From a bacterium BRH_c32 (GTDB taxonomy: Bacteria > Bacteroidota > Ignavibacteria > Ignavibacteriales > Melioribacteraceae), in NCBI GenBank assembly GCA_001516025.1, contig LOEU01000010.1:24879-88878 (forward strand): 64,000 bases of DNA, read 5' to 3'. Below, one piece after another: positions 1 through 64,000 of the stretch. Each line of letters begins with the position of its first letter. The first letter of the stretch is position 1. The translations under genes were made by a program, and so were the position numbers. Below the pieces are notes generated by a model. That model saw nothing but the letters and a program-made list of their open reading frames with translations. It made no database searches and had not been told where the DNA came from.

Positions 1-1824
1 ATTAATTTCTTCATAGACCGTTAATTGCCCTGCATTGACAATTCCCATATCCATGCCTGCTTTGACTGCATAATAAAGGAAAGCGGAATGCATTGCCTCA
101 CGCACATTATCATTACCTCTAAATGAGAATGAAAGATTACTTACTCCGCCCGAAATTCTTGCATGAGGAAGATTCTTCTTTATCCATTCGGTGGCATTTA
201 GATAATCAACTGCATAATTATTATGTTCTTCAATCCCTGTGGCAATTGCAAAAATATTAGGATCGAAAATTATATCCTGCGGCGGGAAATTCAATTCTTT
301 GGTCAAGATGTCGTAAGCCCTTTTGCAAATATTTATTTTTCTTTCGTAAGTATCTGCCTGACCTTTTTCATCGAATGCCATTACGATCACGGCTGCGCCA
401 TATTTCCTAACGAGCGCAGCATGCTTCTTAAATTCTTCTTCGCCCTCTTTCATGCTGATAGAATTGACGATCCCTTTACCTTGAAGGCATTTTAATCCTG
501 CTTCCAAAACGCTCCATTTGGATGAATCGAGCATAATCGGAACTCTTGAAATATCGGGTTCGGATGCAATTAAATTAAGAAAGCGAACCATAGTCTCTTC
601 CGAATTAATCATTCCTTCATCCATATTGATATCTATTATCTGCGCTCCGTTTTCTACCTGTTCGCGTGCGATAGATAATGCTTCGTCAAATTCTCCGTTT
701 TTAATTAATCGTGCAAATTTTTTAGAACCTGTAACATTTGTCCTCTCGCCAATATTTACAAAATTCATATCAGCACGGAATATCAATGGTTCCAATCCGC
801 TTAATCTTAATGTCGGTGTTATGTCAGGGATCACACGAGGCGGGAACTTAGCCGGAATTTTCGCAAATGCTTTTATATGTTCCGGAGTAGTGCCGCAGCA
901 CCCTCCTATTATATTCAGAAAACCACTTTCGGCATATTCCTCAAGTACTGACTGCATATCCGTAGGGGATTCATCATAACCTCCAAATTCATTTGGAAGT
1001 CCTGCATTTGGATAAAGACTAATAAAAACATCTGCGATATTTGAAAGCTCTTCCACGTAAGCGCGCATCTGCTTCGGTCCTAAGGCACAGTTCAGCCCGA
1101 TACTTAATAAGTTTTTTGTATTAGCAAGTGAAATCCAAAATGCTTCAGTTGTCTGTCCCGAAAGTGTTCTTCCGCTTAAGTCAGTTATTGTCCCCGAAAT
1201 CATAACGGGCAAATTAGTACCAAGCTCATCTTGAATTTCTGTAATGCCAAAAATTGCTGCTTTAGCATTAAGTGTATCGAAGATAGTTTCGACCAATAAA
1301 ATATCTGCTCCGCCTTCGATTAATCCCTTTGCCTGCTCTTTATATGCCTCTCGGACATAATCAAAATCAACTGCTCTGAATCCGGGATCATTTACATCGG
1401 GTGAGAGCGAAAGCGTTTTATTTGTAGGTCCTAATGCTCCTGCAACGAATCTTTGAATCTCCGGATTACCTTTTGTGAATTCTTCTATTGCCTCTTTGGC
1501 AAGACGTGCAGCTTCAAAATTTAATTTATATACAAAATCTTCGGTACCATAATCGGCTTGAGATATCCTTGTACTATTAAATGTATTTGTTTCTATAATA
1601 TCGCTACCGGCTTCGAGATATTTTTTATGGATACTTTTGATTATCTCCGGTTTAGTGAGGTTGAGGATATCATTATTACCTTTTAGGTCGGAGCTATGTT
1701 CTTTGAATAATTCACCGCGAAAATCTTCTTCTTCGAGTTTATAGGGCTGAATCATAGTCCCCATAGCACCATCTAAAATCAAAATTCTTTCCGTTAAAAT
1801 GTCATGTAGTTTTTTAAAAGACAT
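1..1824 (-). CDS. metH: Methionine synthase (cobalamin-dependent), N-terminal part, cut by the window edge
   Basis: This is the first 608 codons of a MetH-type enzyme, which transfers a methyl group from methyltetrahydrofolate through cobalamin to homocysteine in the cytoplasm. Residues 1-325 form the homocysteine-binding barrel: LDGAMGT at 18-24 and the zinc ligands Cys246 (GLNCALGP) and Cys309-Cys310 ([10 protein letters not shown]). Residues 345-608 are the pterin-binding domain, starting with [15 protein letters not shown]. The frame is open to base 1, so the cobalamin and activation domains lie outside the window or are separate genes. The ATG at 1824 gives the family's usual N-terminus. 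The gene is divergent from hldD with an 82-bp gap, too short for a SAM or cobalamin riboswitch, and none is visible. Confidence 0.95.
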
Positions 1825-1906
1825 ATATTTATTTTTTAGATAACCTATTTTGTAAATAGTGCCAAATATAGCTAATTTACCTTTCAATTAAAATTATCGT
1901 GGAGAA

Positions 1907-2887
1907 ATGATGATAGTCGTAACAGGCGGCGCGGGCTTTATTGGCAGTGCTCTCGTTTGGAGACTTAATAAACTTGGGCATACTAATATTATTATTGTAG
2001 ATGAACTTGGTAAAGATGAAAAATGGAAGAACTTGGTGGGTCTTAATTATACTGATTACTATGATAAATTCGATTTTATAGAGATGATTTTGGATAGAAC
2101 TGTACCTTTTGATATCGATGCAATTTTTCATCTCGGAGCTTGTTCCGCCACTACTGAAAAAGATGCTGATTTCCTAATGACCAATAATTATAAATATTCT
2201 CTCGAATTGGCAAAGTACTCTTTAGAACATGATGTTCGTTTTATCTATGCTTCCTCTGCCGCTACTTATGGAGACGGGAGCAACGGCTATTCTGATAATG
2301 AGAGTCTTCTCGATACACTAAGACCTCTTAATATGTATGGCTATTCAAAGCATCTTCTCGATACTTGGCTTCTCAAACATAAATTGCTCCATAAAGTTGT
2401 GGGACTAAAATATTTCAATGTATATGGACCCAACGAATATCATAAGGATGATATGAGAAGTGTTGTACATAAGGCATTCGGACAGATTCAAGAAACGGGG
2501 AAAGTAAACCTATTTAAATCTTACCATCCCGATTATAAAGATGGGGAGCAGAAAAGAGATTTTATTTACGTGAAAGATGCAGTTGAAATGACTTTACACT
2601 TTTTCCATAATCGTGATATTGGTGGTATCTATAATATCGGTACGGGTAATGCACATACGTGGATAGAACTTGTTACGGCAATATTCAAGGCACTTAACAA
2701 GCCCGTTAATATTGAGTTTATTGATATGCCCGAGCACCTAAGAGAAAAATATCAGTACTTTACTCAAGCAGATATTTTTAAGATAAGAGAGAAAAAATAT
2801 ATTCATCCGATCTATGATATTAATGTCGGCGTTTCGGATTATGTAAAAGAATATTTATTAAAGAATGAATACTTGGGGCTAAGTTGA
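1907..2887 (+). CDS. hldD: ADP-L-glycero-D-manno-heptose 6-epimerase
   Basis: HldD (RfaD) epimerises ADP-D-glycero-manno-heptose to the L-glycero form, the last step in making the heptose donor of the LPS inner core. The 326-residue protein is a short-chain dehydrogenase/reductase with an N-terminal Rossmann motif TGGAGFIG (residues 6-13), the SSAATYG strand near 116-122 and the catalytic pair Tyr144-xxx-Lys148 (YGYSK). Length and motifs fit the family over its whole extent. Two ATGs are adjacent; GGAG at 1901-1904 lies five bases before the second (1910), so translation probably starts there. The stop overlaps the TTG start of the next gene, which suggests translational coupling. It implies an organism with heptose-containing LPS. 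Confidence 0.93.
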   Translation: MMIVVTGGAGFIGSALVWRLNKLGHTNIIIVDELGKDEKWKNLVGLNYTDYYDKFDFIEMILDRTVPFDIDAIFHLGACSATTEKDADFLMTNNYKYSLELAKYSLEHDVRFIYASSAATYGDGSNGYSDNESLLDTLRPLNMYGYSKHLLDTWLLKHKLLHKVVGLKYFNVYGPNEYHKDDMRSVVHKAFGQIQETGKVNLFKSYHPDYKDGEQKRDFIYVKDAVEMTLHFFHNRDIGGIYNIGTGNAHTWIELVTAIFKALNKPVNIEFIDMPEHLREKYQYFTQADIFKIREKKYIHPIYDINVGVSDYVKEYLLKNEYLGLS

Positions 2888-3345
2888 CAATTTACGCAAC
2901 ACTAATTTATGTCCAAAAAGATAATTGCACCTTAATGCTTCACCGAAATAAAAAAGAAAACGATTACCATAGAGGGAAATGGAATGGTCTCGGAGGGAAA
3001 GCCGAAGCGGGAGAATCACCTGAAGAATGCGCTATGCGCGAGCTTTATGAAGAATCGGGACTTAAAGCAGAAAAAATGCAGATGAAAGGTTTTATTACAT
3101 TCCCGATGTTTGATGGAATAAATGATTGGCATGTTTTTCTTTTTACAGTTTCTGAATTTGAGGGCGAATTAATAGAATGTAACGAAGGTCATCTCGAATG
3201 GGTGCCTGATGATAAACTTACCGAACTTAATTTATGGGAAGGGGATAAGATATTTATCCCCTGGTTATTTGAAGACCGCTTCTTCAGTGCTAAATTTATT
3301 TATGAAAATAAACAGTATATAAGCCACACAGTTAATTTCTATTGA
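2884..3345 (+). CDS. Nudix hydrolase, MTH1-like (8-oxo-dGTP diphosphatase type)
   Basis: A 153-residue Nudix hydrolase. The complete Nudix box (G-x5-E-x7-REUxEExGU) runs from Gly38 to Leu60, with REL at 52-54 and the metal-binding EE at 56-57. The flanking WNGLGGKAEAGES resembles MTH1-type oxidised-purine nucleotide hydrolases rather than short MutT, so removal of 8-oxo-dGTP or similar damaged nucleotides is the likely role; substrate is inferred. The TTG start overlaps the hldD stop as TTGA, so the gene is probably translated by re-initiation. Its 3' end overlaps the end of the convergent hydrolase gene by seven bases, leaving no room for a terminator. Confidence 0.88.
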   Translation: MTIYATLIYVQKDNCTLMLHRNKKENDYHRGKWNGLGGKAEAGESPEECAMRELYEESGLKAEKMQMKGFITFPMFDGINDWHVFLFTVSEFEGELIECNEGHLEWVPDDKLTELNLWEGDKIFIPWLFEDRFFSAKFIYENKQYISHTVNFY

Positions 3346-4136
3346 ACATTCACTCGTCTTAAAAACCCTAAAATCAGATCATTAACTGCTGCAGGATTTT
3401 CTATTGGAGTCATGTGTCCTGAGCGAGGAACGATTGCAATTTCAGAATTAGGAATTTTCGCACCCATCTCTCTCATTTTTTCCGGAGGGGTTAATTTATC
3501 GAATGCTCCGCATATTAATAAAGTCGGTACGTTAATCTCTTTTAAGAAATCATTTGTATCAGTCCGGCTTAAGAGAGCAATCGTTGCTCCTTTGATTCCT
3601 TTCGATGAATTCTTTTTTGATTGCTTAATCCACGCTTTTAATACTTTAGGATAATCCTTTGGTGCATCCACTGAGAAACAATTTGTAACAAATTCTTCGA
3701 CGAATTTATCGCACTTGCCGTTATTAATTTTTTCAATAATTCCGGCTCGTTTTAATTTATTAGCGTTATCGTCTCCATCAGCTTTTGTATCCATTAATAT
3801 AAGTGCAGAATAATCTTCTTTATATTTTTCGGCAAATCGGAGTGCCATATATCCGCCCATAGAAAGACCGCAGATAACAGGTTTTTTGAGTTTTAATTTT
3901 TTTATGAGATCATAAAGATCATCAACATAAGATTCCATTGTATAGATTCCGTCTCCGACTTTACTTTTACCAAGCCCTCTTACGTCATAGGTAATGCACT
4001 TAAATTCGTTTTTCAATGCCTTTGTGGTATCTTTCCACATTGTGCTATCATAAGGGAATCCATGAATAAAAACTATCGGTTTACCTTTTTCATTACCAGT
4101 TATATTAACAGCTAATCCATTAATTTTTTCTTTCAT
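3339..4136 (-). CDS. Alpha/beta hydrolase fold protein
   Basis: A cytoplasmic alpha/beta hydrolase of 265 residues without a signal peptide. The oxyanion-loop motif HGFPYD follows strand 3, the nucleophile elbow is GLSMGG (Ser92), and the acid and base are Asp213 (GAFDKLTPP) and His241 (SGHMTPIENP), a complete triad. The substrate cannot be told from sequence; it resembles the generic esterase/haloperoxidase-like group. An upstream in-frame ATG at 4148 exists, but GGAGG at 4142-4146 sits five bases before the ATG at 4136, which decides the start. It is downstream of, but separated by a terminator from, the DUF5916 gene, so it probably has its own promoter. Confidence 0.87.
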   Translation of the reverse strand: MKEKINGLAVNITGNEKGKPIVFIHGFPYDSTMWKDTTKALKNEFKCITYDVRGLGKSKVGDGIYTMESYVDDLYDLIKKLKLKKPVICGLSMGGYMALRFAEKYKEDYSALILMDTKADGDDNANKLKRAGIIEKINNGKCDKFVEEFVTNCFSVDAPKDYPKVLKAWIKQSKKNSSKGIKGATIALLSRTDTNDFLKEINVPTLLICGAFDKLTPPEKMREMGAKIPNSEIAIVPRSGHMTPIENPAAVNDLILGFLRRVNVQ

Positions 4137-4155
4137 ATTATCCTCCATCGAATTA

Positions 4156-4188
4156 TAAAAAACGGTTCCGATAAAAATATCGAAACCG
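4156..4188 (-). terminator. Rho-independent terminator after the DUF5916 gene
   Basis: Inverted repeat with 11-base arms at 4163-4173 and 4178-4188 (one mismatch, four-base loop), followed on the minus strand by six T residues (4162-4157). It lies about 60 bases past the stop of the DUF5916 gene and before the hydrolase ribosome binding site. Confidence 0.75.
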
Positions 4189-4249
4189 AAAATTTAATTA
4201 ATAACTGTAAGTTAAAAGATTCAGGGATAATATTCATATTATCTTTTTA

Positions 4250-6406
4250 TTAAAAATAATATAGATACTTCACTTTAAGCACGGCAGCTCTTTCGGCTGT
4301 AACCATTTTAAATTTGTCATTACGTGCTTGGATCTCATTCACCGCAAAATAGATCCAACTTTTTGGTGAAAAATTATATGAGAATAAAAGTCCTGCAATT
4401 ATTCTTTCCATTCTGTCAGTTGATCGGACAAATATATTATCTACATATACACGGACACTTAAATCATTTACGGGTGTTAAGTCTATGTATGGACGAGCGT
4501 TATATGTAATATCTTCAATACCGCCATCAGGATTTCCTTCTATAAATAGATCTAATGAAGAACCAATTTTGAAGGTTTTATGAGCTTTCCAATCTATTTC
4601 ACCGCCTACCCAAGAATAATTTGCAAGATAATCACGCGAGAAATTATATGTATTTTGGTATCCGCCATATAGATTTGCGCTCCAATCGGGTGAAGTGTTA
4701 TACCAAGAACTAAGATTAATACTATAAGAATTATAATTCTTTCCGACATCGCGAGCTTTGCTATAATCTAAATTTAATTCAAAACCCCATCCATTTCTGA
4801 ATTGCATATTGAAACCGAATAGACCGCCATAATCCGTAAAGCTATCGGCTTTTTCATAATTAAGGACTACACCGGTATATGTAAGAATTTGAGAAACAAT
4901 TCCCTCATCAGGAAGCCATACAGGACCTACGAGAGAGACAAATTCGCCTGTCCCTTTCCATGGAGCAAAACCGACAGAATTAATATCAAAATCATCTCCG
5001 ATATATCTTCCGCGTGTATAAAACATTAAGTCATTCGTTAAGTAAGTAAAACCAAAAGATCCGGCATAATCGCCTTCTGAATTATTTATCGAACGTGCTA
5101 ATTGATATGCAAATTGATATTCAGGTTGTCTGAAAGCACCATCTATATCTATTACACCATTCACGTTTCCGGGAGTTTGCTTGCCTACAAATAATACACC
5201 GATAGTTGAATTCTCTAAAATAGTTTTTTTTACACGTCCCGAAGTAAATAGCGCAGCTTCTTCGATCATCTTAGTATCGCCATCCATATATTGAGTTTCA
5301 GCAGTACGTGCAGCAAAACCTCCATATTCCCAATCGCCAATTCTTCCGGATGCTTTTGCCCCAAATGTCAATGGCACTTCCGAGCCATCGGGCAATCTCT
5401 TACCAATGCGGCGCGAATAAAATAAATCCATCGGACGATAGAAACCGGTATTGCGCTGCCTTCCTGCAGGCATAAAAATTTCATTTCCTTGAACAAAGAA
5501 AGGTCGTCTTTCACTAAAGAAAGTTTCATAGCGCGAAATATTAAATTGGAATGGATCAGCTTCAATCTGAGCAAAGTCGGGATTGATTGTAGCATTTAAG
5601 GTTAGTTGTGCAGAAGGATTATAGAAAACATCTAAACCAACCTGCGGTTCAATATCATATTTTCCGTCTCCTTGATAAGTTGCTTTGCTTAGTCCAACGG
5701 GATATATTTCTAAATTAAGACCTTCGATTGTGGGCTTAAAATCACCTAGTAATAATTTTCCGAATTTAGAAATTCTTTGTCCCTCGCTTTTTTCATATTC
5801 GCACCAGTATTGATCTTCTTTATTTATGGGTCGGTAGCGGTCGAAATCTAATCCCCATTGATTAAGATCATTATTGTATTGAATCGATTTATAGGGAATT
5901 TCCATTTCAACGACAAAACCCCAGTCATAAATTCTTGAATCGGCAAACCAGATACCATCCCAGCTATAATCTCTATTACGTGCATCATCGATAAGGCGGC
6001 AATCTGCTTTCACCCCTGAAGCAGACACTGCGAATTTATAAGCACTTTTTTGATCTCCGAAAGTATCAATCATAAAAGAGACTACATCACCGCTAAAATC
6101 ATCCAATTTACCTGTGAAGTTTTGAATGTTTTCTCTTTCGTCGTAGGAGATAATCAAGCAATAGATTGCGTTTTCGGTTGTTAGAACTTTCGCTGTTGTT
6201 TTTCTGGTAATTGGCTGATTAAAATAAGGAGCGTGTTGGAAAAAATCAGTTGTAGAATCGGCATTAGACCAAGTATCATCAATAAAGCCATCAATATTAA
6301 TTTTTTCTGAAGTTAGCTTTAGTTTGAGTATTTTCTCAGAATTTGGATTATTGCCTGCATATAAAAAAGATACAGAAATAAATATAAGGAGTAAAAAATT
6401 TTTCAT
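4250..6406 (-). CDS. DUF5916 family outer-membrane protein with CBM9-like domain
   Basis: A 718-residue exported protein with a signal peptide (residues 1-17, ending FLYAG). Residues about 30-200 look like a CBM9/DOMON-like beta-sandwich (IDGFIDDTWSNAD near the start), and the rest fits DUF5916, including the conserved FFSERRPFFVQGNEIF region, ending in alternating beta strands and a terminal Phe typical of an outer-membrane barrel. The family is common in Bacteroidota and gammaproteobacteria; its function is not established, and sugar or haem binding by the N-terminal domain is only an analogy. It is followed by its own terminator. The upstream gap of 61 bp separates it from mrr, so read-through from the restriction genes is possible. 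Confidence 0.85.
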   Translation of the reverse strand: MKNFLLLIFISVSFLYAGNNPNSEKILKLKLTSEKINIDGFIDDTWSNADSTTDFFQHAPYFNQPITRKTTAKVLTTENAIYCLIISYDERENIQNFTGKLDDFSGDVVSFMIDTFGDQKSAYKFAVSASGVKADCRLIDDARNRDYSWDGIWFADSRIYDWGFVVEMEIPYKSIQYNNDLNQWGLDFDRYRPINKEDQYWCEYEKSEGQRISKFGKLLLGDFKPTIEGLNLEIYPVGLSKATYQGDGKYDIEPQVGLDVFYNPSAQLTLNATINPDFAQIEADPFQFNISRYETFFSERRPFFVQGNEIFMPAGRQRNTGFYRPMDLFYSRRIGKRLPDGSEVPLTFGAKASGRIGDWEYGGFAARTAETQYMDGDTKMIEEAALFTSGRVKKTILENSTIGVLFVGKQTPGNVNGVIDIDGAFRQPEYQFAYQLARSINNSEGDYAGSFGFTYLTNDLMFYTRGRYIGDDFDINSVGFAPWKGTGEFVSLVGPVWLPDEGIVSQILTYTGVVLNYEKADSFTDYGGLFGFNMQFRNGWGFELNLDYSKARDVGKNYNSYSINLSSWYNTSPDWSANLYGGYQNTYNFSRDYLANYSWVGGEIDWKAHKTFKIGSSLDLFIEGNPDGGIEDITYNARPYIDLTPVNDLSVRVYVDNIFVRSTDRMERIIAGLLFSYNFSPKSWIYFAVNEIQARNDKFKMVTAERAAVLKVKYLYYF

Positions 6407-6467
6407 TTAACACCGGATTAGTTACGTATGGTTTTTAGACGTATGAAGTAGGGGATTGGTTACAAAG

Positions 6468-7388
6468 TTACTCTTCTTCAAAATAATCTGTATCGATTTT
6501 TTTGATTAAATAATTTGAAACTGTAGAAACAGCTAGATCATTCTCAATCATTAATTTTGCTAATTGTTCACCATCTACTAAAACTATTTTTGTTTCATTT
6601 CTTGGAGCATAATCTAATGCTTCTTTAGAGAAATAAGAAGTGGTAATAAAAACGCCTTTTTTTGCTCCTTGACCGGCAAGAGCTCCTACGAATTTTTGTA
6701 ATTCAGGTCGTCCCACTACTCCTTGCCACCTTTTTGCTTGTACATAAATAATATCTAGCCCAAGTTTATCTTCTTTTATAATTCCATCAATTCCTTCGTC
6801 CCCGCTTTTCCCGATTGCCTTACCGGCATCTGCCATCGAACCGCCATATCCCATCTTCACAAGTAGTTCTATTACAAGCCTTTCAAAGAATGCAGGCTTA
6901 ACGTTTTTTACTTTTGATAAAAGTTCTTGAGCAAGAGTATCATTTATTTTTTGAAATGAATCTTCCATATTTTCTTCAGGCGTCTGAGTATCCTCTGTCG
7001 AATCAGATTCATTATCCTCTAAATTATTACTTCTTTCTTTTTTTGTCGAATTTATATGCTCAATAAATGCAGGTATAGTTTTAATAAGTTGCAAATTAAT
7101 AATAGGCGGATTTCTATGTAAAAGGGCTACACCATTATCTGTAATTAAATAATATCCCTTACGAGTTTTTTCAATAAGTCCAGCCATTTTTAGATACGAA
7201 ACTGCCCAATACACTCTATTGGTAAATCTTGATTGAGTTCTACTCGGCAATAGTTCTTCGATTTCAGCTTCAGTTAATTTATATTCTTTAACTAAGTGCT
7301 CTACAACTTCTTTTGTAGATTTTTCTTCCTTCGAAGACATGAATTTTAATGCTGGTAACATTAGACTTTGGAAATCAGGAATAGCCAT
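6468..7388 (-). CDS. mrr: Mrr-type modification-dependent restriction endonuclease
   Basis: A 306-residue homologue of E. coli Mrr over its full length. Residues 1-95 are the Mrr N-terminal winged-helix domain (SRFTNRVYWAVSYLKMAGL; GYYLITDNG). Residues 110-150 are a charged linker. Residues about 160-290 are the Mrr catalytic PD-(D/E)xK domain with Glu169, Asp201 (GIDGII), Gln217-Ala-Lys219 (VQAKRWQ) and the GRPELQKFVGALAGQ and GVFITTS blocks. E. coli Mrr cleaves DNA carrying N6-methyladenine or 5-methylcytosine in certain contexts; the specificity here is unknown. The start lies 18 bp past the stop of the type IIG gene on the same strand, so the two are probably one transcript. Confidence 0.9.
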   Translation of the reverse strand: MAIPDFQSLMLPALKFMSSKEEKSTKEVVEHLVKEYKLTEAEIEELLPSRTQSRFTNRVYWAVSYLKMAGLIEKTRKGYYLITDNGVALLHRNPPIINLQLIKTIPAFIEHINSTKKERSNNLEDNESDSTEDTQTPEENMEDSFQKINDTLAQELLSKVKNVKPAFFERLVIELLVKMGYGGSMADAGKAIGKSGDEGIDGIIKEDKLGLDIIYVQAKRWQGVVGRPELQKFVGALAGQGAKKGVFITTSYFSKEALDYAPRNETKIVLVDGEQLAKLMIENDLAVSTVSNYLIKKIDTDYFEEE

Positions 7389-7406
7389 AAACCCTCTTAA
7401 TTTTTA

Positions 7407-10196
7407 TTATGTTGATTCTACAATTTTTATTTCTTCTTCAGTTAATCCGTATAACTCATAAACAAGATTATCAATCTGCCGATCAAGAGAAATACATTTA
7501 TTTTCTAAGTATTCTTTTTCACTTTCAGTTTTGGCTAAAAATAATGTTTGTTTTGAATTAAGAATCTTATCAACTAAGTCAATAAGAGCTTTTGATATTA
7601 GTTTATCATGGTCGTCAACTATAGGTAATTTTTCCACTTCAAAAACTCGTAGTTCAATATACCCACCTCCTAAATGAGTTGCTTCATATTTTGTCCTTGC
7701 ATAAAAAGTCATTAATTTTGAATTCAAAATTCCTAACAAGTATTTTAATTCAACATTTTTTGAAGATTTTATGACATATACTGTATTGATAGGATTTAAT
7801 TCTCCATTTTCATCAATAGCTGATTCAAGTACATAACATATTTTCTTCATTAATATTTTTGAATCATTATCGATTTCAAATTGTTTAGAATTTTTATAAT
7901 ATTTTTGCTTTGAAAAAGCAAATCTTGAAATCTCTTTATTAGTAACAGCAGGAACACTATAATTTTTCTTTTCTGTACCAAGGTCTTTTGAAGTACCCCT
8001 TCCACGATAAACTGAAAGAGAATTCATATTAGCAACTGATTCAATTTTTTCTACTAATTCATGTTTATTATCAAAACTTAATGTTAGAATATTTTCATCA
8101 CCTTTTAACAGATTTGATTGTTCAATTATTTTTTTAGTTAAGAAGTGTTTCTCATTATTTAATTCAATTATTTCAACCGTTGAATTTTTTGTTTTTTCTT
8201 TTTTTATCAAAAAGATATATGGATATGTAGAAACTGAACCAAATACTTTAGCTAATGATACATCAACTAGTTTTTCAATCGTAAAATTCGAAACTATCCA
8301 TTCTCTCAATGGTCTACCATAATTTGTGACGCAGAATTTATTAGAAGTTATATAACCTAATGTTGCATGATCTTTTAGTAGTTGAACAGCCCTTTCATAA
8401 AAGAGTTGATATAAATCAAATTGCCCAATTCCAGATAAATAATTATCACGAAAATAATTTCTTGGTTTTAAATCAATATCATGTACTCTTACGTAAGGGG
8501 GATTCCCAACAATAGCATCAAAGCCACCTTTCTTCATTACTTCTGGAAATGCATCTTCAAAGTCCATCGGGCGCAATTTAAGTTCCTCTTCACGACTGAA
8601 TAACTGTCCATCCAATATATCCGTGCCTATCAATGAATTTCCGCATATAATATTAGTATTCAAGTTTGGAAGTAATTGCTCTTTAAACATCACCCACGTA
8701 TCTTGTGCCGTTGCAGTAGTTTCGTCTTCTAATAATTTCAAATAAAGTGAAAGCTGAGTTACTTCCACTGCCTGAGAATCGAGATCAACTCCATAAACAT
8801 TATTCGTGAGAATTTTCTGTTTCTGTTTTAATGAAAGTATCCATTTTTCATCTTGTAAATGGCATCCATCCTTTTTTGCCTGAGCAGGATTATCTTGATA
8901 CCACTTGCTATGATATTCTAAAAGACGATCAAATACAGTTATCAAAAATGAACCACTGCCACAGGAGATATCCGCAAATCGAAATTTTGAAATTTCTGCC
9001 GGTGTTTTTCCTTCAATCATCTTTCCGACAGTATTATCAACTATGTAATTAACTATATATTGTGGTGTGTAATAAACTCCGCCCGCTTTTCTTACTTCGG
9101 GCTTTTCCTCAATCCTCACTCTTTTTTCGGTAGCGATCACAACCTTGCCAAGGAATCTCTCATAAATTGATCCGAGTATGTGGATAGGAATTATATCAAA
9201 ATTATAAGGGGAGTTTACATGCGAAAGTTCGTCGCAAATCTGAGTGAACGATTTATCTGAAGGCTCAATAAAACCTTCACTATCGACAAAATGCTTTTTG
9301 AAAACAACGCCATTATATTTTGCATCTAATTTTCTTGAAACATTTCTAAAATCTTTCCAAGCATTTTTTGATTTCCCAAAGACACTTACATAGTGTTCCG
9401 GCTCAATCTGCTTATCTTCGAGAAAACGAATAAATACTAACCGGTCAATAGTTCTCTGAGTCATCTCGGTAAGCTCATCGCTTTCCAAATTTGGGTTTGC
9501 TCTCTTAAATGACTTTGCAAGTGAATCTCTAATTTCATCTAATTCAATTAAAAATGCATCATCAATAGATTGGTAAAGCCCTTTATGAAGTCCTTTTTGC
9601 GCTGTCTTACCTTTTGGCTTAGGAAGACTCTCTGCGAATTTTTGCAAAGAATTATTTGCTACCGCCTCACGACTTATTAGCCAATATATTTCAGAAAATA
9701 TTTCTTTATCTGTATAATCGCTATAATGATACTGCTTAATTTTATTATTTAGAATTGTTGTGATATCCGGTTTTAATCGGCAATCAATTATATGAAGTTC
9801 TTCAAAATCGAATAAGAAGGTTATTTCTGTTTGTGAGTTCCATCCATATCGGCAAGATTGGAAATAGTTATCTGCATTTAATAGGTTTCTCGATGGTTTC
9901 TTTGCTTCTAAATAAAACTTTACATCTCTGAAATTTGGCGCAATATAAAAAGCATAATCAGCTCTCTTCTGTGCTCTCTCTATCGATACACCTTTTTCAA
10001 TTTTTAATTCCTGCTCGTAAGGATTTTTTTGTTCGTTATGATATACATCCCATCCGAGAGCATGAAAAAATTTATCAATAAAATCTTTTCTTACTTCTAC
10101 TTCACTATATGAAGGAGATAAATATTTTGATTCGTTTTCTTTAAAATCTTGAACTAAGATTGAAACTTCTGCAAATGCACTTTCATATTTAGTCAA
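7407..10196 (-). CDS. Type IIG restriction-modification enzyme (Eco57I-like)
   Basis: A single 929-residue chain combining nuclease, adenine methyltransferase and specificity region. The N-terminal third holds a PD-(D/E)xK-like nuclease: Asp80 (RADYAFYI) and Glu97-x-Lys99 (FYLEAKK). The methyltransferase has motif I ADISCGSGSFL near residue 409 and motif IV NPPY near 563, the order of gamma-class N6-adenine enzymes with the Eco57I domain. The last ~250 residues resemble a TaqI-like target recognition region. An alternative is a BREX PglX-like methylase, but the N-terminal nuclease motif and lack of BREX neighbours argue against it. It is probably co-transcribed with mrr. Target sequence cannot be predicted. 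Confidence 0.88.
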   Translation of the reverse strand: MTKYESAFAEVSILVQDFKENESKYLSPSYSEVEVRKDFIDKFFHALGWDVYHNEQKNPYEQELKIEKGVSIERAQKRADYAFYIAPNFRDVKFYLEAKKPSRNLLNADNYFQSCRYGWNSQTEITFLFDFEELHIIDCRLKPDITTILNNKIKQYHYSDYTDKEIFSEIYWLISREAVANNSLQKFAESLPKPKGKTAQKGLHKGLYQSIDDAFLIELDEIRDSLAKSFKRANPNLESDELTEMTQRTIDRLVFIRFLEDKQIEPEHYVSVFGKSKNAWKDFRNVSRKLDAKYNGVVFKKHFVDSEGFIEPSDKSFTQICDELSHVNSPYNFDIIPIHILGSIYERFLGKVVIATEKRVRIEEKPEVRKAGGVYYTPQYIVNYIVDNTVGKMIEGKTPAEISKFRFADISCGSGSFLITVFDRLLEYHSKWYQDNPAQAKKDGCHLQDEKWILSLKQKQKILTNNVYGVDLDSQAVEVTQLSLYLKLLEDETTATAQDTWVMFKEQLLPNLNTNIICGNSLIGTDILDGQLFSREEELKLRPMDFEDAFPEVMKKGGFDAIVGNPPYVRVHDIDLKPRNYFRDNYLSGIGQFDLYQLFYERAVQLLKDHATLGYITSNKFCVTNYGRPLREWIVSNFTIEKLVDVSLAKVFGSVSTYPYIFLIKKEKTKNSTVEIIELNNEKHFLTKKIIEQSNLLKGDENILTLSFDNKHELVEKIESVANMNSLSVYRGRGTSKDLGTEKKNYSVPAVTNKEISRFAFSKQKYYKNSKQFEIDNDSKILMKKICYVLESAIDENGELNPINTVYVIKSSKNVELKYLLGILNSKLMTFYARTKYEATHLGGGYIELRVFEVEKLPIVDDHDKLISKALIDLVDKILNSKQTLFLAKTESEKEYLENKCISLDRQIDNLVYELYGLTEEEIKIVEST

Positions 10197-10268
10197 AAAC
10201 GCCTCTACAATAGAAAATTAATTATCTAAATACGCTTTTTTATCCCATAATTACAAATAATTTTCTTT

Positions 10269-12695
10269 TCATACTCTCTTAATTATCACTATCGTCATAT
10301 CGTCATTCTGTGGATAACCTTCGGTAAATTTACGCACATCTTTTACAATCATCGAGAGCATATCTTTAGCACTAAGTTTTCTATGCTTCTTTATAAATTC
10401 TATCAATTTCTCTTCCGAATACAATTGGCGTGTATTATTCATTGCTTCGGTGAAGCCATCGGTATAAAGCACTACAAAATCATCTTTCTTAATCGAGATA
10501 GTTTCTTCATCAAGTGTGCTCGAAAATTTAGTCCCTTCTTCCAATCCGAGTGCGATGCCGCGGCTCATTAATAATTTAGTTTCTCCAATTTCTGAACTGC
10601 ATAATATCCCCGGATTATGTCCGGCACGCGAATAGAGAATTTCATTATTTCTATAATCCAATATTGCGTAGAACATACTTACAAATGAATTTTTCTCAAT
10701 CGTTTTATATAATAATCGATTAACTTTACTAAGCACTACACGAGGCGATACATTCTCTTCGGCATGCGCCTGAAGAATTCCCTTGGTGAGTGTCATATAA
10801 ATTGCAGCTCCCACTCCTTTGCCCGAAACATCGCCGATTGCAATTCCAAGCTTATCATTACTTAGCTTAACAAAATCGAAATAATCGCCTCCCGCTTCAA
10901 CCGCCGGAATGCTGCATGCAGAAAATTCATATCCTTGAATATGCGGCTCTTCTTTGGGTAATAAACTTAATTGAACCTTAGCAGCAATCTCCATCTCTTT
11001 CTTTAAGCGCTCTCGTTCCGAGATTCTTTGTATATGTGCCGGTACTCCATAATTTTCAAATGCAAATTCTTCTTTCCTGAATCGACTAACAATATAAACC
11101 ACTGGAACAGCTAATATTACTACGCTTATTGCATAAAAATTATAATTATAAAATGGATCGGCAGAAGCAGCTAATAAGAATGCACGTGTTATTATATAGA
11201 CATAAAAATTCATTCCTGCTACAGTGAGCAGATCATAACGTAAATATATATATGCCGTAAAGCATCCCAATAAAAAGTTCATTAATAAGTCCACAGCAAA
11301 TACATTTACCGATGGCGGTGTCTCGGCTACTGCTTGACTTAACATCATCACCGCACCGGTAAGGACTATTGATACCCATTTTTTTTGCCATCTCGGATAA
11401 GTTATATTAACCGTAAAAAAAGTTACTACCACACTAGCCAAAATAGTATTTGAAAATGCTCCGAGTATTACTTCAATTACCGGTAAATATGAACCATAAA
11501 TCGATAATAAATTGATCGGAGTTATAAATAATTGAGCATCTTTTTGATTCAGTACTACACTTGCAAAAAGATATAAAAGACTTAGACCCGATCCGAGTAT
11601 CATTCCTTTAAAAAGTGATTCCCCGGCTCCGAGAGTCAAAAATTTCCCTTTTGTAAATGCATCAATGCTGCTTAATTTTTCTTTCCATAGTGTCCTTGCA
11701 AATGACTCGCCAACCGACCAGCTTGAAAATATCAGAAGTCCTAGAAAAAAATATAATAATACACCATTTAGTACTACCGCTATAATCTTAGTTGTAATAA
11801 AATTAAGTGTTCCGATCGTGAATCCTTGTCCGAGTGCGGGCCAATAATTTATTAATACAATTAGAGAAGTAAATATGAATATCAAAAAGAGTGTAGTTCC
11901 GAGATTTAACCATACTTCACCTTGATGATATTTTTTTATAAAGATGAAGAAGGCTTTAATCATCCAAAAAAAGATGAAGAGTATTGAAGCAGTAACGAAA
12001 ACTATTTGACCGGTTTCAAAATAATTTCTATATGTATCCGGTACTCTTAAGTTATTTTGAAAGCTTCCCGGTCTATCTCCTTGAACCACGGCTGTTATTT
12101 CATTAACAGAATTAAGTGAAGGTATCTTTTTCTCCCAAGTAAATTTATGGTCTATTCTGTTTACGTATTTCTCTTCTTTAGTTTCAACAAGCGAATATTC
12201 ATCTAAATTTATTTTAAAATAGGAGAGCGAAAAAGCTTTTATTGTTTTCTCAGCTTCCTCGGAACTAACTGAAGCCATTTTTACTGTATCAGATAAGTTA
12301 TATTCAAAAGAAGTTATCTTCCCATTTTGATTTACTTTAATTATGTATGTATTCTGCGGTATATTTCTATCAAGGTTTTTATGAAATAAAATTTCCCAAC
12401 CATAAAAAGCCCAGTCTTTGGTTTTTAGTACTTCTTTGTAATCCTCGTTCCCAAGCTTTTTTATTAGATATTTATTCTCAATAGGTGAATTTTCGAGAAA
12501 TCCTTCTATTGAATAGCCGGTGATATCAATCTTTTGCTCTGAAAGAAAATTTTTTGCAACAACAATTGCTTCACTCCTAGTTTCCTTTAGTTCGAAGCTA
12601 TTATATGGAGATGATGGATATAAAACTATAATAAGAACCAGTATAATAATTCCCGAAATTATCCAATATTTGTTCTGAATCGATTTAATATCCAT
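10269..12695 (-). CDS. Membrane-anchored RsbU/SpoIIE-type serine phosphatase
   Basis: An 808-residue protein with one N-terminal membrane helix (residues 12-28), a region of about 200 residues predicted outside the membrane, then about ten hydrophobic segments (230-560) and a cytosolic C-terminal PP2C domain (about 575-806). The phosphatase has the family blocks LLPKEEP, AVEAGGDYFDF, IGDVSGKGVGAAIYM, LYTDGFTEAMN and NDDMTIVII with all metal-binding aspartates. Such enzymes dephosphorylate anti-anti-sigma proteins in partner-switching control; no anti-sigma partner is encoded nearby. The membrane part vaguely resembles CAAX-protease-like domains but lacks their glutamate motif, so I do not assign it. 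The signal sensed is unknown. It is divergent from purL. Confidence 0.85.
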   Translation of the reverse strand: MDIKSIQNKYWIISGIIILVLIIVLYPSSPYNSFELKETRSEAIVVAKNFLSEQKIDITGYSIEGFLENSPIENKYLIKKLGNEDYKEVLKTKDWAFYGWEILFHKNLDRNIPQNTYIIKVNQNGKITSFEYNLSDTVKMASVSSEEAEKTIKAFSLSYFKINLDEYSLVETKEEKYVNRIDHKFTWEKKIPSLNSVNEITAVVQGDRPGSFQNNLRVPDTYRNYFETGQIVFVTASILFIFFWMIKAFFIFIKKYHQGEVWLNLGTTLFLIFIFTSLIVLINYWPALGQGFTIGTLNFITTKIIAVVLNGVLLYFFLGLLIFSSWSVGESFARTLWKEKLSSIDAFTKGKFLTLGAGESLFKGMILGSGLSLLYLFASVVLNQKDAQLFITPINLLSIYGSYLPVIEVILGAFSNTILASVVVTFFTVNITYPRWQKKWVSIVLTGAVMMLSQAVAETPPSVNVFAVDLLMNFLLGCFTAYIYLRYDLLTVAGMNFYVYIITRAFLLAASADPFYNYNFYAISVVILAVPVVYIVSRFRKEEFAFENYGVPAHIQRISERERLKKEMEIAAKVQLSLLPKEEPHIQGYEFSACSIPAVEAGGDYFDFVKLSNDKLGIAIGDVSGKGVGAAIYMTLTKGILQAHAEENVSPRVVLSKVNRLLYKTIEKNSFVSMFYAILDYRNNEILYSRAGHNPGILCSSEIGETKLLMSRGIALGLEEGTKFSSTLDEETISIKKDDFVVLYTDGFTEAMNNTRQLYSEEKLIEFIKKHRKLSAKDMLSMIVKDVRKFTEGYPQNDDMTIVIIKRV

Positions 12696-12849
12696 ATTTT
12701 CTATTCTCCTTAGCTTTTTAGACGCTCCTATACACTCAAATGTTAGATTGTCTATACAATTTTACCTCTTTTATAATAAAATTAGCGAACCAAATTTTTC
12801 TTAATTTACTTATATTGAATGCTCGAATAAAAAATAAAGACAGAAAACT

Positions 12850-15084
12850 ATGAAAGAACCGATTGTAGATCTAAATTTAGCTTTAGAACATGGATTAACT
12901 GAAGACGAATATAATTCAATTTGTTTGATACTCGGAAGAGTTCCCCGTTTTACAGAACTTGGAATTTTCAGTGTTATGTGGAGTGAGCATTGCAGTTATA
13001 AAAATTCAATTGCATTGCTTAAAACTTTACCGCGCCGAGGGGGAAGATTATTAGTGGATGCGGGAGAAGAAAACGCAGGTTTGATCGATATCGGTGATGG
13101 CTTGGCGGTTGCTTTTAAAATCGAAAGCCATAATCACCCATCGGCTGTGGAGCCATATCAAGGCGCTGCAACGGGTGTAGGCGGTATTCAGCGCGATATT
13201 TTTACTATGGGTGCCCGTCCAATTGCATCTCTTAATTCACTTCGATTCGGAAATCTCGAAGATGCACGTACACGATATCTTTTTGAATATGTCGTTAAAG
13301 GGATAGGAGATTATGGTAATTGTTTTGGTGTCCCAACAGTAGCGGGTGAAGTTTATTTCGATGAATGTTATAAGGGTAATCCATTAGTAAATGCTATGTC
13401 AATAGGTATTGTCGAGCATAATAAAGTGGCATCAGCGACAGCTAAAGGGGTAGGAAATCCCGTTATGATTGTAGGTTCTTCAACGGGTAAAGATGGTATT
13501 CATGGCGCCACTTTCGCATCCGAAGAGATTTCTGAAAAATCGGAATCAAAACGTCCATCCGTTCAAGCGGGGGATCCATTCACTGAAAAATTACTCCTCG
13601 AAGCTACTCTCGAAATTATTAAGGAAGATTTAATAGTAGGTATTCAAGACATGGGTGCTGCGGGTATTGCATGTTCCACCTCGGAAATGAGTGCTAAAGG
13701 TGAATCGGGAATGAAGATTGACCTAACAAAAGTGCCTCTACGCGAAAAAGATATGTCCGCTTATGAAATTATGCTCTCCGAAAGTCAAGAAAGAATGCTT
13801 GTAGTAGTGAAAAAAGGAAATGAAGAAAGAGTAAAAGAAATATTCGATAAATGGGATTTGAATTGCGAAATTATTGGTGAAGTTACTGATACCGGAATTA
13901 TTGAACTTAATTATCATGGCGAAGTAAAATCGGAAATTCCTGCTTATGATTTAGTATTAGGCGGCGGAGCACCGGTGTATATTCGCGAGACTAAAGAACC
14001 AGCATACATAAAAGAAAAAGCCGCTTTCGATCTTAGATCACTTTCCGAACCGGAATGTATCAGCGATACATTTTTAAAAATATTTTCGTCACCTAATATC
14101 GCATCAAAAAAATGGGTCTTTAGGCAGTATGACCAATCGGTGAGAACCAATACCATTACCGGACCGGGACCATCTGATGCGGCTGTGGTATTAGTAAAAG
14201 GGACGAATAAAGCGATTGCCGCAAAGACCGATTGCAACGGAAGATTTGTTTACCTCGATCCCCAAAATGGTACGAAGATAGCCGTAGCAGAATCTGCTCG
14301 CAATATTGTTTGCGCCGGTGCCACTCCATTAGGCGTTACCAATTGTCTAAATTTTGGCAATCCTTATAAGCCCGAAATCTATTGGACATTCAAAGAAGCA
14401 ATTAACGGAATGGGTGAAGCATGCAGATTCTTTAATACTCCCGTTACAGGCGGCAACGTCAGTTTCTATAACGAAAGTCCCGATGCAGCCGTTTTCCCTA
14501 CTCCAGTTATTGGTATGGTGGGAATAATCGAAGACTATAATAATGTGGTTACATCAGTTTTCAAGAATGAAGATGATTTAATCTATGTTCTTGGGGAAGA
14601 TTATGAAGAGATCGGCGGTAGCGAATTTCTAAAAGTAATTCATAATTTAGTAACCGGTGCAATTCCCAAAATTGATCTTCAAACCGAAAAAGACCTTCAT
14701 ACACTTTTGCTCAATCTAATTGATAAAAAATTTATAAAATCGGCACATGATGTTTCAGAAGGCGGAGTTATATCTGCCATTGCCGAATCATGCATAATGA
14801 ATGAGAATAATCAGCTTGGAGCGCACGTTCATATTCCAATAAAAACAAGAGAAGATTTTTCATTGTTCTCAGAATCACAATCGCGTATCGTTATCTCCAT
14901 CTCACCCGAAGATAAAGAGGAAGTGGAAGAAATCCTCTCAAAAGGATTTACTCCTTTTCACTTACTTGGCAGTGTAATAAAAGATGAATTGAAAATTAAC
15001 GATCAATATAATTTTGATTTGAAGGTGCTTTCGGCAGCATATTTTAATACAATATCGGATAAGATGAATGTCAAAATTCGATAA
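12850..15084 (+). CDS. purL: Phosphoribosylformylglycinamidine synthase, PurL subunit
   Basis: The 744-residue small PurL makes FGAM from FGAR and ATP in de novo purine synthesis, using ammonia from PurQ. The sequence contains the N-terminal PurS-like helix pair (HGLTEDEY), [11 protein letters not shown] near residue 43, [35 protein letters not shown], and [21 protein letters not shown], with a duplicated ATP-binding fold in the second half ([20 protein letters not shown]). Size shows the three-subunit system, so purQ and purS should exist elsewhere; they are not next to it. The 3' end overlaps the BrkB-like gene by 17 bp. No purine riboswitch is recognisable in the 154 bp upstream. Confidence 0.95.
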
Positions 15085-15985
15085 ACTAAAATTGGTTTTA
15101 AAAATTATGCCGGCAAAATATTTTAGAGCAATAAGTAATTTTTACAGCCATTATATTAAAGGGCTTTTCCAAAGAATTGAGGAGCATCATATTATTGTCT
15201 ATGGGGGTGGAATGGCTTTTTCGCTTCTTCTAAGTCTGGTACCCTTTATTCTTACCATATTTTTTATCCTTAGCCAATATCTCGAAAGCGGCATTATTCA
15301 AATGCTTATAAGCGGAATTATCGATTCCACAATTCCTTATCCTGATTTTGCAGAATACTCTAAGGAAGCGATATTCAAAAGATTACCCGAAGTAATTGAA
15401 TATAGAACTTTTGCAGGGATTATCGGTATCGGAGGTCTCGTATTCACTTCCACTTGGCTTTTTAGTAATATGAGAATAATTCTTAATAAAATTTTCCATA
15501 CCGTAAAAAGAAAAAGTGCCATAGTTGGATTCCTTCGAGATATTGGGATGGTGGGAGTTTTGATAGTTTTTATAACTGTATCTACTTTTTTACTTCCTGC
15601 ATTTAATATAATTGTATATGCAGCTGATAAAATTGAGTACCTTAATATTTTGCGTGTGAGCGAAGTATTGGATTATTTAATTTGGGGCATTGGTCTGCTC
15701 GTTACATTTATACTTTTCTTTTTGTTATTTTACCTAATCCCTTATGAAGCATTGGGTAAACGAGTTCCTGCAATATCCGCACTTTGGACTACGATAATGT
15801 GGGAGGGCGCCCGACTAGGATTTGGTTATTATATCTCCATATTCCTGAATACAAATCGTTTTTATGGGGCATTTATTTTGGTTATAGGTATTCTTTTTTG
15901 GGTTTTTTATTCCTCTTGTTTGTTTATTATTGGGGCAGAAATCGGTCAGCTTTTCCGTGAAAAACATCCACGTGTTATAAAATAA
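15068..15985 (+). CDS. YihY/BrkB family (UPF0761) membrane protein
   Basis: A 305-residue inner-membrane protein of the YihY/BrkB family, with about six membrane segments and the conserved early block [15 protein letters not shown] (residues about 46-60) and the late block [27 protein letters not shown] near the C-terminus. The family was once annotated as ribonuclease BN by mistake; its function is not known, though a transporter or envelope role is often suggested. Its ATG lies inside the end of purL in another frame, so it is likely translated from the purL transcript. There is no metabolic reason to link it to purine synthesis. Confidence 0.85.
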
Positions 15986-16020
15986 TTTTTTTTAATTTCA
16001 ATAAAATATTGGGTAATAAA

Positions 16021-16971
16021 ATGAATAAACGTACTCTTATCTTTTTCACAATCATACTTTCTCTTACATTTACAAAATGTACTAAGTCGCAGGAATCTCT
16101 TGAAGTAAAGAAAAAAGTGAATGCAGAAAATCTTAAGAAATATGAATTTAAGAATCAGGACTTAGTCGAATTTGATAAATCGAAAGCAAAAAAAATTAAA
16201 AAGCGCACTAAATACGCAGCTTTTTATACTAACATGGGAACTATTCCTGAATATAAAACACTAACTGAAGAAGTCTTCTTTAATAAAAAAGGAGAAAGAA
16301 CTAAAGCAATTAGATATAAATCTATCGGTTCAGTCGATCTTATCTACACTTTTGAATATGATAATAAAAGCAATTTAATTCATAGCCTTACGATGAATGG
16401 CGATGACGTCAAAATGGCAGAAGTTTTTATAAAATATAACAAAGCGGGAAAGGAGACTGAAAAAAAGATCTACGACAAGGAAAAAGGAGGATGGAGTAAT
16501 ATCCAATATTTTTATGATAAAAATGGTAATCTCGTAGAAACAAAATCTTTTACAGATATGGGTGTTCTTTTTGCAAGTGAGAAGAATGAATATATCAATA
16601 ACGTAATTGTCAGAAAAGTAATATTTGATGATAAGGGTGTTCAGAAACAGGAATCAACATTTGAATATCTTCAAGAAGGAAAAGGATATATAGAAACGGC
16701 GGTAAATGCACAGGGACAGATGCGCATTGAAAACAGTTTCGATGAAAAAGGCAATCCGATTAAGATTGAAAATAATATGACAAAACGATTTATGGAATAT
16801 GATGAAAATGGCAATTTAATTCATGATGAATTGTTTTTGCAAGATGGTTCACGCCAGTTCAAAGTTCGCTTTAATTATCTTCCGAATGGGCTGCAAAATG
16901 AGCAAGTCCGCTACACCGGCGAAGACAAACCGGCATTCTACACAGTGTATGAATATGAGTACTATAAATAA
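16021..16971 (+). CDS. Lipoprotein with YD-like repeats
   Basis: A 316-residue exported protein. The N-terminus is a lysine-arginine start followed by a hydrophobic stretch and Cys20 (SLTFTKC), which fits a lipoprotein signal although Lys at -1 is unusual. The body is charged and carries several short YD/RHS-like units at roughly 20-30 residue spacing: YDNKSNLIH, YNKAGKE, YDKNGNLVE, FDEKGNPIK and YDENGNLIH. These resemble the wound beta-strand repeats of RHS/WapA proteins, but there is no toxin domain. A TTG at 16009 is in frame, but the ATG at 16021 directly precedes the signal peptide and is preferred. Function unknown. Confidence 0.75.
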   Translation: MNKRTLIFFTIILSLTFTKCTKSQESLEVKKKVNAENLKKYEFKNQDLVEFDKSKAKKIKKRTKYAAFYTNMGTIPEYKTLTEEVFFNKKGERTKAIRYKSIGSVDLIYTFEYDNKSNLIHSLTMNGDDVKMAEVFIKYNKAGKETEKKIYDKEKGGWSNIQYFYDKNGNLVETKSFTDMGVLFASEKNEYINNVIVRKVIFDDKGVQKQESTFEYLQEGKGYIETAVNAQGQMRIENSFDEKGNPIKIENNMTKRFMEYDENGNLIHDELFLQDGSRQFKVRFNYLPNGLQNEQVRYTGEDKPAFYTVYEYEYYK

Positions 16972-17084
16972 GTATTCTTGATATGAATTAAAGGTAAGAA
17001 TTCAGTTGTCTAAAAATAGGTAGAGATTTTATCATTTATTTTTATTAAGTTAAATGTAACCCTATAAATGAGTCGAGGACGATG

Positions 17085-17465
17085 ATGAAAAAATATTTTT
17101 TAATTATTATTCTCTCTGCAATCTTTATTTCATGCGGAAGAAAAGATGACTCTAATCCCGTTATACCGACTCCACCATCAGATATTCTTAATGTACATAA
17201 CCCCAAGTTCGGAGATAATTTCCACCCCGGCGATGTAGTAGCTATAAAATGGTCTTTCCCTGAAAGAATCGGTTCCGTGAATATTTTTTTATATCGTAAA
17301 ACTGAATTGAAAGAGATTATAGCTGCAGGTATTAAGAATAGCGGTGAATATTCATGGAAAATACCTGAAATTATTAATCGTTCAGTTCATTATAGAATCG
17401 AGATAAGAAATGCTAATGATTCTACTTTTACTTCCCTGAGTGAATATTTTTATATCGTTGAATAA
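17085..17465 (+). CDS. Small lipoprotein with Kre9/KNH-like beta domain
   Basis: A 126-residue predicted lipoprotein: signal peptide then the lipobox-like FISC at about residue 19, a short Pro/Thr-rich linker, and one compact beta-sandwich. The segment with HNPKFGDNFHPGDVVAIKWSF and SGEYSWKIP matches the Ser-Thr-rich Kre9/KNH1-type domain often found in surface proteins of this bacterial group. Two ATGs are adjacent; GAGGA at 17075-17079 is five bases from the second, at 17085, which I take as the start. It stands between another lipoprotein and a periplasmic DsrE-like protein, all on the plus strand with gaps of about 60-110 bp. Role unknown. Confidence 0.72.
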   Translation: MKKYFLIIILSAIFISCGRKDDSNPVIPTPPSDILNVHNPKFGDNFHPGDVVAIKWSFPERIGSVNIFLYRKTELKEIIAAGIKNSGEYSWKIPEIINRSVHYRIEIRNANDSTFTSLSEYFYIVE

Positions 17466-17522
17466 AAAATAACTAGTGCGGCTCTTCGTTACTAAACATA
17501 AATTATTTTTCAGGAGTGCATT

Positions 17523-17963
17523 ATGAAGCTAGCAAGGTTGTTATTTGTTTTTTCGTTTTTACTTATTTCATTTTCTAATTCAAGTGCTAATTATTTACCG
17601 GCAGCCGGTAATGACGGTGTAATTATCCATCTATCAAATGGTTCTAATGATCCGCATCGTGCTTTAATGGCATTGACTTTGGCACTTAAAATGGCTGACG
17701 ATCATGACGTTTTAGTATTCCTCGATATTCATGCTGTGGATTTAGTATTGGCTACATCTAAGAGTGTGGAGTATAAAAAGTTCGAGCCTTCAAAAATTTT
17801 GATCGATAAATTGCTTACTAAAGGTGTTAAAATTATTGTATGCCCTATGTGTCTTGAAGTTGTGAATAAAACAAAATTTGATTTATTAAAGGGTATTGAA
17901 CTAGCCGATAAAGCGGATTTCTTTAATTTCACTTCCGGCAGAATTATTACTCTCGACTATTAA
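17523..17963 (+). CDS. Exported DsrE-like protein
   Basis: A 146-residue DsrE/DsrF-fold protein with a cleavable signal peptide (residues 1-22, SNSSAN). The fold is seen in GVIIHLSNGSNDPHRALMALTLA (split across strand 1 and helix 1), VLVFLDIHAVDL, and the strand-loop VKIIVCPMCLE with Cys107 and Cys110. DsrE-family proteins carry sulfur as persulfide on such a cysteine; the exported form here would act in the periplasm. A CPMC motif resembles a redox pair, so thiol exchange is also possible. RBS AGGAG is at about 17512. No other sulfur gene is nearby. Its end faces the large type IX cargo gene, with a hairpin between. Confidence 0.78.
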   Translation: MKLARLLFVFSFLLISFSNSSANYLPAAGNDGVIIHLSNGSNDPHRALMALTLALKMADDHDVLVFLDIHAVDLVLATSKSVEYKKFEPSKILIDKLLTKGVKIIVCPMCLEVVNKTKFDLLKGIELADKADFFNFTSGRIITLDY

Positions 17964-17984
17964 ACAATCGATAAACGATTTAAA

Positions 17985-18015
17985 ACTCAAACGGCAGCCG
18001 AAGCTGCCATTTGAA
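17985..18015. terminator. Hairpin between convergent genes, probable bidirectional terminator
   Basis: Inverted repeat CAAA-c-GGCAGC, loop CGAA, GCTGCC-a-TTTG at 17988-18013. It lies between the stops of the DsrE-like gene (17963) and the minus-strand cargo gene (18042). There is no clean T tract on either side, so its efficiency as an intrinsic terminator is uncertain. Confidence 0.5.
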
Positions 18016-18041
18016 TTATAGGGTTTGCGCGCCCTCATTGC

Positions 18042-20930
18042 TTACTTTAAGAAAATCAATTTCTTCGTTGCCATATATTTATTTGTAGTTATTCTATATA
18101 TATACATACCGCTCGTTAGAGCTGTTGGCTGCCAATTAATGGTATGATATCCTGCTTCGATTTCGCCATTTATTAATTCCGCTACCTTCTCACCAAGTGT
18201 ATTAAATATGCTGATATTTACGTTGCTCTTTTCCGGCAACCCGAATTTTATTGTAGTTGAAGGATTAAACGGATTAGGGTAATTTTGCATTAATGTAAAT
18301 TCCAGAGGCATTTCTATCGGTTCGATTTCTATACTTCTAATAGCCGGATTTGTAATCGAAAATTTTTCTCGGTTGCGAAGAATGGTTTCAATTCCGTCAT
18401 TAGTTCTAATTCTTAAATCAGTTCCGTATAGGTTAATTGTTACCGGATAATCTTCGCTCCTGAATATTATTCTTTTTGCCGAACTCCCTAAAACCTCTAC
18501 GTAAGTTTGCGAATCGAAACGGACATCTAAATCTCCGGAAGGAGATAGAGGTGGAAGTTCAAATTGGTTTGTATTTGTTCCTTTATATGCGAGATAAAGA
18601 TTAGCCGATTGCTTCCTATCTGAAACAGTTATTTTACTCCAATTATTATCAATTACCGCAAAATTGGTTTCTGAAATTTTACCTGCCCCGCTATTAAGAT
18701 TTATTACTCCATCTGCATCTACTTTTATCCAATATCCCATTCCGGGCTTCAAACTTGCCGGTATTTTATATCCACTTTCGAATGAGAAAAATGTTGATTT
18801 AATTATTCCCGCCGGAGTTGTTGTAATATTTGCAATAGGAATTTCATTTTCATAAGGTCCAATGATGTTCCAACCCGATTTTACAGGTACCGAAGTTTTA
18901 TTAACGTGAAGACCAACTACACCAACGGTTTTAGCTGTAACGTATTTTATCCAATATCCTTTACCGGCTTCGAGTGTTGTCTCCGCTCGATAACCTGCAT
19001 CATATTTCCAAGTGGAAGTGATATTATCTGCAAATACTGTTGAGGCACTCATATCGGCGGAATTTAATGGAACAGAAGCAATATTCCATCCCGCTGCGAT
19101 GTTTATATTTATTGCTATTGATTTATTATAGGTGATATTCAATTTTGTAATTGCATCATTCGTGATTATCAAGCTGTCAATAGTTTTCATATCAAGATTA
19201 ACAAAAGAGCCGCCTACTGCATCAACTAATTTAAAGCTCCCTTCGGGGAATGAATTTTTATTCCATTTTAATTTGAGAGGATAAGTTCCTTGAAAAATTA
19301 TCTGCCATGAAATAGCATCTTGATTATCGGCACGGAAATCATTTATTATATCGTCATATCCTGCTTTATGGAATTTAAGATCGGGGGCATCGGATTCAGG
19401 CGGAGGCGGCGGAGCTATGATTTCTCCAAGCGATAAATCTTGACCATCTGTTGCACTTGCCGCAGTCCCAAATAACATACTTATTGTGTTTGACTCGCCG
19501 ACTAATGCAATATAATTTGTCCAGGTATATAAAGAGCGCACTTCATCAAAGTAAATTAATGGTGCTTGAACATCTGTGCTTCCTACAAGGATAGTTCTAT
19601 TTCCATTAAGAGTATCCACTGAGCCCACATTTGATTCCCATCCGGTATTATCAGCCGTGGGGCTATCGGTAAAAAACTTATATTCATAAAATCCATTAGA
19701 TAGAGCGAGTGCATAACCTTCATAAACTAAATCACCGTCTGGATCCCGAAGAGTATCTTGTAATGTCCAGAAATTGAATCCGCCACGCACGAATACGTGG
19801 TCTTTAGCAGGATCAAACTTAAATTGTTGATTCACTCCTTTCATATCTACTTTGAAATGGATCGAGACCGGTATGTGATCCGGAATATATTCAACTGCAA
19901 GATTATCCAAGCGGAAAGAACCGGAGACAACATCAGTGCCGGTACCTCCTTCGCGTCCGGTTATCATAATACCAATATCATACTTCCTGATTTTTGATAA
20001 ATCAAGCTGATTATTTCCTTTGTATGTAATCCAATCAGGAATTGCTAAGTTTGAAATAGGAATTTCAATTTTATTCCAACCCGGTTCAGCATATAGTGTA
20101 TTTCTGTCTAATGTATATTCCCAACGTTCCGCTAAATTTGCATCAAACTCAATCCCGGGATTTTCGCTCATTTCCCATAGCGAAATATAGATTTGAGCTC
20201 TGTCGCTTAGGGTAGGTTTTGAATCTATATTGATATAGAAGGAAAGTGTATTAGAAATGTTTGTGGGACCTGCTTTGCTTAAATCGAGAAAATCGAGTCC
20301 CTTTGTTCCAGCTGTTACTCCGGCATTTCCTCCCCAATCGGCTATTTGCATAATTGAATAATCGAATTGGTGAGAGCCACGATTTACTCCTGAAGAATTA
20401 AAGTGGATGCTATCTGTACTTCCATCACTTTCCCATTTTATGTAAAATGGATCAGGTCCTCCATATGGATCATCATTAAATGAATTAATAATAACCTTAT
20501 CCCAATATAGGTTATCAAAAAATAACGGTGAAATTACGATATCATTAGTTCTAACTACCATAGTTCGATCACCATTTGAACTATGATTTCCCGGTATTTT
20601 TTCCCAAATGCCGATATTTTCATCTGTTGGATCAGTTTGAATGAAAAACTTAAACGGACTAATACTATTTTGTGTTAGTCTTAAAGTTTTCTGGTAAATA
20701 TCGGGATTATCGGCGACGGGAGTCATTTCGCAAATTTCCCATCCGTTATTAAATGTTCCCTTTAGCAAAATTTTGTGATTATCAGGTGCATCCGGCTTAA
20801 AATTTCCGAGCTGTTTCTGAACTGACATATCTACTTTGAAAGTTATATTCACGCTATCGGTTTGTGCTGATAGATTGATAAACGTGGAAATTATTAATGC
20901 AATTGCTAAAATTATGTAACCTTTTTTCAT
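18042..20930 (-). CDS. Large secreted protein with two starch-binding-like modules and type IX sorting domain
   Basis: About 962 residues. A signal peptide (to SAQ, near residue 23) is followed by two related modules of about 115 residues, near residues 27-140 and 352-470. Each begins VNITFKVDM or VSIHFKVDM and has a W/F-rich loop (TFNNGWE; GGFNFWTLQD) and a G-NRT strand, like CBM20/SusE-type starch-binding folds. The segment between resembles a jelly-roll carbohydrate-binding domain. The C-terminal ~80 residues are the type A type IX secretion sorting domain (LMQNYPNPFNPST, ending KKLIFLK). Export across the outer membrane and surface attachment follow from that domain; glycan binding is inferred. 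GAGG six bases before the ATG at 20930 favours it over the ATG at 20942. Confidence 0.82.
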   Translation of the reverse strand: MKKGYIILAIALIISTFINLSAQTDSVNITFKVDMSVQKQLGNFKPDAPDNHKILLKGTFNNGWEICEMTPVADNPDIYQKTLRLTQNSISPFKFFIQTDPTDENIGIWEKIPGNHSSNGDRTMVVRTNDIVISPLFFDNLYWDKVIINSFNDDPYGGPDPFYIKWESDGSTDSIHFNSSGVNRGSHQFDYSIMQIADWGGNAGVTAGTKGLDFLDLSKAGPTNISNTLSFYINIDSKPTLSDRAQIYISLWEMSENPGIEFDANLAERWEYTLDRNTLYAEPGWNKIEIPISNLAIPDWITYKGNNQLDLSKIRKYDIGIMITGREGGTGTDVVSGSFRLDNLAVEYIPDHIPVSIHFKVDMKGVNQQFKFDPAKDHVFVRGGFNFWTLQDTLRDPDGDLVYEGYALALSNGFYEYKFFTDSPTADNTGWESNVGSVDTLNGNRTILVGSTDVQAPLIYFDEVRSLYTWTNYIALVGESNTISMLFGTAASATDGQDLSLGEIIAPPPPPESDAPDLKFHKAGYDDIINDFRADNQDAISWQIIFQGTYPLKLKWNKNSFPEGSFKLVDAVGGSFVNLDMKTIDSLIITNDAITKLNITYNKSIAININIAAGWNIASVPLNSADMSASTVFADNITSTWKYDAGYRAETTLEAGKGYWIKYVTAKTVGVVGLHVNKTSVPVKSGWNIIGPYENEIPIANITTTPAGIIKSTFFSFESGYKIPASLKPGMGYWIKVDADGVINLNSGAGKISETNFAVIDNNWSKITVSDRKQSANLYLAYKGTNTNQFELPPLSPSGDLDVRFDSQTYVEVLGSSAKRIIFRSEDYPVTINLYGTDLRIRTNDGIETILRNREKFSITNPAIRSIEIEPIEMPLEFTLMQNYPNPFNPSTTIKFGLPEKSNVNISIFNTLGEKVAELINGEIEAGYHTINWQPTALTSGMYIYRITTNKYMATKKLIFLK

Positions 20931-21096
20931 CTTACGCCTCATTATAGATTTGAGATTTCTTTAAGACAGTAATGTCGTTTTTGAAGTGAAAAATAGGTGA
21001 TTTAAGGTGGGAGTAGTTACTAAAAATCAGTCAATAATTACAAAATTCCGCTTAAAAGGGGGAGGGGATTAGAAAAACGGGCAGAAGTGGTGAAAT

Positions 21097-21131
21097 AAAA
21101 AAGCCGGTGCAAGAGATTGTACCGGCTTTTT
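21097..21131 (-). terminator. Strong rho-independent terminator of the 1751-residue adhesin gene
   Basis: Near-perfect inverted repeat, AAAAAGCCGGTGCAA paired with TTGTACCGGCTTTTT around a GAGA loop (one G-T pair). T tracts flank both sides, so it can stop transcription in both directions. It lies about 60 bp past the adhesin stop on the minus strand. Confidence 0.88.
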
Positions 21132-21188
21132 ATTGAAATCACGCTACTTATATAAAACAATAAATTGCTTACAATAAATGCAAGGGAG

Positions 21189-24100
21189 TTACTTCAATAG
21201 CATCATCTTCTTTGTAGAAATATAATTTCCCGCAATTATTCGATAGAAATAAACACCTGATGCCAATCGTTCGGTAACTGCATTGAACTTAACTCGATGA
21301 GTTCCGGCATTTTGTGATTCATTAACTAAAGTAATCACTTCACGACCTAAGATATCATATAGCTTCAATGTAACTCGGCTTGCCACAGGGAGCTGATATG
21401 TAATTATCGTTTCAGGATTAAACGGATTAGGATAATTCTGCAGTAAATTAAATTCAGTCGGTAATGCCTCTTCTTCATCTATGGAAGTCGGACGGAAAGA
21501 GATCTTAAATATCTTACCTTCTTTTGTCCCTGCAAAAAGGTCATCTTTATTTGGAGAAGTAACCATTGAACTAACACCGAATCCGCTCATACCAAGCTGC
21601 TGCCATGAAGCACCTTCATCAGTTGTAACGAATACGCCGCTTGTCCATGAACTTGCAAATACTTTATTACTCTTATCGGTTACGAGTGAATAGATATAAT
21701 TCTGTTGGAGAGGGGATTTCTGCCAGTTAGAACCGTTATCGGTAGAAACATAAACTCCGCCGCCATAGCAGGATGCAATCACAGCATTTTCCGAAACTCC
21801 GATTGCCCAGATAGAATTATTTCCGATATTATATTGATACCATCTATCTTCGCCCGCAAATACTTTGAAGATACCGAGACTTCCCGTACCGGCGAATAGA
21901 TTTCCTTTTTTATCGACTGCTAATGCCTGAACTGCTTTATCGGCTAATTCATTATTATATTCGAACCATGAATCGCCATTATCTATCGATTTGAAAACTC
22001 CATAGCCCCACGTGCCGGCATAAAGAATCGAACCATCGGTAGCGATAGCTCTTACTTCCTTCTCTTGTAGTGAAGTTAGTTTCCAAGCAGAACCATCATA
22101 TTTATAAACACCCTTTTCGGTGGCTGCAAAGAGTACGCTATTATGATATACTAATGACCAAACCCAACCGACATTCATATCATCATTAACGCGAGTCCAT
22201 GTTTTGCCGCCATCGATGGATTTGTTGATTTTTCCGCCGACCGTTCCTGCATAAGTGCCGGAATTATCGAAAGCCATGGTAAGAATAATTTCGCCCGAAT
22301 TGAATGATCCGACTTCTTCCCATTGACCGTCTGCTTCGCCTGTACCATTATTCCCGGTATTCGGATTTGCATTGGAATTATTCATAACGAATACCGAGGA
22401 CGAATTATTGTTGCTTGCATTAGGATCGTTTGTAAGCGAGCCTGTAATCGAGGCAATATTTACAATAGTTTTATTCGATGGGATATTTCCATGGAATGGG
22501 AAATAATTAAACTGTCCCTGTCCCACAAGCGATTTACAAATCATCTGTCCGTATTGAACGCCTGATGCAAAATTGATATCAGCAAATGGTGCTAGTACGG
22601 AACCTCTAACTTCTATATTATTAATATCTAACGAAGTTGCTTCATAAAAATTATATAGAATGTTATTGTATGTAGTGCCGTAGATATCAAGTCCGCCGCT
22701 CCAATCCATACCTGTACCGTTTACGTTTACTAAAGCAACAGCACCATTAGGAACGTGAACTTCGAGAGTAAGTGCATCAGATAAATCTTTTCCATCGACC
22801 GTGAATACGTTCAGGTGGGGATCGGTTCCGGTTAATTTTAATGTACTCCAAGCTAATTCGCTTGTTCCTGTTGCCGGATAGCTGCTGAGCTTGGTAGAAA
22901 GGTTTTCGAGATAAGTTTTTGCAGCTGTAAAATTAATCGGATTATCGTTTCTAAGTTCGCCGTCGATTGAAGTTACATAAAGAGGAAGATTAGTAGTATG
23001 TCCATAAACTACATTTCCATTATAAACTCTTCCGCTTGTATAAACTAAATCTCTTCCGACAATTAGAACATCACCGCTATTGGAATTCAATTTATCGCCA
23101 ACGCTGTAATGAGCTAAATTAGCATCGCGACCAACTGCCACTTTCCCTTCGGTATCGGATGATGGTTGATTAAGATCTTGGATTACAAATAAATTATAAT
23201 CTTTCGCATCACCGAGATCGAACGCTGCTCCATTAATCTCTTCGCAATCAGCTTTAATGCTTATTGTAAGAGTTGCCTCTCCTGCAAATGATAGATCATT
23301 AACTTCCCACACTCCGGTAACATTATTGTATTGACCCTGCGAAACGGTATGTGAAAGATAAGTAATCCCTGCGGGGAGCAAGTCCATAACCTTAACTGCC
23401 TTTGAATCACCCGGTCCGAGATTGGTTACCTTTATTGTATAAGTAACATTATCTCCGCATTGCGGATTTGCGATGCTCGAAGTTTTTTCGATCTTAAGAT
23501 CGGCATCTTTCCCCGGTGGTGGAGGACATACTTCAGGAGTCCAAGATATCTTCCCTTGATATTCTTTGTTGAGTTCATTCTTATTGCAATCGAGTACAGA
23601 TACAGTATATTGAATCTCGACACGTGTATCTCCGGATCTTACTCCGGGCCATTTTGCAGTTATCTTAAATTCTTTATCACCGCTTATTTCGATAGTATCT
23701 ATCTTAGATGAATTATCCAGACTTCCATCATTAGGGAATGTCACTTTCCATGAAGTTACTAAATATCCTTTGCTCGGTTTTGGAGTGATTGTAACTTTTC
23801 CATTAATTACAAAATCAACCGGATTATGTTCGCAGACTTCTTTGTTCTTATCAATCTCTAAGGACCATCCATCTGTGCATGGTGTAGAGCAATCAACCAA
23901 AACGGTGGCAGTTGCTTTATCGGTAACATAAGCCGATCCATCAACAGGATGTGCCTCGGCAGTAACTTCATTTATTAAGTCTCCGCAATCGGATTCTTTT
24001 GTAATATATGTTGCCGTAAAGCTTGTCGATTTACCCGGATCGAGTATATCGACATGTTTAATTAAGTAAGGCGATTTCGGATTAATCACTCTATCAAAAA

Positions 24101-26444
24101 TATCAATTCCGCCATGGAACTGAATATCACCACAATTTTCTACTGTAAATGTGTATGTGATTTTTGCTCCCGGCTTTACTGTTTTTACATCAGCAGTTTT
24201 TGTTATTGTAACGCATGTAAAATAAAATCCAAAATCGATTGTTGTATTATTAGCGCAGTTGATTACTACGGTTACTGCTTCATCTTTAGAAGCATCGCTA
24301 TCTAATAAATCATTATTCCCTTTGTTCTTAGGAGAAGAATACCATTTAGTTTTTGTTGTATTAAAGAAAACACCTTCAGCTTCGTAATTGGATTTAGCTA
24401 TTTTTACTTTATAAGAGCCATTGGCGAGATTTGGGAATAGATATTTCCCCGCTTCGTCTGTGGTAGAGGTAGCAATTACTTTATCTCCGGAATATAATTC
24501 TACGAGAACATTTTTAATTCCGGGTTCGCCGCTATCCTGAATGCCATTGACATTTTTATCGTGCCATATAAAATCGCCGATACTGCTTTTGCAATCTTCT
24601 TTATATATACCGGTATCCCAAGTAAGGTCATTTTCGCCCGGACTTAAAGTAGTGCACTCTGTTTTACCGCTTGAAACCTCGGCATCAGAATCTATTTCTT
24701 TATCATCGCCTGCATTTGCAGGGCTAAATAGATATCCTGAAGGGAGTTCAAATTTTACGTAATAATCACCCGGATTAAGATCGACAAATGCATAACCACC
24801 ATTTAAGGTGGTTTCGGTAGATGCAATTAATTCATCTTTACAGTTGAATAGATTTACTTTTACTGCACCGAATCCTGCTTCATTATTATCTTGAATGCCA
24901 TTTTTGTTAGCATCAAGCCAAACGAAATCCCCGATTGATGCTTTTACGTTTACGGCTGCACAAATTAAGAAACCTTTATCGGTTTTTCCGTCATCGAAAT
25001 TTTCATTGATTGCAGTTGCTGCATCGCTGAACTGCGAATAAGTAAAACCATTTAATGCGCCTCCACCAAATGCTGTCTCGGCTAATGCGTAGAATTGGGT
25101 AACGGTTTTACCTGCGAAAGGACCTTTAGCAATTTGTAGATCACCAAGGTCAACTGAATTAGTTCCTATAACTCCTGCTTTATCAAATTCGATATTTAGC
25201 TTAAGAGCCACCATCTGACCTCCGAATACCCCGGCACTTGTTGAAGAAGCATCTGTATAATTCTGAGTAAGTTTCGAAGGTGTTCCTCCTTGTGGAAGAA
25301 AATCTTTTACTTTCGATGAAGAATTTAATTTTAATTTGTACGTACTACCGATAGTTAATCCTGATGGAAATACAGAATCGAAATTTTTATCTCTGATTTT
25401 ACCCGGAGTACCGTTTTTATTGCCCCATCCGCCTTGCGTAAAGGTGGTATATCCTTTGATAACGCAATTAGCCGGTGTAAACCAATTGATTGTGGCAGTA
25501 GATTTTTTCGTTACACCTGATGGAGTGGCAAGAACGAGTTTCTGCCATGTATTTGGCTCAACACTATGGACGTAACGAACACCGGGAGCCAACATAACGC
25601 TTGCCGATGCTGTAATTTCAGATACTATATCGCCGCCTTGAGTTAATTTTATTTCCGGTGTATTACCATTTGCATCTGTTACCAATGATGTTGCCGAAAG
25701 TGTACCATTAGAAACTGATAGTGTAACAGTAATTCCGCTAAGCGGATCGCCATTGGAATTAAATGCCGATACGTAAAATTTTGTGTCACTGCCGGTCGGT
25801 GCATCTTGATTGCCCGGGACAATTAATAAAGTTTCAAATGGCTGATATGATGAATAATTTGCCTCGGCATCGCTAATAATTTGTAGTGCTCTAGTCTTAA
25901 CATTTGTATTATCCACTTTATTAGCATCTACTCCATCCGAAAAATGCCAGAGAGCAACTTGCACCGCCGCTGCTTCTATTTGCGAAGAGGACGCAGAACC
26001 GGTATAAGGATATGCTTTATAAGGGAAATAATTATTTATTACGTAAATAATTTTCGGATCGACTTCTCCATCATCTTTATATGTATGAGGCTGGTCATTG
26101 GTATAATACTTTATATAGTGATGAATATCTATGCAATAAAAGCTTCCTGTATTACCATCCACCTCGCCATAAAAATTTCCTGCTGATGTGCTAATAGTTT
26201 CTGTTGGTTTCTCAGGATTAGGAAACTTTACATTTACTTTTTTATCCTGCCCAAAAATTTTGGCTACTGTTGTGGAATTAGCACCGGTTACGGACATCAT
26301 TCCTGAATTTGAAAAGTAAGATGTAGGAAGTTTTTTCCCATTATTTTCTTTTTCGCCGCCCCTTGCATTCACGTTTATTGAGAATGAAATGAGTAGGAAA
26401 GCAGTTAATAAGGATATGGATAATCGGTAAGACAAGTTATTCAT
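21189..26444 (-). CDS. Giant surface protein: thioester domain, SdrD-B repeats, choice-of-anchor A, beta-propeller, type IX sorting domain
   Basis: A 1751-residue secreted protein. In order: signal peptide (1-28); thioester adhesin domain (about 45-195) with the candidate thioester pair Cys104 (FYCIDIH) and Gln162 (AAVQVALWHF); a Big-1-like Ig fold (203-285); a Thr/Asn-rich region (300-500); two SdrD B repeats (503-613 and 621-742) each starting SIGDF-W and containing NGIQD; a DUF11-like domain (745-850); another Ig-like region (860-975); a second DUF11 domain (980-1350) interrupted at about 1074-1325 by a choice-of-anchor A domain; a BNR/Ycf48-like beta-propeller (1370-1660); and a type IX sorting domain (1672-1751, NLLQNYPNPFNPET). 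The architecture suggests covalent attachment to a surface plus a long stalk. It is alone on its transcript, ending at a strong terminator. Confidence 0.88.
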   Translation of the reverse strand: MNNLSYRLSISLLTAFLLISFSINVNARGGEKENNGKKLPTSYFSNSGMMSVTGANSTTVAKIFGQDKKVNVKFPNPEKPTETISTSAGNFYGEVDGNTGSFYCIDIHHYIKYYTNDQPHTYKDDGEVDPKIIYVINNYFPYKAYPYTGSASSSQIEAAAVQVALWHFSDGVDANKVDNTNVKTRALQIISDAEANYSSYQPFETLLIVPGNQDAPTGSDTKFYVSAFNSNGDPLSGITVTLSVSNGTLSATSLVTDANGNTPEIKLTQGGDIVSEITASASVMLAPGVRYVHSVEPNTWQKLVLATPSGVTKKSTATINWFTPANCVIKGYTTFTQGGWGNKNGTPGKIRDKNFDSVFPSGLTIGSTYKLKLNSSSKVKDFLPQGGTPSKLTQNYTDASSTSAGVFGGQMVALKLNIEFDKAGVIGTNSVDLGDLQIAKGPFAGKTVTQFYALAETAFGGGALNGFTYSQFSDAATAINENFDDGKTDKGFLICAAVNVKASIGDFVWLDANKNGIQDNNEAGFGAVKVNLFNCKDELIASTETTLNGGYAFVDLNPGDYYVKFELPSGYLFSPANAGDDKEIDSDAEVSSGKTECTTLSPGENDLTWDTGIYKEDCKSSIGDFIWHDKNVNGIQDSGEPGIKNVLVELYSGDKVIATSTTDEAGKYLFPNLANGSYKVKIAKSNYEAEGVFFNTTKTKWYSSPKNKGNNDLLDSDASKDEAVTVVINCANNTTIDFGFYFTCVTITKTADVKTVKPGAKITYTFTVENCGDIQFHGGIDIFDRVINPKSPYLIKHVDILDPGKSTSFTATYITKESDCGDLINEVTAEAHPVDGSAYVTDKATATVLVDCSTPCTDGWSLEIDKNKEVCEHNPVDFVINGKVTITPKPSKGYLVTSWKVTFPNDGSLDNSSKIDTIEISGDKEFKITAKWPGVRSGDTRVEIQYTVSVLDCNKNELNKEYQGKISWTPEVCPPPPGKDADLKIEKTSSIANPQCGDNVTYTIKVTNLGPGDSKAVKVMDLLPAGITYLSHTVSQGQYNNVTGVWEVNDLSFAGEATLTISIKADCEEINGAAFDLGDAKDYNLFVIQDLNQPSSDTEGKVAVGRDANLAHYSVGDKLNSNSGDVLIVGRDLVYTSGRVYNGNVVYGHTTNLPLYVTSIDGELRNDNPINFTAAKTYLENLSTKLSSYPATGTSELAWSTLKLTGTDPHLNVFTVDGKDLSDALTLEVHVPNGAVALVNVNGTGMDWSGGLDIYGTTYNNILYNFYEATSLDINNIEVRGSVLAPFADINFASGVQYGQMICKSLVGQGQFNYFPFHGNIPSNKTIVNIASITGSLTNDPNASNNNSSSVFVMNNSNANPNTGNNGTGEADGQWEEVGSFNSGEIILTMAFDNSGTYAGTVGGKINKSIDGGKTWTRVNDDMNVGWVWSLVYHNSVLFAATEKGVYKYDGSAWKLTSLQEKEVRAIATDGSILYAGTWGYGVFKSIDNGDSWFEYNNELADKAVQALAVDKKGNLFAGTGSLGIFKVFAGEDRWYQYNIGNNSIWAIGVSENAVIASCYGGGVYVSTDNGSNWQKSPLQQNYIYSLVTDKSNKVFASSWTSGVFVTTDEGASWQQLGMSGFGVSSMVTSPNKDDLFAGTKEGKIFKISFRPTSIDEEEALPTEFNLLQNYPNPFNPETIITYQLPVASRVTLKLYDILGREVITLVNESQNAGTHRVKFNAVTERLASGVYFYRIIAGNYISTKKMMLLK

Positions 26445-26588
26445 AATAGACTCTATTTAGTTATTATAAAATGCACAATAATTCTATGCTTCCGCATTTG
26501 CGGTTTTTCAGTTATCTATATTATCGAACACAAAATGATTTAATTTAGATTGAATATAAATTTAAGCAAAAAAAATGGACTTTAGTGA

Positions 26589-27431
26589 TTAATTTTTATA
26601 AAGCAAAATTACGGTTAAAGCACCCGTAAGAAAATTTTGAAAAAATATTTCTACTGCACTCGCAACAACTAAAATAAGCGGCAAACTCAATATTTGCATT
26701 AATAAGGGGACTAAGCCACCTATCCAGAAAAGCATAAGTCCAGTTACCACTATCAGTTTCTTTTTTTCAATATTAATTGAAGAAATAAAAAGTATTACGG
26801 AAAGAACAATTAAAGGTGCTCTTAAGAATTGAAATAGAATAACTGTGGAAGCTGAGGGGATAGTAAGATCAAAAACATGTGAACGATAATATGGTTCGGT
26901 AACTAATTGAAAATTAATGTACCCAAAAATATAATAGAAAATTATGTAGCCGAAACAAACCAACAAAAATTTAATTACAAAACTTTTAGTATCACCGAAA
27001 ACGATCTTTGTATTTAAATGAGTAACAACATTCTTTTTAGAAAATAATTTTACAATCATAAAAGACACGATTATAGAAATAAAAAGCTGTTGAAGCAATA
27101 ATGTGATTAGTGATAGCGGAACAAGAGCGGGGGAAAATATTTTCCCTTCTAAAACTACTGAACCCATATTGAAAAAAATAACCGAAAACCAGATAAAAAA
27201 ATGGCGAATTCTTGAAGTATTAATTAAAGGCGCTAATTGTCCTAAAAAGAAACCTATAAGTGATCCTGAAAGAAAAAGCATAAAAAAAGCATATCTACTT
27301 GCATTATTTTCAGGGATTTCATTCGTGATTAAGGCACTTATCACGCCAATAAATATAATTGTAATTATATAAGTTAATCCAATTACTAAACTTTTGAGGA
27401 TTATTGAGGAATATTTTTTAATTGTATCCAT
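26589..27431 (-). CDS. Polytopic membrane protein of the LytTR operon
   Basis: A 280-residue hydrophobic protein with about eight membrane segments and no recognisable catalytic motif. It follows the LytTR response regulator by 22 bp on the same strand, so it is probably the last gene of the hydrolase-kinase-regulator unit. Membrane proteins encoded next to LytTR systems are often targets or negative partners of the regulator, but nothing in this sequence proves that. I do not recognise the family. The ATG at 27431 is preceded by a weak GGTGA. Confidence 0.6.
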   Translation of the reverse strand: MDTIKKYSSIILKSLVIGLTYIITIIFIGVISALITNEIPENNASRYAFFMLFLSGSLIGFFLGQLAPLINTSRIRHFFIWFSVIFFNMGSVVLEGKIFSPALVPLSLITLLLQQLFISIIVSFMIVKLFSKKNVVTHLNTKIVFGDTKSFVIKFLLVCFGYIIFYYIFGYINFQLVTEPYYRSHVFDLTIPSASTVILFQFLRAPLIVLSVILFISSINIEKKKLIVVTGLMLFWIGGLVPLLMQILSLPLILVVASAVEIFFQNFLTGALTVILLYKN

Positions 27432-27453
27432 AATTCACCAATTAAGTATTCAT

Positions 27454-28158
27454 TTAAAAGCTTAATAATGTTTTTAGTTTTTGAACGTTTCTTCTTGAGA
27501 CGCTTATATCCATATTATTGTTCAAAATTATTTTTAGTGAAGTTCCCATGGATGATTTTATCGATTTTATAGCATTAAGATTTATAATCTGACTTCGATT
27601 TGCACGGAAGAATTGTGCCGGATCAATTCGTTCTTCAATCATGTTAAGCGATTTATAGATTAAAGGTTTATTATCTTCAAAAAATACTTTAGTATAGTTC
27701 CCTTCACTTTCAAACATTATTATCTCATTAATGTTTATTAACCAACACTTTTGGCCATCTTTAATAAAAACGCGTGAAAGTCGTTTCTCAATCGGAATAG
27801 ATTCTTTATCAAAAATCCGTTTTGCTTTTAATATTGCTCTTTCTAATTCTGAAAGCTTAATAGGTTTTAAGAGATAATCGAGGGCATTATAATCGAAGGA
27901 TTTTATTGCATATTGGTCGTAGGCAGTGGTAAAGATCACCAAAGGAACTGAATCGAGCATTTCGAGAAGTTCAAAACCGTTCTTCCCGGGCAGATTAATA
28001 TCTAAGAAAAGGAGATCAATATTTTTGTTATTTAATATAACAAGTGCATCTTTTACATTCGATGCTTCTCCAACAATTGAAATCTCAGGGAAGGATTTTA
28101 GTAATGAAGATAATTCTTCCCGCGCTAAGCGAGAGTCCTCAACTATTAATGCTTTCAT
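27454..28158 (-). CDS. LytTR-family response regulator
   Basis: A 234-residue regulator. The receiver domain (1-120) has acidic residues Glu7-Asp8, the phosphoacceptor Asp53 (LLFLDINLPG), a conserved Thr near 79 and Lys near 101 (LLKPIK). The C-terminal LytTR DNA-binding domain (about 135-232) has the typical FESEGNYTKVFF strand and FFRANRSQIINLNAI region. These regulators bind pairs of short direct repeats about two helical turns apart. Its start overlaps the end of the sensor kinase by 20 bp, giving tight coupling. A candidate binding site lies upstream of the operon at 30703-30732. Confidence 0.92.
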   Translation of the reverse strand: MKALIVEDSRLAREELSSLLKSFPEISIVGEASNVKDALVILNNKNIDLLFLDINLPGKNGFELLEMLDSVPLVIFTTAYDQYAIKSFDYNALDYLLKPIKLSELERAILKAKRIFDKESIPIEKRLSRVFIKDGQKCWLININEIIMFESEGNYTKVFFEDNKPLIYKSLNMIEERIDPAQFFRANRSQIINLNAIKSIKSSMGTSLKIILNNNMDISVSRRNVQKLKTLLSF

Positions 28159-29224
28159 TTTCGTACTCTATCGGTAAAATTAATTTTGCAATTACAGAAT
28201 CATCAATTTGATTAATGCTAAAAGAAGAATTCTCTTTATATAACATATCTATTCGGTTAAGAATATTTTTAATTCCTACTCCTTCGGGATTGGAAGGGTT
28301 TGAAGAATCATAGTTGCCACTATTTATTACAGTTATATTCAATTTGTTTGAAGATTTGGTTACTTCTATTGTTAGTTCTCCACCATCCGGCAGTTTACTG
28401 AGTCCATGCTTTATTGCATTTTCTGCTAATAGCTGAATAATCATTGGCGGTATAAGACAATTTTTAGAATCTTCCGGAATAACAATTTTATAAGATAATC
28501 TGCTTTCCATATGAAGATGTTCGAGTTTTAAATATTCTTCTACAAACTCAATTTCTGAGGAGAGGAGAACTTTTTGATTTTTTGAAGATCTAAGAGAATA
28601 TCGAAGAGTATCAGTAAGCGAACCTATCATTGCTCGTGCTCTTTCTGAATCCTCTCTTATTAAGCTGCGAATATTATTTAATGCATTAAAAAGAAAATGG
28701 GGGTTTAACTGATTTCTTAAATTAAGAAGCTGAGAGGATTGTAAGGAATTAATAAGCTGAAGATTATCAATCTCTTTTTTCTTCATTGAAAAATAATAAA
28801 TCACCAAAAAATAAATGGCAATCCAGAGAAGTATTAAAATATAAGTACTCAGATAATTAAGTATAAATAAGTTCAAAATATTTTTAGTTTCAGTGCCAAG
28901 AATATGCCTGATTATTATTATGCTGCCAATACCAAAAAGTATTAAGAAAAAATTTAAAATAAGAGAGTGGGGGATTAGTACCAAAATTAGTTTTTTAATT
29001 GAGTAATTGTAGATATCAATTTTCCCCCAATAATAACGGAGTAAAGTTGTAAATATAAGACCAAAGATAAACGGAAGAAATGCTAATATAGCTGATTCTA
29101 AATTAGCATTTGATCTGATGAATTGAGTAATAAAATTAATTATGGAGCCAATACTCCAACCGAGAATATTGGCAATCCAAAATCCTTTAGAAGGACTATT
29201 TTTCAAAATCTTTCCTTTATCCAT
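28139..29224 (-). CDS. LytS/YehU-type sensor histidine kinase
   Basis: A 361-residue kinase with four membrane helices in the first 150 residues and no large extracytoplasmic domain, then a short coiled coil and the His_kinase (PF06580) block NQLNPHFLFNALNNI, phosphoacceptor His176. The ATPase domain has an N box (LLAENAIKHGL) and the G box GVGIKNILNRI. It is the cognate kinase of the LytTR regulator next to it. Its start overlaps the end of the upstream hydrolase gene by 22 bp. The absence of a sensing domain suggests it reads the membrane or the neighbouring membrane proteins. Confidence 0.92.
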   Translation of the reverse strand: MDKGKILKNSPSKGFWIANILGWSIGSIINFITQFIRSNANLESAILAFLPFIFGLIFTTLLRYYWGKIDIYNYSIKKLILVLIPHSLILNFFLILFGIGSIIIIRHILGTETKNILNLFILNYLSTYILILLWIAIYFLVIYYFSMKKKEIDNLQLINSLQSSQLLNLRNQLNPHFLFNALNNIRSLIREDSERARAMIGSLTDTLRYSLRSSKNQKVLLSSEIEFVEEYLKLEHLHMESRLSYKIVIPEDSKNCLIPPMIIQLLAENAIKHGLSKLPDGGELTIEVTKSSNKLNITVINSGNYDSSNPSNPEGVGIKNILNRIDMLYKENSSFSINQIDDSVIAKLILPIEYENESINS

Positions 29225-30639
29225 TTTGTTATTGTTTCCAATGCCACAGGCGACATAGTCTGTTCTATCATCCTATATTCTGATACATTGCCGGTATTTG
29301 CTTCTTGAAAAGCATGATTTAATCCCGGTAAGTAAATTAAGCTATAATCCGGATTTTTTCCTTTAGAAAATGCTGAACGCATCATTTCTAAATTCATCTT
29401 TGCATCCACTTGTTTATCCTTTTCTCCATTAATTGCCAAAAATGGACAATTCACCTTTTCTAATGTAGGGAAAGGAATATATTTAATAAAATATCTAAAC
29501 CAAATCGACATTGATCTTTGAGTAATATTTCTCCGAGCATCAGGATTTCCATTTGCATAATTTTCTTTGTCTAATATAGATTCAATTGCAGATACTGCTT
29601 TCATTGAATCTTCATTTTCTTTTACAGCATTGAAAATCGCTTGATTCAGATTGAGCAATTTCTTTATATCCTCTTCAGAGCGATTTTCTGATAGTGCAAG
29701 TTCTTCGATTTGTTTTAGCATTAGTTGATCTAAAGGAACTGCAGGACCTGCCATAGAAACAACAAAAGCAACATCCGGATTACGTGCTGCTATCATAGGT
29801 GCAATCATTCCTCCTTCGCTATGCCCAATTAACCCAATTTTTTTTGTGTTTATATCCTTTCTTGATTGAAGATAAAATAGGGCTGCTTCTGCATCAGTAG
29901 AAAAATCGAAAGATGTAGCAGTTTTAAAATTACCCTCAGATTCTGCCGTACCTCTATCATCGTACCTTAAAACTGCAATTCCATTTCGGCTAAGATAGTC
30001 AGAAAGGATTAAAAATGGTTCATGTTCAAAAGCTTTTTCATTTCGATTTTGTGCACCGGAACCGGAGATTAGAATTGCCACAGGAGGATTCGCTACATTA
30101 TCAGGTAATGTTAATGTGCCGGCTAATTTAATTCCTCCCGCTTTTTCATTTGCGAATTTTACTTCTTCGCTTTTATAGGGAAAGGGAGGTTTAGGTGTTT
30201 GTGGACGATTTGTTGAAAACTCTTTGATCTCACTTCGACCAAAATTAATAGGTATCTTAGCTCCACCTTGTAAAAATAATGCTTTAATAGAATCACTCTG
30301 CTGTTTGGCTTCATCAATAGATGATCTGTTTTGTCTCTCTAATTTAGGAGAATATTCACCAACAATTTTTATCATTAATTTTGCGTCAGATATTTTTAAT
30401 GAATCATCTTTTATTTCTGTATCGGCTAATGAAAGATTAATTGCTCCCTGGTCCGGACTGTCCATTGTTGATTTGAATCCATTCTCATTTGCTTGAATGT
30501 GAACAAGGATTCGAATTTTCTTTGAACCAATATTTAATAAACCTTCCCAATCACCAATTAATTTACTTTGACCAAATGATTCAATCGAAATAAGAAAAGA
30601 AATTAAAATTACTGCAATTGATTTAAAAATAGTTTTCAT
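29203..30639 (-). CDS. Exported alpha/beta hydrolase (S33/acyl hydrolase-like)
   Basis: About 478 residues with a signal peptide ending near SFGQ. Residues 27-140 form a beta-rich N-terminal domain starting LIGDWEGLL; the hydrolase domain (160-478) has the GSGAQNRNE oxyanion region, DDRGTAES, nucleophile elbow GHSEGG (Ser274), NGEKDKQVD (acid) and GLNHAFQ (base), a complete triad. Similar proteins are annotated as serine aminopeptidases or acyl-transferases; the substrate is unknown. It is the first gene of the LytTR two-component operon. A GTG at 30642 is also in frame, but GGAG is five bases from the ATG at 30639. Confidence 0.82.
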   Translation of the reverse strand: MKTIFKSIAVILISFLISIESFGQSKLIGDWEGLLNIGSKKIRILVHIQANENGFKSTMDSPDQGAINLSLADTEIKDDSLKISDAKLMIKIVGEYSPKLERQNRSSIDEAKQQSDSIKALFLQGGAKIPINFGRSEIKEFSTNRPQTPKPPFPYKSEEVKFANEKAGGIKLAGTLTLPDNVANPPVAILISGSGAQNRNEKAFEHEPFLILSDYLSRNGIAVLRYDDRGTAESEGNFKTATSFDFSTDAEAALFYLQSRKDINTKKIGLIGHSEGGMIAPMIAARNPDVAFVVSMAGPAVPLDQLMLKQIEELALSENRSEEDIKKLLNLNQAIFNAVKENEDSMKAVSAIESILDKENYANGNPDARRNITQRSMSIWFRYFIKYIPFPTLEKVNCPFLAINGEKDKQVDAKMNLEMMRSAFSKGKNPDYSLIYLPGLNHAFQEANTGNVSEYRMIEQTMSPVALETITKWIKERF

Positions 30640-30702
30640 CACAACTCCATTTTGTTTTCAAACGAAAATTAAAATACCAAGCGGAGTAATTAATATGAAT
30701 TA

Positions 30703-30732
30703 TGATGATTGGTCAAAAAACGTGATGATTGG
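30703..30732 (-). promoter_or_regulatory. Direct repeat, candidate LytTR operator
   Basis: On the minus strand the 10-base word CCAATCATCA occurs twice, 20 bp start to start, 64-93 bp upstream of the hydrolase-kinase-regulator operon. Each copy with its preceding base matches seven of nine positions of the LytTR half-site pattern (W-M-M-G-T-T-N-R-K). Position, orientation and spacing fit an autoregulatory activator site; binding is inferred. Confidence 0.5.
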
Positions 30733-30751
30733 AAATTATAGTGAACTTTTT

Positions 30752-30771
30752 GACTCTTTATCAAAAGAGTC
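30752..30771. other. Perfect 20-base hairpin between divergent genes
   Basis: GACTCTTT and AAAGAGTC are separated by four bases (ATCA), in the region shared by the LytTR operon and fic promoters, about 130 bp upstream of fic. Only three T residues follow, so a terminator is doubtful; an operator or a relic is equally possible. Confidence 0.4.
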
Positions 30772-30898
30772 TTTCAATTCATCTTTGTGAATAATTGCTC
30801 CTGTTTGATAAGTTAAGGTGGTTTCTTATATAAACGGTTTGGTAACTTTATTTTAGTGGGTTAAATTAACATAAGAAAATTATAATGATAGGGAAGAG

Positions 30899-31876
30899 AT
30901 GAGAATTGAAGATTTCAAATCAGGGAATTATTTGCAGCAATATAAATACAAATGTTTTATTCCCTCCAAAATTAATCATCCCTTCACTTGGGAAGATCCA
31001 CAACTTAACGAACTGTTATCAGAAGCAAATAAGAAAATTGAGGAGCTGAATTCTTTCTCTATAAATAATCCGGAATTGAAGAGTTTTCTTCCTTTGTTTA
31101 TTGCTAAAGAATCTTTAGACTCAAGCAGAATCGATGGAATAAAAATTAATGCTGAAGATGTTTTCCTAGATGAAGCTGAGATTACAGAAGTGAAGAAAGA
31201 AGATTGGCGGGAAGTGCAAAATTATATAAAGGCGATGAATATCTGTCTAGATGAGATGAATGAGATTCCTCTCTCCACACGTATATTAAATTTGGCACAT
31301 CAAATTATTTTTAGCGGAGCAAGAGGGGAGAAAAAATCACCTGGTGAATTTAGGAAAAGTCAAAATTGGGTCGGCGGTGCTACAATCAACGAAGCAATTT
31401 ATATACCTCCGGTTCATGGAGAAATTTCCTCTCTCATGGGAGACTTAGAAAATTTTTTGCATAACGATTATTTAGAAATTCCTGAATTAATTAAAGCCGC
31501 GATTGCGCATTATCAATTCATTACCATTCATCCCTATGTTGATGGCAATGGCAGAATCGGGAGATTACTAACTACTTTATATTTAGCGAGCTGTGGATTA
31601 CTTTCAAAGCCGACTCTATATTTATCTTCTTATTTTGAAAAAAGAAAAATTCCTTATCATCATCACCTCATGCTCGCTAGAAAGAACGATGATCTAATGC
31701 AATGGATTAAGTTCTTTTTAGAGGCAGTCATTGAATCGGCATCGAACGGAATTAAAACATTCCATTCAATTTTGGAATTTAAAAAAGAGACTGAGGCAGA
31801 AGGAAATACTTCTCAAATTGATATCAGGAATAAGGAAGATATTTTTTATATGTATATAAAATTATTTTCATATTAA
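30899..31876 (+). CDS. Fic family AMP-transferase, lacking the C-terminal winged helix
   Basis: A 325-residue class II Fic protein. The N-terminal Fic_N helix holds the autoinhibitory motif at residues 75-80, here SSRIDG: the usual glutamate of S-xxx-E-G is Asp79. The catalytic motif HPYVDGNGRIGR is intact at 211-222, with the flap region (NWVGG; EAIYIPP) at 156-171. Such enzymes attach AMP to hydroxyl side chains of target proteins. Homologues of the Shewanella Fic type continue for about 50 more residues into a winged helix; this one stops at LFSY, where that domain normally begins, and its stop overlaps the convergent YciI-like gene. The target is unknown. GGGA at about 30891 serves as ribosome binding site. 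Confidence 0.88.
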   Translation: MRIEDFKSGNYLQQYKYKCFIPSKINHPFTWEDPQLNELLSEANKKIEELNSFSINNPELKSFLPLFIAKESLDSSRIDGIKINAEDVFLDEAEITEVKKEDWREVQNYIKAMNICLDEMNEIPLSTRILNLAHQIIFSGARGEKKSPGEFRKSQNWVGGATINEAIYIPPVHGEISSLMGDLENFLHNDYLEIPELIKAAIAHYQFITIHPYVDGNGRIGRLLTTLYLASCGLLSKPTLYLSSYFEKRKIPYHHHLMLARKNDDLMQWIKFFLEAVIESASNGIKTFHSILEFKKETEAEGNTSQIDIRNKEDIFYMYIKLFSY

Positions 31877-32331
31877 AACCCGATTTTCCAGATTTTATCA
31901 GAAGCTTCGAGATATTCGGGTAATGCGGCTGAGCCATACCAGCTATATAGTTCATAATCCAAAAACTTAGCATTTATAGCAGGATCAGTTTTAAGTAACT
32001 CTTTTGCTTCTTCAAGATTCGTTACATTTAAAATGAATATTCCTCTATATGATTTATCATTTTTCCCCATCGGTCCTGCAATTACTAATTTATTTGCATT
32101 TACTAAACTCGTTATATTTTTCAAATGTCCCGTAAAGCAACTATCTTTATATGCTTTATCAGAAGAATCATTGGTCCCTGTTTTAAGGATTACAAAAACA
32201 TAACTTTTCATTCCGTAGTCATCTGCACCTAATTTTTCAGCTAATTTTGAATCGTAATTTGGATTGGTTGACTGTGCAGATAGTAAAATTGAGAAACAGA
32301 AAATTGCTATTATAGTTAAGAAGTATTTCAC
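31873..32331 (-). CDS. Exported YciI-like protein
   Basis: About 152 residues with an N-terminal signal peptide (to LLSAQ) and a YciI-like ferredoxin fold: the ILKTGTND strand, a HLKNITSLVNANKLVIAG region (helix then strand), and FILNVTNLEEAKELLKTDP followed by an aromatic-rich end. YciI-like domains are small alpha/beta dimers of unclear function, sometimes catalytic with a conserved His-Asp pair. No ATG is present; the GTG at 32331 has AAGG seven bases upstream, while an in-frame TTG at 32346 has none. It follows mazF by 17 bp and may be read from the mazEF promoter. Its stop overlaps that of fic. Confidence 0.7.
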   Translation of the reverse strand: MKYFLTIIAIFCFSILLSAQSTNPNYDSKLAEKLGADDYGMKSYVFVILKTGTNDSSDKAYKDSCFTGHLKNITSLVNANKLVIAGPMGKNDKSYRGIFILNVTNLEEAKELLKTDPAINAKFLDYELYSWYGSAALPEYLEASDKIWKIGF

Positions 32332-32348
32332 TTTGTAACCTTTCAATT

Positions 32349-32669
32349 TTATTTAGAAAACATTTTGAATAAAATTTCTAGAACTTTGTTTTGTGTATTA
32401 TTATTTAGTGTGGATATCTTTTTTATTAATCTAGCTTTATCAACGGTTCTGATTTGATCTAAAACAATTTGTCCCTGTTTCCCTTCTAATTTACAAGGAA
32501 TGCGGGTAGGATAATTTCTCAATTTCGATGTAATTGGGGCAATGATAACCGTATTAATATTATTATTCATTTCATTTGGAGAGATTATGATACAGGGGCG
32601 AGTTTTTTTAATCTCACTTCCTATTGTAGGGTCTAAATTAACGTAATAAATATCAAAGCGAAAATACAT
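32349..32669 (-). CDS. mazF: MazF/PemK-type toxin (mRNA endoribonuclease)
   Basis: A 106-residue PemK/MazF toxin. The family blocks are present: RFDIYYVNLDPTIGSEIKKTRP at the N-terminus (spaced over the first strand and loop; catalytic Arg in TRP), CIIISPNEMN, VIIAPITSKL (catalytic Thr), and GQIVLDQIRTVDKARL. These enzymes cut mRNA at short sequences and stop growth when freed from MazE. The start codon directly follows the stop of mazE with no gap, as in coupled pairs. No truncation is seen, so it is probably functional. Confidence 0.93.
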   Translation of the reverse strand: MYFRFDIYYVNLDPTIGSEIKKTRPCIIISPNEMNNNINTVIIAPITSKLRNYPTRIPCKLEGKQGQIVLDQIRTVDKARLIKKISTLNNNTQNKVLEILFKMFSK

Positions 32670-32927
32670 TTACCACTCCCACTCGTCGTTTTCCCACTTT
32701 GTTTGTATATTTAAAGAGTTTGAATCAAGCAAAACATCATCTTCCATTCTTCTCATTTCCTGAAAAGCAATATCCCATCCCTCTCTTGGTGTTGAAAAAG
32801 GTTTTATGATAATATTTCCTTCTTTCATTTCGAGTTCTACAATATTTTCAATATTACTACCATCAATAAAAGATTTAGGAATTCTAATACCACGTGAATT
32901 TCCGATTTTTACAATTTTTGTTTTCAT
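32670..32927 (-). CDS. mazE: MazE-type antitoxin (AbrB/SpoVT fold)
   Basis: An 85-residue antitoxin. Residues 1-45 form the swapped-hairpin AbrB fold: MKTKIVKIGNSRGIRIPKSF, then the VELEMKEGNIIIKP strands. The C-terminal 40 residues are acidic and tryptophan-rich, the part that masks MazF. A longer reading frame reaches 32975, but the added residues do not belong to the fold and the promoter palindromes overlap them, so the ATG at 32927 is preferred. It represses its own operon by family precedent; a matching operator lies at 32952-32966. Confidence 0.9.
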   Translation of the reverse strand: MKTKIVKIGNSRGIRIPKSFIDGSNIENIVELEMKEGNIIIKPFSTPREGWDIAFQEMRRMEDDVLLDSNSLNIQTKWENDEWEW

Positions 32928-32951
32928 ATCTAACTTTTTTAATGAAGTAAC

Positions 32952-32966
32952 TACAATGTAATTACA
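32952..32966 (-). promoter_or_regulatory. mazE: Alternating palindrome, candidate MazE/MazEF operator
   Basis: The 15-base string TACA-a-TGTA-at-TACA has a central TGTA that can pair with either flanking TACA, giving overlapping palindromes (TACAATGTA, TGTAATTACA). It lies 25-39 bp upstream of the mazE start. E. coli mazEF carries an 'alternating palindrome' of the same design; the base sequence here is different. Function is inferred from place and form. Confidence 0.55.
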
Positions 32967-33087
32967 AATTTGCAAAATATCAAGAAAATATAAGTCTTAC
33001 ACGTTTTTATTTTACAACTTAATTCACTTTATTTAGTGATTAAAAAACCAGTGAAAGGGAAGAAATTTATTTCTTATTACGGAAAAA

Positions 33088-34032
33088 ATGAATACTGAAC
33101 TTGTTGATAGACTTAACGAATTAGTTTTACTTCAGAAGAGCAACGCAAATCCCCAAACACTTCACGAAATCCAAATTCTATTAAAAACCCTTGAATATCA
33201 ATCGTGGATATTAAAATATGAACTGCGTATGATAGAAAATCCGGAAGAGGACTTAAAAATATCTGAATTAAATAACTACGGAAAATTATTTAGTTATCGT
33301 AATGCTTTTTCAAAGAATGATTTAATAGTACCATTAATGCTTCATCTATTTACTAATAATCAGAAGAATAGATCAGCTTTGGAAAGTTCACTTGAACTTA
33401 TGAAAGGCAGTAAGAAGTTTTTGAGGGAAGGTGATTTTGCAAAAACCAAAACAGGCGTTCAGCGGTTTATTACAAATACGCGTTTTGCATCTTTTACTCT
33501 GCGAAATTTTGGATTGCTCCGTTCAGACGAAAAACATTTTTTTCACAATTGGAAACTTTCGCTTTTTGGAATTTTGATAGCAGGTTCAATTTATCATGAT
33601 CATCAATGCAAAATTGTCGATTATTTCTTGAGTGATGAATATGCCAAAAAGGATAGATACTTGATATTCAGAGGTCTATTATCCTATCACCTCGATATAT
33701 TGCAGAATGAAAATAGGTTTAATTTAATTATGCAAAGTATCTTTGATGACGAGATCGTAAGTAACTATATGGGAATTTATGAAAGAGAATTTCTTCAATT
33801 TGCAAAAACCGTCAGACTTGTACTAGATAATGGATATAATGCTAAAAATGATTCGACAAAAAAATTAATAAGTCTTTTAAATGGTATTAATTCAGATAGG
33901 GAAATAAGCCGGCTAGCAGATTCCATTATACTGAAAAAAAATATAGATACAAATATGGATTTCATTTTTGATTTAATTAAAAAAAATAGTGAAAATAAAT
34001 CATCAGAGGAATGGGAGGATCTTTTCAATTGA
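33088..34032 (+). CDS. Uncharacterised alpha-helical protein coupled to an HD hydrolase
   Basis: A 314-residue soluble protein that I do not recognise. It has no signal peptide, membrane segment or clear motif; predicted content is mostly helical with many charged residues, a conserved-looking central stretch (GVQRFITNTRFASFTLRNFG, about residues 127-146, then HNWKLSLFGILIAGSIYHD) and an acidic C-terminus (SSEEWEDLF). The gene is divergent from mazEF. Its TGA overlaps the probable TTG start of the HD gene, so the two proteins are made together and may form a complex. The surrounding toxin-antitoxin genes hint at a toxin-antitoxin or defence role, but nothing in the sequence shows it. Confidence 0.7.
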   Translation: MNTELVDRLNELVLLQKSNANPQTLHEIQILLKTLEYQSWILKYELRMIENPEEDLKISELNNYGKLFSYRNAFSKNDLIVPLMLHLFTNNQKNRSALESSLELMKGSKKFLREGDFAKTKTGVQRFITNTRFASFTLRNFGLLRSDEKHFFHNWKLSLFGILIAGSIYHDHQCKIVDYFLSDEYAKKDRYLIFRGLLSYHLDILQNENRFNLIMQSIFDDEIVSNYMGIYEREFLQFAKTVRLVLDNGYNAKNDSTKKLISLLNGINSDREISRLADSIILKKNIDTNMDFIFDLIKKNSENKSSEEWEDLFN

Positions 34033-34472
34033 CGAAAGAAGAACTACTTAATAAAGCAATCCGATTAGCAAGCGATTCGCATGCAAATCAGGTTGATAAA
34101 AACGGTGCACCTTATTTTGGTCATGTCTCACGTGTCATGAATATGGGTGCTACACTTGATGAAAAAATTTGCGGCGTATTGCATGACGTAGTTGAAGATA
34201 CCGATTGGACTTTTGTAAAACTCGAAGCCGAAGGTTTTCCAAACCATATTATTGATGCATTAAAATGCGTTACGAAAATTAATGATGATGAACCTTATGA
34301 TCATTTTATTGAAAGAGTTATGGGTAATAAATTGGCCGTGCGAGTAAAAATCAATGATCTCAGTGACAATCTTGACGTTAAGAGATATAATATATTAGGT
34401 GAAAAAGAATTGAAGAGACTTAACAAATATTTGAAATGGTATAAAGTATTAGTTAACCTTGATGTAAAGTAA
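34029..34472 (+). CDS. SpoT/MESH1-like HD hydrolase (small alarmone hydrolase type)
   Basis: About 147 residues, only an HD domain. Motifs follow the (p)ppGpp hydrolase order: His32 (YFGHVSRV), His52-Asp53 (LHDVVEDT), Glu56-Asp57, and a distal KINDLSDN (Asn109-Asp110) where SpoT has KLADRLHN. Single-domain proteins of this type remove the pyrophosphate from (p)ppGpp or related alarmones, or act on nucleotides such as NADPH; some neutralise alarmone-making toxins. An in-frame ATG lies at 34011, but it sits one base after GAGGA; the TTG at 34029 has GGGAGG ten bases upstream and overlaps the previous stop as TTGA, like hldD and its neighbour. No synthetase domain is present here. Confidence 0.82.
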   Translation: MTKEELLNKAIRLASDSHANQVDKNGAPYFGHVSRVMNMGATLDEKICGVLHDVVEDTDWTFVKLEAEGFPNHIIDALKCVTKINDDEPYDHFIERVMGNKLAVRVKINDLSDNLDVKRYNILGEKELKRLNKYLKWYKVLVNLDVK

Positions 34473-34476
34473 TATT

Positions 34477-34617
34477 CTATCCAATTGAATTCGTATTACT
34501 TAAATATCTCTCTTGAGTTTCAATTTGTATATCTCGCAGATTCAACTCGGAAAGTGATGGCAGGTCTAAAGATATCTTTTTATAAAAATCTTGCTTTAAT
34601 AATTGTTGATACATCAT
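34477..34617 (-). other. Possible 46-codon remnant or small gene
   Basis: An open frame of 46 codons starting with two ATGs and ending RYLSNTNSIG. It reads like the end of a larger soluble protein (DLPSLSELNLRDIQIETQ) and has no clear ribosome binding site. It lies between the HD gene and the broken PIN gene, in a region of decay. I do not recognise it. Confidence 0.25.
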
Positions 34618-34829
34618 ATCATAAAACAAAAACAAGGATTAATTAGAATATCTTAATAAGACTAAGAAAGCCCTTGTTAATTGGTCTTCGTGATTAGGGT
34701 TTTTAGAAATATATAGTTCAAAGTAATTCAAATGCGACATATCATAACCCTAGTCAAAATGATATTTATACTATAATATATTTATTAAATTTTTTGTAAA
34801 CTCCACTTGCAGTTCAATTTATTGTAAAT
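34618..34829. other. Non-coding stretch with an imperfect inverted repeat
   Basis: About 210 AT-rich bases with no open frame that looks protein-like. TGATTAGGGTT at 34691-34701 and its near-inverse AACCCTAGTCA at 34746-34756 (ten of eleven positions) face each other 44 bases apart. This could be a scar of a mobile element, but no transposase remnant accompanies it. Confidence 0.35.
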
Positions 34830-35254
34830 TTAATTTTTCTTTGTAAACCACGTGGTAAGAAATTCCTCTGCTGTGGAAACTGTTATTTTACTTTTTTTAT
34901 AATCAGCTTTATTTCTTGTTAATAAATACCTATACCATTATTCACAGCGGTGAAATATTGAATTGCATCTTCAAAATCATTGAATTCGGAATTAAGAGCT
35001 TGTCCAATTACTCTATCGTCAATTGCCAAAACGTTTATTAAGGTTTTTAATTTTCTCAAACTTTTTAACGTTGAAGCACTTGAAGTTAATTTCCGCAGTA
35101 TATAGTGGAGATTTGCAAAAATTAAAGGAGCGGTATATGCTTCAACTTTTTGTTGATCTATCAATGTGAAAAGTTTAGCAGCATATTCAAAATGTGGCTC
35201 TCTTTGGGCAAGGAGGTCTAAAATAATGTCGGAATCAATAAATAATTTTATCAT
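34830..35254 (-). pseudogene. PIN-domain toxin (PIN_3/VapC-like), disrupted by a frameshift
   Basis: The first 111 codons encode a PIN domain: FIDSDIILDLLAQREPH with the first acidic residues, and DFEDAIQYFTAVNNGI with the later ones. The frame then ends at 34919. The other frame continues directly with YLLTRNKADYKKSK and STAEEFL to a stop at 34830, which is the normal end of this family. A one-base deletion at about 34929 explains both parts; the repaired protein would have about 141 residues. PIN toxins are metal-dependent RNases. Its ATG overlaps the stop of the antitoxin remnant as ATGA. A sequencing error in this base is the alternative. Confidence 0.8.
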
Positions 35255-35385
35255 TCGGAATATTTCTCATTGAGGTATTTTTTGCGTGTCTCTTTCAAAT
35301 CAAAATCCTCAGGAAGTTTAATAATCCCGGACAGTTCAAGTACATTAGGGGATATTTCAATATTGTCAACTGATTCTTTCTGGAA
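35251..35385 (-). pseudogene. C-terminal remnant of the PIN toxin's antitoxin
   Basis: The last ~42 codons read KESVDNIEISPNVLELSG then IIKLPEDFDLKE and end KYLNEKYSE. This is the usual C-terminus of the small antitoxins (DUF6364-like) encoded just upstream of PIN_3 toxins in this phylum. The DNA-binding N-terminal half is missing: before about 35385 the sequence belongs to the sorting domain of a different gene. The stop TGA overlaps the PIN start. With the promoter and N-terminus gone the module cannot be regulated normally. Confidence 0.72.
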
Positions 35386-36060
35386 AGCCCCATACCATTA
35401 AACTCAATTTCATAAGAACCGGCAGGTTTATGTTCATTTAGCAGAACAGCAACCTCTTTACCTAAAAGGTCAAAAACCTTTAGAGTTACATTTCCGGAAA
35501 TAGGTAAATTATATCTGATCACCGTGGATGGATTAAATGGATTGGGGTAGTTTTGCATCAATTCAAATTGTGTCGGAATATTGTTTGCTTCTTCTTCAAC
35601 GCCAACAATTGTAATCTTCCCTTTAGAAAAATATACATCTTTATCATCGGAGCGATTGTCTGACCAAACAGAATAAAATGTATCATTGGCATCAGTAGTT
35701 ATTGAAGGATTTTGTGCATTAGCATTTGCACCACTAATAAATACTGTTGTTGGGAAATTGGCACCTTGGTCATTCGATTTGGAACAAAACAAACCATTTT
35801 GTGGAGGGCTAAATTGAGGATAAGCAATATATATTGCCGCTCTTATCAATCAACATATTATTTGGTGAATCAAATTTAACGTTGTCAATTTCGGCATCGG
35901 ATATCTAGTAAGGTGGTTCAAAAGTAGTTCCACCGTTTATAGATTTTGCAAAAAAGTATCCTATTTTATCATTAGGTTTTAGTTTGTAGAAAGAAATATA
36001 AACATTGCTGCCATAGACAGCGATTGATGCAAATATTCCATCAGCAGATACTGTTACTTG
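35386..36060 (-). pseudogene. Broken beta-propeller (BNR-like) type IX cargo gene
   Basis: Remnant of a secreted protein. From about 36060 one frame reads SADGIFASIAVYGSNVYISF and FFAKSINGGTTFEPPY, stops at a TAG (35905-35907), and resumes as ISDAEIDNVKFDSP to SGNIY. Then an (AT)n run at 35826-35835 appears to have lost two bases, and the other frame carries on with IAYPQFSPPQNGLFCSKSNDQG and two more propeller-like units (NAQNPSITTDANDTFYSVWSDNRS). It ends inside a type IX sorting domain (LMQNYPNPFNPST) cut off at FNGMGLS, where the antitoxin remnant begins. The 5' end is also missing. At least four lesions show long-standing decay. Confidence 0.78.
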
Positions 36061-36659
36061 ACGCTGTTTTTATATTATACTTCCAATTATGCATTATCTA
36101 AAAACAGAAGAGTTACTTCACTATATAAATAAACTATTCCCGGAAAAGGTGAGGAAAATGTAATTGATACATTTTTCTTAATTCTGTAATTAATGTAACA
36201 TTTTCTTTAATAAAAATACATAGAGGTGATCTTTCCCTCATTTAGAGTGGCAAGAGTTAAACCACTAATTTTATGTTTTTGTAATTATAATCAACGGAAA
36301 AAGATTCTGCATCGATATTGTCATATCAATTAGATATTTCTCTATGTCTTTTTTTAGTGGGAAATCAATTCGATAAATTAAAGAATTTGTTAATGACAAG
36401 ATGAAATATTCAAGAGACTAAAGGCTTAAGGAAATACTGCCATAAGGGCGAAAAAATATAATCTGATATTTTTATATCAAAACCAAAAGAAATGCCCGTG
36501 AGCACCCCTTAATGGAAGCCAAAAACGAAATTAGAAGTATGGACGTAACCGAAAAAGAAAGAAATTAGGATTTATTAAGAATTATTAGAGTTTTTCTCAT
36601 CCAAAGTAAAAAGAGTAAAAACCAATTTTCAAACAACTAAAAAATCAAAAAGGGAGAAT
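36061..36659. other. About 600 bp without a recognisable gene
   Basis: AT-rich sequence with only short open frames. One on the plus strand near 36082-36162 ends in TEELLHYINKLFPEKVRKM and one at 36512-36568 reads MEAKNEIRSMDVTEKERN; both look like pieces of proteins, not genes, and I cannot place them. No terminal repeats, transposase or tRNA fragments were seen. Confidence 0.5.
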
Positions 36660-36680
36660 GATTAAATGAAGCATTTTCTC

Positions 36681-36752
36681 CCCTCTCCTTGCATCCTCTC
36701 CTCTCTTATCTTCTTCTCTCTTCTATTATATTCTCTTCTCTTCTCTTCTCTT
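36681..36752 (+). repeat. Pyrimidine tract with four tandem TTCTC units
   Basis: A nearly pure C/T strand of about 70 bases. The last part, 36731-36750, is four exact copies of the pentamer TTCTC. An overlapping open frame of 81 codons is not credible as a gene because it is made of this low-complexity tract. Such tracts can change length by slippage, but no gene lies in a position to be switched by it. Confidence 0.6.
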
Positions 36753-36759
36753 ATGTGTC

Positions 36760-36776
36760 ATTTCTGTCACAGAAAT
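36760..36776. promoter_or_regulatory. 17-bp palindrome, copy 1
   Basis: ATTTCTGT-C-ACAGAAAT: perfect eight-base arms around one base. A second near-identical palindrome starts 41 bp downstream. The pair looks like tandem operator sites for a dimeric regulator; the regulated gene is not obvious because the nearest genes are a tRNA that ends here and recN, 400 bp away. Confidence 0.45.
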
Positions 36777-36800
36777 AATTTTTTGTGTACCTTTTTTTGT

Positions 36801-36817
36801 ATTTCTGCGACAGAAAT
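36801..36817. promoter_or_regulatory. 17-bp palindrome, copy 2
   Basis: ATTTCTG-CGA-CAGAAAT: seven-base arms; differs from copy 1 at two central positions only. Start-to-start distance 41 bp, four helical turns, puts both sites on the same DNA face. Confidence 0.45.
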
Positions 36818-36945
36818 AAATTCTCAATTAATAGATTCAGAGAGAAAAATTTGGTTCATATCCAATAAATCCATCATTAAAATAAGTCTTTCCAGGCTGC
36901 AGGGACTCTGATGGAAGATGAAAGAATACCGGGCTCGAAAATAAA

Positions 36946-36978
36946 AAAAGCCAGAAAACTTTTCGTTTACTGGCTTTT
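36946..36978 (-). terminator. Rho-independent terminator of the initiator tRNA gene
   Basis: Nine-base arms AAAAGCCAG and CTGGCTTTT around a 15-base loop that can itself pair weakly (AAAAG/CTTTT). On the minus strand the stem is followed by a run of T residues. It begins five bases past the tRNA 3' end. Confidence 0.85.
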
Positions 36979-36982
36979 GTAG

Positions 36983-37055
<73 letters not shown>

Positions 37056-37176
37056 ATATTTAGTCTCCAAATATAATAAATTACTACTCCCTTGTCAAAT
37101 ATTACCTTTTATACTATTTATTACTTGATAGTTTCCCTTAGTTTATTAAATTTTGATTTAATATTTCCGATAACTT

Positions 37177-38883
37177 ATGTTAAAATCGCTACAAATTAAA
37201 GATTATGCCCTAATCGAAAATGTTTTTATCGAATTCGGCAGAGGATTAAATATTATCACGGGTGAGACCGGTGCCGGTAAATCGATCCTTATCGATGCTC
37301 TTGGCGTTATACTCGGCGAGCGTGCTTCACTAGAAGTAATCCGCAAAGGTGCTTCTAAAACTATTGTCGAAGCAATGTTTGATGTCTCTAATCATCGCCG
37401 AATAAAATCGCTCCTAGAAGAAAATGATATCGAATTCCATGATGAATTAATTTTAAGAAGAGAAATTTCATTAAAGAGTTCTAATCGCTGTTTTATAAAT
37501 GACACTCCCGTTACGTTGAATTTATTAAAGGATGCAGGTGAATTATTAGTCGATCTCCACGGTCAGCATGAACATCAATCTTTACTAAAGAATGAACATC
37601 ATATCGATTTCTTAGATCAATATGTTGACGTTACCGATGATCTCGAAAAATTTAATTTAGCACGAAAGAAATTATCTTCGGTGAGATCCGAATATGAAAA
37701 AATCCTCTCGGAGAAAAAATTCTTTGCTGAAAAAAGGGAAGTATATTCTTTTCAAATTAAAGAGATCGATGCAATTGCTCCCGAAGAGAATGAAGACATT
37801 ACGTTAGAAGAAGAATTAACAAAATTAGAAAATGCCGAACAGATAATTTCTTTATCGAATGAATGTTACGAAATGCTTTTCGATCAAGAAAATGCGGTCT
37901 ATGATAAACTTGTAGAAGTGCAAAATAAATTAGCCGATCTAGCAAGGTTAGATAAATATTTCGGTGAGCTTTCGGGTGAGGCGGATTCGGCTCAAGTGAT
38001 TATTAAAGAACTTGCTCTTTCACTTCGCGATTATAAATTCAATCTCGATCTTGACTCGGAAAAATTAAATTCATTACGCTCACGACTCAATAATATTACG
38101 CACCTAAAGAAACGATATGGGAATGGCTCACTTAAAAATTTATTAGAGCATAGAAAGAAAATTGGCGATGAATTCGACTTGATAGAAAATTTTGAAGAAA
38201 AAATTTCTGCTTATAAAAAAGAGATTTCAAAACTAAGAGCCGAATGCGGTGTTATCGCGTTATCAATTTCAGAGAAGAGAAAAAAAGTTGTAAAGAGAGT
38301 AAAGCAGGAAGTGGAAAATACACTCAAGAATCTCGGTATAGCGGATGGAATTTTTGAAATTAATTTTTCATTGAATGAATCCGATGATGAAACAAATTCA
38401 ATTCCTATGAATGGCAAAAACTATTCTTTTAATAGTAAAGGTATTGATAACGTTAAGTTTTTGATTTCTACAAATCTCGGAGAAGACCCGAAACCATTGG
38501 TCAAAGTGGCTTCTGGAGGTGAAGTCTCGCGTGTGATGCTATCGCTTAAATCTGTTCTTGCAAAATCCGATAAGCTTCCGATTTTAATTTTCGATGAAAT
38601 CGATACAGGAGTAAGCGGAAGGATAGCGCAGAAAGTGGGGCAGGCACTAAAGAATCTTTCTTCCACTCATCAAATAATCGCGATTACGCATCTTCCACAG
38701 ATTGCATCTCTTTCTGATTATCATTATTCTGTGGAGAAATTAAAAATCGAAGATCGTGTGGTAAGCAACATTCGTGCGCTAAATCAATCGGAAAAGATAA
38801 ATGAAATTGCTAAATTAATAAGCGGAGAAAAAATTACTGATTCAGCAATAATAAGTGCCAAAGAACTTTTAGGAATAAACTAA
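37177..38883 (+). CDS. recN: DNA repair protein RecN
   Basis: A 568-residue SMC-like ATPase acting early in double-strand break repair. Walker A GETGAGKS is at residues 29-36, the Q-loop region DLHGQHEHQSLLK near 128-140, long coiled-coil arms from about 165 to 365, and the C-terminal signature VASGGEVSRVMLSLK, Walker B LPILIFDEIDTGVSG and AITHLPQIA. Length and all motifs are normal. The gene is divergent from the initiator tRNA. No SOS-type operator was recognised in the 120-bp gap. It is followed within 25 bp by an outer-membrane protein gene. Confidence 0.95.
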   Translation: MLKSLQIKDYALIENVFIEFGRGLNIITGETGAGKSILIDALGVILGERASLEVIRKGASKTIVEAMFDVSNHRRIKSLLEENDIEFHDELILRREISLKSSNRCFINDTPVTLNLLKDAGELLVDLHGQHEHQSLLKNEHHIDFLDQYVDVTDDLEKFNLARKKLSSVRSEYEKILSEKKFFAEKREVYSFQIKEIDAIAPEENEDITLEEELTKLENAEQIISLSNECYEMLFDQENAVYDKLVEVQNKLADLARLDKYFGELSGEADSAQVIIKELALSLRDYKFNLDLDSEKLNSLRSRLNNITHLKKRYGNGSLKNLLEHRKKIGDEFDLIENFEEKISAYKKEISKLRAECGVIALSISEKRKKVVKRVKQEVENTLKNLGIADGIFEINFSLNESDDETNSIPMNGKNYSFNSKGIDNVKFLISTNLGEDPKPLVKVASGGEVSRVMLSLKSVLAKSDKLPILIFDEIDTGVSGRIAQKVGQALKNLSSTHQIIAITHLPQIASLSDYHYSVEKLKIEDRVVSNIRALNQSEKINEIAKLISGEKITDSAIISAKELLGIN

Positions 38884-38907
38884 AATAAATCAAGCAGGAG
38901 AGTGTGT

Positions 38908-39957
38908 ATGAAAAAATCATTAATTCTTTTATTAGTTGTCTTAATGACCGGATTTGTTTCGGCACAGTCATTAGAAGAAACATTATCAAACTTATCTTCA
39001 ACGGCAGGTAAAGCTTATGTAAAACCGGTTACATCTGCGTTCGGTTCAAATTTAAATTCAGGCTGGGTTCACGGAGTTCCTCCTAAATCTTTGATTGGTT
39101 TCCATTTCAATCTCAAGCTTGTGGCTATGGGTTCATTCTTTTCTGATGATCAAAAAAGTTTTTCTGAATCAGGTACATTTGTTTTCAGTAATTCTCAGAT
39201 CGATGCTATCATAAAAAATTCAGGGTATCAACCGGGCACTCCTCAATACAATGCAATTTATAGTGAAATGCAGAATAAAGCATTCGGGGTTAATTTTAAT
39301 GGTCCTACCGTTAATGGTAATAAAGATGAATACGTTAAAGTTAATTTCCCTGGCGCAAAAGTTAATGGTCAGGATGTTGCTAAATATACTGTTGATTTAA
39401 CTGATGTAAAAGGATTTTTAGATGAATTACCTGCATTACCAATGGGTGCTATCCAAGTAACGGCGGGTACGGTTTTGGGAACTTATGTTTCGGTTCGTTA
39501 TTTCCCAAGCATTGATGTTCAAGATATCGGTAAAGTATCTTTCTGGGGAGCAGGATTAATTCATAATATCGGATATTGGATTCCTAATCCTTTACCAATA
39601 GATATAGGGGCAGGATTCTTTTACCAGAATTTGAAAGCAGGCGATATTTTAGAAACAAAGGCAACTCAATTTGGTTTATATGCAAGTAAAACATTCGGCG
39701 CAGGAGTTTCATTTACTCCTTATGTCGGCGCTACTTTAGAAACATTTACGACTGATGTTTCTTATACCTATGAATCAAACCAGATTAATGAACTTGGTTC
39801 TAAAGTAAAAGTCCCGATTAAGCTTGAGCTTGAAGGAGAAAATTCTGTTGGTTTCACTTTCGGATTCAATATCAAATTAGCAGTATTAAATATTAACGCT
39901 GATTATAAGGCAGCTAAAGTCAGTACCGCATCATTAGGTCTCTCGTTAGGATTCTAA
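38908..39957 (+). CDS. Outer-membrane beta-barrel-like protein (DUF6588-like)
   Basis: A 349-residue protein with a signal peptide (to VSAQ, about residue 19) and alternating strands rich in Gly and aromatic residues in the second half (YVSVRYFPSIDVQ; GLYASKTFGAGVSFTPYVGA), ending SLGLSLGF with a terminal Phe, typical of outer-membrane barrels. The set of features fits DUF6588, a family of unknown function in this phylum; the assignment is from memory of the family. AGGAG seven bases before the ATG at 38908 decides the start over the GTG at 38902. A terminator follows at once. Confidence 0.75.
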   Translation: MKKSLILLLVVLMTGFVSAQSLEETLSNLSSTAGKAYVKPVTSAFGSNLNSGWVHGVPPKSLIGFHFNLKLVAMGSFFSDDQKSFSESGTFVFSNSQIDAIIKNSGYQPGTPQYNAIYSEMQNKAFGVNFNGPTVNGNKDEYVKVNFPGAKVNGQDVAKYTVDLTDVKGFLDELPALPMGAIQVTAGTVLGTYVSVRYFPSIDVQDIGKVSFWGAGLIHNIGYWIPNPLPIDIGAGFFYQNLKAGDILETKATQFGLYASKTFGAGVSFTPYVGATLETFTTDVSYTYESNQINELGSKVKVPIKLELEGENSVGFTFGFNIKLAVLNINADYKAAKVSTASLGLSLGF

Positions 39958-39977
39958 AAAAAATAATTATTAAGTTT

Positions 39978-40006
39978 AAGCCCCGGTCTAAAGCCGGGGT
40001 TTTGTT
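39978..40006 (+). terminator. Rho-independent terminator after the barrel gene
   Basis: AAGCCCCGG, loop TCTAAAG, CCGGGGTTTT with T residues after the stem (arms 39981-39986 and 39994-39999, extended by flanking A/T pairs). It stops transcription from recN and the barrel gene before hemW. Confidence 0.85.
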
Positions 40007-40018
40007 TTAGGAACACAT

Positions 40019-41149
40019 TTGAAAGAAATTGCTTTATATATTCATATTCCGTTTTGCGACCATAAGTGTATCTATTGCGATTTTTATTCGATTACTAATT
40101 ATACGAACGAATCAAATTATCTCACTGCAATTCTTAAAGAAATTAGTTACTATGGTAATCTCTATTACAAAGAGAGGAAAGTAATTTCTGTTTTTTTTGG
40201 CGGAGGCACTCCATCTTTTATGTCGCTCGAATATATCGGGTCTATACTAAATGAGTTAAAAAAGAATTTTTCTTTCAGCAAAGATATCGAAATCACACTC
40301 GAAACCAATCCCGGAACGGTCAATATAGAGAAGCTAAAACAATTCAGGGATATCGGAATTAATCGTTTGAGTGTGGGGATTCAATCATTCATAGAGGAAG
40401 AATTAAAATTCTTGACCCGAATTCACGATGCCGAGACAGCTCGTAGAACAATCATTGATGCAAAAAATGCCGGTTTCGAGAATATTAATCTTGATCTTAT
40501 TTTTAATCTTCCAAAACAATCGAAAGAAAATTGGCTTTATAATTTAGAAGAAGCGATGAAGCTACCAATTACTCATATATCCGCATATAGCTTAATTTTA
40601 GAAAAGGGGACGATACTTAACAAAATGGTTCTTGACGGTAAAGTGGAAATGCAAGATGAAGATTATGATGCGGAGCTTTACGAAATTACTATAAAGCATT
40701 TAGAAGTGAAGGGGTATGAGCAATATGAAGTTTCCAATTTTGCTAGCCCCGGATTCCAATGCATTCATAATAACGCTTATTGGGGAGGTAAAGATTTTAT
40801 CGGATTCGGCACTTCGGCTCATTCTTTTATTGATAATAAAAGATGGTGGAACTACTCATCGCTTAATCTTTATATAGAAGCAATGAATAAAAAAGGTATT
40901 GGAGTGGCGGGAAGTGAATTAATAACGAAAGAGCAGCAGCTTGAAGAGTTTGTGATGCTTTCCCTTAGGAGCAGTGGGGTTAATCTAATTGAATTAGAAA
41001 AAAGGTTTGGCGGCGAATGGTTCAAGAGAAATAATAATTTAATTAATCAATTAGTAAATAATAATTATCTCACCAAAAGTTTGGACTTAATTAAATTAAC
41101 TCCGTCAGGTTATGCAATTTGTGATGAAATTTTGAAAAATTTTGATTAG
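40019..41149 (+). CDS. hemW: HemW, radical SAM haem chaperone-like protein
   Basis: A 376-residue HemN-like radical SAM protein. The 4Fe-4S motif is Cys13-xxx-Cys17-xx-Cys20 (IPFCDHKCIYCDFYS), with the single-Cys difference from HemN (no fourth Cys after CxxC) that marks HemW, a haem-binding chaperone rather than coproporphyrinogen dehydrogenase. Other blocks are FFGGGTPSFMS, ETNPGTVN, RLSVGIQSF and the C-terminal HemN domain (GGKDFIGFGTSAHSF). Translation starts at TTG, with AGGAA five bases before it. The terminator before it means hemW has its own promoter in a very short gap or depends on read-through. Confidence 0.9.
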   Translation: MKEIALYIHIPFCDHKCIYCDFYSITNYTNESNYLTAILKEISYYGNLYYKERKVISVFFGGGTPSFMSLEYIGSILNELKKNFSFSKDIEITLETNPGTVNIEKLKQFRDIGINRLSVGIQSFIEEELKFLTRIHDAETARRTIIDAKNAGFENINLDLIFNLPKQSKENWLYNLEEAMKLPITHISAYSLILEKGTILNKMVLDGKVEMQDEDYDAELYEITIKHLEVKGYEQYEVSNFASPGFQCIHNNAYWGGKDFIGFGTSAHSFIDNKRWWNYSSLNLYIEAMNKKGIGVAGSELITKEQQLEEFVMLSLRSSGVNLIELEKRFGGEWFKRNNNLINQLVNNNYLTKSLDLIKLTPSGYAICDEILKNFD

Positions 41150-41176
41150 CTTGTATTCAAATTAATGTGAGGGTAT

Positions 41177-41905
41177 ATGGAAAAATATAAAGAGATAGCG
41201 CCTGTTTCGATTTTGTCATTTACAATTCTTTTATCTATCGTAATTCTCGCCTTTGTTTGGAAATCGGCAAAATCAGCCGAGCAGACTATCACCGTTACAG
41301 GTTCGGCAAAGAAAACAATTACTTCCGATCTTGGGATTCAAAGAGTTTCAATACAAGTAGTTTCGTATGATCGCAAAACCGCTTATCAGCAATTGGTTTC
41401 TCAGGCACCTACATTAATTACTTTCCTGGAAAAGAAAGGGATTAAAAAAGATCAAGTGGAAATGTTCCCGATAAATGGATATTCGGTAAATAAAATGAAT
41501 GACAATGGTTACCCCACGAATGAGGTTTCTCATTATGTGTATAGCCAGCGGTTCGAGATTAAAGATAGCGATGTAAATAAAATCAAAGATTTATCATTAC
41601 AATTGGTTTCGCTTGTAGAAAGCGGGCTTGATATCCAGGTGGATTCACCTGAGTATCTATATTCCAAGATTGATGACGAGAAGGTAGTGATTCAGGCAGA
41701 GGCAGCAAAAAATGCTATGGATAGGGCTCAAAAGGTAGCAGAATCAACCGGCAGAGACCTTGGACCGCTCCGAAATGCAAGAATGGGAGTTATTCAAATT
41801 ACTCCTCCTAATTCAAATATGATTTCCGATTATGGAGTAAATGATAATACTTCAATTATAAAAGAAATCAATGCGGTAGTATCGGCATCGTTCGAAATTG
41901 ACTAA
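41177..41905 (+). CDS. SIMPL (DUF541) domain protein
   Basis: A 242-residue protein with one N-terminal hydrophobic segment (residues 14-31) acting as anchor or signal and a SIMPL/DUF541 domain: ITVTGSAKKTITSDLGIQR at the start, YDRKTAYQQL and GLDIQVDSPEYLYSK in the middle, ending VSASFEID. SIMPL proteins are periplasmic or membrane-bound, form rings in some species, and have been tied to oxidative stress and signalling; the role here is unknown. TGAGGG about ten bases upstream is the likely ribosome binding site. Confidence 0.85.
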   Translation: MEKYKEIAPVSILSFTILLSIVILAFVWKSAKSAEQTITVTGSAKKTITSDLGIQRVSIQVVSYDRKTAYQQLVSQAPTLITFLEKKGIKKDQVEMFPINGYSVNKMNDNGYPTNEVSHYVYSQRFEIKDSDVNKIKDLSLQLVSLVESGLDIQVDSPEYLYSKIDDEKVVIQAEAAKNAMDRAQKVAESTGRDLGPLRNARMGVIQITPPNSNMISDYGVNDNTSIIKEINAVVSASFEID

Positions 41906-41966
41906 GAATGATAAATATTTAAATATTTGCTAATCAGTACTCAATTAACTATATTAATAAGTCTCT

Positions 41967-41990
41967 AATCGCCCTTCTTGGGCGATTTTT
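41967..41990 (+). terminator. Terminator-like hairpin directly before rimP
   Basis: AATCGCCC, five-base loop, GGGCGATT followed by five T residues. It would end the SIMPL transcript, but it finishes only about 11 bases before the rimP ATG, leaving almost no room for a separate promoter and leader. An attenuator for the downstream operon is the alternative. Confidence 0.75.
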
Positions 41991-42001
41991 GTTTATAAAC
42001 T

Positions 42002-42448
42002 ATGAGTAAGAATATTATAACAACAGAAATAGAAAAATTAGTTACTTCCTTAGGATTTCTTCCGATAGAAATTAATTTTCGAGGTGATTCAAAACTACAA
42101 ATAGTAGAAGTATTTCTCGATAACGAAAAAGGTGTAACTTCTGAAGATTGCTCGGCAATAGCCAGAGCTATTAATGAACTCATTGATCAAGAAAATTTAA
42201 TCGAATCGCAGTATCGCCTTGATGTTTCTTCCCCCGGAGTAGATCGACCCCTTAAGTTCCTTGCTCAATATAAAAAACATTTAAACAGAAAATTAGAGAT
42301 CGAATATAATCATGAAGGTACAACAAAAAAGATTACCGGACTGTTTATTGAATTAAATAACGAGGAACTAACAATAAAAGAAAAGAAAGACCTTTATTTT
42401 ATTAAGTTCACCGATATAATAAAATCGAAAGTATTAATTAGTTTTTAA
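42002..42448 (+). CDS. rimP: Ribosome maturation factor RimP
   Basis: A 148-residue RimP, needed for assembly of the 30S subunit. The N-terminal alpha/beta domain has the core ENLIESQYRLDVSSPGVDRPL (residues about 60-80, key SSPGVDRPL) and the C-terminal SH3-like domain follows from about 85. It opens the classical rimP-nusA-infB cluster. There is no Shine-Dalgarno sequence, because a hairpin with a T run occupies the upstream bases. The nusA ATG follows 15 bases after its stop, so the two are co-transcribed. Confidence 0.93.
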   Translation: MSKNIITTEIEKLVTSLGFLPIEINFRGDSKLQIVEVFLDNEKGVTSEDCSAIARAINELIDQENLIESQYRLDVSSPGVDRPLKFLAQYKKHLNRKLEIEYNHEGTTKKITGLFIELNNEELTIKEKKDLYFIKFTDIIKSKVLISF

Positions 42449-42463
42449 TTATGGAGAAAATAA

Positions 42464-43708
42464 ATGAATAGTGAGATTGTAGAATCCTTTTCGCAGATGG
42501 TGCGCGAGAAAAGTGTCGATAAAGAATTGCTTGCCGGCATTATTGAAGAAATTTTCGGGATTCTGGTAAAGAAAAAATATGGCGAAGATGCCAATTTTAG
42601 CGTTGTCGTGAATATGGATAAAGGGGATATCGAAATATTTCTTGAAAGAGAAATTGTTGAAAAAGTAGAAGACCCTAGTCTTCAGGTTAGTATCGATGAA
42701 GTAAATACAAAAGGCAATGAAGATGGATTAGAAGTTGGAGACGATTATGTGGAAAGAATTGAACTTTCGGACTTCGGCAGAAGACTAATTAATCTTGCTC
42801 GTCAGAACCTAAGTCAAAAAATTAGAGAAATTGAAAAAGAACTTGTTCTTAATGAATATAAAGAGATGCTTGGTGAAATCGTAGTTGGTGATATTTATCA
42901 GGTAAGAAGAAATGATGTTTTAGTAAATCATAATAAAAATGAAATGAGCATTCCCCGCTTAGAGCAGATCCCGAAAGAGAAATATAGAAAAGGGGATACT
43001 ATTAGAGCGGTTATAAAAGAAGTAAAAAGTACTCCTACCGGAACAGCGATTATTATATCTAGAGCAGATAATTTGTTTTTAAGAAGATTATTTGAAATCG
43101 AAATTCCGGAAATTTATGATGGAGTGATAGAGATTAAGAGAATTGCACGTGAGCCGGGTGAACGAGCAAAAGTAGCCGTTGAATCTCACGATAATAGAAT
43201 TGATGCAGTTGGTGCTTGCGTTGGTATGAAGGGAGTCAGAATTCATGCTATCGTCCGCGAATTGAATAATGAAAATATTGATGTAATAAATTATTCAGAT
43301 GATCCATTTGTTTTTATTCAGCGTGCATTATTACCTGCTAAGCTAAAACAGATTGAGATTGATGAAGAAAATAAAAAATGTACAGTATTTGCCGATAGCG
43401 ATCAAGTTTCCTTAATCGTTGGTAGAAGCGGAGTAAATATTCGTTTGGCAATTAAACTTACCGGATATGAAATTGAAGTCATCCGTGAAGAAAAACCATT
43501 TGAAGAATATGAAGAAGATATCGAGTTAGTAGAATTAAGAGAAGAGCTTGGCGAATTTGTAGATATTTTAATTAATAATAGATTTGATACAGCGGTGGAA
43601 GTGCTTTCTGCGGGTGTTGAAAAACTAAAAGAAATTGAAGGAATTGACGAACAAAAAGCTAATGAAATAATAGAAATCTTAAAGAACCAATTTGAAGAAG
43701 AAGAATAA
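42464..43708 (+). CDS. nusA: Transcription termination/antitermination factor NusA
   Basis: A 414-residue NusA: N-terminal RNA-polymerase-binding domain (1-130), S1 domain (about 132-200, GEIVVGDIYQVRRNDVLV), KH1 and KH2 (about 205-350, with VGACVGMKGVRIHAI and VGRSGVNIRLAIKLTGYEIEV), and a short acidic tail with a helix-hairpin-helix-like repeat (EGIDEQKANEIIEIL). It controls pausing, termination and antitermination. It lacks the two long acidic repeats of the E. coli protein, like most Bacteroidota homologues. GGAG lies nine bases upstream of the start. Confidence 0.96.
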   Translation: MNSEIVESFSQMVREKSVDKELLAGIIEEIFGILVKKKYGEDANFSVVVNMDKGDIEIFLEREIVEKVEDPSLQVSIDEVNTKGNEDGLEVGDDYVERIELSDFGRRLINLARQNLSQKIREIEKELVLNEYKEMLGEIVVGDIYQVRRNDVLVNHNKNEMSIPRLEQIPKEKYRKGDTIRAVIKEVKSTPTGTAIIISRADNLFLRRLFEIEIPEIYDGVIEIKRIAREPGERAKVAVESHDNRIDAVGACVGMKGVRIHAIVRELNNENIDVINYSDDPFVFIQRALLPAKLKQIEIDEENKKCTVFADSDQVSLIVGRSGVNIRLAIKLTGYEIEVIREEKPFEEYEEDIELVELREELGEFVDILINNRFDTAVEVLSAGVEKLKEIEGIDEQKANEIIEILKNQFEEEE

Positions 43709-43734
43709 TCATAACACTTTAACCGGAATTAAAA

Positions 43735-46566
43735 ATGTCAGAAGCAGCAAAAAATAAGAAATTAAAAATCTATAAATTAGCGGCAGAGTATAATCTTTCG
43801 TCTGATTCGATTATTGATCACTTAGTGAAAAAAGGTTTTGAAATTAAAAACCATATGACAATAGTAAGTGATGAAATGCTTGCTGAAATCAATTCGCATT
43901 TCAAGAAAGATATCGAAAAACAAGAGAAACATAAAAAGAAAATTGACGAATACAAAAAGAAAGTCGATAAATCTGATGCAGATGAAAAGAAGCACGAAGA
44001 AGCTCCACCTGTTGCTGTTCCTGAACCTGTCAAAGAGGAAACAGTTCCTGTTTCAAAAGAACCGGTTCTGGAACCTGGAATAGAAAAGAGCGAAGAAGCA
44101 TTAGAAGAAACTCCCGCTGTTGAAGCAATTGAACCGGTTAAAGAAAGCACAGAAATCAAATCTGAAACTGTACCGGAACAAAAAGCTACCACAGAAGCCA
44201 CAGCTACTGAGACTGAATCAAAAGTTACTGAAGCTAAGAATGAACCGGAAGAAAGTGATGTTGCAGCCGGCATTGAAGAACAGGTTATTGTTGAAGCTGA
44301 AGCTGTAACGGAAGCTCCTGAAACAGTAGAACCAATAAAATCTTTTAGAACAAAAGCAGAGATTGAATTAGACACTCGTAAAAAGGGTTTGACCATTGTA
44401 GGTAAAATTGATCTAAATAGAAAACGTAAAGATGATAGAAAAGATGATAGAGGTGCAAGGCCGGATCAACAGAAGCAAGATGGAAATAAAACTGGGCAGA
44501 CGAATGGTAATGTTGTAACTAAAAAAGTCGGTGAAGTGGAATCGGAAGCCGATAAAAAGAAGAAGAAAAAAGTTCTTAAAGCAAAAAAGAAAACTAAAAC
44601 CGGTGATGAACCGACTGATCCGATTGTAGCTAAGAAGAAAAAGAAAATTAAAAAATTAGAAGTAGATAAAAGAGAAGTAGAAGAAGCTATTAAACGCACA
44701 CTGCTTAGTATAGATGAATCTGCAATGGGCGATAGAGCTTCTGCCAAAAAGAAAAAACGTAAAGAAAAAGCTGAAATTCAGGAAAAGATTCAAGAGCAAA
44801 AAGAGATTGAAAAATCGACTCTGAAAGTAACAGAATTTATTTCGGTTAATGAATTAGCTAATATGATGAAAGTTCCCGTTACCGATGTAATTCAAAAATG
44901 TCTTGGATTAGGAATAATGGTTTCGATTAATCAACGTCTTGATGTCGATACTATTACATTAGTTGCAGATGAATTTGAATTTAATATTGAGCTTCAGGAA
45001 GAATTCCATACAGATATAGATGTGGATGAAGCAGACTCACCGGAAACATTACAACCTCGTCCTGCCGTAGTTACAATCATGGGACACGTTGATCATGGTA
45101 AGACATCACTCTTGGATTATATAAGAAGAGAGAATGTGGTAGCAGGTGAATCAGGCGGAATTACTCAGCACATAGGTGCCTATAAAGTAATTATACAAGA
45201 TGGAAGAGAAATTGCATTCTTGGATACACCGGGTCATGAAGCATTCACTGCAATGCGTGCTCGTGGTGCTAAGGTTACAGATATCGTTGTATTAATCGTT
45301 GCAGCGGATGATGCAGTGATGCCGCAGACAGTAGAGGCAATTAATCATGCTCAAGCTGCCGGTGTGCCGATTATTATTGCTATAAATAAAATTGATAAAC
45401 CTAGTTCTAATATTGAAAAGATCAGACAGCAATTAGCAGATAGAAATGTACTTGTAGAGGAATGGGGCGGTAAATATCAGTGCGTAGAGATCTCTGCAAA
45501 AACCGGATTGAATGTTGATCTTCTACTTGAGAAAATTGTTCTCGAAGCTGAGCTTCTCGAACTAAAAGCTAATCCCGATAGAGATGCTCGCGGTACTATT
45601 ATTGAGTCTCAGTTAGATAAAGGTCGTGGTATTACTGCTACTGTCCTTGTTCAAAAAGGGACATTAAGAATTGGCGATCCATTCGTAGCAGGAGTTGTTC
45701 ATGGTCGTGTTCGTGCAATGTTTGATGAAAGAAATAATAAAGTAAGTGAAGCAGGTCCATCAACTCCTGTATTGGTTCTTGGGTTTGAAAATGCACCTCA
45801 AGCCGGTGATACATTTATTAGTGTTGAATCCGAGAGAGCTGCACGCGAAATTTCAATTAAGCGTTCACAAGTAAAACGTGAGCAGGATCATAGACAAGTA
45901 AAATTAATTACTTTAGATGAAATAGCTAATCAGATAAGTATCGGAGGAGTAAAAGAATTACCAATCATCGTAAAAGGTGATGTGGATGGTTCTATCGAAG
46001 CATTATCGGATTCTTTTATGAAAATTGCGAATAAAGAAGTGAATGTACGCGTAATCCATAAAGGTGTCGGAGCAATTAGCGAAGGAGACGTTCTTCTGGC
46101 TGCTGCATCTAATGCTATTATTATTGGATTCCATGTAAGACCCAATGTTAATGCACGTAAGCTTGCCGAAACACAAAAAGTTGATATCAGACTTTATAAT
46201 GTAATCTATGATGCTATTAATGAAGTTAGATCAGCAATTGAAGGTATGTTATCGCCGACTCTTTCAGAAGAGATGGTTGCCGCAGTAGAAGTAAGACAAA
46301 CTTTCAAAGTTCCTAAAGCAGGCACTATTGCAGGTTGTTACGTTACCGAGGGTAAGATCACAAGGCAAAATAAAATTCGTCTTATTAGAGATGGAATCGT
46401 TATCTATGAAGGTGATTTAAGTACATTAAAGAGATTCAAAGACGATGTTAAAGAAGTGGATGCAGGTTATGAATGCGGTCTTGCAATTGCAAGCTTTAAT
46501 GATATTAAAGTAGGCGATGTAATCGAAGCATATAAAATTATTGAAACAAAGAAAAAATTGGTATAA
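43735..46566 (+). CDS. infB: Translation initiation factor IF-2
   Basis: A 943-residue IF-2 that delivers fMet-tRNA to the 30S subunit. Residues 8-60 form the N-terminal IF2_N subdomain ([17 protein letters not shown]). Residues about 65-330 are a low-complexity Glu/Lys/Pro/Ala linker with two lysine-rich clusters. A second IF2_N motif is at about 365-415. The GTPase domain begins near 440: G1 GHVDHGKT at 450-457, G3 DTPGHE and G4 NKID; domains II-IV follow. The linker makes long false open frames on both strands. Its stop shares a base with the rbfA start (TAATG). Confidence 0.96.
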
Positions 46567-46922
46567 TGTCGCATAGAATAAAAAAAGTGGAAAGTTTTAT
46601 TAAAGAAGAACTTAGCTCTATATTTCTTCTTAAAATACAAGATCCTAATATTGGATTATTGACTATTACAAGTGTGAAAGTTACTCCTGATCTTAAAATA
46701 GCAAGGGTGTATCTTTCTGTATTTGATAAAGAGAAAAGAGCAATGGTACTTGAAAAAGTTCATGAAATGAAGAGTAGATTCCGTACAGAATTAGCTCGTA
46801 GGATTACTCTTCGTTCCGTGCCCGATTTAGAATTCTATATTGACGATACTCTTGATTACGTAGAGAAGATGGAAAATTTATTCAAAGAAATTCATAAAAA
46901 TGATTCTAAGAACGAAGAGTGA
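46566..46922 (+). CDS. rbfA: Ribosome-binding factor A
   Basis: RbfA, 118 residues, a KH-fold protein needed for 16S rRNA 5'-end maturation and cold adaptation. The sequence shows SHRIKKVESFIKEELSSIF, the IGLLTITSVKVTPDLKIARVYLSVF strand pair (spaced over residues 28-52) and the RSVPDLEFYIDDTLDY end. It overlaps infB by one base and truB by 23 bases, so all three are translated from one message. Confidence 0.93.
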   Translation: MSHRIKKVESFIKEELSSIFLLKIQDPNIGLLTITSVKVTPDLKIARVYLSVFDKEKRAMVLEKVHEMKSRFRTELARRITLRSVPDLEFYIDDTLDYVEKMENLFKEIHKNDSKNEE

Positions 46923-47613
46923 TTTTAGCGATATAGATTTTAATAAGGGAGAGGTGATACTTATTGATAAGGAGAAAGGTTTTACTTCCTTTGATATAGT
47001 ACATCGGATGCGGCGACTTTCAGGAGTTAAAAAAGTCGGACATGCGGGCACTCTTGATCCTAAAGCATCGGGTTTATTGATTATTTGTACAGGTAAGAAA
47101 ACTAAAGAGATTACTGAATATCAGAATCTCGAAAAGACGTATGAGGGCATATTTACTATTGGAAACACCACTCCTTCTTTTGATTCCGAGACTGAATTTG
47201 ACAGTGACCATTTAGATATTGCTGCCAATATTACTCTCGAACAAATAGAAGAAGCAAAGAAAGAATTTATGGGAGCAATTTACCAAGTGCCGCCAATGTA
47301 TTCGGCACTTAAACTAAATGGTAAAGCACTCTATAAATATGCACGCAAAGGCGTAACAGTGGAACGAGCGCCTCGTCCTGTGGAAATTTATTCTTTTAAT
47401 ATTTTGAAATTCGAGTTCCCTGATATCCATTTTGAAATAAAATGCTCGAAAGGTACTTATATAAGAGTAATAGCAAATGATTTAGGTGCTAAACTTGGAT
47501 GTGGAGCTTTTTTGAAATCTTTAAGGCGAACTCAAATAGGGAGTTATAATGTATCTGATGCTTTTGAAGTGGAAGAACTAAAAAAATTACTCATTCCTAA
47601 TCCGGTTAATTAG
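46900..47613 (+). CDS. truB: tRNA pseudouridine(55) synthase TruB
   Basis: A 237-residue TruB, which makes pseudouridine 55 in the T loop of tRNAs. The catalytic block VGHAGTLDPKASGLL (Asp in TLDP, near residue 48) and YEGIFTIGNTTPSFD, VPPMYSALKLNGKALYKYAR and KCSKGTYIRVIANDLG are all present. The C-terminal PUA domain of longer homologues is missing, which is common. The ATG at 46900 lies inside rbfA. RibF follows after nine bases. Confidence 0.94.
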   Translation: MILRTKSDFSDIDFNKGEVILIDKEKGFTSFDIVHRMRRLSGVKKVGHAGTLDPKASGLLIICTGKKTKEITEYQNLEKTYEGIFTIGNTTPSFDSETEFDSDHLDIAANITLEQIEEAKKEFMGAIYQVPPMYSALKLNGKALYKYARKGVTVERAPRPVEIYSFNILKFEFPDIHFEIKCSKGTYIRVIANDLGAKLGCGAFLKSLRRTQIGSYNVSDAFEVEELKKLLIPNPVN

Positions 47614-47621
47614 AGCAATAG

Positions 47622-48545
47622 ATGAATTTATATACTGATAGTTCTATTATTGATAAAAATAAGACGTATGTTGTTACCGTTGGTACTTTTGATGGGGTTC
47701 ATCTCGGTCATCAGGAAATTTTAGCTTCATTAATCAATGAAGGGAAATTATTAGATGCTGAAACTTTGGTTTTTACATTTGAACCGCATCCAAGATCGAT
47801 TGTATCAAAGGATTTTAATTTAAGATTAATTACTACTTATTCAGAAAAAGCAGAGCTCTTTGAAAATCATGGCATTCAAAATCTTTTCATTGCCTCTTTT
47901 AATGAAGAATTTGCTAAACTTTCGTTTGAAGAATTTATCAAAAAATATTTTGTTGATAAAATTAATACGAAAAAAATAGTTATAGGGCATGATCACCGTT
48001 TTGGTAATGGTAGAAGCGGAGACGAAAACAATCTAAAACAACTTGGCGTAAAGTATGGTTTTGATGTTGAATCTGTCTCTGCCAAAATTATTGGAGATGA
48101 AATTGTCAGCAGTACTAAGATTCGGCATTATTTAGAAAGCGGAGATATTAAGAAGGCAAATCACTTTTTAAACAGGAATTATAGTATTTCCGGAATCGTA
48201 GTAGAAGGGGCTAAGAGAGGAAGAACTTTAGGATATCCTACTGCAAATATTAACGTACAAAATAGCAGAAAGGCAATTCCTGCAACGGGTGTTTATATTG
48301 CATATTCAACTTTAGAAGGGACTAAATATTCTTCAATTGTCAATATTGGTTTACGCCCTACTTTTACAGATAGTCATGAAGTTGTAATTGAATCAAATTT
48401 ACTCGATTTTGAAGGTACATTTTATGGCAAAGAGATAAAAATAGAATTTGTTGATAGATTAAGAGATGAAATTAAGTTTTCGAGTAAGGAAGAATTAATT
48501 TCACAGCTTAATTTGGATAAAGAGAAAGCAAAAAAATTTTTATAA
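47622..48545 (+). CDS. ribF: Bifunctional riboflavin kinase/FAD synthetase
   Basis: RibF, 307 residues, turns riboflavin into FMN and FAD. The N-terminal FAD synthetase domain (about 15-175) has the nucleotidyltransferase motif GTFDGVHLGHQ (residues 22-32) and IGHDHRFGNGRSG. The C-terminal riboflavin kinase domain (about 183-305) has GRTLGYPTANI and GVYIAY, with the late GTFYGKEIKIEFVDRLRDE region. It is the usual gene between truB and rpsO. Confidence 0.94.
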   Translation: MNLYTDSSIIDKNKTYVVTVGTFDGVHLGHQEILASLINEGKLLDAETLVFTFEPHPRSIVSKDFNLRLITTYSEKAELFENHGIQNLFIASFNEEFAKLSFEEFIKKYFVDKINTKKIVIGHDHRFGNGRSGDENNLKQLGVKYGFDVESVSAKIIGDEIVSSTKIRHYLESGDIKKANHFLNRNYSISGIVVEGAKRGRTLGYPTANINVQNSRKAIPATGVYIAYSTLEGTKYSSIVNIGLRPTFTDSHEVVIESNLLDFEGTFYGKEIKIEFVDRLRDEIKFSSKEELISQLNLDKEKAKKFL

Positions 48546-48555
48546 ATAACTAATT

Positions 48556-48578
48556 AATCCCGGAAAGGTTCTGGGATT
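48556..48578 (+). promoter_or_regulatory. Hairpin in the rpsO leader
   Basis: AATCCC-G-GAA, loop AGG, TTC-T-GGGATT: six pairs, a G-U pair and three more pairs in a 23-base element, 30 bases before the S15 start. No T run follows. S15 controls its own synthesis through leader structures in several phyla; this hairpin is a candidate, although it does not match a known class by eye. Confidence 0.4.
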
Positions 48579-48607
48579 CAATCGTAAAACAAATAAGGAG
48601 CAGTAAA

Positions 48608-48877
48608 ATGAATTTAACCAAAGAAGAAAAATTGGAATTTGTTAAAAAATTTGGTAAAAACGAAAAAGACAGCGGAACTGCCGAAGTTCAGATTGCGCTA
48701 ATTACCGCAAGAATTAACAAATTAACAGGACACTTCAATGCACACAAAAAAGATCACTCATCAAGACGTGGATTGATGCAGCTTGTAGGTAAAAGAAGAA
48801 GACTTCTCGATTACTTAATCGATCGTGATATTGAAAGATACAGAGCAATAATTAATGAACTTAATATTAGAAAATAA
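48608..48877 (+). CDS. rpsO: 30S ribosomal protein S15
   Basis: S15, 89 residues, four-helix 16S rRNA-binding protein that bridges to the 50S subunit. Hallmarks: [39 protein letters not shown] (spaced; HSSRRGL at about 56-62), [18 protein letters not shown] eight bases upstream of the ATG is the strongest ribosome binding site of the cluster. pnp starts 11 bases after the stop, the common rpsO-pnp pair. Confidence 0.97.
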
Positions 48878-48888
48878 AAGGTAGATAA

Positions 48889-51012
48889 ATGGTCGTTAGA
48901 AAAGAAGTCGAGATTGGAAATAAAAAGCTCATAATTGAAACAGGTAAACTTGCAAAACAGGCGAATGGATCAGTTACAGTTCAGTATGGTGATACAGTAG
49001 TTTTAGTTACGGCGGTAGCAGGTGGAAAAAGAGATGATATAGATTTCTTCCCATTATCTGTTGAATATCGTGAAAAAGCATTTGCAGCGGGAAAAATTCC
49101 CGGTGGATTTCTTAAAAGAGAAGGTAAACCTTCCGATAAAGAAGTCTTAAGCGGAAGATTAATTGATAGACCAATAAGACCTTTATTTGCAGATAATTAT
49201 ACAAATGATACTCAGGTAGTTGCTTTTGTATATTCTTATGATAATGAAAATGATGCAGATGTTCTTGCTGCAGTTGGAGCTTCGGCTGCATTGACAATCT
49301 CCGATATTCCATTTCTTGAACCTATCGGTGAAGTTCGTGTCGGAAGAGTTAATGGTGAATTTATTGTTAATCCTACGGCACCGGAACTTGAATTAAGTGA
49401 TATTGAATTAGTGGTTGCAGGTACTGAAAGTTCGGTTATGATGGTTGAAGGTGAATCTAAAAATGTAACTGAAGAAGACTTACTAGCAGCTCTTAAATTC
49501 GCACAAACAGAGATACAAAAACTTATAACCGTTCAATTGGAATTGCGCGAACTTTGCGGAAAACCTAAAATGGTTGTCGAGCCAAAAGTGATTGACGAAA
49601 ATTTAGTTAAAGATGTTAATGAATTAGCGTTGGAGAAATTCAAAGTTATTGTTTCTGAAGTTCTTGCTAAAGAAGAAAGATCAGCTAAGAATAATGAATT
49701 AACAGAAGAAGTACTCACATCATTAGCGGAAAAATATCCGGAACAGGAAAAAGAGATTAAATCTATTCTTCATGATATGGAAAAAGATTTAATGCGTAAA
49801 AGAATTCTTGAAGAAGGATTAAGATTAGACGGAAGAAATCTTACTCAGGTGAGACCAATAGCGGTTGAATTAGGGATATTACCGAGAACCCATGGTTCAG
49901 CTCTATTTACCAGAGGAGAGACACAAAGTTTATCCACAATTACCTTGGGTACTAAAGGGGATGAACAAATAATTGATGGTCTTGGAATTGAATATAAAAA
50001 GAGATTCATCCTTCACTATAATTTCCCTCCATTCAGTGTCGGAGAAACCGGAAGATTTACCGGTATTGGAAGAAGAGAAGTAGGGCATGGAAATCTTGCT
50101 GAGAGAGCAATAAAATATATTGTTCCGGTTGATGAAAAATTCCCTTACACAATACGATTAAATTCTGATATCTTGGAATCCAATGGCTCTTCATCAATGG
50201 CAACTGTATGCGCAGGTTCATTAGCATTAATGGATGGCGGAGTGCCGGTGAGATGTTCAGTTGCCGGTATCGCTATGGGTCTTGTAAAAGAAGGTGAGAA
50301 ATTTGCTGTTCTTACCGATATACTTGGTAATGAAGATCATCTTGGTGATATGGATTTCAAAGTAGCAGGTACAGACACAGGAATCACTGCTATTCAGATG
50401 GATATCAAGATTCAAGGAATCTCATTTGAAATTATGGAGAAAGCATTAGCGCAGGCTAAAGAAGGAAGATTGCATATTCTTGGAATTATGGATGAAGCAA
50501 TTTCTACTCCTAGAGCTACAATTTCACAATGGGCTCCGACTTTACTTTCTACAAAGATTAAGACCGAGAAGATCGGTGCTGTTATCGGACCGGGTGGTAA
50601 AGTAATTCAGAAAATTCAAAAAGATTTTAGCGTAGAAGTATTTATTGATGAAGATGGAACTGTAAGAATTTCAGGTATGGATGCTAAATTAGCGAGAGAA
50701 GCGAAAGAATTCGTTAAGGCGTTAGTATCTGAACCGGAAGTAGGAAAAACTTATAGTGGAAAAGTAGTAAAGATAGCTGATTTTGGTGCATTTGTAGAAA
50801 TCCTTCCCGGAACTCAAGGTTTACTCCACATTTCGCAGATTGATAATAAGCGAATTGAAAAAGTTACTGACGTTCTTACAGAAGGTGATGTTATTAAAGT
50901 TAAGCTTTTAAGTATAGAAAACGGTAAATTCAGTTTATCGAGAAAAGCGCTTCTAAAAGAAGAGGCAGCTCAAGAAAAAGCTGAAGAAAAAACGGAAGAA
51001 GAGACTGAATAA
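48889..51012 (+). CDS. pnp: Polyribonucleotide nucleotidyltransferase (PNPase)
   Basis: PNPase, 707 residues, phosphorolytic 3'-5' exoribonuclease. Two RNase PH domains: the first (about 10-145) with GGFLKREGKPSDKEVLSGRLIDRPIRP (partly given), the second (about 320-540) with RTHGSALFTRGETQ, HYNFPPFSVGE and AGTDTGITAIQMDIKI. KH domain at about 555-615 (IGPGGKVIQKIQ), S1 domain at about 625-695 (GKVVKIADFGAFVEI), and an acidic Glu/Lys tail. Length is typical. RNase G, a functional partner, is two genes downstream. Confidence 0.97.
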   Translation: MVVRKEVEIGNKKLIIETGKLAKQANGSVTVQYGDTVVLVTAVAGGKRDDIDFFPLSVEYREKAFAAGKIPGGFLKREGKPSDKEVLSGRLIDRPIRPLFADNYTNDTQVVAFVYSYDNENDADVLAAVGASAALTISDIPFLEPIGEVRVGRVNGEFIVNPTAPELELSDIELVVAGTESSVMMVEGESKNVTEEDLLAALKFAQTEIQKLITVQLELRELCGKPKMVVEPKVIDENLVKDVNELALEKFKVIVSEVLAKEERSAKNNELTEEVLTSLAEKYPEQEKEIKSILHDMEKDLMRKRILEEGLRLDGRNLTQVRPIAVELGILPRTHGSALFTRGETQSLSTITLGTKGDEQIIDGLGIEYKKRFILHYNFPPFSVGETGRFTGIGRREVGHGNLAERAIKYIVPVDEKFPYTIRLNSDILESNGSSSMATVCAGSLALMDGGVPVRCSVAGIAMGLVKEGEKFAVLTDILGNEDHLGDMDFKVAGTDTGITAIQMDIKIQGISFEIMEKALAQAKEGRLHILGIMDEAISTPRATISQWAPTLLSTKIKTEKIGAVIGPGGKVIQKIQKDFSVEVFIDEDGTVRISGMDAKLAREAKEFVKALVSEPEVGKTYSGKVVKIADFGAFVEILPGTQGLLHISQIDNKRIEKVTDVLTEGDVIKVKLLSIENGKFSLSRKALLKEEAAQEKAEEKTEEETE

Positions 51013-51041
51013 TAGGAATTAAAAATTCCGAATAGAAAATT

Positions 51042-52103
51042 ATGACAATTGGAAACTTGAACTTAGGAACACGCTTGATACAAGCTCCCATGGCGGAGGT
51101 TACCGATTCGTCTTTTCGTTCCATAGCACGATCATTTGGTGTTGGTCTTACCTTCACTCAAATGGTCAGTGCAAAAGGAATTTTAAATAATGATTTTACA
51201 TCTCTAAGATACCTGTCATTTAGCCGTGACGAAAAGCCGATCGGCGTTCAAATATTAGGTAATGATCCGCATATTATTGGAGAGGCAGTAAAAGAGATTG
51301 CAAAATTTAAACCGGATGTAATTGATCTTAATTGCGGCTGTCCCGTTGATAAAGTAACTTCAAAGAAAATGGGTTCAGCATTACTCGAATATCCCGATTT
51401 GATTGGCGAAATAACCAGAAAGATGGTTGATAATTCGGGCGGAATTCCTATTTCAGTTAAGGTTCGTTTGGGTGTGGATAAAAAAAATATTAATGTTTTG
51501 AATAATGCCAAAGTAATTGAAGATAATGGTGCTTCAATTATAGTAGTGCATGCAAGGACAATGACAGACAGGTATGATATTGATGCTGATTGGAGCTGGA
51601 TTGGTGAGGTAAAGAAAAACGTTTCGATGAAAGTGATAGGTAATGGTTCTATCTTTACTCCTCAGGATGGCATTGAAATGCTTAAGCAAACGAACTGCGA
51701 TGGAGTAATGGTAGCGCGTGCATCAATAGGGAATCCATTTATTTTTTCCCGTTTTAATAGCTTATTAGCTACGGGAGAAGACCCCGGAATGCCATCAATT
51801 GAAATTGTAAAATCGGCTTTAATGACTCATCTCAAAATGCTATGGCGAGAGTATGATGAGATAAAAGCATTAGACAGGTCGAAAAAATATGTTATTTGGT
51901 ACTATCAATTCTATAATGGTATCAATGAACTAATCAAAAGAATTTTTTCTGCTAAAAATTATGAAAGATTAATTGAGATAGTAGAAAAGCACCATGAAGA
52001 TTTAATAAATCACAGATATTTAGAAGATACAACAAACTATAATGATCTCTTCAAAAAACGAGTCGTGTTTTGGCAGGATAATATAAATAGTGATGTAGCT
52101 TAA
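51042..52103 (+). CDS. dusB: tRNA-dihydrouridine synthase, DusB-like
   Basis: A 353-residue FMN-dependent Dus enzyme that reduces uridines in the tRNA D loop. The barrel starts LIQAPMAEVTDSSFR; the catalytic Cys is in DLNCGCPVDKVTSKKMGSALL; KVRLGVD, VVHARTMTDRY and GNGSIFTPQDG with VMVARASIGNPFIF follow; the helical C-terminal domain begins near 245. Overall similarity is to DusB, the form present in most bacteria with one Dus. It is embedded in a run of RNA-metabolism genes. Confidence 0.9.
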   Translation: MTIGNLNLGTRLIQAPMAEVTDSSFRSIARSFGVGLTFTQMVSAKGILNNDFTSLRYLSFSRDEKPIGVQILGNDPHIIGEAVKEIAKFKPDVIDLNCGCPVDKVTSKKMGSALLEYPDLIGEITRKMVDNSGGIPISVKVRLGVDKKNINVLNNAKVIEDNGASIIVVHARTMTDRYDIDADWSWIGEVKKNVSMKVIGNGSIFTPQDGIEMLKQTNCDGVMVARASIGNPFIFSRFNSLLATGEDPGMPSIEIVKSALMTHLKMLWREYDEIKALDRSKKYVIWYYQFYNGINELIKRIFSAKNYERLIEIVEKHHEDLINHRYLEDTTNYNDLFKKRVVFWQDNINSDVA

Positions 52104-52125
52104 AAAAAAGTTTTTAGAGAGTTTT

Positions 52126-53691
52126 ATGAGAAAAGAAATTATAATAAATTCTTCGACCGCACAAAATCGAGTGGCGATAATCGAAGATGGCAATCTTGTC
52201 GATTTCTTTGTTGACCATCCTGAAAAGCAGAGAATGGTCGGCGATGTATATTATGGCAAAGTAGCAAGAGTTTTGCCCGGAATTAGAGCGGCATTTGTAA
52301 ATATAGGTCTTAAGCATGACGCATTTCTTCATTTCTCCGATATAGGAGACCGTCTTGAAGCACTACAAGGAGTTTTTGATGATGACGATCCAGCCGATGA
52401 TGACGATGATAATGAAGACAATGAAAAAGTCGCTTCAAAACCACAAATTGAATTAAGCGATAAAGGAATTCCTAAGCTTCATAAAGGGCAGGATATTCTT
52501 ATTCAAATTATTAAAGAGCCGGTCAAAGATAAAGGGGTTCGTGTTACATCTTCTATCTCATTGCCTGGAAGATTCTGTGTAATGCTTCCGCACGATAATA
52601 AAATCGGTGTTTCTAAGAAGATAACTGATTTTAAAGAACGTAAAAGATTAAGGAAAATTGCTCGAGGTATATTACCAAGGAATTGTGGTTTAATAATCAG
52701 AACTGCTGCAAAAGATCAATCAGAAGAATCACTTGCCGGTGATCTAAAATACTTAGTAAAAGTCTGGGAGGAAGTTCAGGAAGAGATTAAAAAGAGCGAT
52801 CCACCTTCTCTTATATATAAGGACCTTAGTACTACAATAAGTGTAATACGCGATCTTTTTACTCCCGATGTATCTAAAGTTTTTGTAGATCAAAAGAAAT
52901 TATTTAAGGAAATTAAAAATTATGTACAGTTTATTCAACCTGCACTTTTAGATAGAATAGAACTATACAAAGGAAACGAACCGGTTTTTGAATCCTTTAA
53001 AGTAGAAGAGCAGATAAAAGTTTTAATGGGAAGAAAAGTACCTCTCCCGGCAGGCGGACATATTGTAATAGAACATACAGAAGCAATGGTTGTTATCGAC
53101 GTTAACTCGGGCAGATATGCAGCTAAAAAAGATCAGGAATTAAATTCACTTAAAACTGATTTAGAGGCGGCAAGGGAGATTGCGAGGCAACTTCGTCTCA
53201 GAGATATCGGCGGTTTAATTGTTGTTGATTTTATTGATCTTGAGGAGGATAAAAATCGTAAAAAGATTTACGATGAATTGAAAAAAGAATTTAAGAAAGA
53301 TCGTGCTAAAATTGCTATGTTACCGATGACTGAATTTGGTTTAATGCAGATTACACGAGAGAGAGTAAGAGAAAATATTCTCCAATCGATGAATGAAGCT
53401 TGTCCTTATTGTAATGGTACAGGGTATTTGATGAAAAAATCAAATATGGTTCATGATATCGAAAAATGGTTAATGCGTTATAAAAATCATGGTAAGTACA
53501 AAAAAATTAAAATTGTTACACATCCCTCAATGGTGAATGAACTTAAGAGGGGAGCAATCTCTACTTTATTGAAATTCCAGTTTAAGTATTTTGTTAGGAT
53601 TAAAGTGGTGAGTGACGAAAAATTAAATCCGCAAGTCTTTAAAGTTTATTCAGCGGAAACAGACGAAGATTTAACAGATGAATACGCATAG
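52126..53691 (+). CDS. rng: Ribonuclease G (RNase E/G family)
   Basis: RNase G, 521 residues, single-strand endonuclease for rRNA maturation and mRNA decay. The S1-like domain (about 37-130) is interrupted by an acidic insertion of 20 Asp/Glu/Asn-rich residues near 87-107, usual in this phylum. The DNase I-like domain has the metal-binding aspartates in VVIDVNSGRY and VVDFIDLEED; the zinc-link motif is CPYCNGTG near 431. No long RNase E tail is present, so it is G-type. Confidence 0.94.
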   Translation: MRKEIIINSSTAQNRVAIIEDGNLVDFFVDHPEKQRMVGDVYYGKVARVLPGIRAAFVNIGLKHDAFLHFSDIGDRLEALQGVFDDDDPADDDDDNEDNEKVASKPQIELSDKGIPKLHKGQDILIQIIKEPVKDKGVRVTSSISLPGRFCVMLPHDNKIGVSKKITDFKERKRLRKIARGILPRNCGLIIRTAAKDQSEESLAGDLKYLVKVWEEVQEEIKKSDPPSLIYKDLSTTISVIRDLFTPDVSKVFVDQKKLFKEIKNYVQFIQPALLDRIELYKGNEPVFESFKVEEQIKVLMGRKVPLPAGGHIVIEHTEAMVVIDVNSGRYAAKKDQELNSLKTDLEAAREIARQLRLRDIGGLIVVDFIDLEEDKNRKKIYDELKKEFKKDRAKIAMLPMTEFGLMQITRERVRENILQSMNEACPYCNGTGYLMKKSNMVHDIEKWLMRYKNHGKYKKIKIVTHPSMVNELKRGAISTLLKFQFKYFVRIKVVSDEKLNPQVFKVYSAETDEDLTDEYA

Positions 53692-53742
53692 ATTTATAAA
53701 AAATATTATTTACAATTATCAAATATATTTTAAGGTGACCAA

Positions 53743-54387
53743 ATGAAATTTTTTATTGATTCAGCAAATATTGCTCACATAAGAGAGGCGGCTTCTCTCG
53801 GTTTACTTGATGGAGTAACTACAAATCCTTCATTAGTGGCTAAGGAGAAAACTAACTTTAAGGAGCTTTTAGAAGAGATCGTAAAATTAGTTGATGGTCC
53901 TATTAGTGCAGAAGTTGTTTCCACAGACTATGCAGGAATGCTTAAAGAAGCAAAGGACTTAGTAAAGATACATGATAATATCGTTGTTAAAATCCCATTG
54001 ATTAGAGAAGGAATTAAAGCAGTAAAAACTCTTTCTGAAGAAGGTATCAAGACAAATGTAACTTTATGCTTTACTGCAACTCAAGCACTTCTTGCTGCAA
54101 AAGCAGGTGCTACATACATAAGCCCATTTGTAGGAAGACTAGATGATATTTCCACAAGCGGAATGGAATTGATTAAACAAATTGTTCAGATATATAAAAA
54201 CTATAATTATAAGACGCAGGTATTAGTAGCAAGTATTCGTCATCCATTGCATCTCATCGAAGCCGCTATGATGGGTGCGGATGTGGCAACTATTCCTTAT
54301 GATGTAATTGAAAAATTATTTAAACATCCATTAACCGATTCAGGATTAGAGAAATTCTTATCTGATTGGAAAAATTCAAACCAATAA
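53743..54387 (+). CDS. fsa: Fructose-6-phosphate aldolase / TalC-like transaldolase
   Basis: A 214-residue short transaldolase. The Schiff-base lysine is Lys83 (NIVVKIPL); other blocks are [50 protein letters not shown] (spaced over about 105-134) and VASIRHPLH. Enzymes of this size act either as fructose-6-phosphate aldolase or as transaldolase in the pentose phosphate pathway, and sequence by eye cannot separate them. AAGGTGA precedes the ATG. gcvT starts four bases after its stop. Confidence 0.92.
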
Positions 54388-54391
54388 AAAT

Positions 54392-55474
54392 ATGAAAAAG
54401 ACAAAATTTTATTCGGCACACGAAAAAGCAAATGCAAAGATTGTTGATTTTGCCGGTTTTAAAATGCCCGTTCAGTATTCCTCAATCATTGCAGAACATC
54501 TTGCAGTAAGAAACTCAGTAGGTGTTTTTGATGTATCCCACATGGGCGAAATTTTTGTACGAGGCGAAAAGGCTTTGGATTTCGTTCAGCATATTACCGT
54601 TAATGATGCATCGGTTTTAATTAAAGGTAAAGTTCAGTATTCGGCAATGTGTTTGGAAGATGGAGGTATTATAGATGATCTTCTTGTTTATAAGATTTCC
54701 GATACAGAATTCATGCTTGTAGTGAACGCTTCTAATCTTGAAAAAGATTTTGCTTGGATGCAGAAGAACAATAATTTTGGAGTGGAACTATCAAACGAGA
54801 GCGATGATTATTCATTGCTTGCGGTCCAAGGACCTGATTCCAATAAAACATTACAGAAAATCACTGACAAGAAAATTGATTTAGAATATTATACTTTTAT
54901 GTTCGCGAATGTTGCCGGAATTGATATGATTTTATCCAGAACCGGTTATACTGGCGAATTGGGGTATGAATTATATTTCAAAGGAACCGAAGAAGACGCT
55001 CTTAAACTTTGGGATGCAGTAATGGAAGCTGGTAAAGAGTTTGATATTCAACCGGCAGGACTTGGATGTCGTGATTCATTACGTCTCGAAATGGGCTTCT
55101 GTCTTTATGGTAATGATATTGATGAAACTACTAATCCGCTTGAAGCAAGTCTAGCTTGGATTACAAAGCTTAAAAAAGAAAGTTTCATCGGAAAAGAAAA
55201 ATTACTTTCTGTAAAACAAGAAGGATTAAGGAGAAAATTAGTTCCCGTAATTAGTGATGAAAAAGTTTTTCCTCGTCATGGATATGATATTACTTTAGAA
55301 GGAAAAAAAATAGGTATTGTTACAAGCGGTGTTGTAAGCCCCGTTATTGATAAAGCAATAGCTATGGCTTATTTAGATTTCTCATTTACATCAGAAGGGA
55401 CATTAGTTAATTTTTCGGTTCGCGGAAAAGAAATACCGGCAAGAGTAACTAAGCTGCCCTTCGTAAAAAAATAA
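54392..55474 (+). CDS. gcvT: Aminomethyltransferase, glycine cleavage T protein
   Basis: GcvT, 360 residues, takes the aminomethyl group from lipoyl-H protein, releases ammonia and makes methylenetetrahydrofolate. Signature parts: FAGFKMPVQY, VFDVSHMGEIFV, YSLLAVQGPDS, SRTGYTGELGYELYF and AGLGCRDSLRLEMGFCLYGNDID; the C-terminal barrel ends with IPARVTKLPF. The other glycine cleavage genes are not in the window. comB follows one base after the stop, a tight pair without a known metabolic link. Confidence 0.95.
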   Translation: MKKTKFYSAHEKANAKIVDFAGFKMPVQYSSIIAEHLAVRNSVGVFDVSHMGEIFVRGEKALDFVQHITVNDASVLIKGKVQYSAMCLEDGGIIDDLLVYKISDTEFMLVVNASNLEKDFAWMQKNNNFGVELSNESDDYSLLAVQGPDSNKTLQKITDKKIDLEYYTFMFANVAGIDMILSRTGYTGELGYELYFKGTEEDALKLWDAVMEAGKEFDIQPAGLGCRDSLRLEMGFCLYGNDIDETTNPLEASLAWITKLKKESFIGKEKLLSVKQEGLRRKLVPVISDEKVFPRHGYDITLEGKKIGIVTSGVVSPVIDKAIAMAYLDFSFTSEGTLVNFSVRGKEIPARVTKLPFVKK

Positions 55475-55475
55475 A

Positions 55476-56198
55476 ATGAAAATTAACGTTCTTTTTACTC
55501 ATAATATTGTTGATGAATTTTATTTTAACGAAAAGACTACTGTAATAATTGATGTCTTAAGAGCTACTACTGTAATTAATACTGCACTATATAATGGAGC
55601 AAAGGAGATAATACCCGTAAGTTCGGTAGATTTCGCCGTTAAGGTTTCTGGAAGCGTTTTTGGTGGAGTTACTCTATTGTGCGGAGAAAGAAATACTAAA
55701 AAAATAGAAGGTTTCGATCTCGGAAATTCTCCTTTCGAGTATTCACCGGAGGTAGTCATTAATAAGTCGATTGTTCTATTTACTACTAACGGCTCTAAGG
55801 CGATAGTTAAAGCAAAATATTCAGAGAATGTAGTAACTTGTTGTTTTAATAATTTAGATGCAACAAAGAATTATTTATTAGATTCAAATAAAGATATTGA
55901 AGTTGTTTGTTCGGGAAATAATGGACATTTTAGTTTGGAAGATTTAGTATGTGCCGGTAAATTAGTTACCGGCATAGCTGTATTGATTGATGATGTAGTT
56001 CTTTCAGACTCTGCTACTGTAAGTATGGCAGTAGCTAAGTCTTATGGAAAAAATTTAAAAAAACTTTTACAAACTACTGAGCATGGAAAGGTATTAAAAG
56101 AGAATGGCTATGAAGCTGATCTTGATTATTGTTCAAAGTTAAATTCCGTGCCTATAGTTACTCAATTTTCATCGGGTGTAATTAAGAGGTTAAACTAA
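55476..56198 (+). CDS. comB: 2-phosphosulfolactate phosphatase (ComB-like)
   Basis: A 240-residue ComB homologue, the Mg-dependent phosphatase that makes sulfolactate in coenzyme M synthesis in methanogens. Typical blocks: VIIDVLRATTVINTALYNGA, LCGERNTKKIEGFDLGNSP, LFTTNGSKA and VCSGNNGHFSLEDLVCAG. Bacteria with ComB usually do not make coenzyme M, so the native substrate is uncertain; sulfolactate metabolism, including in spore formers, is one proposal. No other sulfonate gene is near. ftsK follows after nine bases. Confidence 0.9.
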   Translation: MKINVLFTHNIVDEFYFNEKTTVIIDVLRATTVINTALYNGAKEIIPVSSVDFAVKVSGSVFGGVTLLCGERNTKKIEGFDLGNSPFEYSPEVVINKSIVLFTTNGSKAIVKAKYSENVVTCCFNNLDATKNYLLDSNKDIEVVCSGNNGHFSLEDLVCAGKLVTGIAVLIDDVVLSDSATVSMAVAKSYGKNLKKLLQTTEHGKVLKENGYEADLDYCSKLNSVPIVTQFSSGVIKRLN

Positions 56199-56207
56199 AT
56201 AGATTAA

Positions 56208-58670
56208 ATGAGCAAAAATAAGAATCCTAAAAATACTCTTGAAAAACCAAATATCTCAGGGGAATCTTATTTTATAATTTCTCCCGAGAAAAAGAAAAAG
56301 ATTCTGGCGTTATTTCTTTTTACTTTCGCTATAATGCTCTTCCTTAGTATTTTATCCTATTCGCGTGCAGATGAATCAAACCTCTCCGAAGGAATCTCCG
56401 ATGTATTCAAAGTATTTTCGAATAATCCTGATAGTTTAGAAACTGCTGGTTCTATTTCCAACTGGCTCGGAATTTTCGGTGCCTTAATTTCTAAATTCTT
56501 CATTCTTGGTACAATCGGGTATTTTTCATTAATATTTCCGATACTTTTATTTATTTGGGGTTATTCACTACTTCGTAACAACAACTATAAAATTTCAATT
56601 TATATAAGCAATTTTCTATTAGTTTTCGGATTGGTATTTTCCTCTATATTTGGGATGATGGCTTCTTCGGCGGGATATAATTTTCTAACGGAGTATCCCG
56701 AATTAAGTGGAAAAGTTGGCTCATTTATTGGCACCGGACTCGGCAGATTATTGGGCGGGCTTGGTAGTTTGATTTTGCTTCTTGTAATTTTTGCTGTTGC
56801 ATTAATTATCGCTTTTGATATTAAGTTTAGCGGAATATATAACTATTTTTTTTCGCTCTTTGAGAAAAAGGAAAGAGAAGAACAAGTAGCAGCTCAAGAA
56901 GAATATGAAGATAAAATACTTGAAATAGCCCCGCAGCAGGTAGTGCAAAAACCAAGCAAATCAAAATTATTGGAATTATTGGATGACAATGAACCTGCAA
57001 AAGAAACACCGATAAAAATCATTCGGAAGGATGAAGCAGAAGTTCAAAACGAGATTCCTCAAAAAGAATTACCAAAAATTAAAAAGCCGATTGCGAAAAA
57101 AGAAGATGATGAATTACCGATAGATGAAGAGATCGATTTTAAGAAAGATTTGGCAAGTGATCTTCCTGATCAATGGAATGAGAAGATTGATTATAAAGCT
57201 CCAACTTTTGATCTATTAATTGAACCTGAAATCGAAGAAGTAAAAGTTAAGGATACAGAATTAAAAAGAAATGCACAGTTACTAAAAGACAAGCTAAAAC
57301 TTTTTGATATCGATATTGATGATATTACGGTAACACCGGGCCCGGTTGTTACTTTATATGAGATAGTTCCTGCACCGGGAGTAAAGATAAGCAGGATAGT
57401 AAGTTTAGAGCATGATATAGCATTAGCTCTTGCAGCGCGAGGTATTAGAATAATTGCACCTATACCGGGTAAAAGTGCAATCGGAGTTGAGATACCGAAT
57501 GCAAAAGCTGCAACAGTGAGAGCAAAATCAGTTGTACAAAAATTATCTGAATATGGTTATGAATTACCATTAGCATTCGGAAAGACCATATCGGGCGAGG
57601 AGTTTGTTACGGATTTAGCAAAGATGCCTCACTTATTGATTGCCGGTTCTACCGGATCAGGTAAGAGTGTGGGCATTAATATGATTATTACAAGTCTACT
57701 CTATGCCAAGCATCCATCAGAAGTAAAATTTGTTATAATTGATCCAAAAAAAATCGAGCTTTCATTCTATAAAAAATTAAGCAAACATTTTCTTGCTGTA
57801 TCTCCCGATTTAGAAGAAGAAATTATTACAACTCCATCTAATTCACTTCTTGCATTAAAAGCAGTGGAATATGAGATGGAAAAGAGATATGATAAGCTTG
57901 CAAAGGTCGGAGTAAGAGATTTGGTAGAGTATAATAAACGCGTTACGAATCCTAAAACGAAACCAAAAGATACTGATGAAATGAAGCACTTTAAACTGCC
58001 TTATATTATTGTTATTATTGACGAATTAGCTGATTTAATGATTACATCAGGCAAGGAAGTGGAAGAACCAATAGCAAGATTAGCACAATTGGCAAGAGCA
58101 GTGGGAATCCATTTAATTGTGGCAACACAAAGACCTTCTGTGAATGTAATCACAGGAGTAATTAAAGCAAATTTTAATGCTCGTATGGCTTACCAGGTGG
58201 CAACTCGAATTGATTCAAGAACAATATTGGATATGAATGGAGCAGAACAACTTCTCGGAAGAGGTGATATGTTATTTTTACCGGCCGGAACCCCAAAACC
58301 GTTCCGTATTCAAAACGCATTCATAAGCACTGAAGAAGTTGAAAAGATTACTGATTTTATTTATATACAAAAAGGTTTTTCAAAACGTTATTTCCTTCCT
58401 TCATTATATGATAAAAGGAAAGAAGCGGCAGGCAACTTCTTATCAGATTTAGATCCAATGTTTGAAGAAGCCGCTAGAGTTATTGTGCAACATAATCAGG
58501 GAAGTGTATCATTACTGCAAAGAAAATTAAAGCTCGGCTATTCTCGTGCTGCACGAATAGTTGATCAATTAGAACAAGCAGGTATTGTTGGACCTTCAGA
58601 TGGCAGTAAGGCCAGAGAAGTGATTATAGATAACATGGAACAATTAGAAACAATCTTAAGATCTTTATGA
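56208..58670 (+). CDS. ftsK: DNA translocase FtsK/SpoIIIE
   Basis: An 820-residue FtsK. Four membrane helices lie within residues 25-210, then a charged linker (215-350) much shorter than in E. coli. The alpha/beta motor starts near 365 (VTPGPVVTLYEIVPAPGVK), with Walker A IAGSTGSGKSV near 478-489 and Walker B VIIDELADLMI near 600-610. The C-terminal gamma winged helix (about 755-815, GSVSLLQRKLKLGYSRAAR) reads orienting DNA motifs. It segregates chromosome ends at the division septum. Its stop overlaps the LolA-like start as ATGA. Confidence 0.95.
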   Translation: MSKNKNPKNTLEKPNISGESYFIISPEKKKKILALFLFTFAIMLFLSILSYSRADESNLSEGISDVFKVFSNNPDSLETAGSISNWLGIFGALISKFFILGTIGYFSLIFPILLFIWGYSLLRNNNYKISIYISNFLLVFGLVFSSIFGMMASSAGYNFLTEYPELSGKVGSFIGTGLGRLLGGLGSLILLLVIFAVALIIAFDIKFSGIYNYFFSLFEKKEREEQVAAQEEYEDKILEIAPQQVVQKPSKSKLLELLDDNEPAKETPIKIIRKDEAEVQNEIPQKELPKIKKPIAKKEDDELPIDEEIDFKKDLASDLPDQWNEKIDYKAPTFDLLIEPEIEEVKVKDTELKRNAQLLKDKLKLFDIDIDDITVTPGPVVTLYEIVPAPGVKISRIVSLEHDIALALAARGIRIIAPIPGKSAIGVEIPNAKAATVRAKSVVQKLSEYGYELPLAFGKTISGEEFVTDLAKMPHLLIAGSTGSGKSVGINMIITSLLYAKHPSEVKFVIIDPKKIELSFYKKLSKHFLAVSPDLEEEIITTPSNSLLALKAVEYEMEKRYDKLAKVGVRDLVEYNKRVTNPKTKPKDTDEMKHFKLPYIIVIIDELADLMITSGKEVEEPIARLAQLARAVGIHLIVATQRPSVNVITGVIKANFNARMAYQVATRIDSRTILDMNGAEQLLGRGDMLFLPAGTPKPFRIQNAFISTEEVEKITDFIYIQKGFSKRYFLPSLYDKRKEAAGNFLSDLDPMFEEAARVIVQHNQGSVSLLQRKLKLGYSRAARIVDQLEQAGIVGPSDGSKAREVIIDNMEQLETILRSL

Positions 58671-59284
58671 AAAGAATATTATTTGTAATTTTTATAATTC
58701 CGTTTCTTATTCAAGCACAGAATCCAAGAACTATTCTAAAAAAAGTCCAGGATAAGTTTGCAAAGCAAGAAAATTTCATCGCTGATTATAATCAGTCGAT
58801 TAAAACTAATAATTCGACCTCGACAATTAAAAGTTCCGGTTTGTTTTATTATCAAAAAAAGGATCGTTTCAGAATTGAAATGAAAAATCAGATAATAATT
58901 TCAGATGGTGATACACTTTGGAATTTTGATAAGAAATCGAAACGATTAATTATAAGTTATATGATTGATGAACCGACTACTTTTTCATTAGAGAAATTTA
59001 TTTTCGATTACCCGCCTTTGTGCGTTGTAAAGTTTTTAAATAAAAGCGAAAATAGCGAAGATAGTTTTATAATAGAATTAAAGCCGAAAGATGACGAACT
59101 ACCATTCCAATCGGTTAGGATTTGGAGCAATAATGATTACGATATAAAGCGTTTCGAAATGACTGATCTACTCGGCACTTTATATATCTTCGAGCTTAAT
59201 AACGTAAAGTATAATCAAGCACTTCCTAAAAATAATTTTAAATTCTTAGTCCCTAAGGGAATTCAGGTAATTGATCTTCGATAA
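58667..59284 (+). CDS. lolA: LolA-like outer-membrane lipoprotein carrier
   Basis: A 205-residue periplasmic protein: signal peptide (to IQAQ, about residue 17), then the LolA half-barrel with KFAKQENFIADYNQSIK, SGLFYYQKKDRFRIEM and the SDGDTLWNFDKKSKRLI strand. LolA ferries lipoproteins from the inner to the outer membrane. The position after ftsK is the same as that of lolA in many bacteria, including E. coli, which supports the call. The next gene starts inside its last codons. Confidence 0.86.
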   Translation: MKRILFVIFIIPFLIQAQNPRTILKKVQDKFAKQENFIADYNQSIKTNNSTSTIKSSGLFYYQKKDRFRIEMKNQIIISDGDTLWNFDKKSKRLIISYMIDEPTTFSLEKFIFDYPPLCVVKFLNKSENSEDSFIIELKPKDDELPFQSVRIWSNNDYDIKRFEMTDLLGTLYIFELNNVKYNQALPKNNFKFLVPKGIQVIDLR

Positions 59285-60332
59285 ATTTAAGAAAGAATTT
59301 ATTAAAGCAGTTAAATACGCACTTCCGTTTTTATTAATGGGAGTGTTCCTTGTATTGGCATTTTATAAGATTGATCTTTCAAAAGCATTTGGTTATATCC
59401 AAAAAATCTCATGGTTTTGGCTATTGGTTTATTCGGCAGTATTTATCTTCTCGCATTATATCCGTGCTGTGCGTTGGAAGTTAATGATTAGGTCGATTAA
59501 GACCGATACTTCATTGCTCACCATTTTTTCTTCCGTAATTATAGGTTATGGAGTTAATTGTGTAGTGCCAAGATTGGGTGAAGTATATAAAGGACTATTC
59601 CTTGGTAAGTGGGAAGGACTTTCTCGAACTTCTATGTTCGGTTCAATAATTGTCGAACGAGTAATTGACATATTCTTTTTTTCATTGGCGGCTGTTATCA
59701 GTATTTATATTTATTCCGGCGATCTATTCAAAGAATTAACTTGGCTTCCTTTATCAATTACCATTGCTTTTATCACTGTCTTTGTAATTATCTTTATTCT
59801 TTATCTTATCGTGATAAAGAAGAATTTTATTAATAATCGATTTTTTAGTTATTTAAGCCGCTTCTCCCCAAAGACAGTAAATTTTATAAAAGAAAATTTT
59901 GATTCATTGATTGAAGGTTTTTCTTCTATTAAAACAACGAAAGATCTTTTAATGGTGATTTTTTATTCGGCATTAATTATTGTAGTCTATGTTTTGAATA
60001 CATATACAGGCTTCTTTCTTTTTAATGTCCCGACAGAACACTTTACTTTTGCAATGGCATGGGTACTGATGACCATTGGTTCAATTGGTGTATTAATACC
60101 AACTCCGGGAGGCACCGGCTCTTATCATATCCTTACTATTCTTGTTCTCACTACTTTATATAATTTTAATAATGAGTTCAGTGCTGCTTATGCAATACTA
60201 ACTCATTTTATCTCTTATGTATTATTTATAGGAATGACTTTATTTCTTATAATTTTGGTAAATAGAATTAATCAGAAGAAGGGAGCACCTAAGGAGGATT
60301 TTTTCAGCGTATTTAAATCAAGGATGAATTAA
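59271..60332 (+). CDS. UPF0104/LPG-synthase-TM family membrane protein
   Basis: A 353-residue membrane protein with about eight helices of the lysylphosphatidylglycerol-synthase transmembrane (AglD/UPF0104) family: SHYIRAVRWKLMI, GYGVNCVVPRLGEVYKG, GSIIVERVIDIFFF and the late PTPGGTGSYH. The family includes flippase domains and proteins of unknown function; there is no aminoacyl-transferase domain, so no MprF activity is expected. The start is TTG at 59271, overlapping the LolA-like gene by 14 bases. Confidence 0.83.
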   Translation: MIFDKFKKEFIKAVKYALPFLLMGVFLVLAFYKIDLSKAFGYIQKISWFWLLVYSAVFIFSHYIRAVRWKLMIRSIKTDTSLLTIFSSVIIGYGVNCVVPRLGEVYKGLFLGKWEGLSRTSMFGSIIVERVIDIFFFSLAAVISIYIYSGDLFKELTWLPLSITIAFITVFVIIFILYLIVIKKNFINNRFFSYLSRFSPKTVNFIKENFDSLIEGFSSIKTTKDLLMVIFYSALIIVVYVLNTYTGFFLFNVPTEHFTFAMAWVLMTIGSIGVLIPTPGGTGSYHILTILVLTTLYNFNNEFSAAYAILTHFISYVLFIGMTLFLIILVNRINQKKGAPKEDFFSVFKSRMN

Positions 60333-60334
60333 AA

Positions 60335-60976
60335 ATGAAAAAAATAATTATAATATTTTTGTTCACTTTTGTCTCAAGTATTTATTCGCAATATGATTTC
60401 ACTCTTGGGATGGGGATTGATTTTAATTCCACTCCTTCTTTCAGAGATTATATTAATTCCAATTATGCAAGAGGAGTAGATAACCTTGCAACATTTAAAA
60501 CTTCTATATCTTTCTCCGGAGAAGTGGGATATGATATTAAAGAGAATGTTCAATTAGCATTTGAGTATAATATATTACTTGATTCTTACAATCAATCTAT
60601 CGGTCCGGGCGGCTCGTACGAATTATCTTATATCAGTCATCGTCCTTCTATTATTGCTTATTATGTGTTAAAGGGAGAAGGTTATAAATTTAAGTTTGGA
60701 GGAGGGGCGGGATTGCGTTATGTCTCTCTTGATGAAAAACTTTTTATTACAACAAACTATTCGTCTAACGGCTATGGAATAGTACTTAAAGCGGAAGGGA
60801 ACACACTCTTAAGCGGGAATCTTTATGCTAATATTGGTGTCAGTCTCCGATATGATTCACCCGGAAGTCCTAAAAATAACTCTATTGGATATATTTACGA
60901 TCCCGTGGCAAAAGAAAATCTTAATCTAAATTCAGTTTCAGTGGGAATTAAATTAGGTATTTCATATTCTATATAA
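60335..60976 (+). CDS. Small outer-membrane beta-barrel protein
   Basis: A 213-residue protein with a signal peptide (to IYSQ, about residue 19) and alternating beta strands with Gly and aromatic residues (FTLGMGIDFNS, FKFGGGAGLRYVS, YANIGVSLRYDS), ending in VSVGIKLGISYSI, the pattern of an eight-strand outer-membrane barrel such as the OmpA/OmpW-like group. No specific family is recognised. It starts two bases after the previous stop, so it shares the operon. Confidence 0.7.
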   Translation: MKKIIIIFLFTFVSSIYSQYDFTLGMGIDFNSTPSFRDYINSNYARGVDNLATFKTSISFSGEVGYDIKENVQLAFEYNILLDSYNQSIGPGGSYELSYISHRPSIIAYYVLKGEGYKFKFGGGAGLRYVSLDEKLFITTNYSSNGYGIVLKAEGNTLLSGNLYANIGVSLRYDSPGSPKNNSIGYIYDPVAKENLNLNSVSVGIKLGISYSI

Positions 60977-60987
60977 AGGAGCCTTAA

Positions 60988-61836
60988 TTGAGCATTGTTG
61001 AATCTATCATCCTTGGAATTATTCAAGGATTAACAGAATTTTTACCTATAAGCAGTACAGGACATCTAACTTTAGCCGGAAAACTAATGGGTGTAATTAA
61101 CCCAACTAATCCAAAAGAGTGGACAAGTTTTATGGCAGTTATTCAACTTGGCACTATGGTAGCGGTAGTAATCTATTTCTGGAAAGACCTTTTCGCAATT
61201 TTGCAAAATTTTCTAAAAGATAATTTAACTCAAAGAAAAAAGATTAAAGAACAGAGTCGCGAAAGTAAACTCGGTTGGTTTATTATCGTTGGAACTATAC
61301 CGGTTGTTATTATTGGGCTATTATTCAAAGATATAATTGAAGGTGTACTTACTAAGAATCTATATGTAATCTCGGGAAGCTTGATCTTATTAGCAATAAT
61401 ATTATGGATCGCGGAGAAGGTTGGAAAGTTCGACCGAACGGAAGAAAAGCTAAGCTGGAAAGATTCAATTATAGTAGGTTTAGCTCAAGCATTATCATTA
61501 ATTCCCGGTTCCTCACGTTCGGGCACTACAATTACGGCAGGATTATTCCTCGGACTCACACGCGAAACTGCAGCACGTTTTTCTTTTCTTCTTAGCATCC
61601 CCGCTGTTTTTGCTAGTGGTATGCTTCAGTTTTATCAAGCTCTAGAGTTTATTACTCCCGATAGCTTATTAACATTATCCATCGCAACCATAATCTCCGG
61701 GGTTTCGGGATATCTGGCAATTGAATTTTTATTACGCTTTTTGAAGAAAAATACCACTTTTGTTTTTATCTTGTATAGAATCGTTATCGGAATAATTATC
61801 ATTGCGCTATTAAATTTAGGAATCATTCTTCCATAG
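60988..61836 (+). CDS. uppP: Undecaprenyl-diphosphatase UppP (BacA)
   Basis: A 282-residue membrane enzyme that recycles undecaprenyl diphosphate to the lipid carrier used for peptidoglycan and LPS. The two catalytic motifs are present: GLTEFLPISSTGHL (residues about 15-28) and LIPGSSRSGTTITAG (about 171-185), with about eight helices. TTG start at 60988, with AAGGAG six bases upstream, a very clear ribosome binding site. A cyclophilin gene follows after nine bases. Confidence 0.94.
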   Translation: MSIVESIILGIIQGLTEFLPISSTGHLTLAGKLMGVINPTNPKEWTSFMAVIQLGTMVAVVIYFWKDLFAILQNFLKDNLTQRKKIKEQSRESKLGWFIIVGTIPVVIIGLLFKDIIEGVLTKNLYVISGSLILLAIILWIAEKVGKFDRTEEKLSWKDSIIVGLAQALSLIPGSSRSGTTITAGLFLGLTRETAARFSFLLSIPAVFASGMLQFYQALEFITPDSLLTLSIATIISGVSGYLAIEFLLRFLKKNTTFVFILYRIVIGIIIIALLNLGIILP

Positions 61837-61845
61837 GAGTCAATT

Positions 61846-62466
61846 ATGAAATTAAAATTTTTTATAATACTTATTATATCAATTATCATTATATCATGTA
61901 CTAAAGATGAATCAAAAAAGGAAGGAACTTATAAAATGACAGATGAACAAAAACAAACAGTAGATGAGTTATTAAATGTAACTGCTAATGAGCAATTAGT
62001 TGCTGAATTTGTTACAAATAAAGGAAATTTTTCAGCCGAATTATATGCTAAATTAACACCTATGACAGTAAAGAATTTTGTTACATTAGCAGTAACGGGC
62101 TATTATAACGATGTTACATTTCACCGTGTGATTAAAGATTTTATGATTCAGACAGGAGACCCAACTGCCACAGGTTCAGGCGGAGAAAGCATTTATGGGG
62201 GAGAATTTAAAGATGAATTTAATGCAAACTTAATCCATGATACTGCTGGAATCTTATCAATGGCTAATAGAGGTCCCAATACTAATACCAGTCAGTTCTT
62301 TATTACTTTAGTTCCAACTCCTTGGTTAAATGCAAAACATACTGTATTCGGGAAAGTGATTTCAGGTATAGATATTGTTGAGCAAATTGGAGACGCAAAA
62401 ACTAATGCAATGGATAAGCCAATTTCGGAAATTAAAATTGAAAAAATTAACCTAAGCAAAAAATAA
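61846..62466 (+). CDS. Cyclophilin-type peptidylprolyl isomerase, lipoprotein
   Basis: A 206-residue protein with a lipoprotein signal (IIISC, Cys18) and a cyclophilin domain (about 50-203): FVTNKGNFSAELYAKLTPMTVKNFV (split), FHRVIKDFMIQTGDPTATGSGG, ILSMANRGPNTNTSQFFITL and HTVFGKVISGID. The catalytic Arg of FHRV and the Gln and Phe of SQFF are there. It helps protein folding at the outer or inner membrane surface in the periplasm. GGAG eight bases upstream marks the start. Confidence 0.9.
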   Translation: MKLKFFIILIISIIIISCTKDESKKEGTYKMTDEQKQTVDELLNVTANEQLVAEFVTNKGNFSAELYAKLTPMTVKNFVTLAVTGYYNDVTFHRVIKDFMIQTGDPTATGSGGESIYGGEFKDEFNANLIHDTAGILSMANRGPNTNTSQFFITLVPTPWLNAKHTVFGKVISGIDIVEQIGDAKTNAMDKPISEIKIEKINLSKK

Positions 62467-62471
62467 AATTA

Positions 62472-63935
62472 TTGGAAAAACAAGATTTTTTTACTTCGAG
62501 ATGGGGTTTAATATTATCTGCTCTCGGTATTTCAATTGGAACGGGTAATATATGGAGATTCTCAAGAATCGTCGCCCAAAATGGGGGCGGTTCTTTTTTA
62601 ATCCCTTGGGTTATCTTCCTTTTTATCTGGTCTGTGCCATTAATAATAACAGAATTTGCATTAGGAAAAAATTCTCGTAAAGGTCCTATCGGCTCATTTA
62701 TAAAAACAGCCGGAAGTAAGTATGGATGGATGGGAGGATGGGTCGCTTTCGTATCCACTGCAATAATGTTTTATTATGCAGTAATCACAGGTTGGTGTTT
62801 TTATTATCTCTTCAGCACATTGTCCGGTTCTCTTCTAACAACACCAGACCATCTTCTATTTTGGAATCAATTCTCATCAAGTTCTCTTCCTGTCATTTTT
62901 AATTTTATTGCGTTGGCTATTGCGGCGGTAGTTGTTTTTAGGGGTGTAAGCAAAGGAATTGAAAAAGTAAATAAAGTATTAATTTCGTTTCTTTTTATAA
63001 TCATAATAATCTTGTTAGTACGAGCTGTTTCTTTGCCGGGAGCCATTGAAGGTTTAAAATATTTCTTTACTCCTAAAGCGGAGTATCTCTTAGATTATAA
63101 AGTATGGTTGAATGCACTCACGCAAAACGCATGGGATACAGGAGCCGGTTGGGGATTGATTATGACTTATGCGGTTTATATGAAGAAAGACGAAGACGTT
63201 TCAATAAATGCTGCAATTATGGGTTTTGGTAATAATTCGGTTTCATTAATGGCTGGAATGATTATTTTTTCAACTGTTTTTGCACTCGGTTCGGGCGATC
63301 CTTTATCACAAATATCGCAATCGGGACCCGCTAATACAGGTCTGACATTAATTTATCTTCCTAAGTTATTCTCTACATTATCAGATTCTTATTCGGTCAA
63401 TTATTTTTTTACAACAATTTTCTTTTTAGCTCTTAGTTTCGCAGCACTTACTTCTTTAATCTCCATGGTGGAGCTTGCTTCAAAATCAATATCTGATTTT
63501 GGAATAAACAAAAAGAAAGCAATAATTATTGTTGCACTAATTGGTTTTGCCTTTGGTATTCCATCTGCATTAAATATTAGATTTTTATTAAATCAAGATT
63601 GGGTTTGGGGCATGGCACTTATTCTTAGCGGTGCATTTATCTCCTTTGCCGTTATTAAATATGGTGCAAACAAATTCCGAATTGAATTGATTAATGGAGA
63701 GGGAAGCGATATTAAAATTGGGAAATGGTATAATTTTATAATAAAATATTTGATACCCGTACAAGCAATTGTTCTTATTATCTGGTGGTTAAGTTCTTCG
63801 ATCTCTTGGGATAAGGAATTTCTTAATCCATTTCACTCGGAAAATTTTGCTACTTGTGTTTTCCAATGGGCTATCGTACTTGTTTCATTATTTCTACTAA
63901 ATAAAAAATTAAATAAGACTTTTATAAATGAATAA
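62472..63935 (+). CDS. Sodium-dependent neurotransmitter/solute symporter family transporter
   Basis: A 487-residue NSS (SNF) transporter with about 11-12 helices. The first helix has the Na-site and unwound segment LSALGISIGTGNIWRFSRIVAQNGGGSF (in parts), similar to LeuT GNAVGLGNFLRFP. The substrate is probably an amino acid; which one is not clear. The start is TTG at 62472 and lacks a clear Shine-Dalgarno sequence, but the residues before the first helix (EKQDFFTSRWG) fit the family. The following gene looks like the small MetS-type subunit, as in MetPS methionine/alanine transporters. Confidence 0.9.
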   Translation: MEKQDFFTSRWGLILSALGISIGTGNIWRFSRIVAQNGGGSFLIPWVIFLFIWSVPLIITEFALGKNSRKGPIGSFIKTAGSKYGWMGGWVAFVSTAIMFYYAVITGWCFYYLFSTLSGSLLTTPDHLLFWNQFSSSSLPVIFNFIALAIAAVVVFRGVSKGIEKVNKVLISFLFIIIIILLVRAVSLPGAIEGLKYFFTPKAEYLLDYKVWLNALTQNAWDTGAGWGLIMTYAVYMKKDEDVSINAAIMGFGNNSVSLMAGMIIFSTVFALGSGDPLSQISQSGPANTGLTLIYLPKLFSTLSDSYSVNYFFTTIFFLALSFAALTSLISMVELASKSISDFGINKKKAIIIVALIGFAFGIPSALNIRFLLNQDWVWGMALILSGAFISFAVIKYGANKFRIELINGEGSDIKIGKWYNFIIKYLIPVQAIVLIIWWLSSSISWDKEFLNPFHSENFATCVFQWAIVLVSLFLLNKKLNKTFINE

Positions 63936-64000
63936 TTATTTACCGATAATCGTGGCAATTGTAATTGTGGGAATTGTATGGGGCGGATTTATTTTTTTTG
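63928..64000 (+). CDS. Start of a MetS-like small transporter subunit (partial)
   Basis: An ATG overlaps the transporter's last codons in another frame and opens MNNYLPIIVAIVIVGIVWGGF, a single hydrophobic helix ending in the VWGG motif seen in the 40-60 residue small subunits (MetS type) of NSS transporters. The window ends after 24 codons, so the length cannot be checked. Gene order and motif support the call. Confidence 0.62.
   Translation, partial: MNNYLPIIVAIVIVGIVWGGFIFF

What the first reader, a model, noticed from the sequence alone, without database searches (positions are those of the whole stretch)
25860..26312. Internal-thioester adhesin domain in a type IX-secreted protein of a Gram-negative lineage
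Residues about 45-195 have the layout of the thioester (TQXA/TED) domains of Gram-positive adhesins: a Cys in FYCID, an NNYFPYK stretch and a Gln in VQVALWHF, which in that family join as a Cys-Gln thioester that bonds covalently to host or surface amines. Here the domain sits at the outer end of a 1751-residue protein exported by type IX secretion instead of sortase anchoring. That would give a covalent 'chemical harpoon' in an environmental, Ignavibacteria-like cell. The domain match is from motif memory; the reactivity is inference.
Basis: partly seen in the sequence, partly recalled or inferred. Interest (0 to 1): 0.72.

Follow-up and report, generated by a model that had tools for sequence, protein, structure and literature searches.

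The report
Covalent harpoon adhesin in Gram-negative bacteria
A giant predicted surface protein of a Gram-negative bacterium carries, at the end away from its sorting signal, a domain predicted to fold like the thioester "chemical harpoons" of Gram-positive bacteria, so it would likely glue the cell permanently to its target, probably through a different glutamine from the one first proposed; most of its sampled close relatives carry the same domain.

The parts
21189..26444 (-). ORF of the TED protein, 1751 aa
   Evidence: 96% and 89% identical relatives over residues 55-330
26364..26444 (-). N-terminal signal peptide, residues 1-27 (read by eye, not predicted by a program)
   Evidence: hydrophobic stretch then NVNA
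25479..26267 (-). class II-like thioester domain, residues 60-322 (barrel, three helices, Ig insert, returning hairpin)
   Evidence: AlphaFold2 model; Pfam TED 103-194
26133..26135 (-). Cys104, predicted thioester cysteine (FYCID, end of third strand)
   Evidence: 39 of 39 aligned sequences; strand assignment
25935..25985 (-). helix alpha2, residues 154-170, with QxxPhiW motif (Gln162, Trp166)
   Evidence: Gln162 codon 25959-25961
25593..25844 (-). Ig-like insert, residues 201-284 (Big_1/intimin type)
25530..25580 (-). returning strands (P and Q), residues 289-305
25542..25544 (-). Gln301, predicted thioester glutamine (W-QKLVLATP)
   Evidence: 39 of 39 aligned sequences; 80 of 80 named loci; counting back from alignment ends puts SfbI Gln261 and CpTIE Gln267 (5a0g) here, one residue off in 5a0d
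24606..24941 (-). first SdrD_B stalk domain, residues 502-613 (a second stretch is counted but not located by the call)
23931..24212 (-). DUF7507 (CLIPPER_2) stalk domain, residues 745-838, with candidate Lys749/Asp784/Asn825
   Evidence: conservation
23244..23501 (-). DUF11 (CLIPPER) first half, residues 982-1067, with Lys987 and Asp1021
22503..23216 (-). choice-of-anchor A / pAdhesive_15 domain, residues 1077-1314, ice-binding-like predicted fold inserted in the CLIPPER domain
22386..22469 (-). CLIPPER second half, residues 1326-1353, with Asn1329
21201..21434 (-). type IX secretion C-terminal sorting domain, residues 1671-1748

Best explanation
The protein carries an N-terminal thioester-family domain, predicted to have the class II layout, in which Cys104 and Gln301 would likely form an internal thioester that attacks an amine on a target surface, while its C-terminal type IX sorting signal would likely fix it to the cell's own outer membrane. 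How it would work: the chain is exported by Sec (signal peptide, read by eye) and folds in the periplasm; Cys104 (strand C) and Gln301 (strand Q) come together beside helix alpha2 (Gln162, Trp166) and lose ammonia (inferred from solved TEDs). SprA/PorV/PorU carry it out and PorU likely swaps the tail for a lipopolysaccharide anchor, doing the job that sortase does in Gram-positive cells (machinery genes shown, process inferred). SdrD_B and CLIPPER domains, at least one with a conserved isopeptide-type triad, would form a stiff stalk. When the harpoon meets a suitable Lys-type amine, the thioester would turn into an amide bond, so attachment would be irreversible. Shown here: family match, predicted fold, invariant residues, sorting signal, machinery genes. 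Inferred: bond formation, reactivity, anchoring. Unknown: the target; cell-to-cell or biofilm-matrix attachment is my guess.
Against: No coordinates were available, so the Cys104-Gln301 distance was not measured. Rmsd over whole class II TEDs is high (6.5-7.8 A), so the two lobes are angled differently or the model is uncertain there. Unrelated Ig proteins score as well as class I TEDs in the same VIA list (phage Chi neck protein 12.4, invasin 12.1), because the Ig insert matches them. Counting back from alignment ends gives Gln301 for 5a0g and 5a0l but the next residue for 5a0d. Profile comparison with one class II protein, the Bacillus subtilis pLS20 adhesin, found only YCID (hhalign probability 0.4 out of 100), though it was a single sequence and class II TEDs share little sequence. 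One relative, P0088, has Cys but Lys where Gln301 belongs. The A-B loop in the model is 7 residues, whereas class II TEDs are described with an extended one. NCBIfam TQXA is below cut-off. In one search, whose length window favours short proteins and fragments, only 23 of 49 TED proteins carry the type IX tail. No target or bond is shown.
Confidence: 0.75

Rival explanations
1. One reading: Cys104 bonds with Gln162 in a short, compact domain of residues 45-195.
For: Gln162 is also invariant, 39 of 39, and should lie near Cys104 in the fold.
Against: In the solved TEDs described in PMC4450167 and PMC6194298 the Gln of this helical motif is not the bond partner; a second invariant Gln sits at the spacing and in the strand where the partner is expected.
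Confidence: 0.03
2. The fold is a TED but the thioester no longer forms or is shielded; the domain is a non-covalent binding head or a spacer.
For: One natural relative lacks the Gln (P0088). Class II thioesters lie in a deep pore, and the collagen binding once reported for a class II protein was not confirmed, leaving its target unknown (PMC6194298).
Against: Cys and Gln are invariant while most of the domain is not (13 of 216 columns invariant); a dead site would be expected to drift.
Confidence: 0.17
3. The internal bond works mainly as a mechanical clasp or folding staple within a surface fibre, not for attachment (this overlaps with the best explanation in that the bond forms).
For: The same protein keeps an isopeptide-type triad in its stalk.
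Against: In CpTIE, removing the thioester left the structure essentially unchanged (PMC4450167 section 8); the domain sits at the far end of the chain from the sorting tail.
Confidence: 0.08
4. Cys104 is an ordinary surface-protein cysteine (metal site or disulfide) in a domain that only resembles a TED.
For: Five of 39 aligned sequences have further cysteines in the domain.
Against: In 34 of 39 it is the only Cys there; family score and fold match point to TED.
Confidence: 0.03

Closest known systems
Class II TEDs of Gram-positive TIE proteins (BaTIE 6fwv, EfmTIE86 6fwy, SaTIE 6fx6; PMC6194298)
   Same: Cys on strand C, three-helix lobe with QxxPhiW, Ig-type insert between alpha3 and strand P, Gln on the returning strand Q (all as predicted by the model), similar Cys-Gln spacing; N-terminal position above a stalk with cross-link residues
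   Different: Big_1/intimin-type insert, short A-B loop in the model, type IX tail instead of a sortase signal, Gram-negative host; only 11-13% identity in the structural alignments
Class I TEDs (SfbI, CpTIE, Cpa; PMC4450167)
   Different: no Ig insert; sortase anchored; animal host targets
TIE adhesin of plasmid pLS20 of Bacillus subtilis (PMC8092201)
   Same: class II TED in a protein of a non-pathogen, needed for efficient conjugation between cells
   Different: plasmid conjugation system, Gram-positive; no sequence match found beyond YCID
CLIPPER (DUF11) stalk domains, structure 9ifr (PMC12617251)
   Same: Lys and Asn of the isopeptide type with a catalytic acid; Gram-negative fibrillar adhesin; isopeptide domains already reported beside Por_Secre_tail
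   Different: here the domain is split by an ice-binding-like domain, with the Lys and Asn 342 residues apart (about 98 without the insert, against 91 in 9ifr)
Chloroflexota proteins auto-named 'Cys-Gln thioester bond-forming surface protein' (P0043-P0045)
   Same: same TED with Big_1 insert and Gln strand; P0044 and P0045 are 57 and 47% identical to P0043 (= L136) over the region
   Different: hydrophobic C-terminal tail instead of a type IX signal

Membership tests
Bacterial thioester domain (TED, PF08341) | Pfam model above its curated cut-off | tested here: met
   43.8 bits against 22; 39 of 39 aligned sequences match at E<=0.001
Bacterial thioester domain (TED, PF08341) | [YFL]C-Phi-zeta motif with the thioester Cys | tested here: met
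   Y103-C104-I105-D106; Cys 39 of 39
[quoted passage not shown]
   W300-Q301-K302-L303-V304; Gln 39 of 39; 1 of 92 database proteins has Lys
Bacterial thioester domain (TED, PF08341) | TQxxPhiW helical motif | tested here: met
   VQVALW: Q, Phi and W kept, T replaced by V; Gln162 and Trp166 39 of 39
Bacterial thioester domain (TED, PF08341) | internal thioester (17-Da mass loss) | not testable with these tools
   needs mass spectrometry
Class II TED | beta-sandwich inserted between alpha3 and strand P, hairpin P-Q returning to the upper lobe (slipknot) | tested here: met
   predicted model only: secondary-structure order; most Ig matches span about 164-287 with only 90-100 residues aligned, class I TED matches span 19-276
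Class II TED | no helix alpha0 between strand D and alpha1 | tested here: met
   strand 85-90 followed directly by helix 93-101 in the model
Class II TED | A-B specificity loop extended by about 15 residues | tested here: inconclusive
   7 residues between strands in the model; not superposed residue by residue
TQXA domain (NCBIfam TIGR03934) | model above its curated cut-off | tested here: not met
   17.1 bits against 30.4
TIE protein (Gram-positive) | TED plus isopeptide and/or ester domains | tested here: met
   domains and residues only: CLIPPER K987/D1021/N1329, sequence and fold match to 9ifr; the bond itself is untested
TIE protein (Gram-positive) | sortase (LPXTG) anchoring | tested here: not met
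   type IX tail instead; no sortase family match in the genome at 94% completeness
Type IX secretion cargo | type A C-terminal sorting domain | tested here: met
   TIGR04183 45.6 bits against 23; one of 102 matches in the genome
Type IX secretion cargo | type IX machinery in the same genome | tested here: met
   SprA, PorU, PorV family; the other components were not searched

The most novel reading that the evidence does not exclude
A Gram-negative order has its own complete version of the Gram-positive covalent adhesin: a class II thioester harpoon on an isopeptide-stapled, adhesive-domain-bearing stalk, welded to the outer membrane by the type IX transpeptidase PorU. The cell would then be covalently tied at both ends, to itself and to its target, as a near-universal trait of the family rather than a pathogen's tool.
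Probability: 0.55. Interest if true: 0.75.

Novelty: new variant of a known kind. Interest (0 to 1): 0.62.

Why it matters
The 2015 survey that found TEDs to be widespread reported them exclusively in Gram-positive bacteria (PMC4450167). Here they occur in 23 of 26 sampled genomes of one Gram-negative family, carried by the type IX system, with no sortase found in the window's genome. If the bond forms, covalent adhesion is portable between two unrelated export-and-anchor systems; it becomes testable whether a reactive thioester survives type IX export; and harpoons would serve free-living microbes, not only pathogens and plasmids. It also gives exact residues to mutate: Cys104 and Gln301, with Gln162 as the control.

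Tried and rejected
Rejected: Gln162 as bond partner (see rivals). Chance match: rejected. Tried without result: sequence search of the TED alone in the PDB (one irrelevant hit); the alignment profile in the PDB found intimin/invasin Ig domains first and two TED chains only at E 0.11 and 0.13; pLS20 TIE profile comparison and its PDB search gave nothing; the L136 PDB search gave one TED chain at E 0.54. PnTIE was not among the listed VIA rows, which says nothing by itself. The 14 control genomes rang in 0, which shows no false positives but also gives no positive control. Residue distances could not be computed: no model coordinates were in the Python box.

Literature: nine searches. Searches returned nothing; some searches returned 1, 2, 5 and 2 papers, none on TEDs by title (only PMC11285876 was opened); one search listed 14, of which the TED papers are on Gram-positive proteins as far as I saw (four opened). 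Only open-licence PMC papers are held. Paper reading: PMC6194298 abstract and section 4; PMC4450167 passages and section 8; PMC12617251 passages and sections 7-8; PMC8092201, PMC9210967 and PMC11285876 passages only.

Rows dropped: of 41 TED matches, A1 holds 39 (the window's own included). G062 (L016, at a contig end) was not put in; one search shows that it too has Cys and, 192 residues on, QKLVLATP. G165 (L068) was fetched but left out because its 228-residue protein ends shortly after the helices. A2 was given the window plus 66 of 79 candidate slices; left out were six cut at a locus end, three near-duplicates and four of low identity, and all 13 have Lys, Asp and Asn at the three positions. 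In one search my pattern picked a wrong ORF in L139; one search shows that its TED has Cys and Gln. The counts by family and order assume that its cut list of genomes without a match is sorted by kinship, as it appears to be.

Full report
What is there. The finding lies in an ORF of 1751 codons on the minus strand (21189-26444). The three stretches it cites are present: FYCID at 102-106, NNYFPYK at 137-143, VQVALWHF at 161-168. Pfam finds, in order: TED 103-194 (43.8 bits, cut-off 22), Big_1 218-281 (28.5, below its cut-off of 34.9), SdrD_B (two stretches, best 502-613), DUF7507 745-838, DUF11 (three stretches, best 982-1067), pAdhesive_15 1077-1314, and the type IX tail 1671-1748. NCBIfam agrees on the tail (TIGR04183, 45.6 bits, cut-off 23) and on choice-of-anchor A, but its TQXA model stays under its cut-off (17.1 against 30.4).

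Which organism. Two proteins 96 and 89% identical over residues 55-330 are held; the 89% one is labelled Melioribacteraceae. The genome has SprA_N, PorU (965 bits), PorV family (318 bits) and 102 type IX tail matches, and no sortase match (three Gram-positive control genomes did match). It holds a second TED match on contig C36 in a 1400-aa frame; a type IX tail lies on the same contig and strand in a frame of the same length.

The wrong glutamine. Walden and colleagues state that the thioester residues are the Cys of [YFL]C-Phi-zeta and a Gln in a separate PhiQzetaPhiPhi motif in a strand context, and that neither the Gln nor the Trp of the TQxxPhiW helix is essential for thioester formation in a Cpa TED (PMC4450167 passages). 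The solved pairs they give are 109-261, 94-247 and 138-267 in class I; Miller and colleagues give 71-266, 296-467 and 88-292 in class II (PMC6194298 section 4). In this protein the matching motif is W300-Q301-K302-L303-V304, 197 residues after Cys104.

Conservation. I took 39 of the 41 TED matches (the window's own included; the two left out are explained under Tried and rejected), translated the DNA and aligned them (A1). Identities to the window run from 28 to 60%. Of 216 columns without gaps, 13 are invariant, among them Cys104, Gln162, Trp166 and Gln301. In 80 loci of named genome records the Cys and the Gln are present in all 80: 74 fit my strict pattern at a spacing of 189-205; five more have one or two changed neighbours; and one was read by eye after my script had picked the wrong ORF. 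These records overlap with the first set, so they are not independent. Of 92 database proteins have all three residues; P0042 has no TED, P0090 is cut off before the Cys, and P0088 has Lys in place of Gln301. Cys104 is the only cysteine of the domain in 34 of 39.

Spread. In the phylum sample, TED occurs in 33 of 395 genomes: 23 of 26 of the same family, 8 of 14 of the rest of the order, and 2 of 355 outside it (my count from the table, whose list of misses is cut but looks sorted by kinship). Of 41 TED proteins, 39 carry the type IX tail domain; the two without are shorter, and one is labelled partial. In one search, started from a short Chloroflexota protein and so open only to short proteins and fragments, 23 of 49 do. 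The same TED with the Big_1 insert occurs in Chloroflexota, with a hydrophobic tail instead.

Mechanism. I commit to: Sec export, folding and thioester formation in the periplasm, passage through the type IX system, anchoring by PorU, and covalent capture of a target amine by the Cys104-Gln301 thioester. PorU acts as signal peptidase and, for some cargoes, as a transpeptidase to lipopolysaccharide in Porphyromonas (PMC11285876 passages); that it does so here is inference. The target is not known. That a class II TED is needed for efficient conjugation in Bacillus (PMC8092201 passages) makes contact with other cells or biofilm matrix plausible.

Novelty. The parts are known: TEDs, class II slipknots, CLIPPER domains, type IX tails; isopeptide domains are already reported beside Por_Secre_tail. 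NCBI's automatic names already call some Ignavibacteria and Chloroflexota relatives "Cys-Gln thioester bond-forming surface protein". No paper on the combination was seen in nine searches of open-licence PMC. So: a new variant of a known kind.

Noticed in passing
window 22386-23501 (residues 982-1353): An ice-binding-like choice-of-anchor A domain is predicted to be inserted inside a CLIPPER (DUF11) domain while the Lys-Asn pair, 342 residues apart, stays invariant in 67 of 67 sequences.
   Followed up: yes
L032 (G000:C36:113000-124000): Second TED protein of the same genome, 1400-aa frame, apparently with its own type IX tail.
   Followed up: partly
L136; proteins P0043-P0045: Chloroflexota MAG proteins share this TED with the Big_1 insert but have PF20009 (GEVED, name recalled) and a hydrophobic tail instead of a type IX signal, hinting at transfer of the harpoon module between phyla with different anchors.
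   Followed up: partly
protein P0088: Natural relative with the thioester Cys but Lys in place of the Gln; its close relative P0086 keeps the Gln.
   Followed up: partly
L068: A 228-aa TED-like protein elsewhere in the phylum with a PEP-CTERM-like tail (recalled motif) and no room for an Ig insert.
   Followed up: no
window 27454-29224: LytTR response regulator and histidine kinase genes lie upstream on the same strand, with an unassigned, hydrophobic protein (26589-27431) between them and the TED gene; possible regulators, untested.
   Followed up: no
window 24960-25472 (residues about 325-495): A segment after the TED with a recurring TxTQGGWG..PGxxRDxxF..VFPxGL pattern shows no Pfam match and is seen in many relatives; function unknown.
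   Followed up: no
window 35295-35849: Short ORF with a truncated type IX tail (positions 2-35 of 72), perhaps a decayed secreted protein.
   Followed up: no
L043 (same contig as the Stygiobacter record of L071 and L135): Two TED genes about 9.7 kb apart on one strand of the same contig.
   Followed up: no
window 32349-32975: Adjacent small ORFs that look like a MazF-type toxin and AbrB-type antitoxin (recalled motifs, not searched).
   Followed up: no
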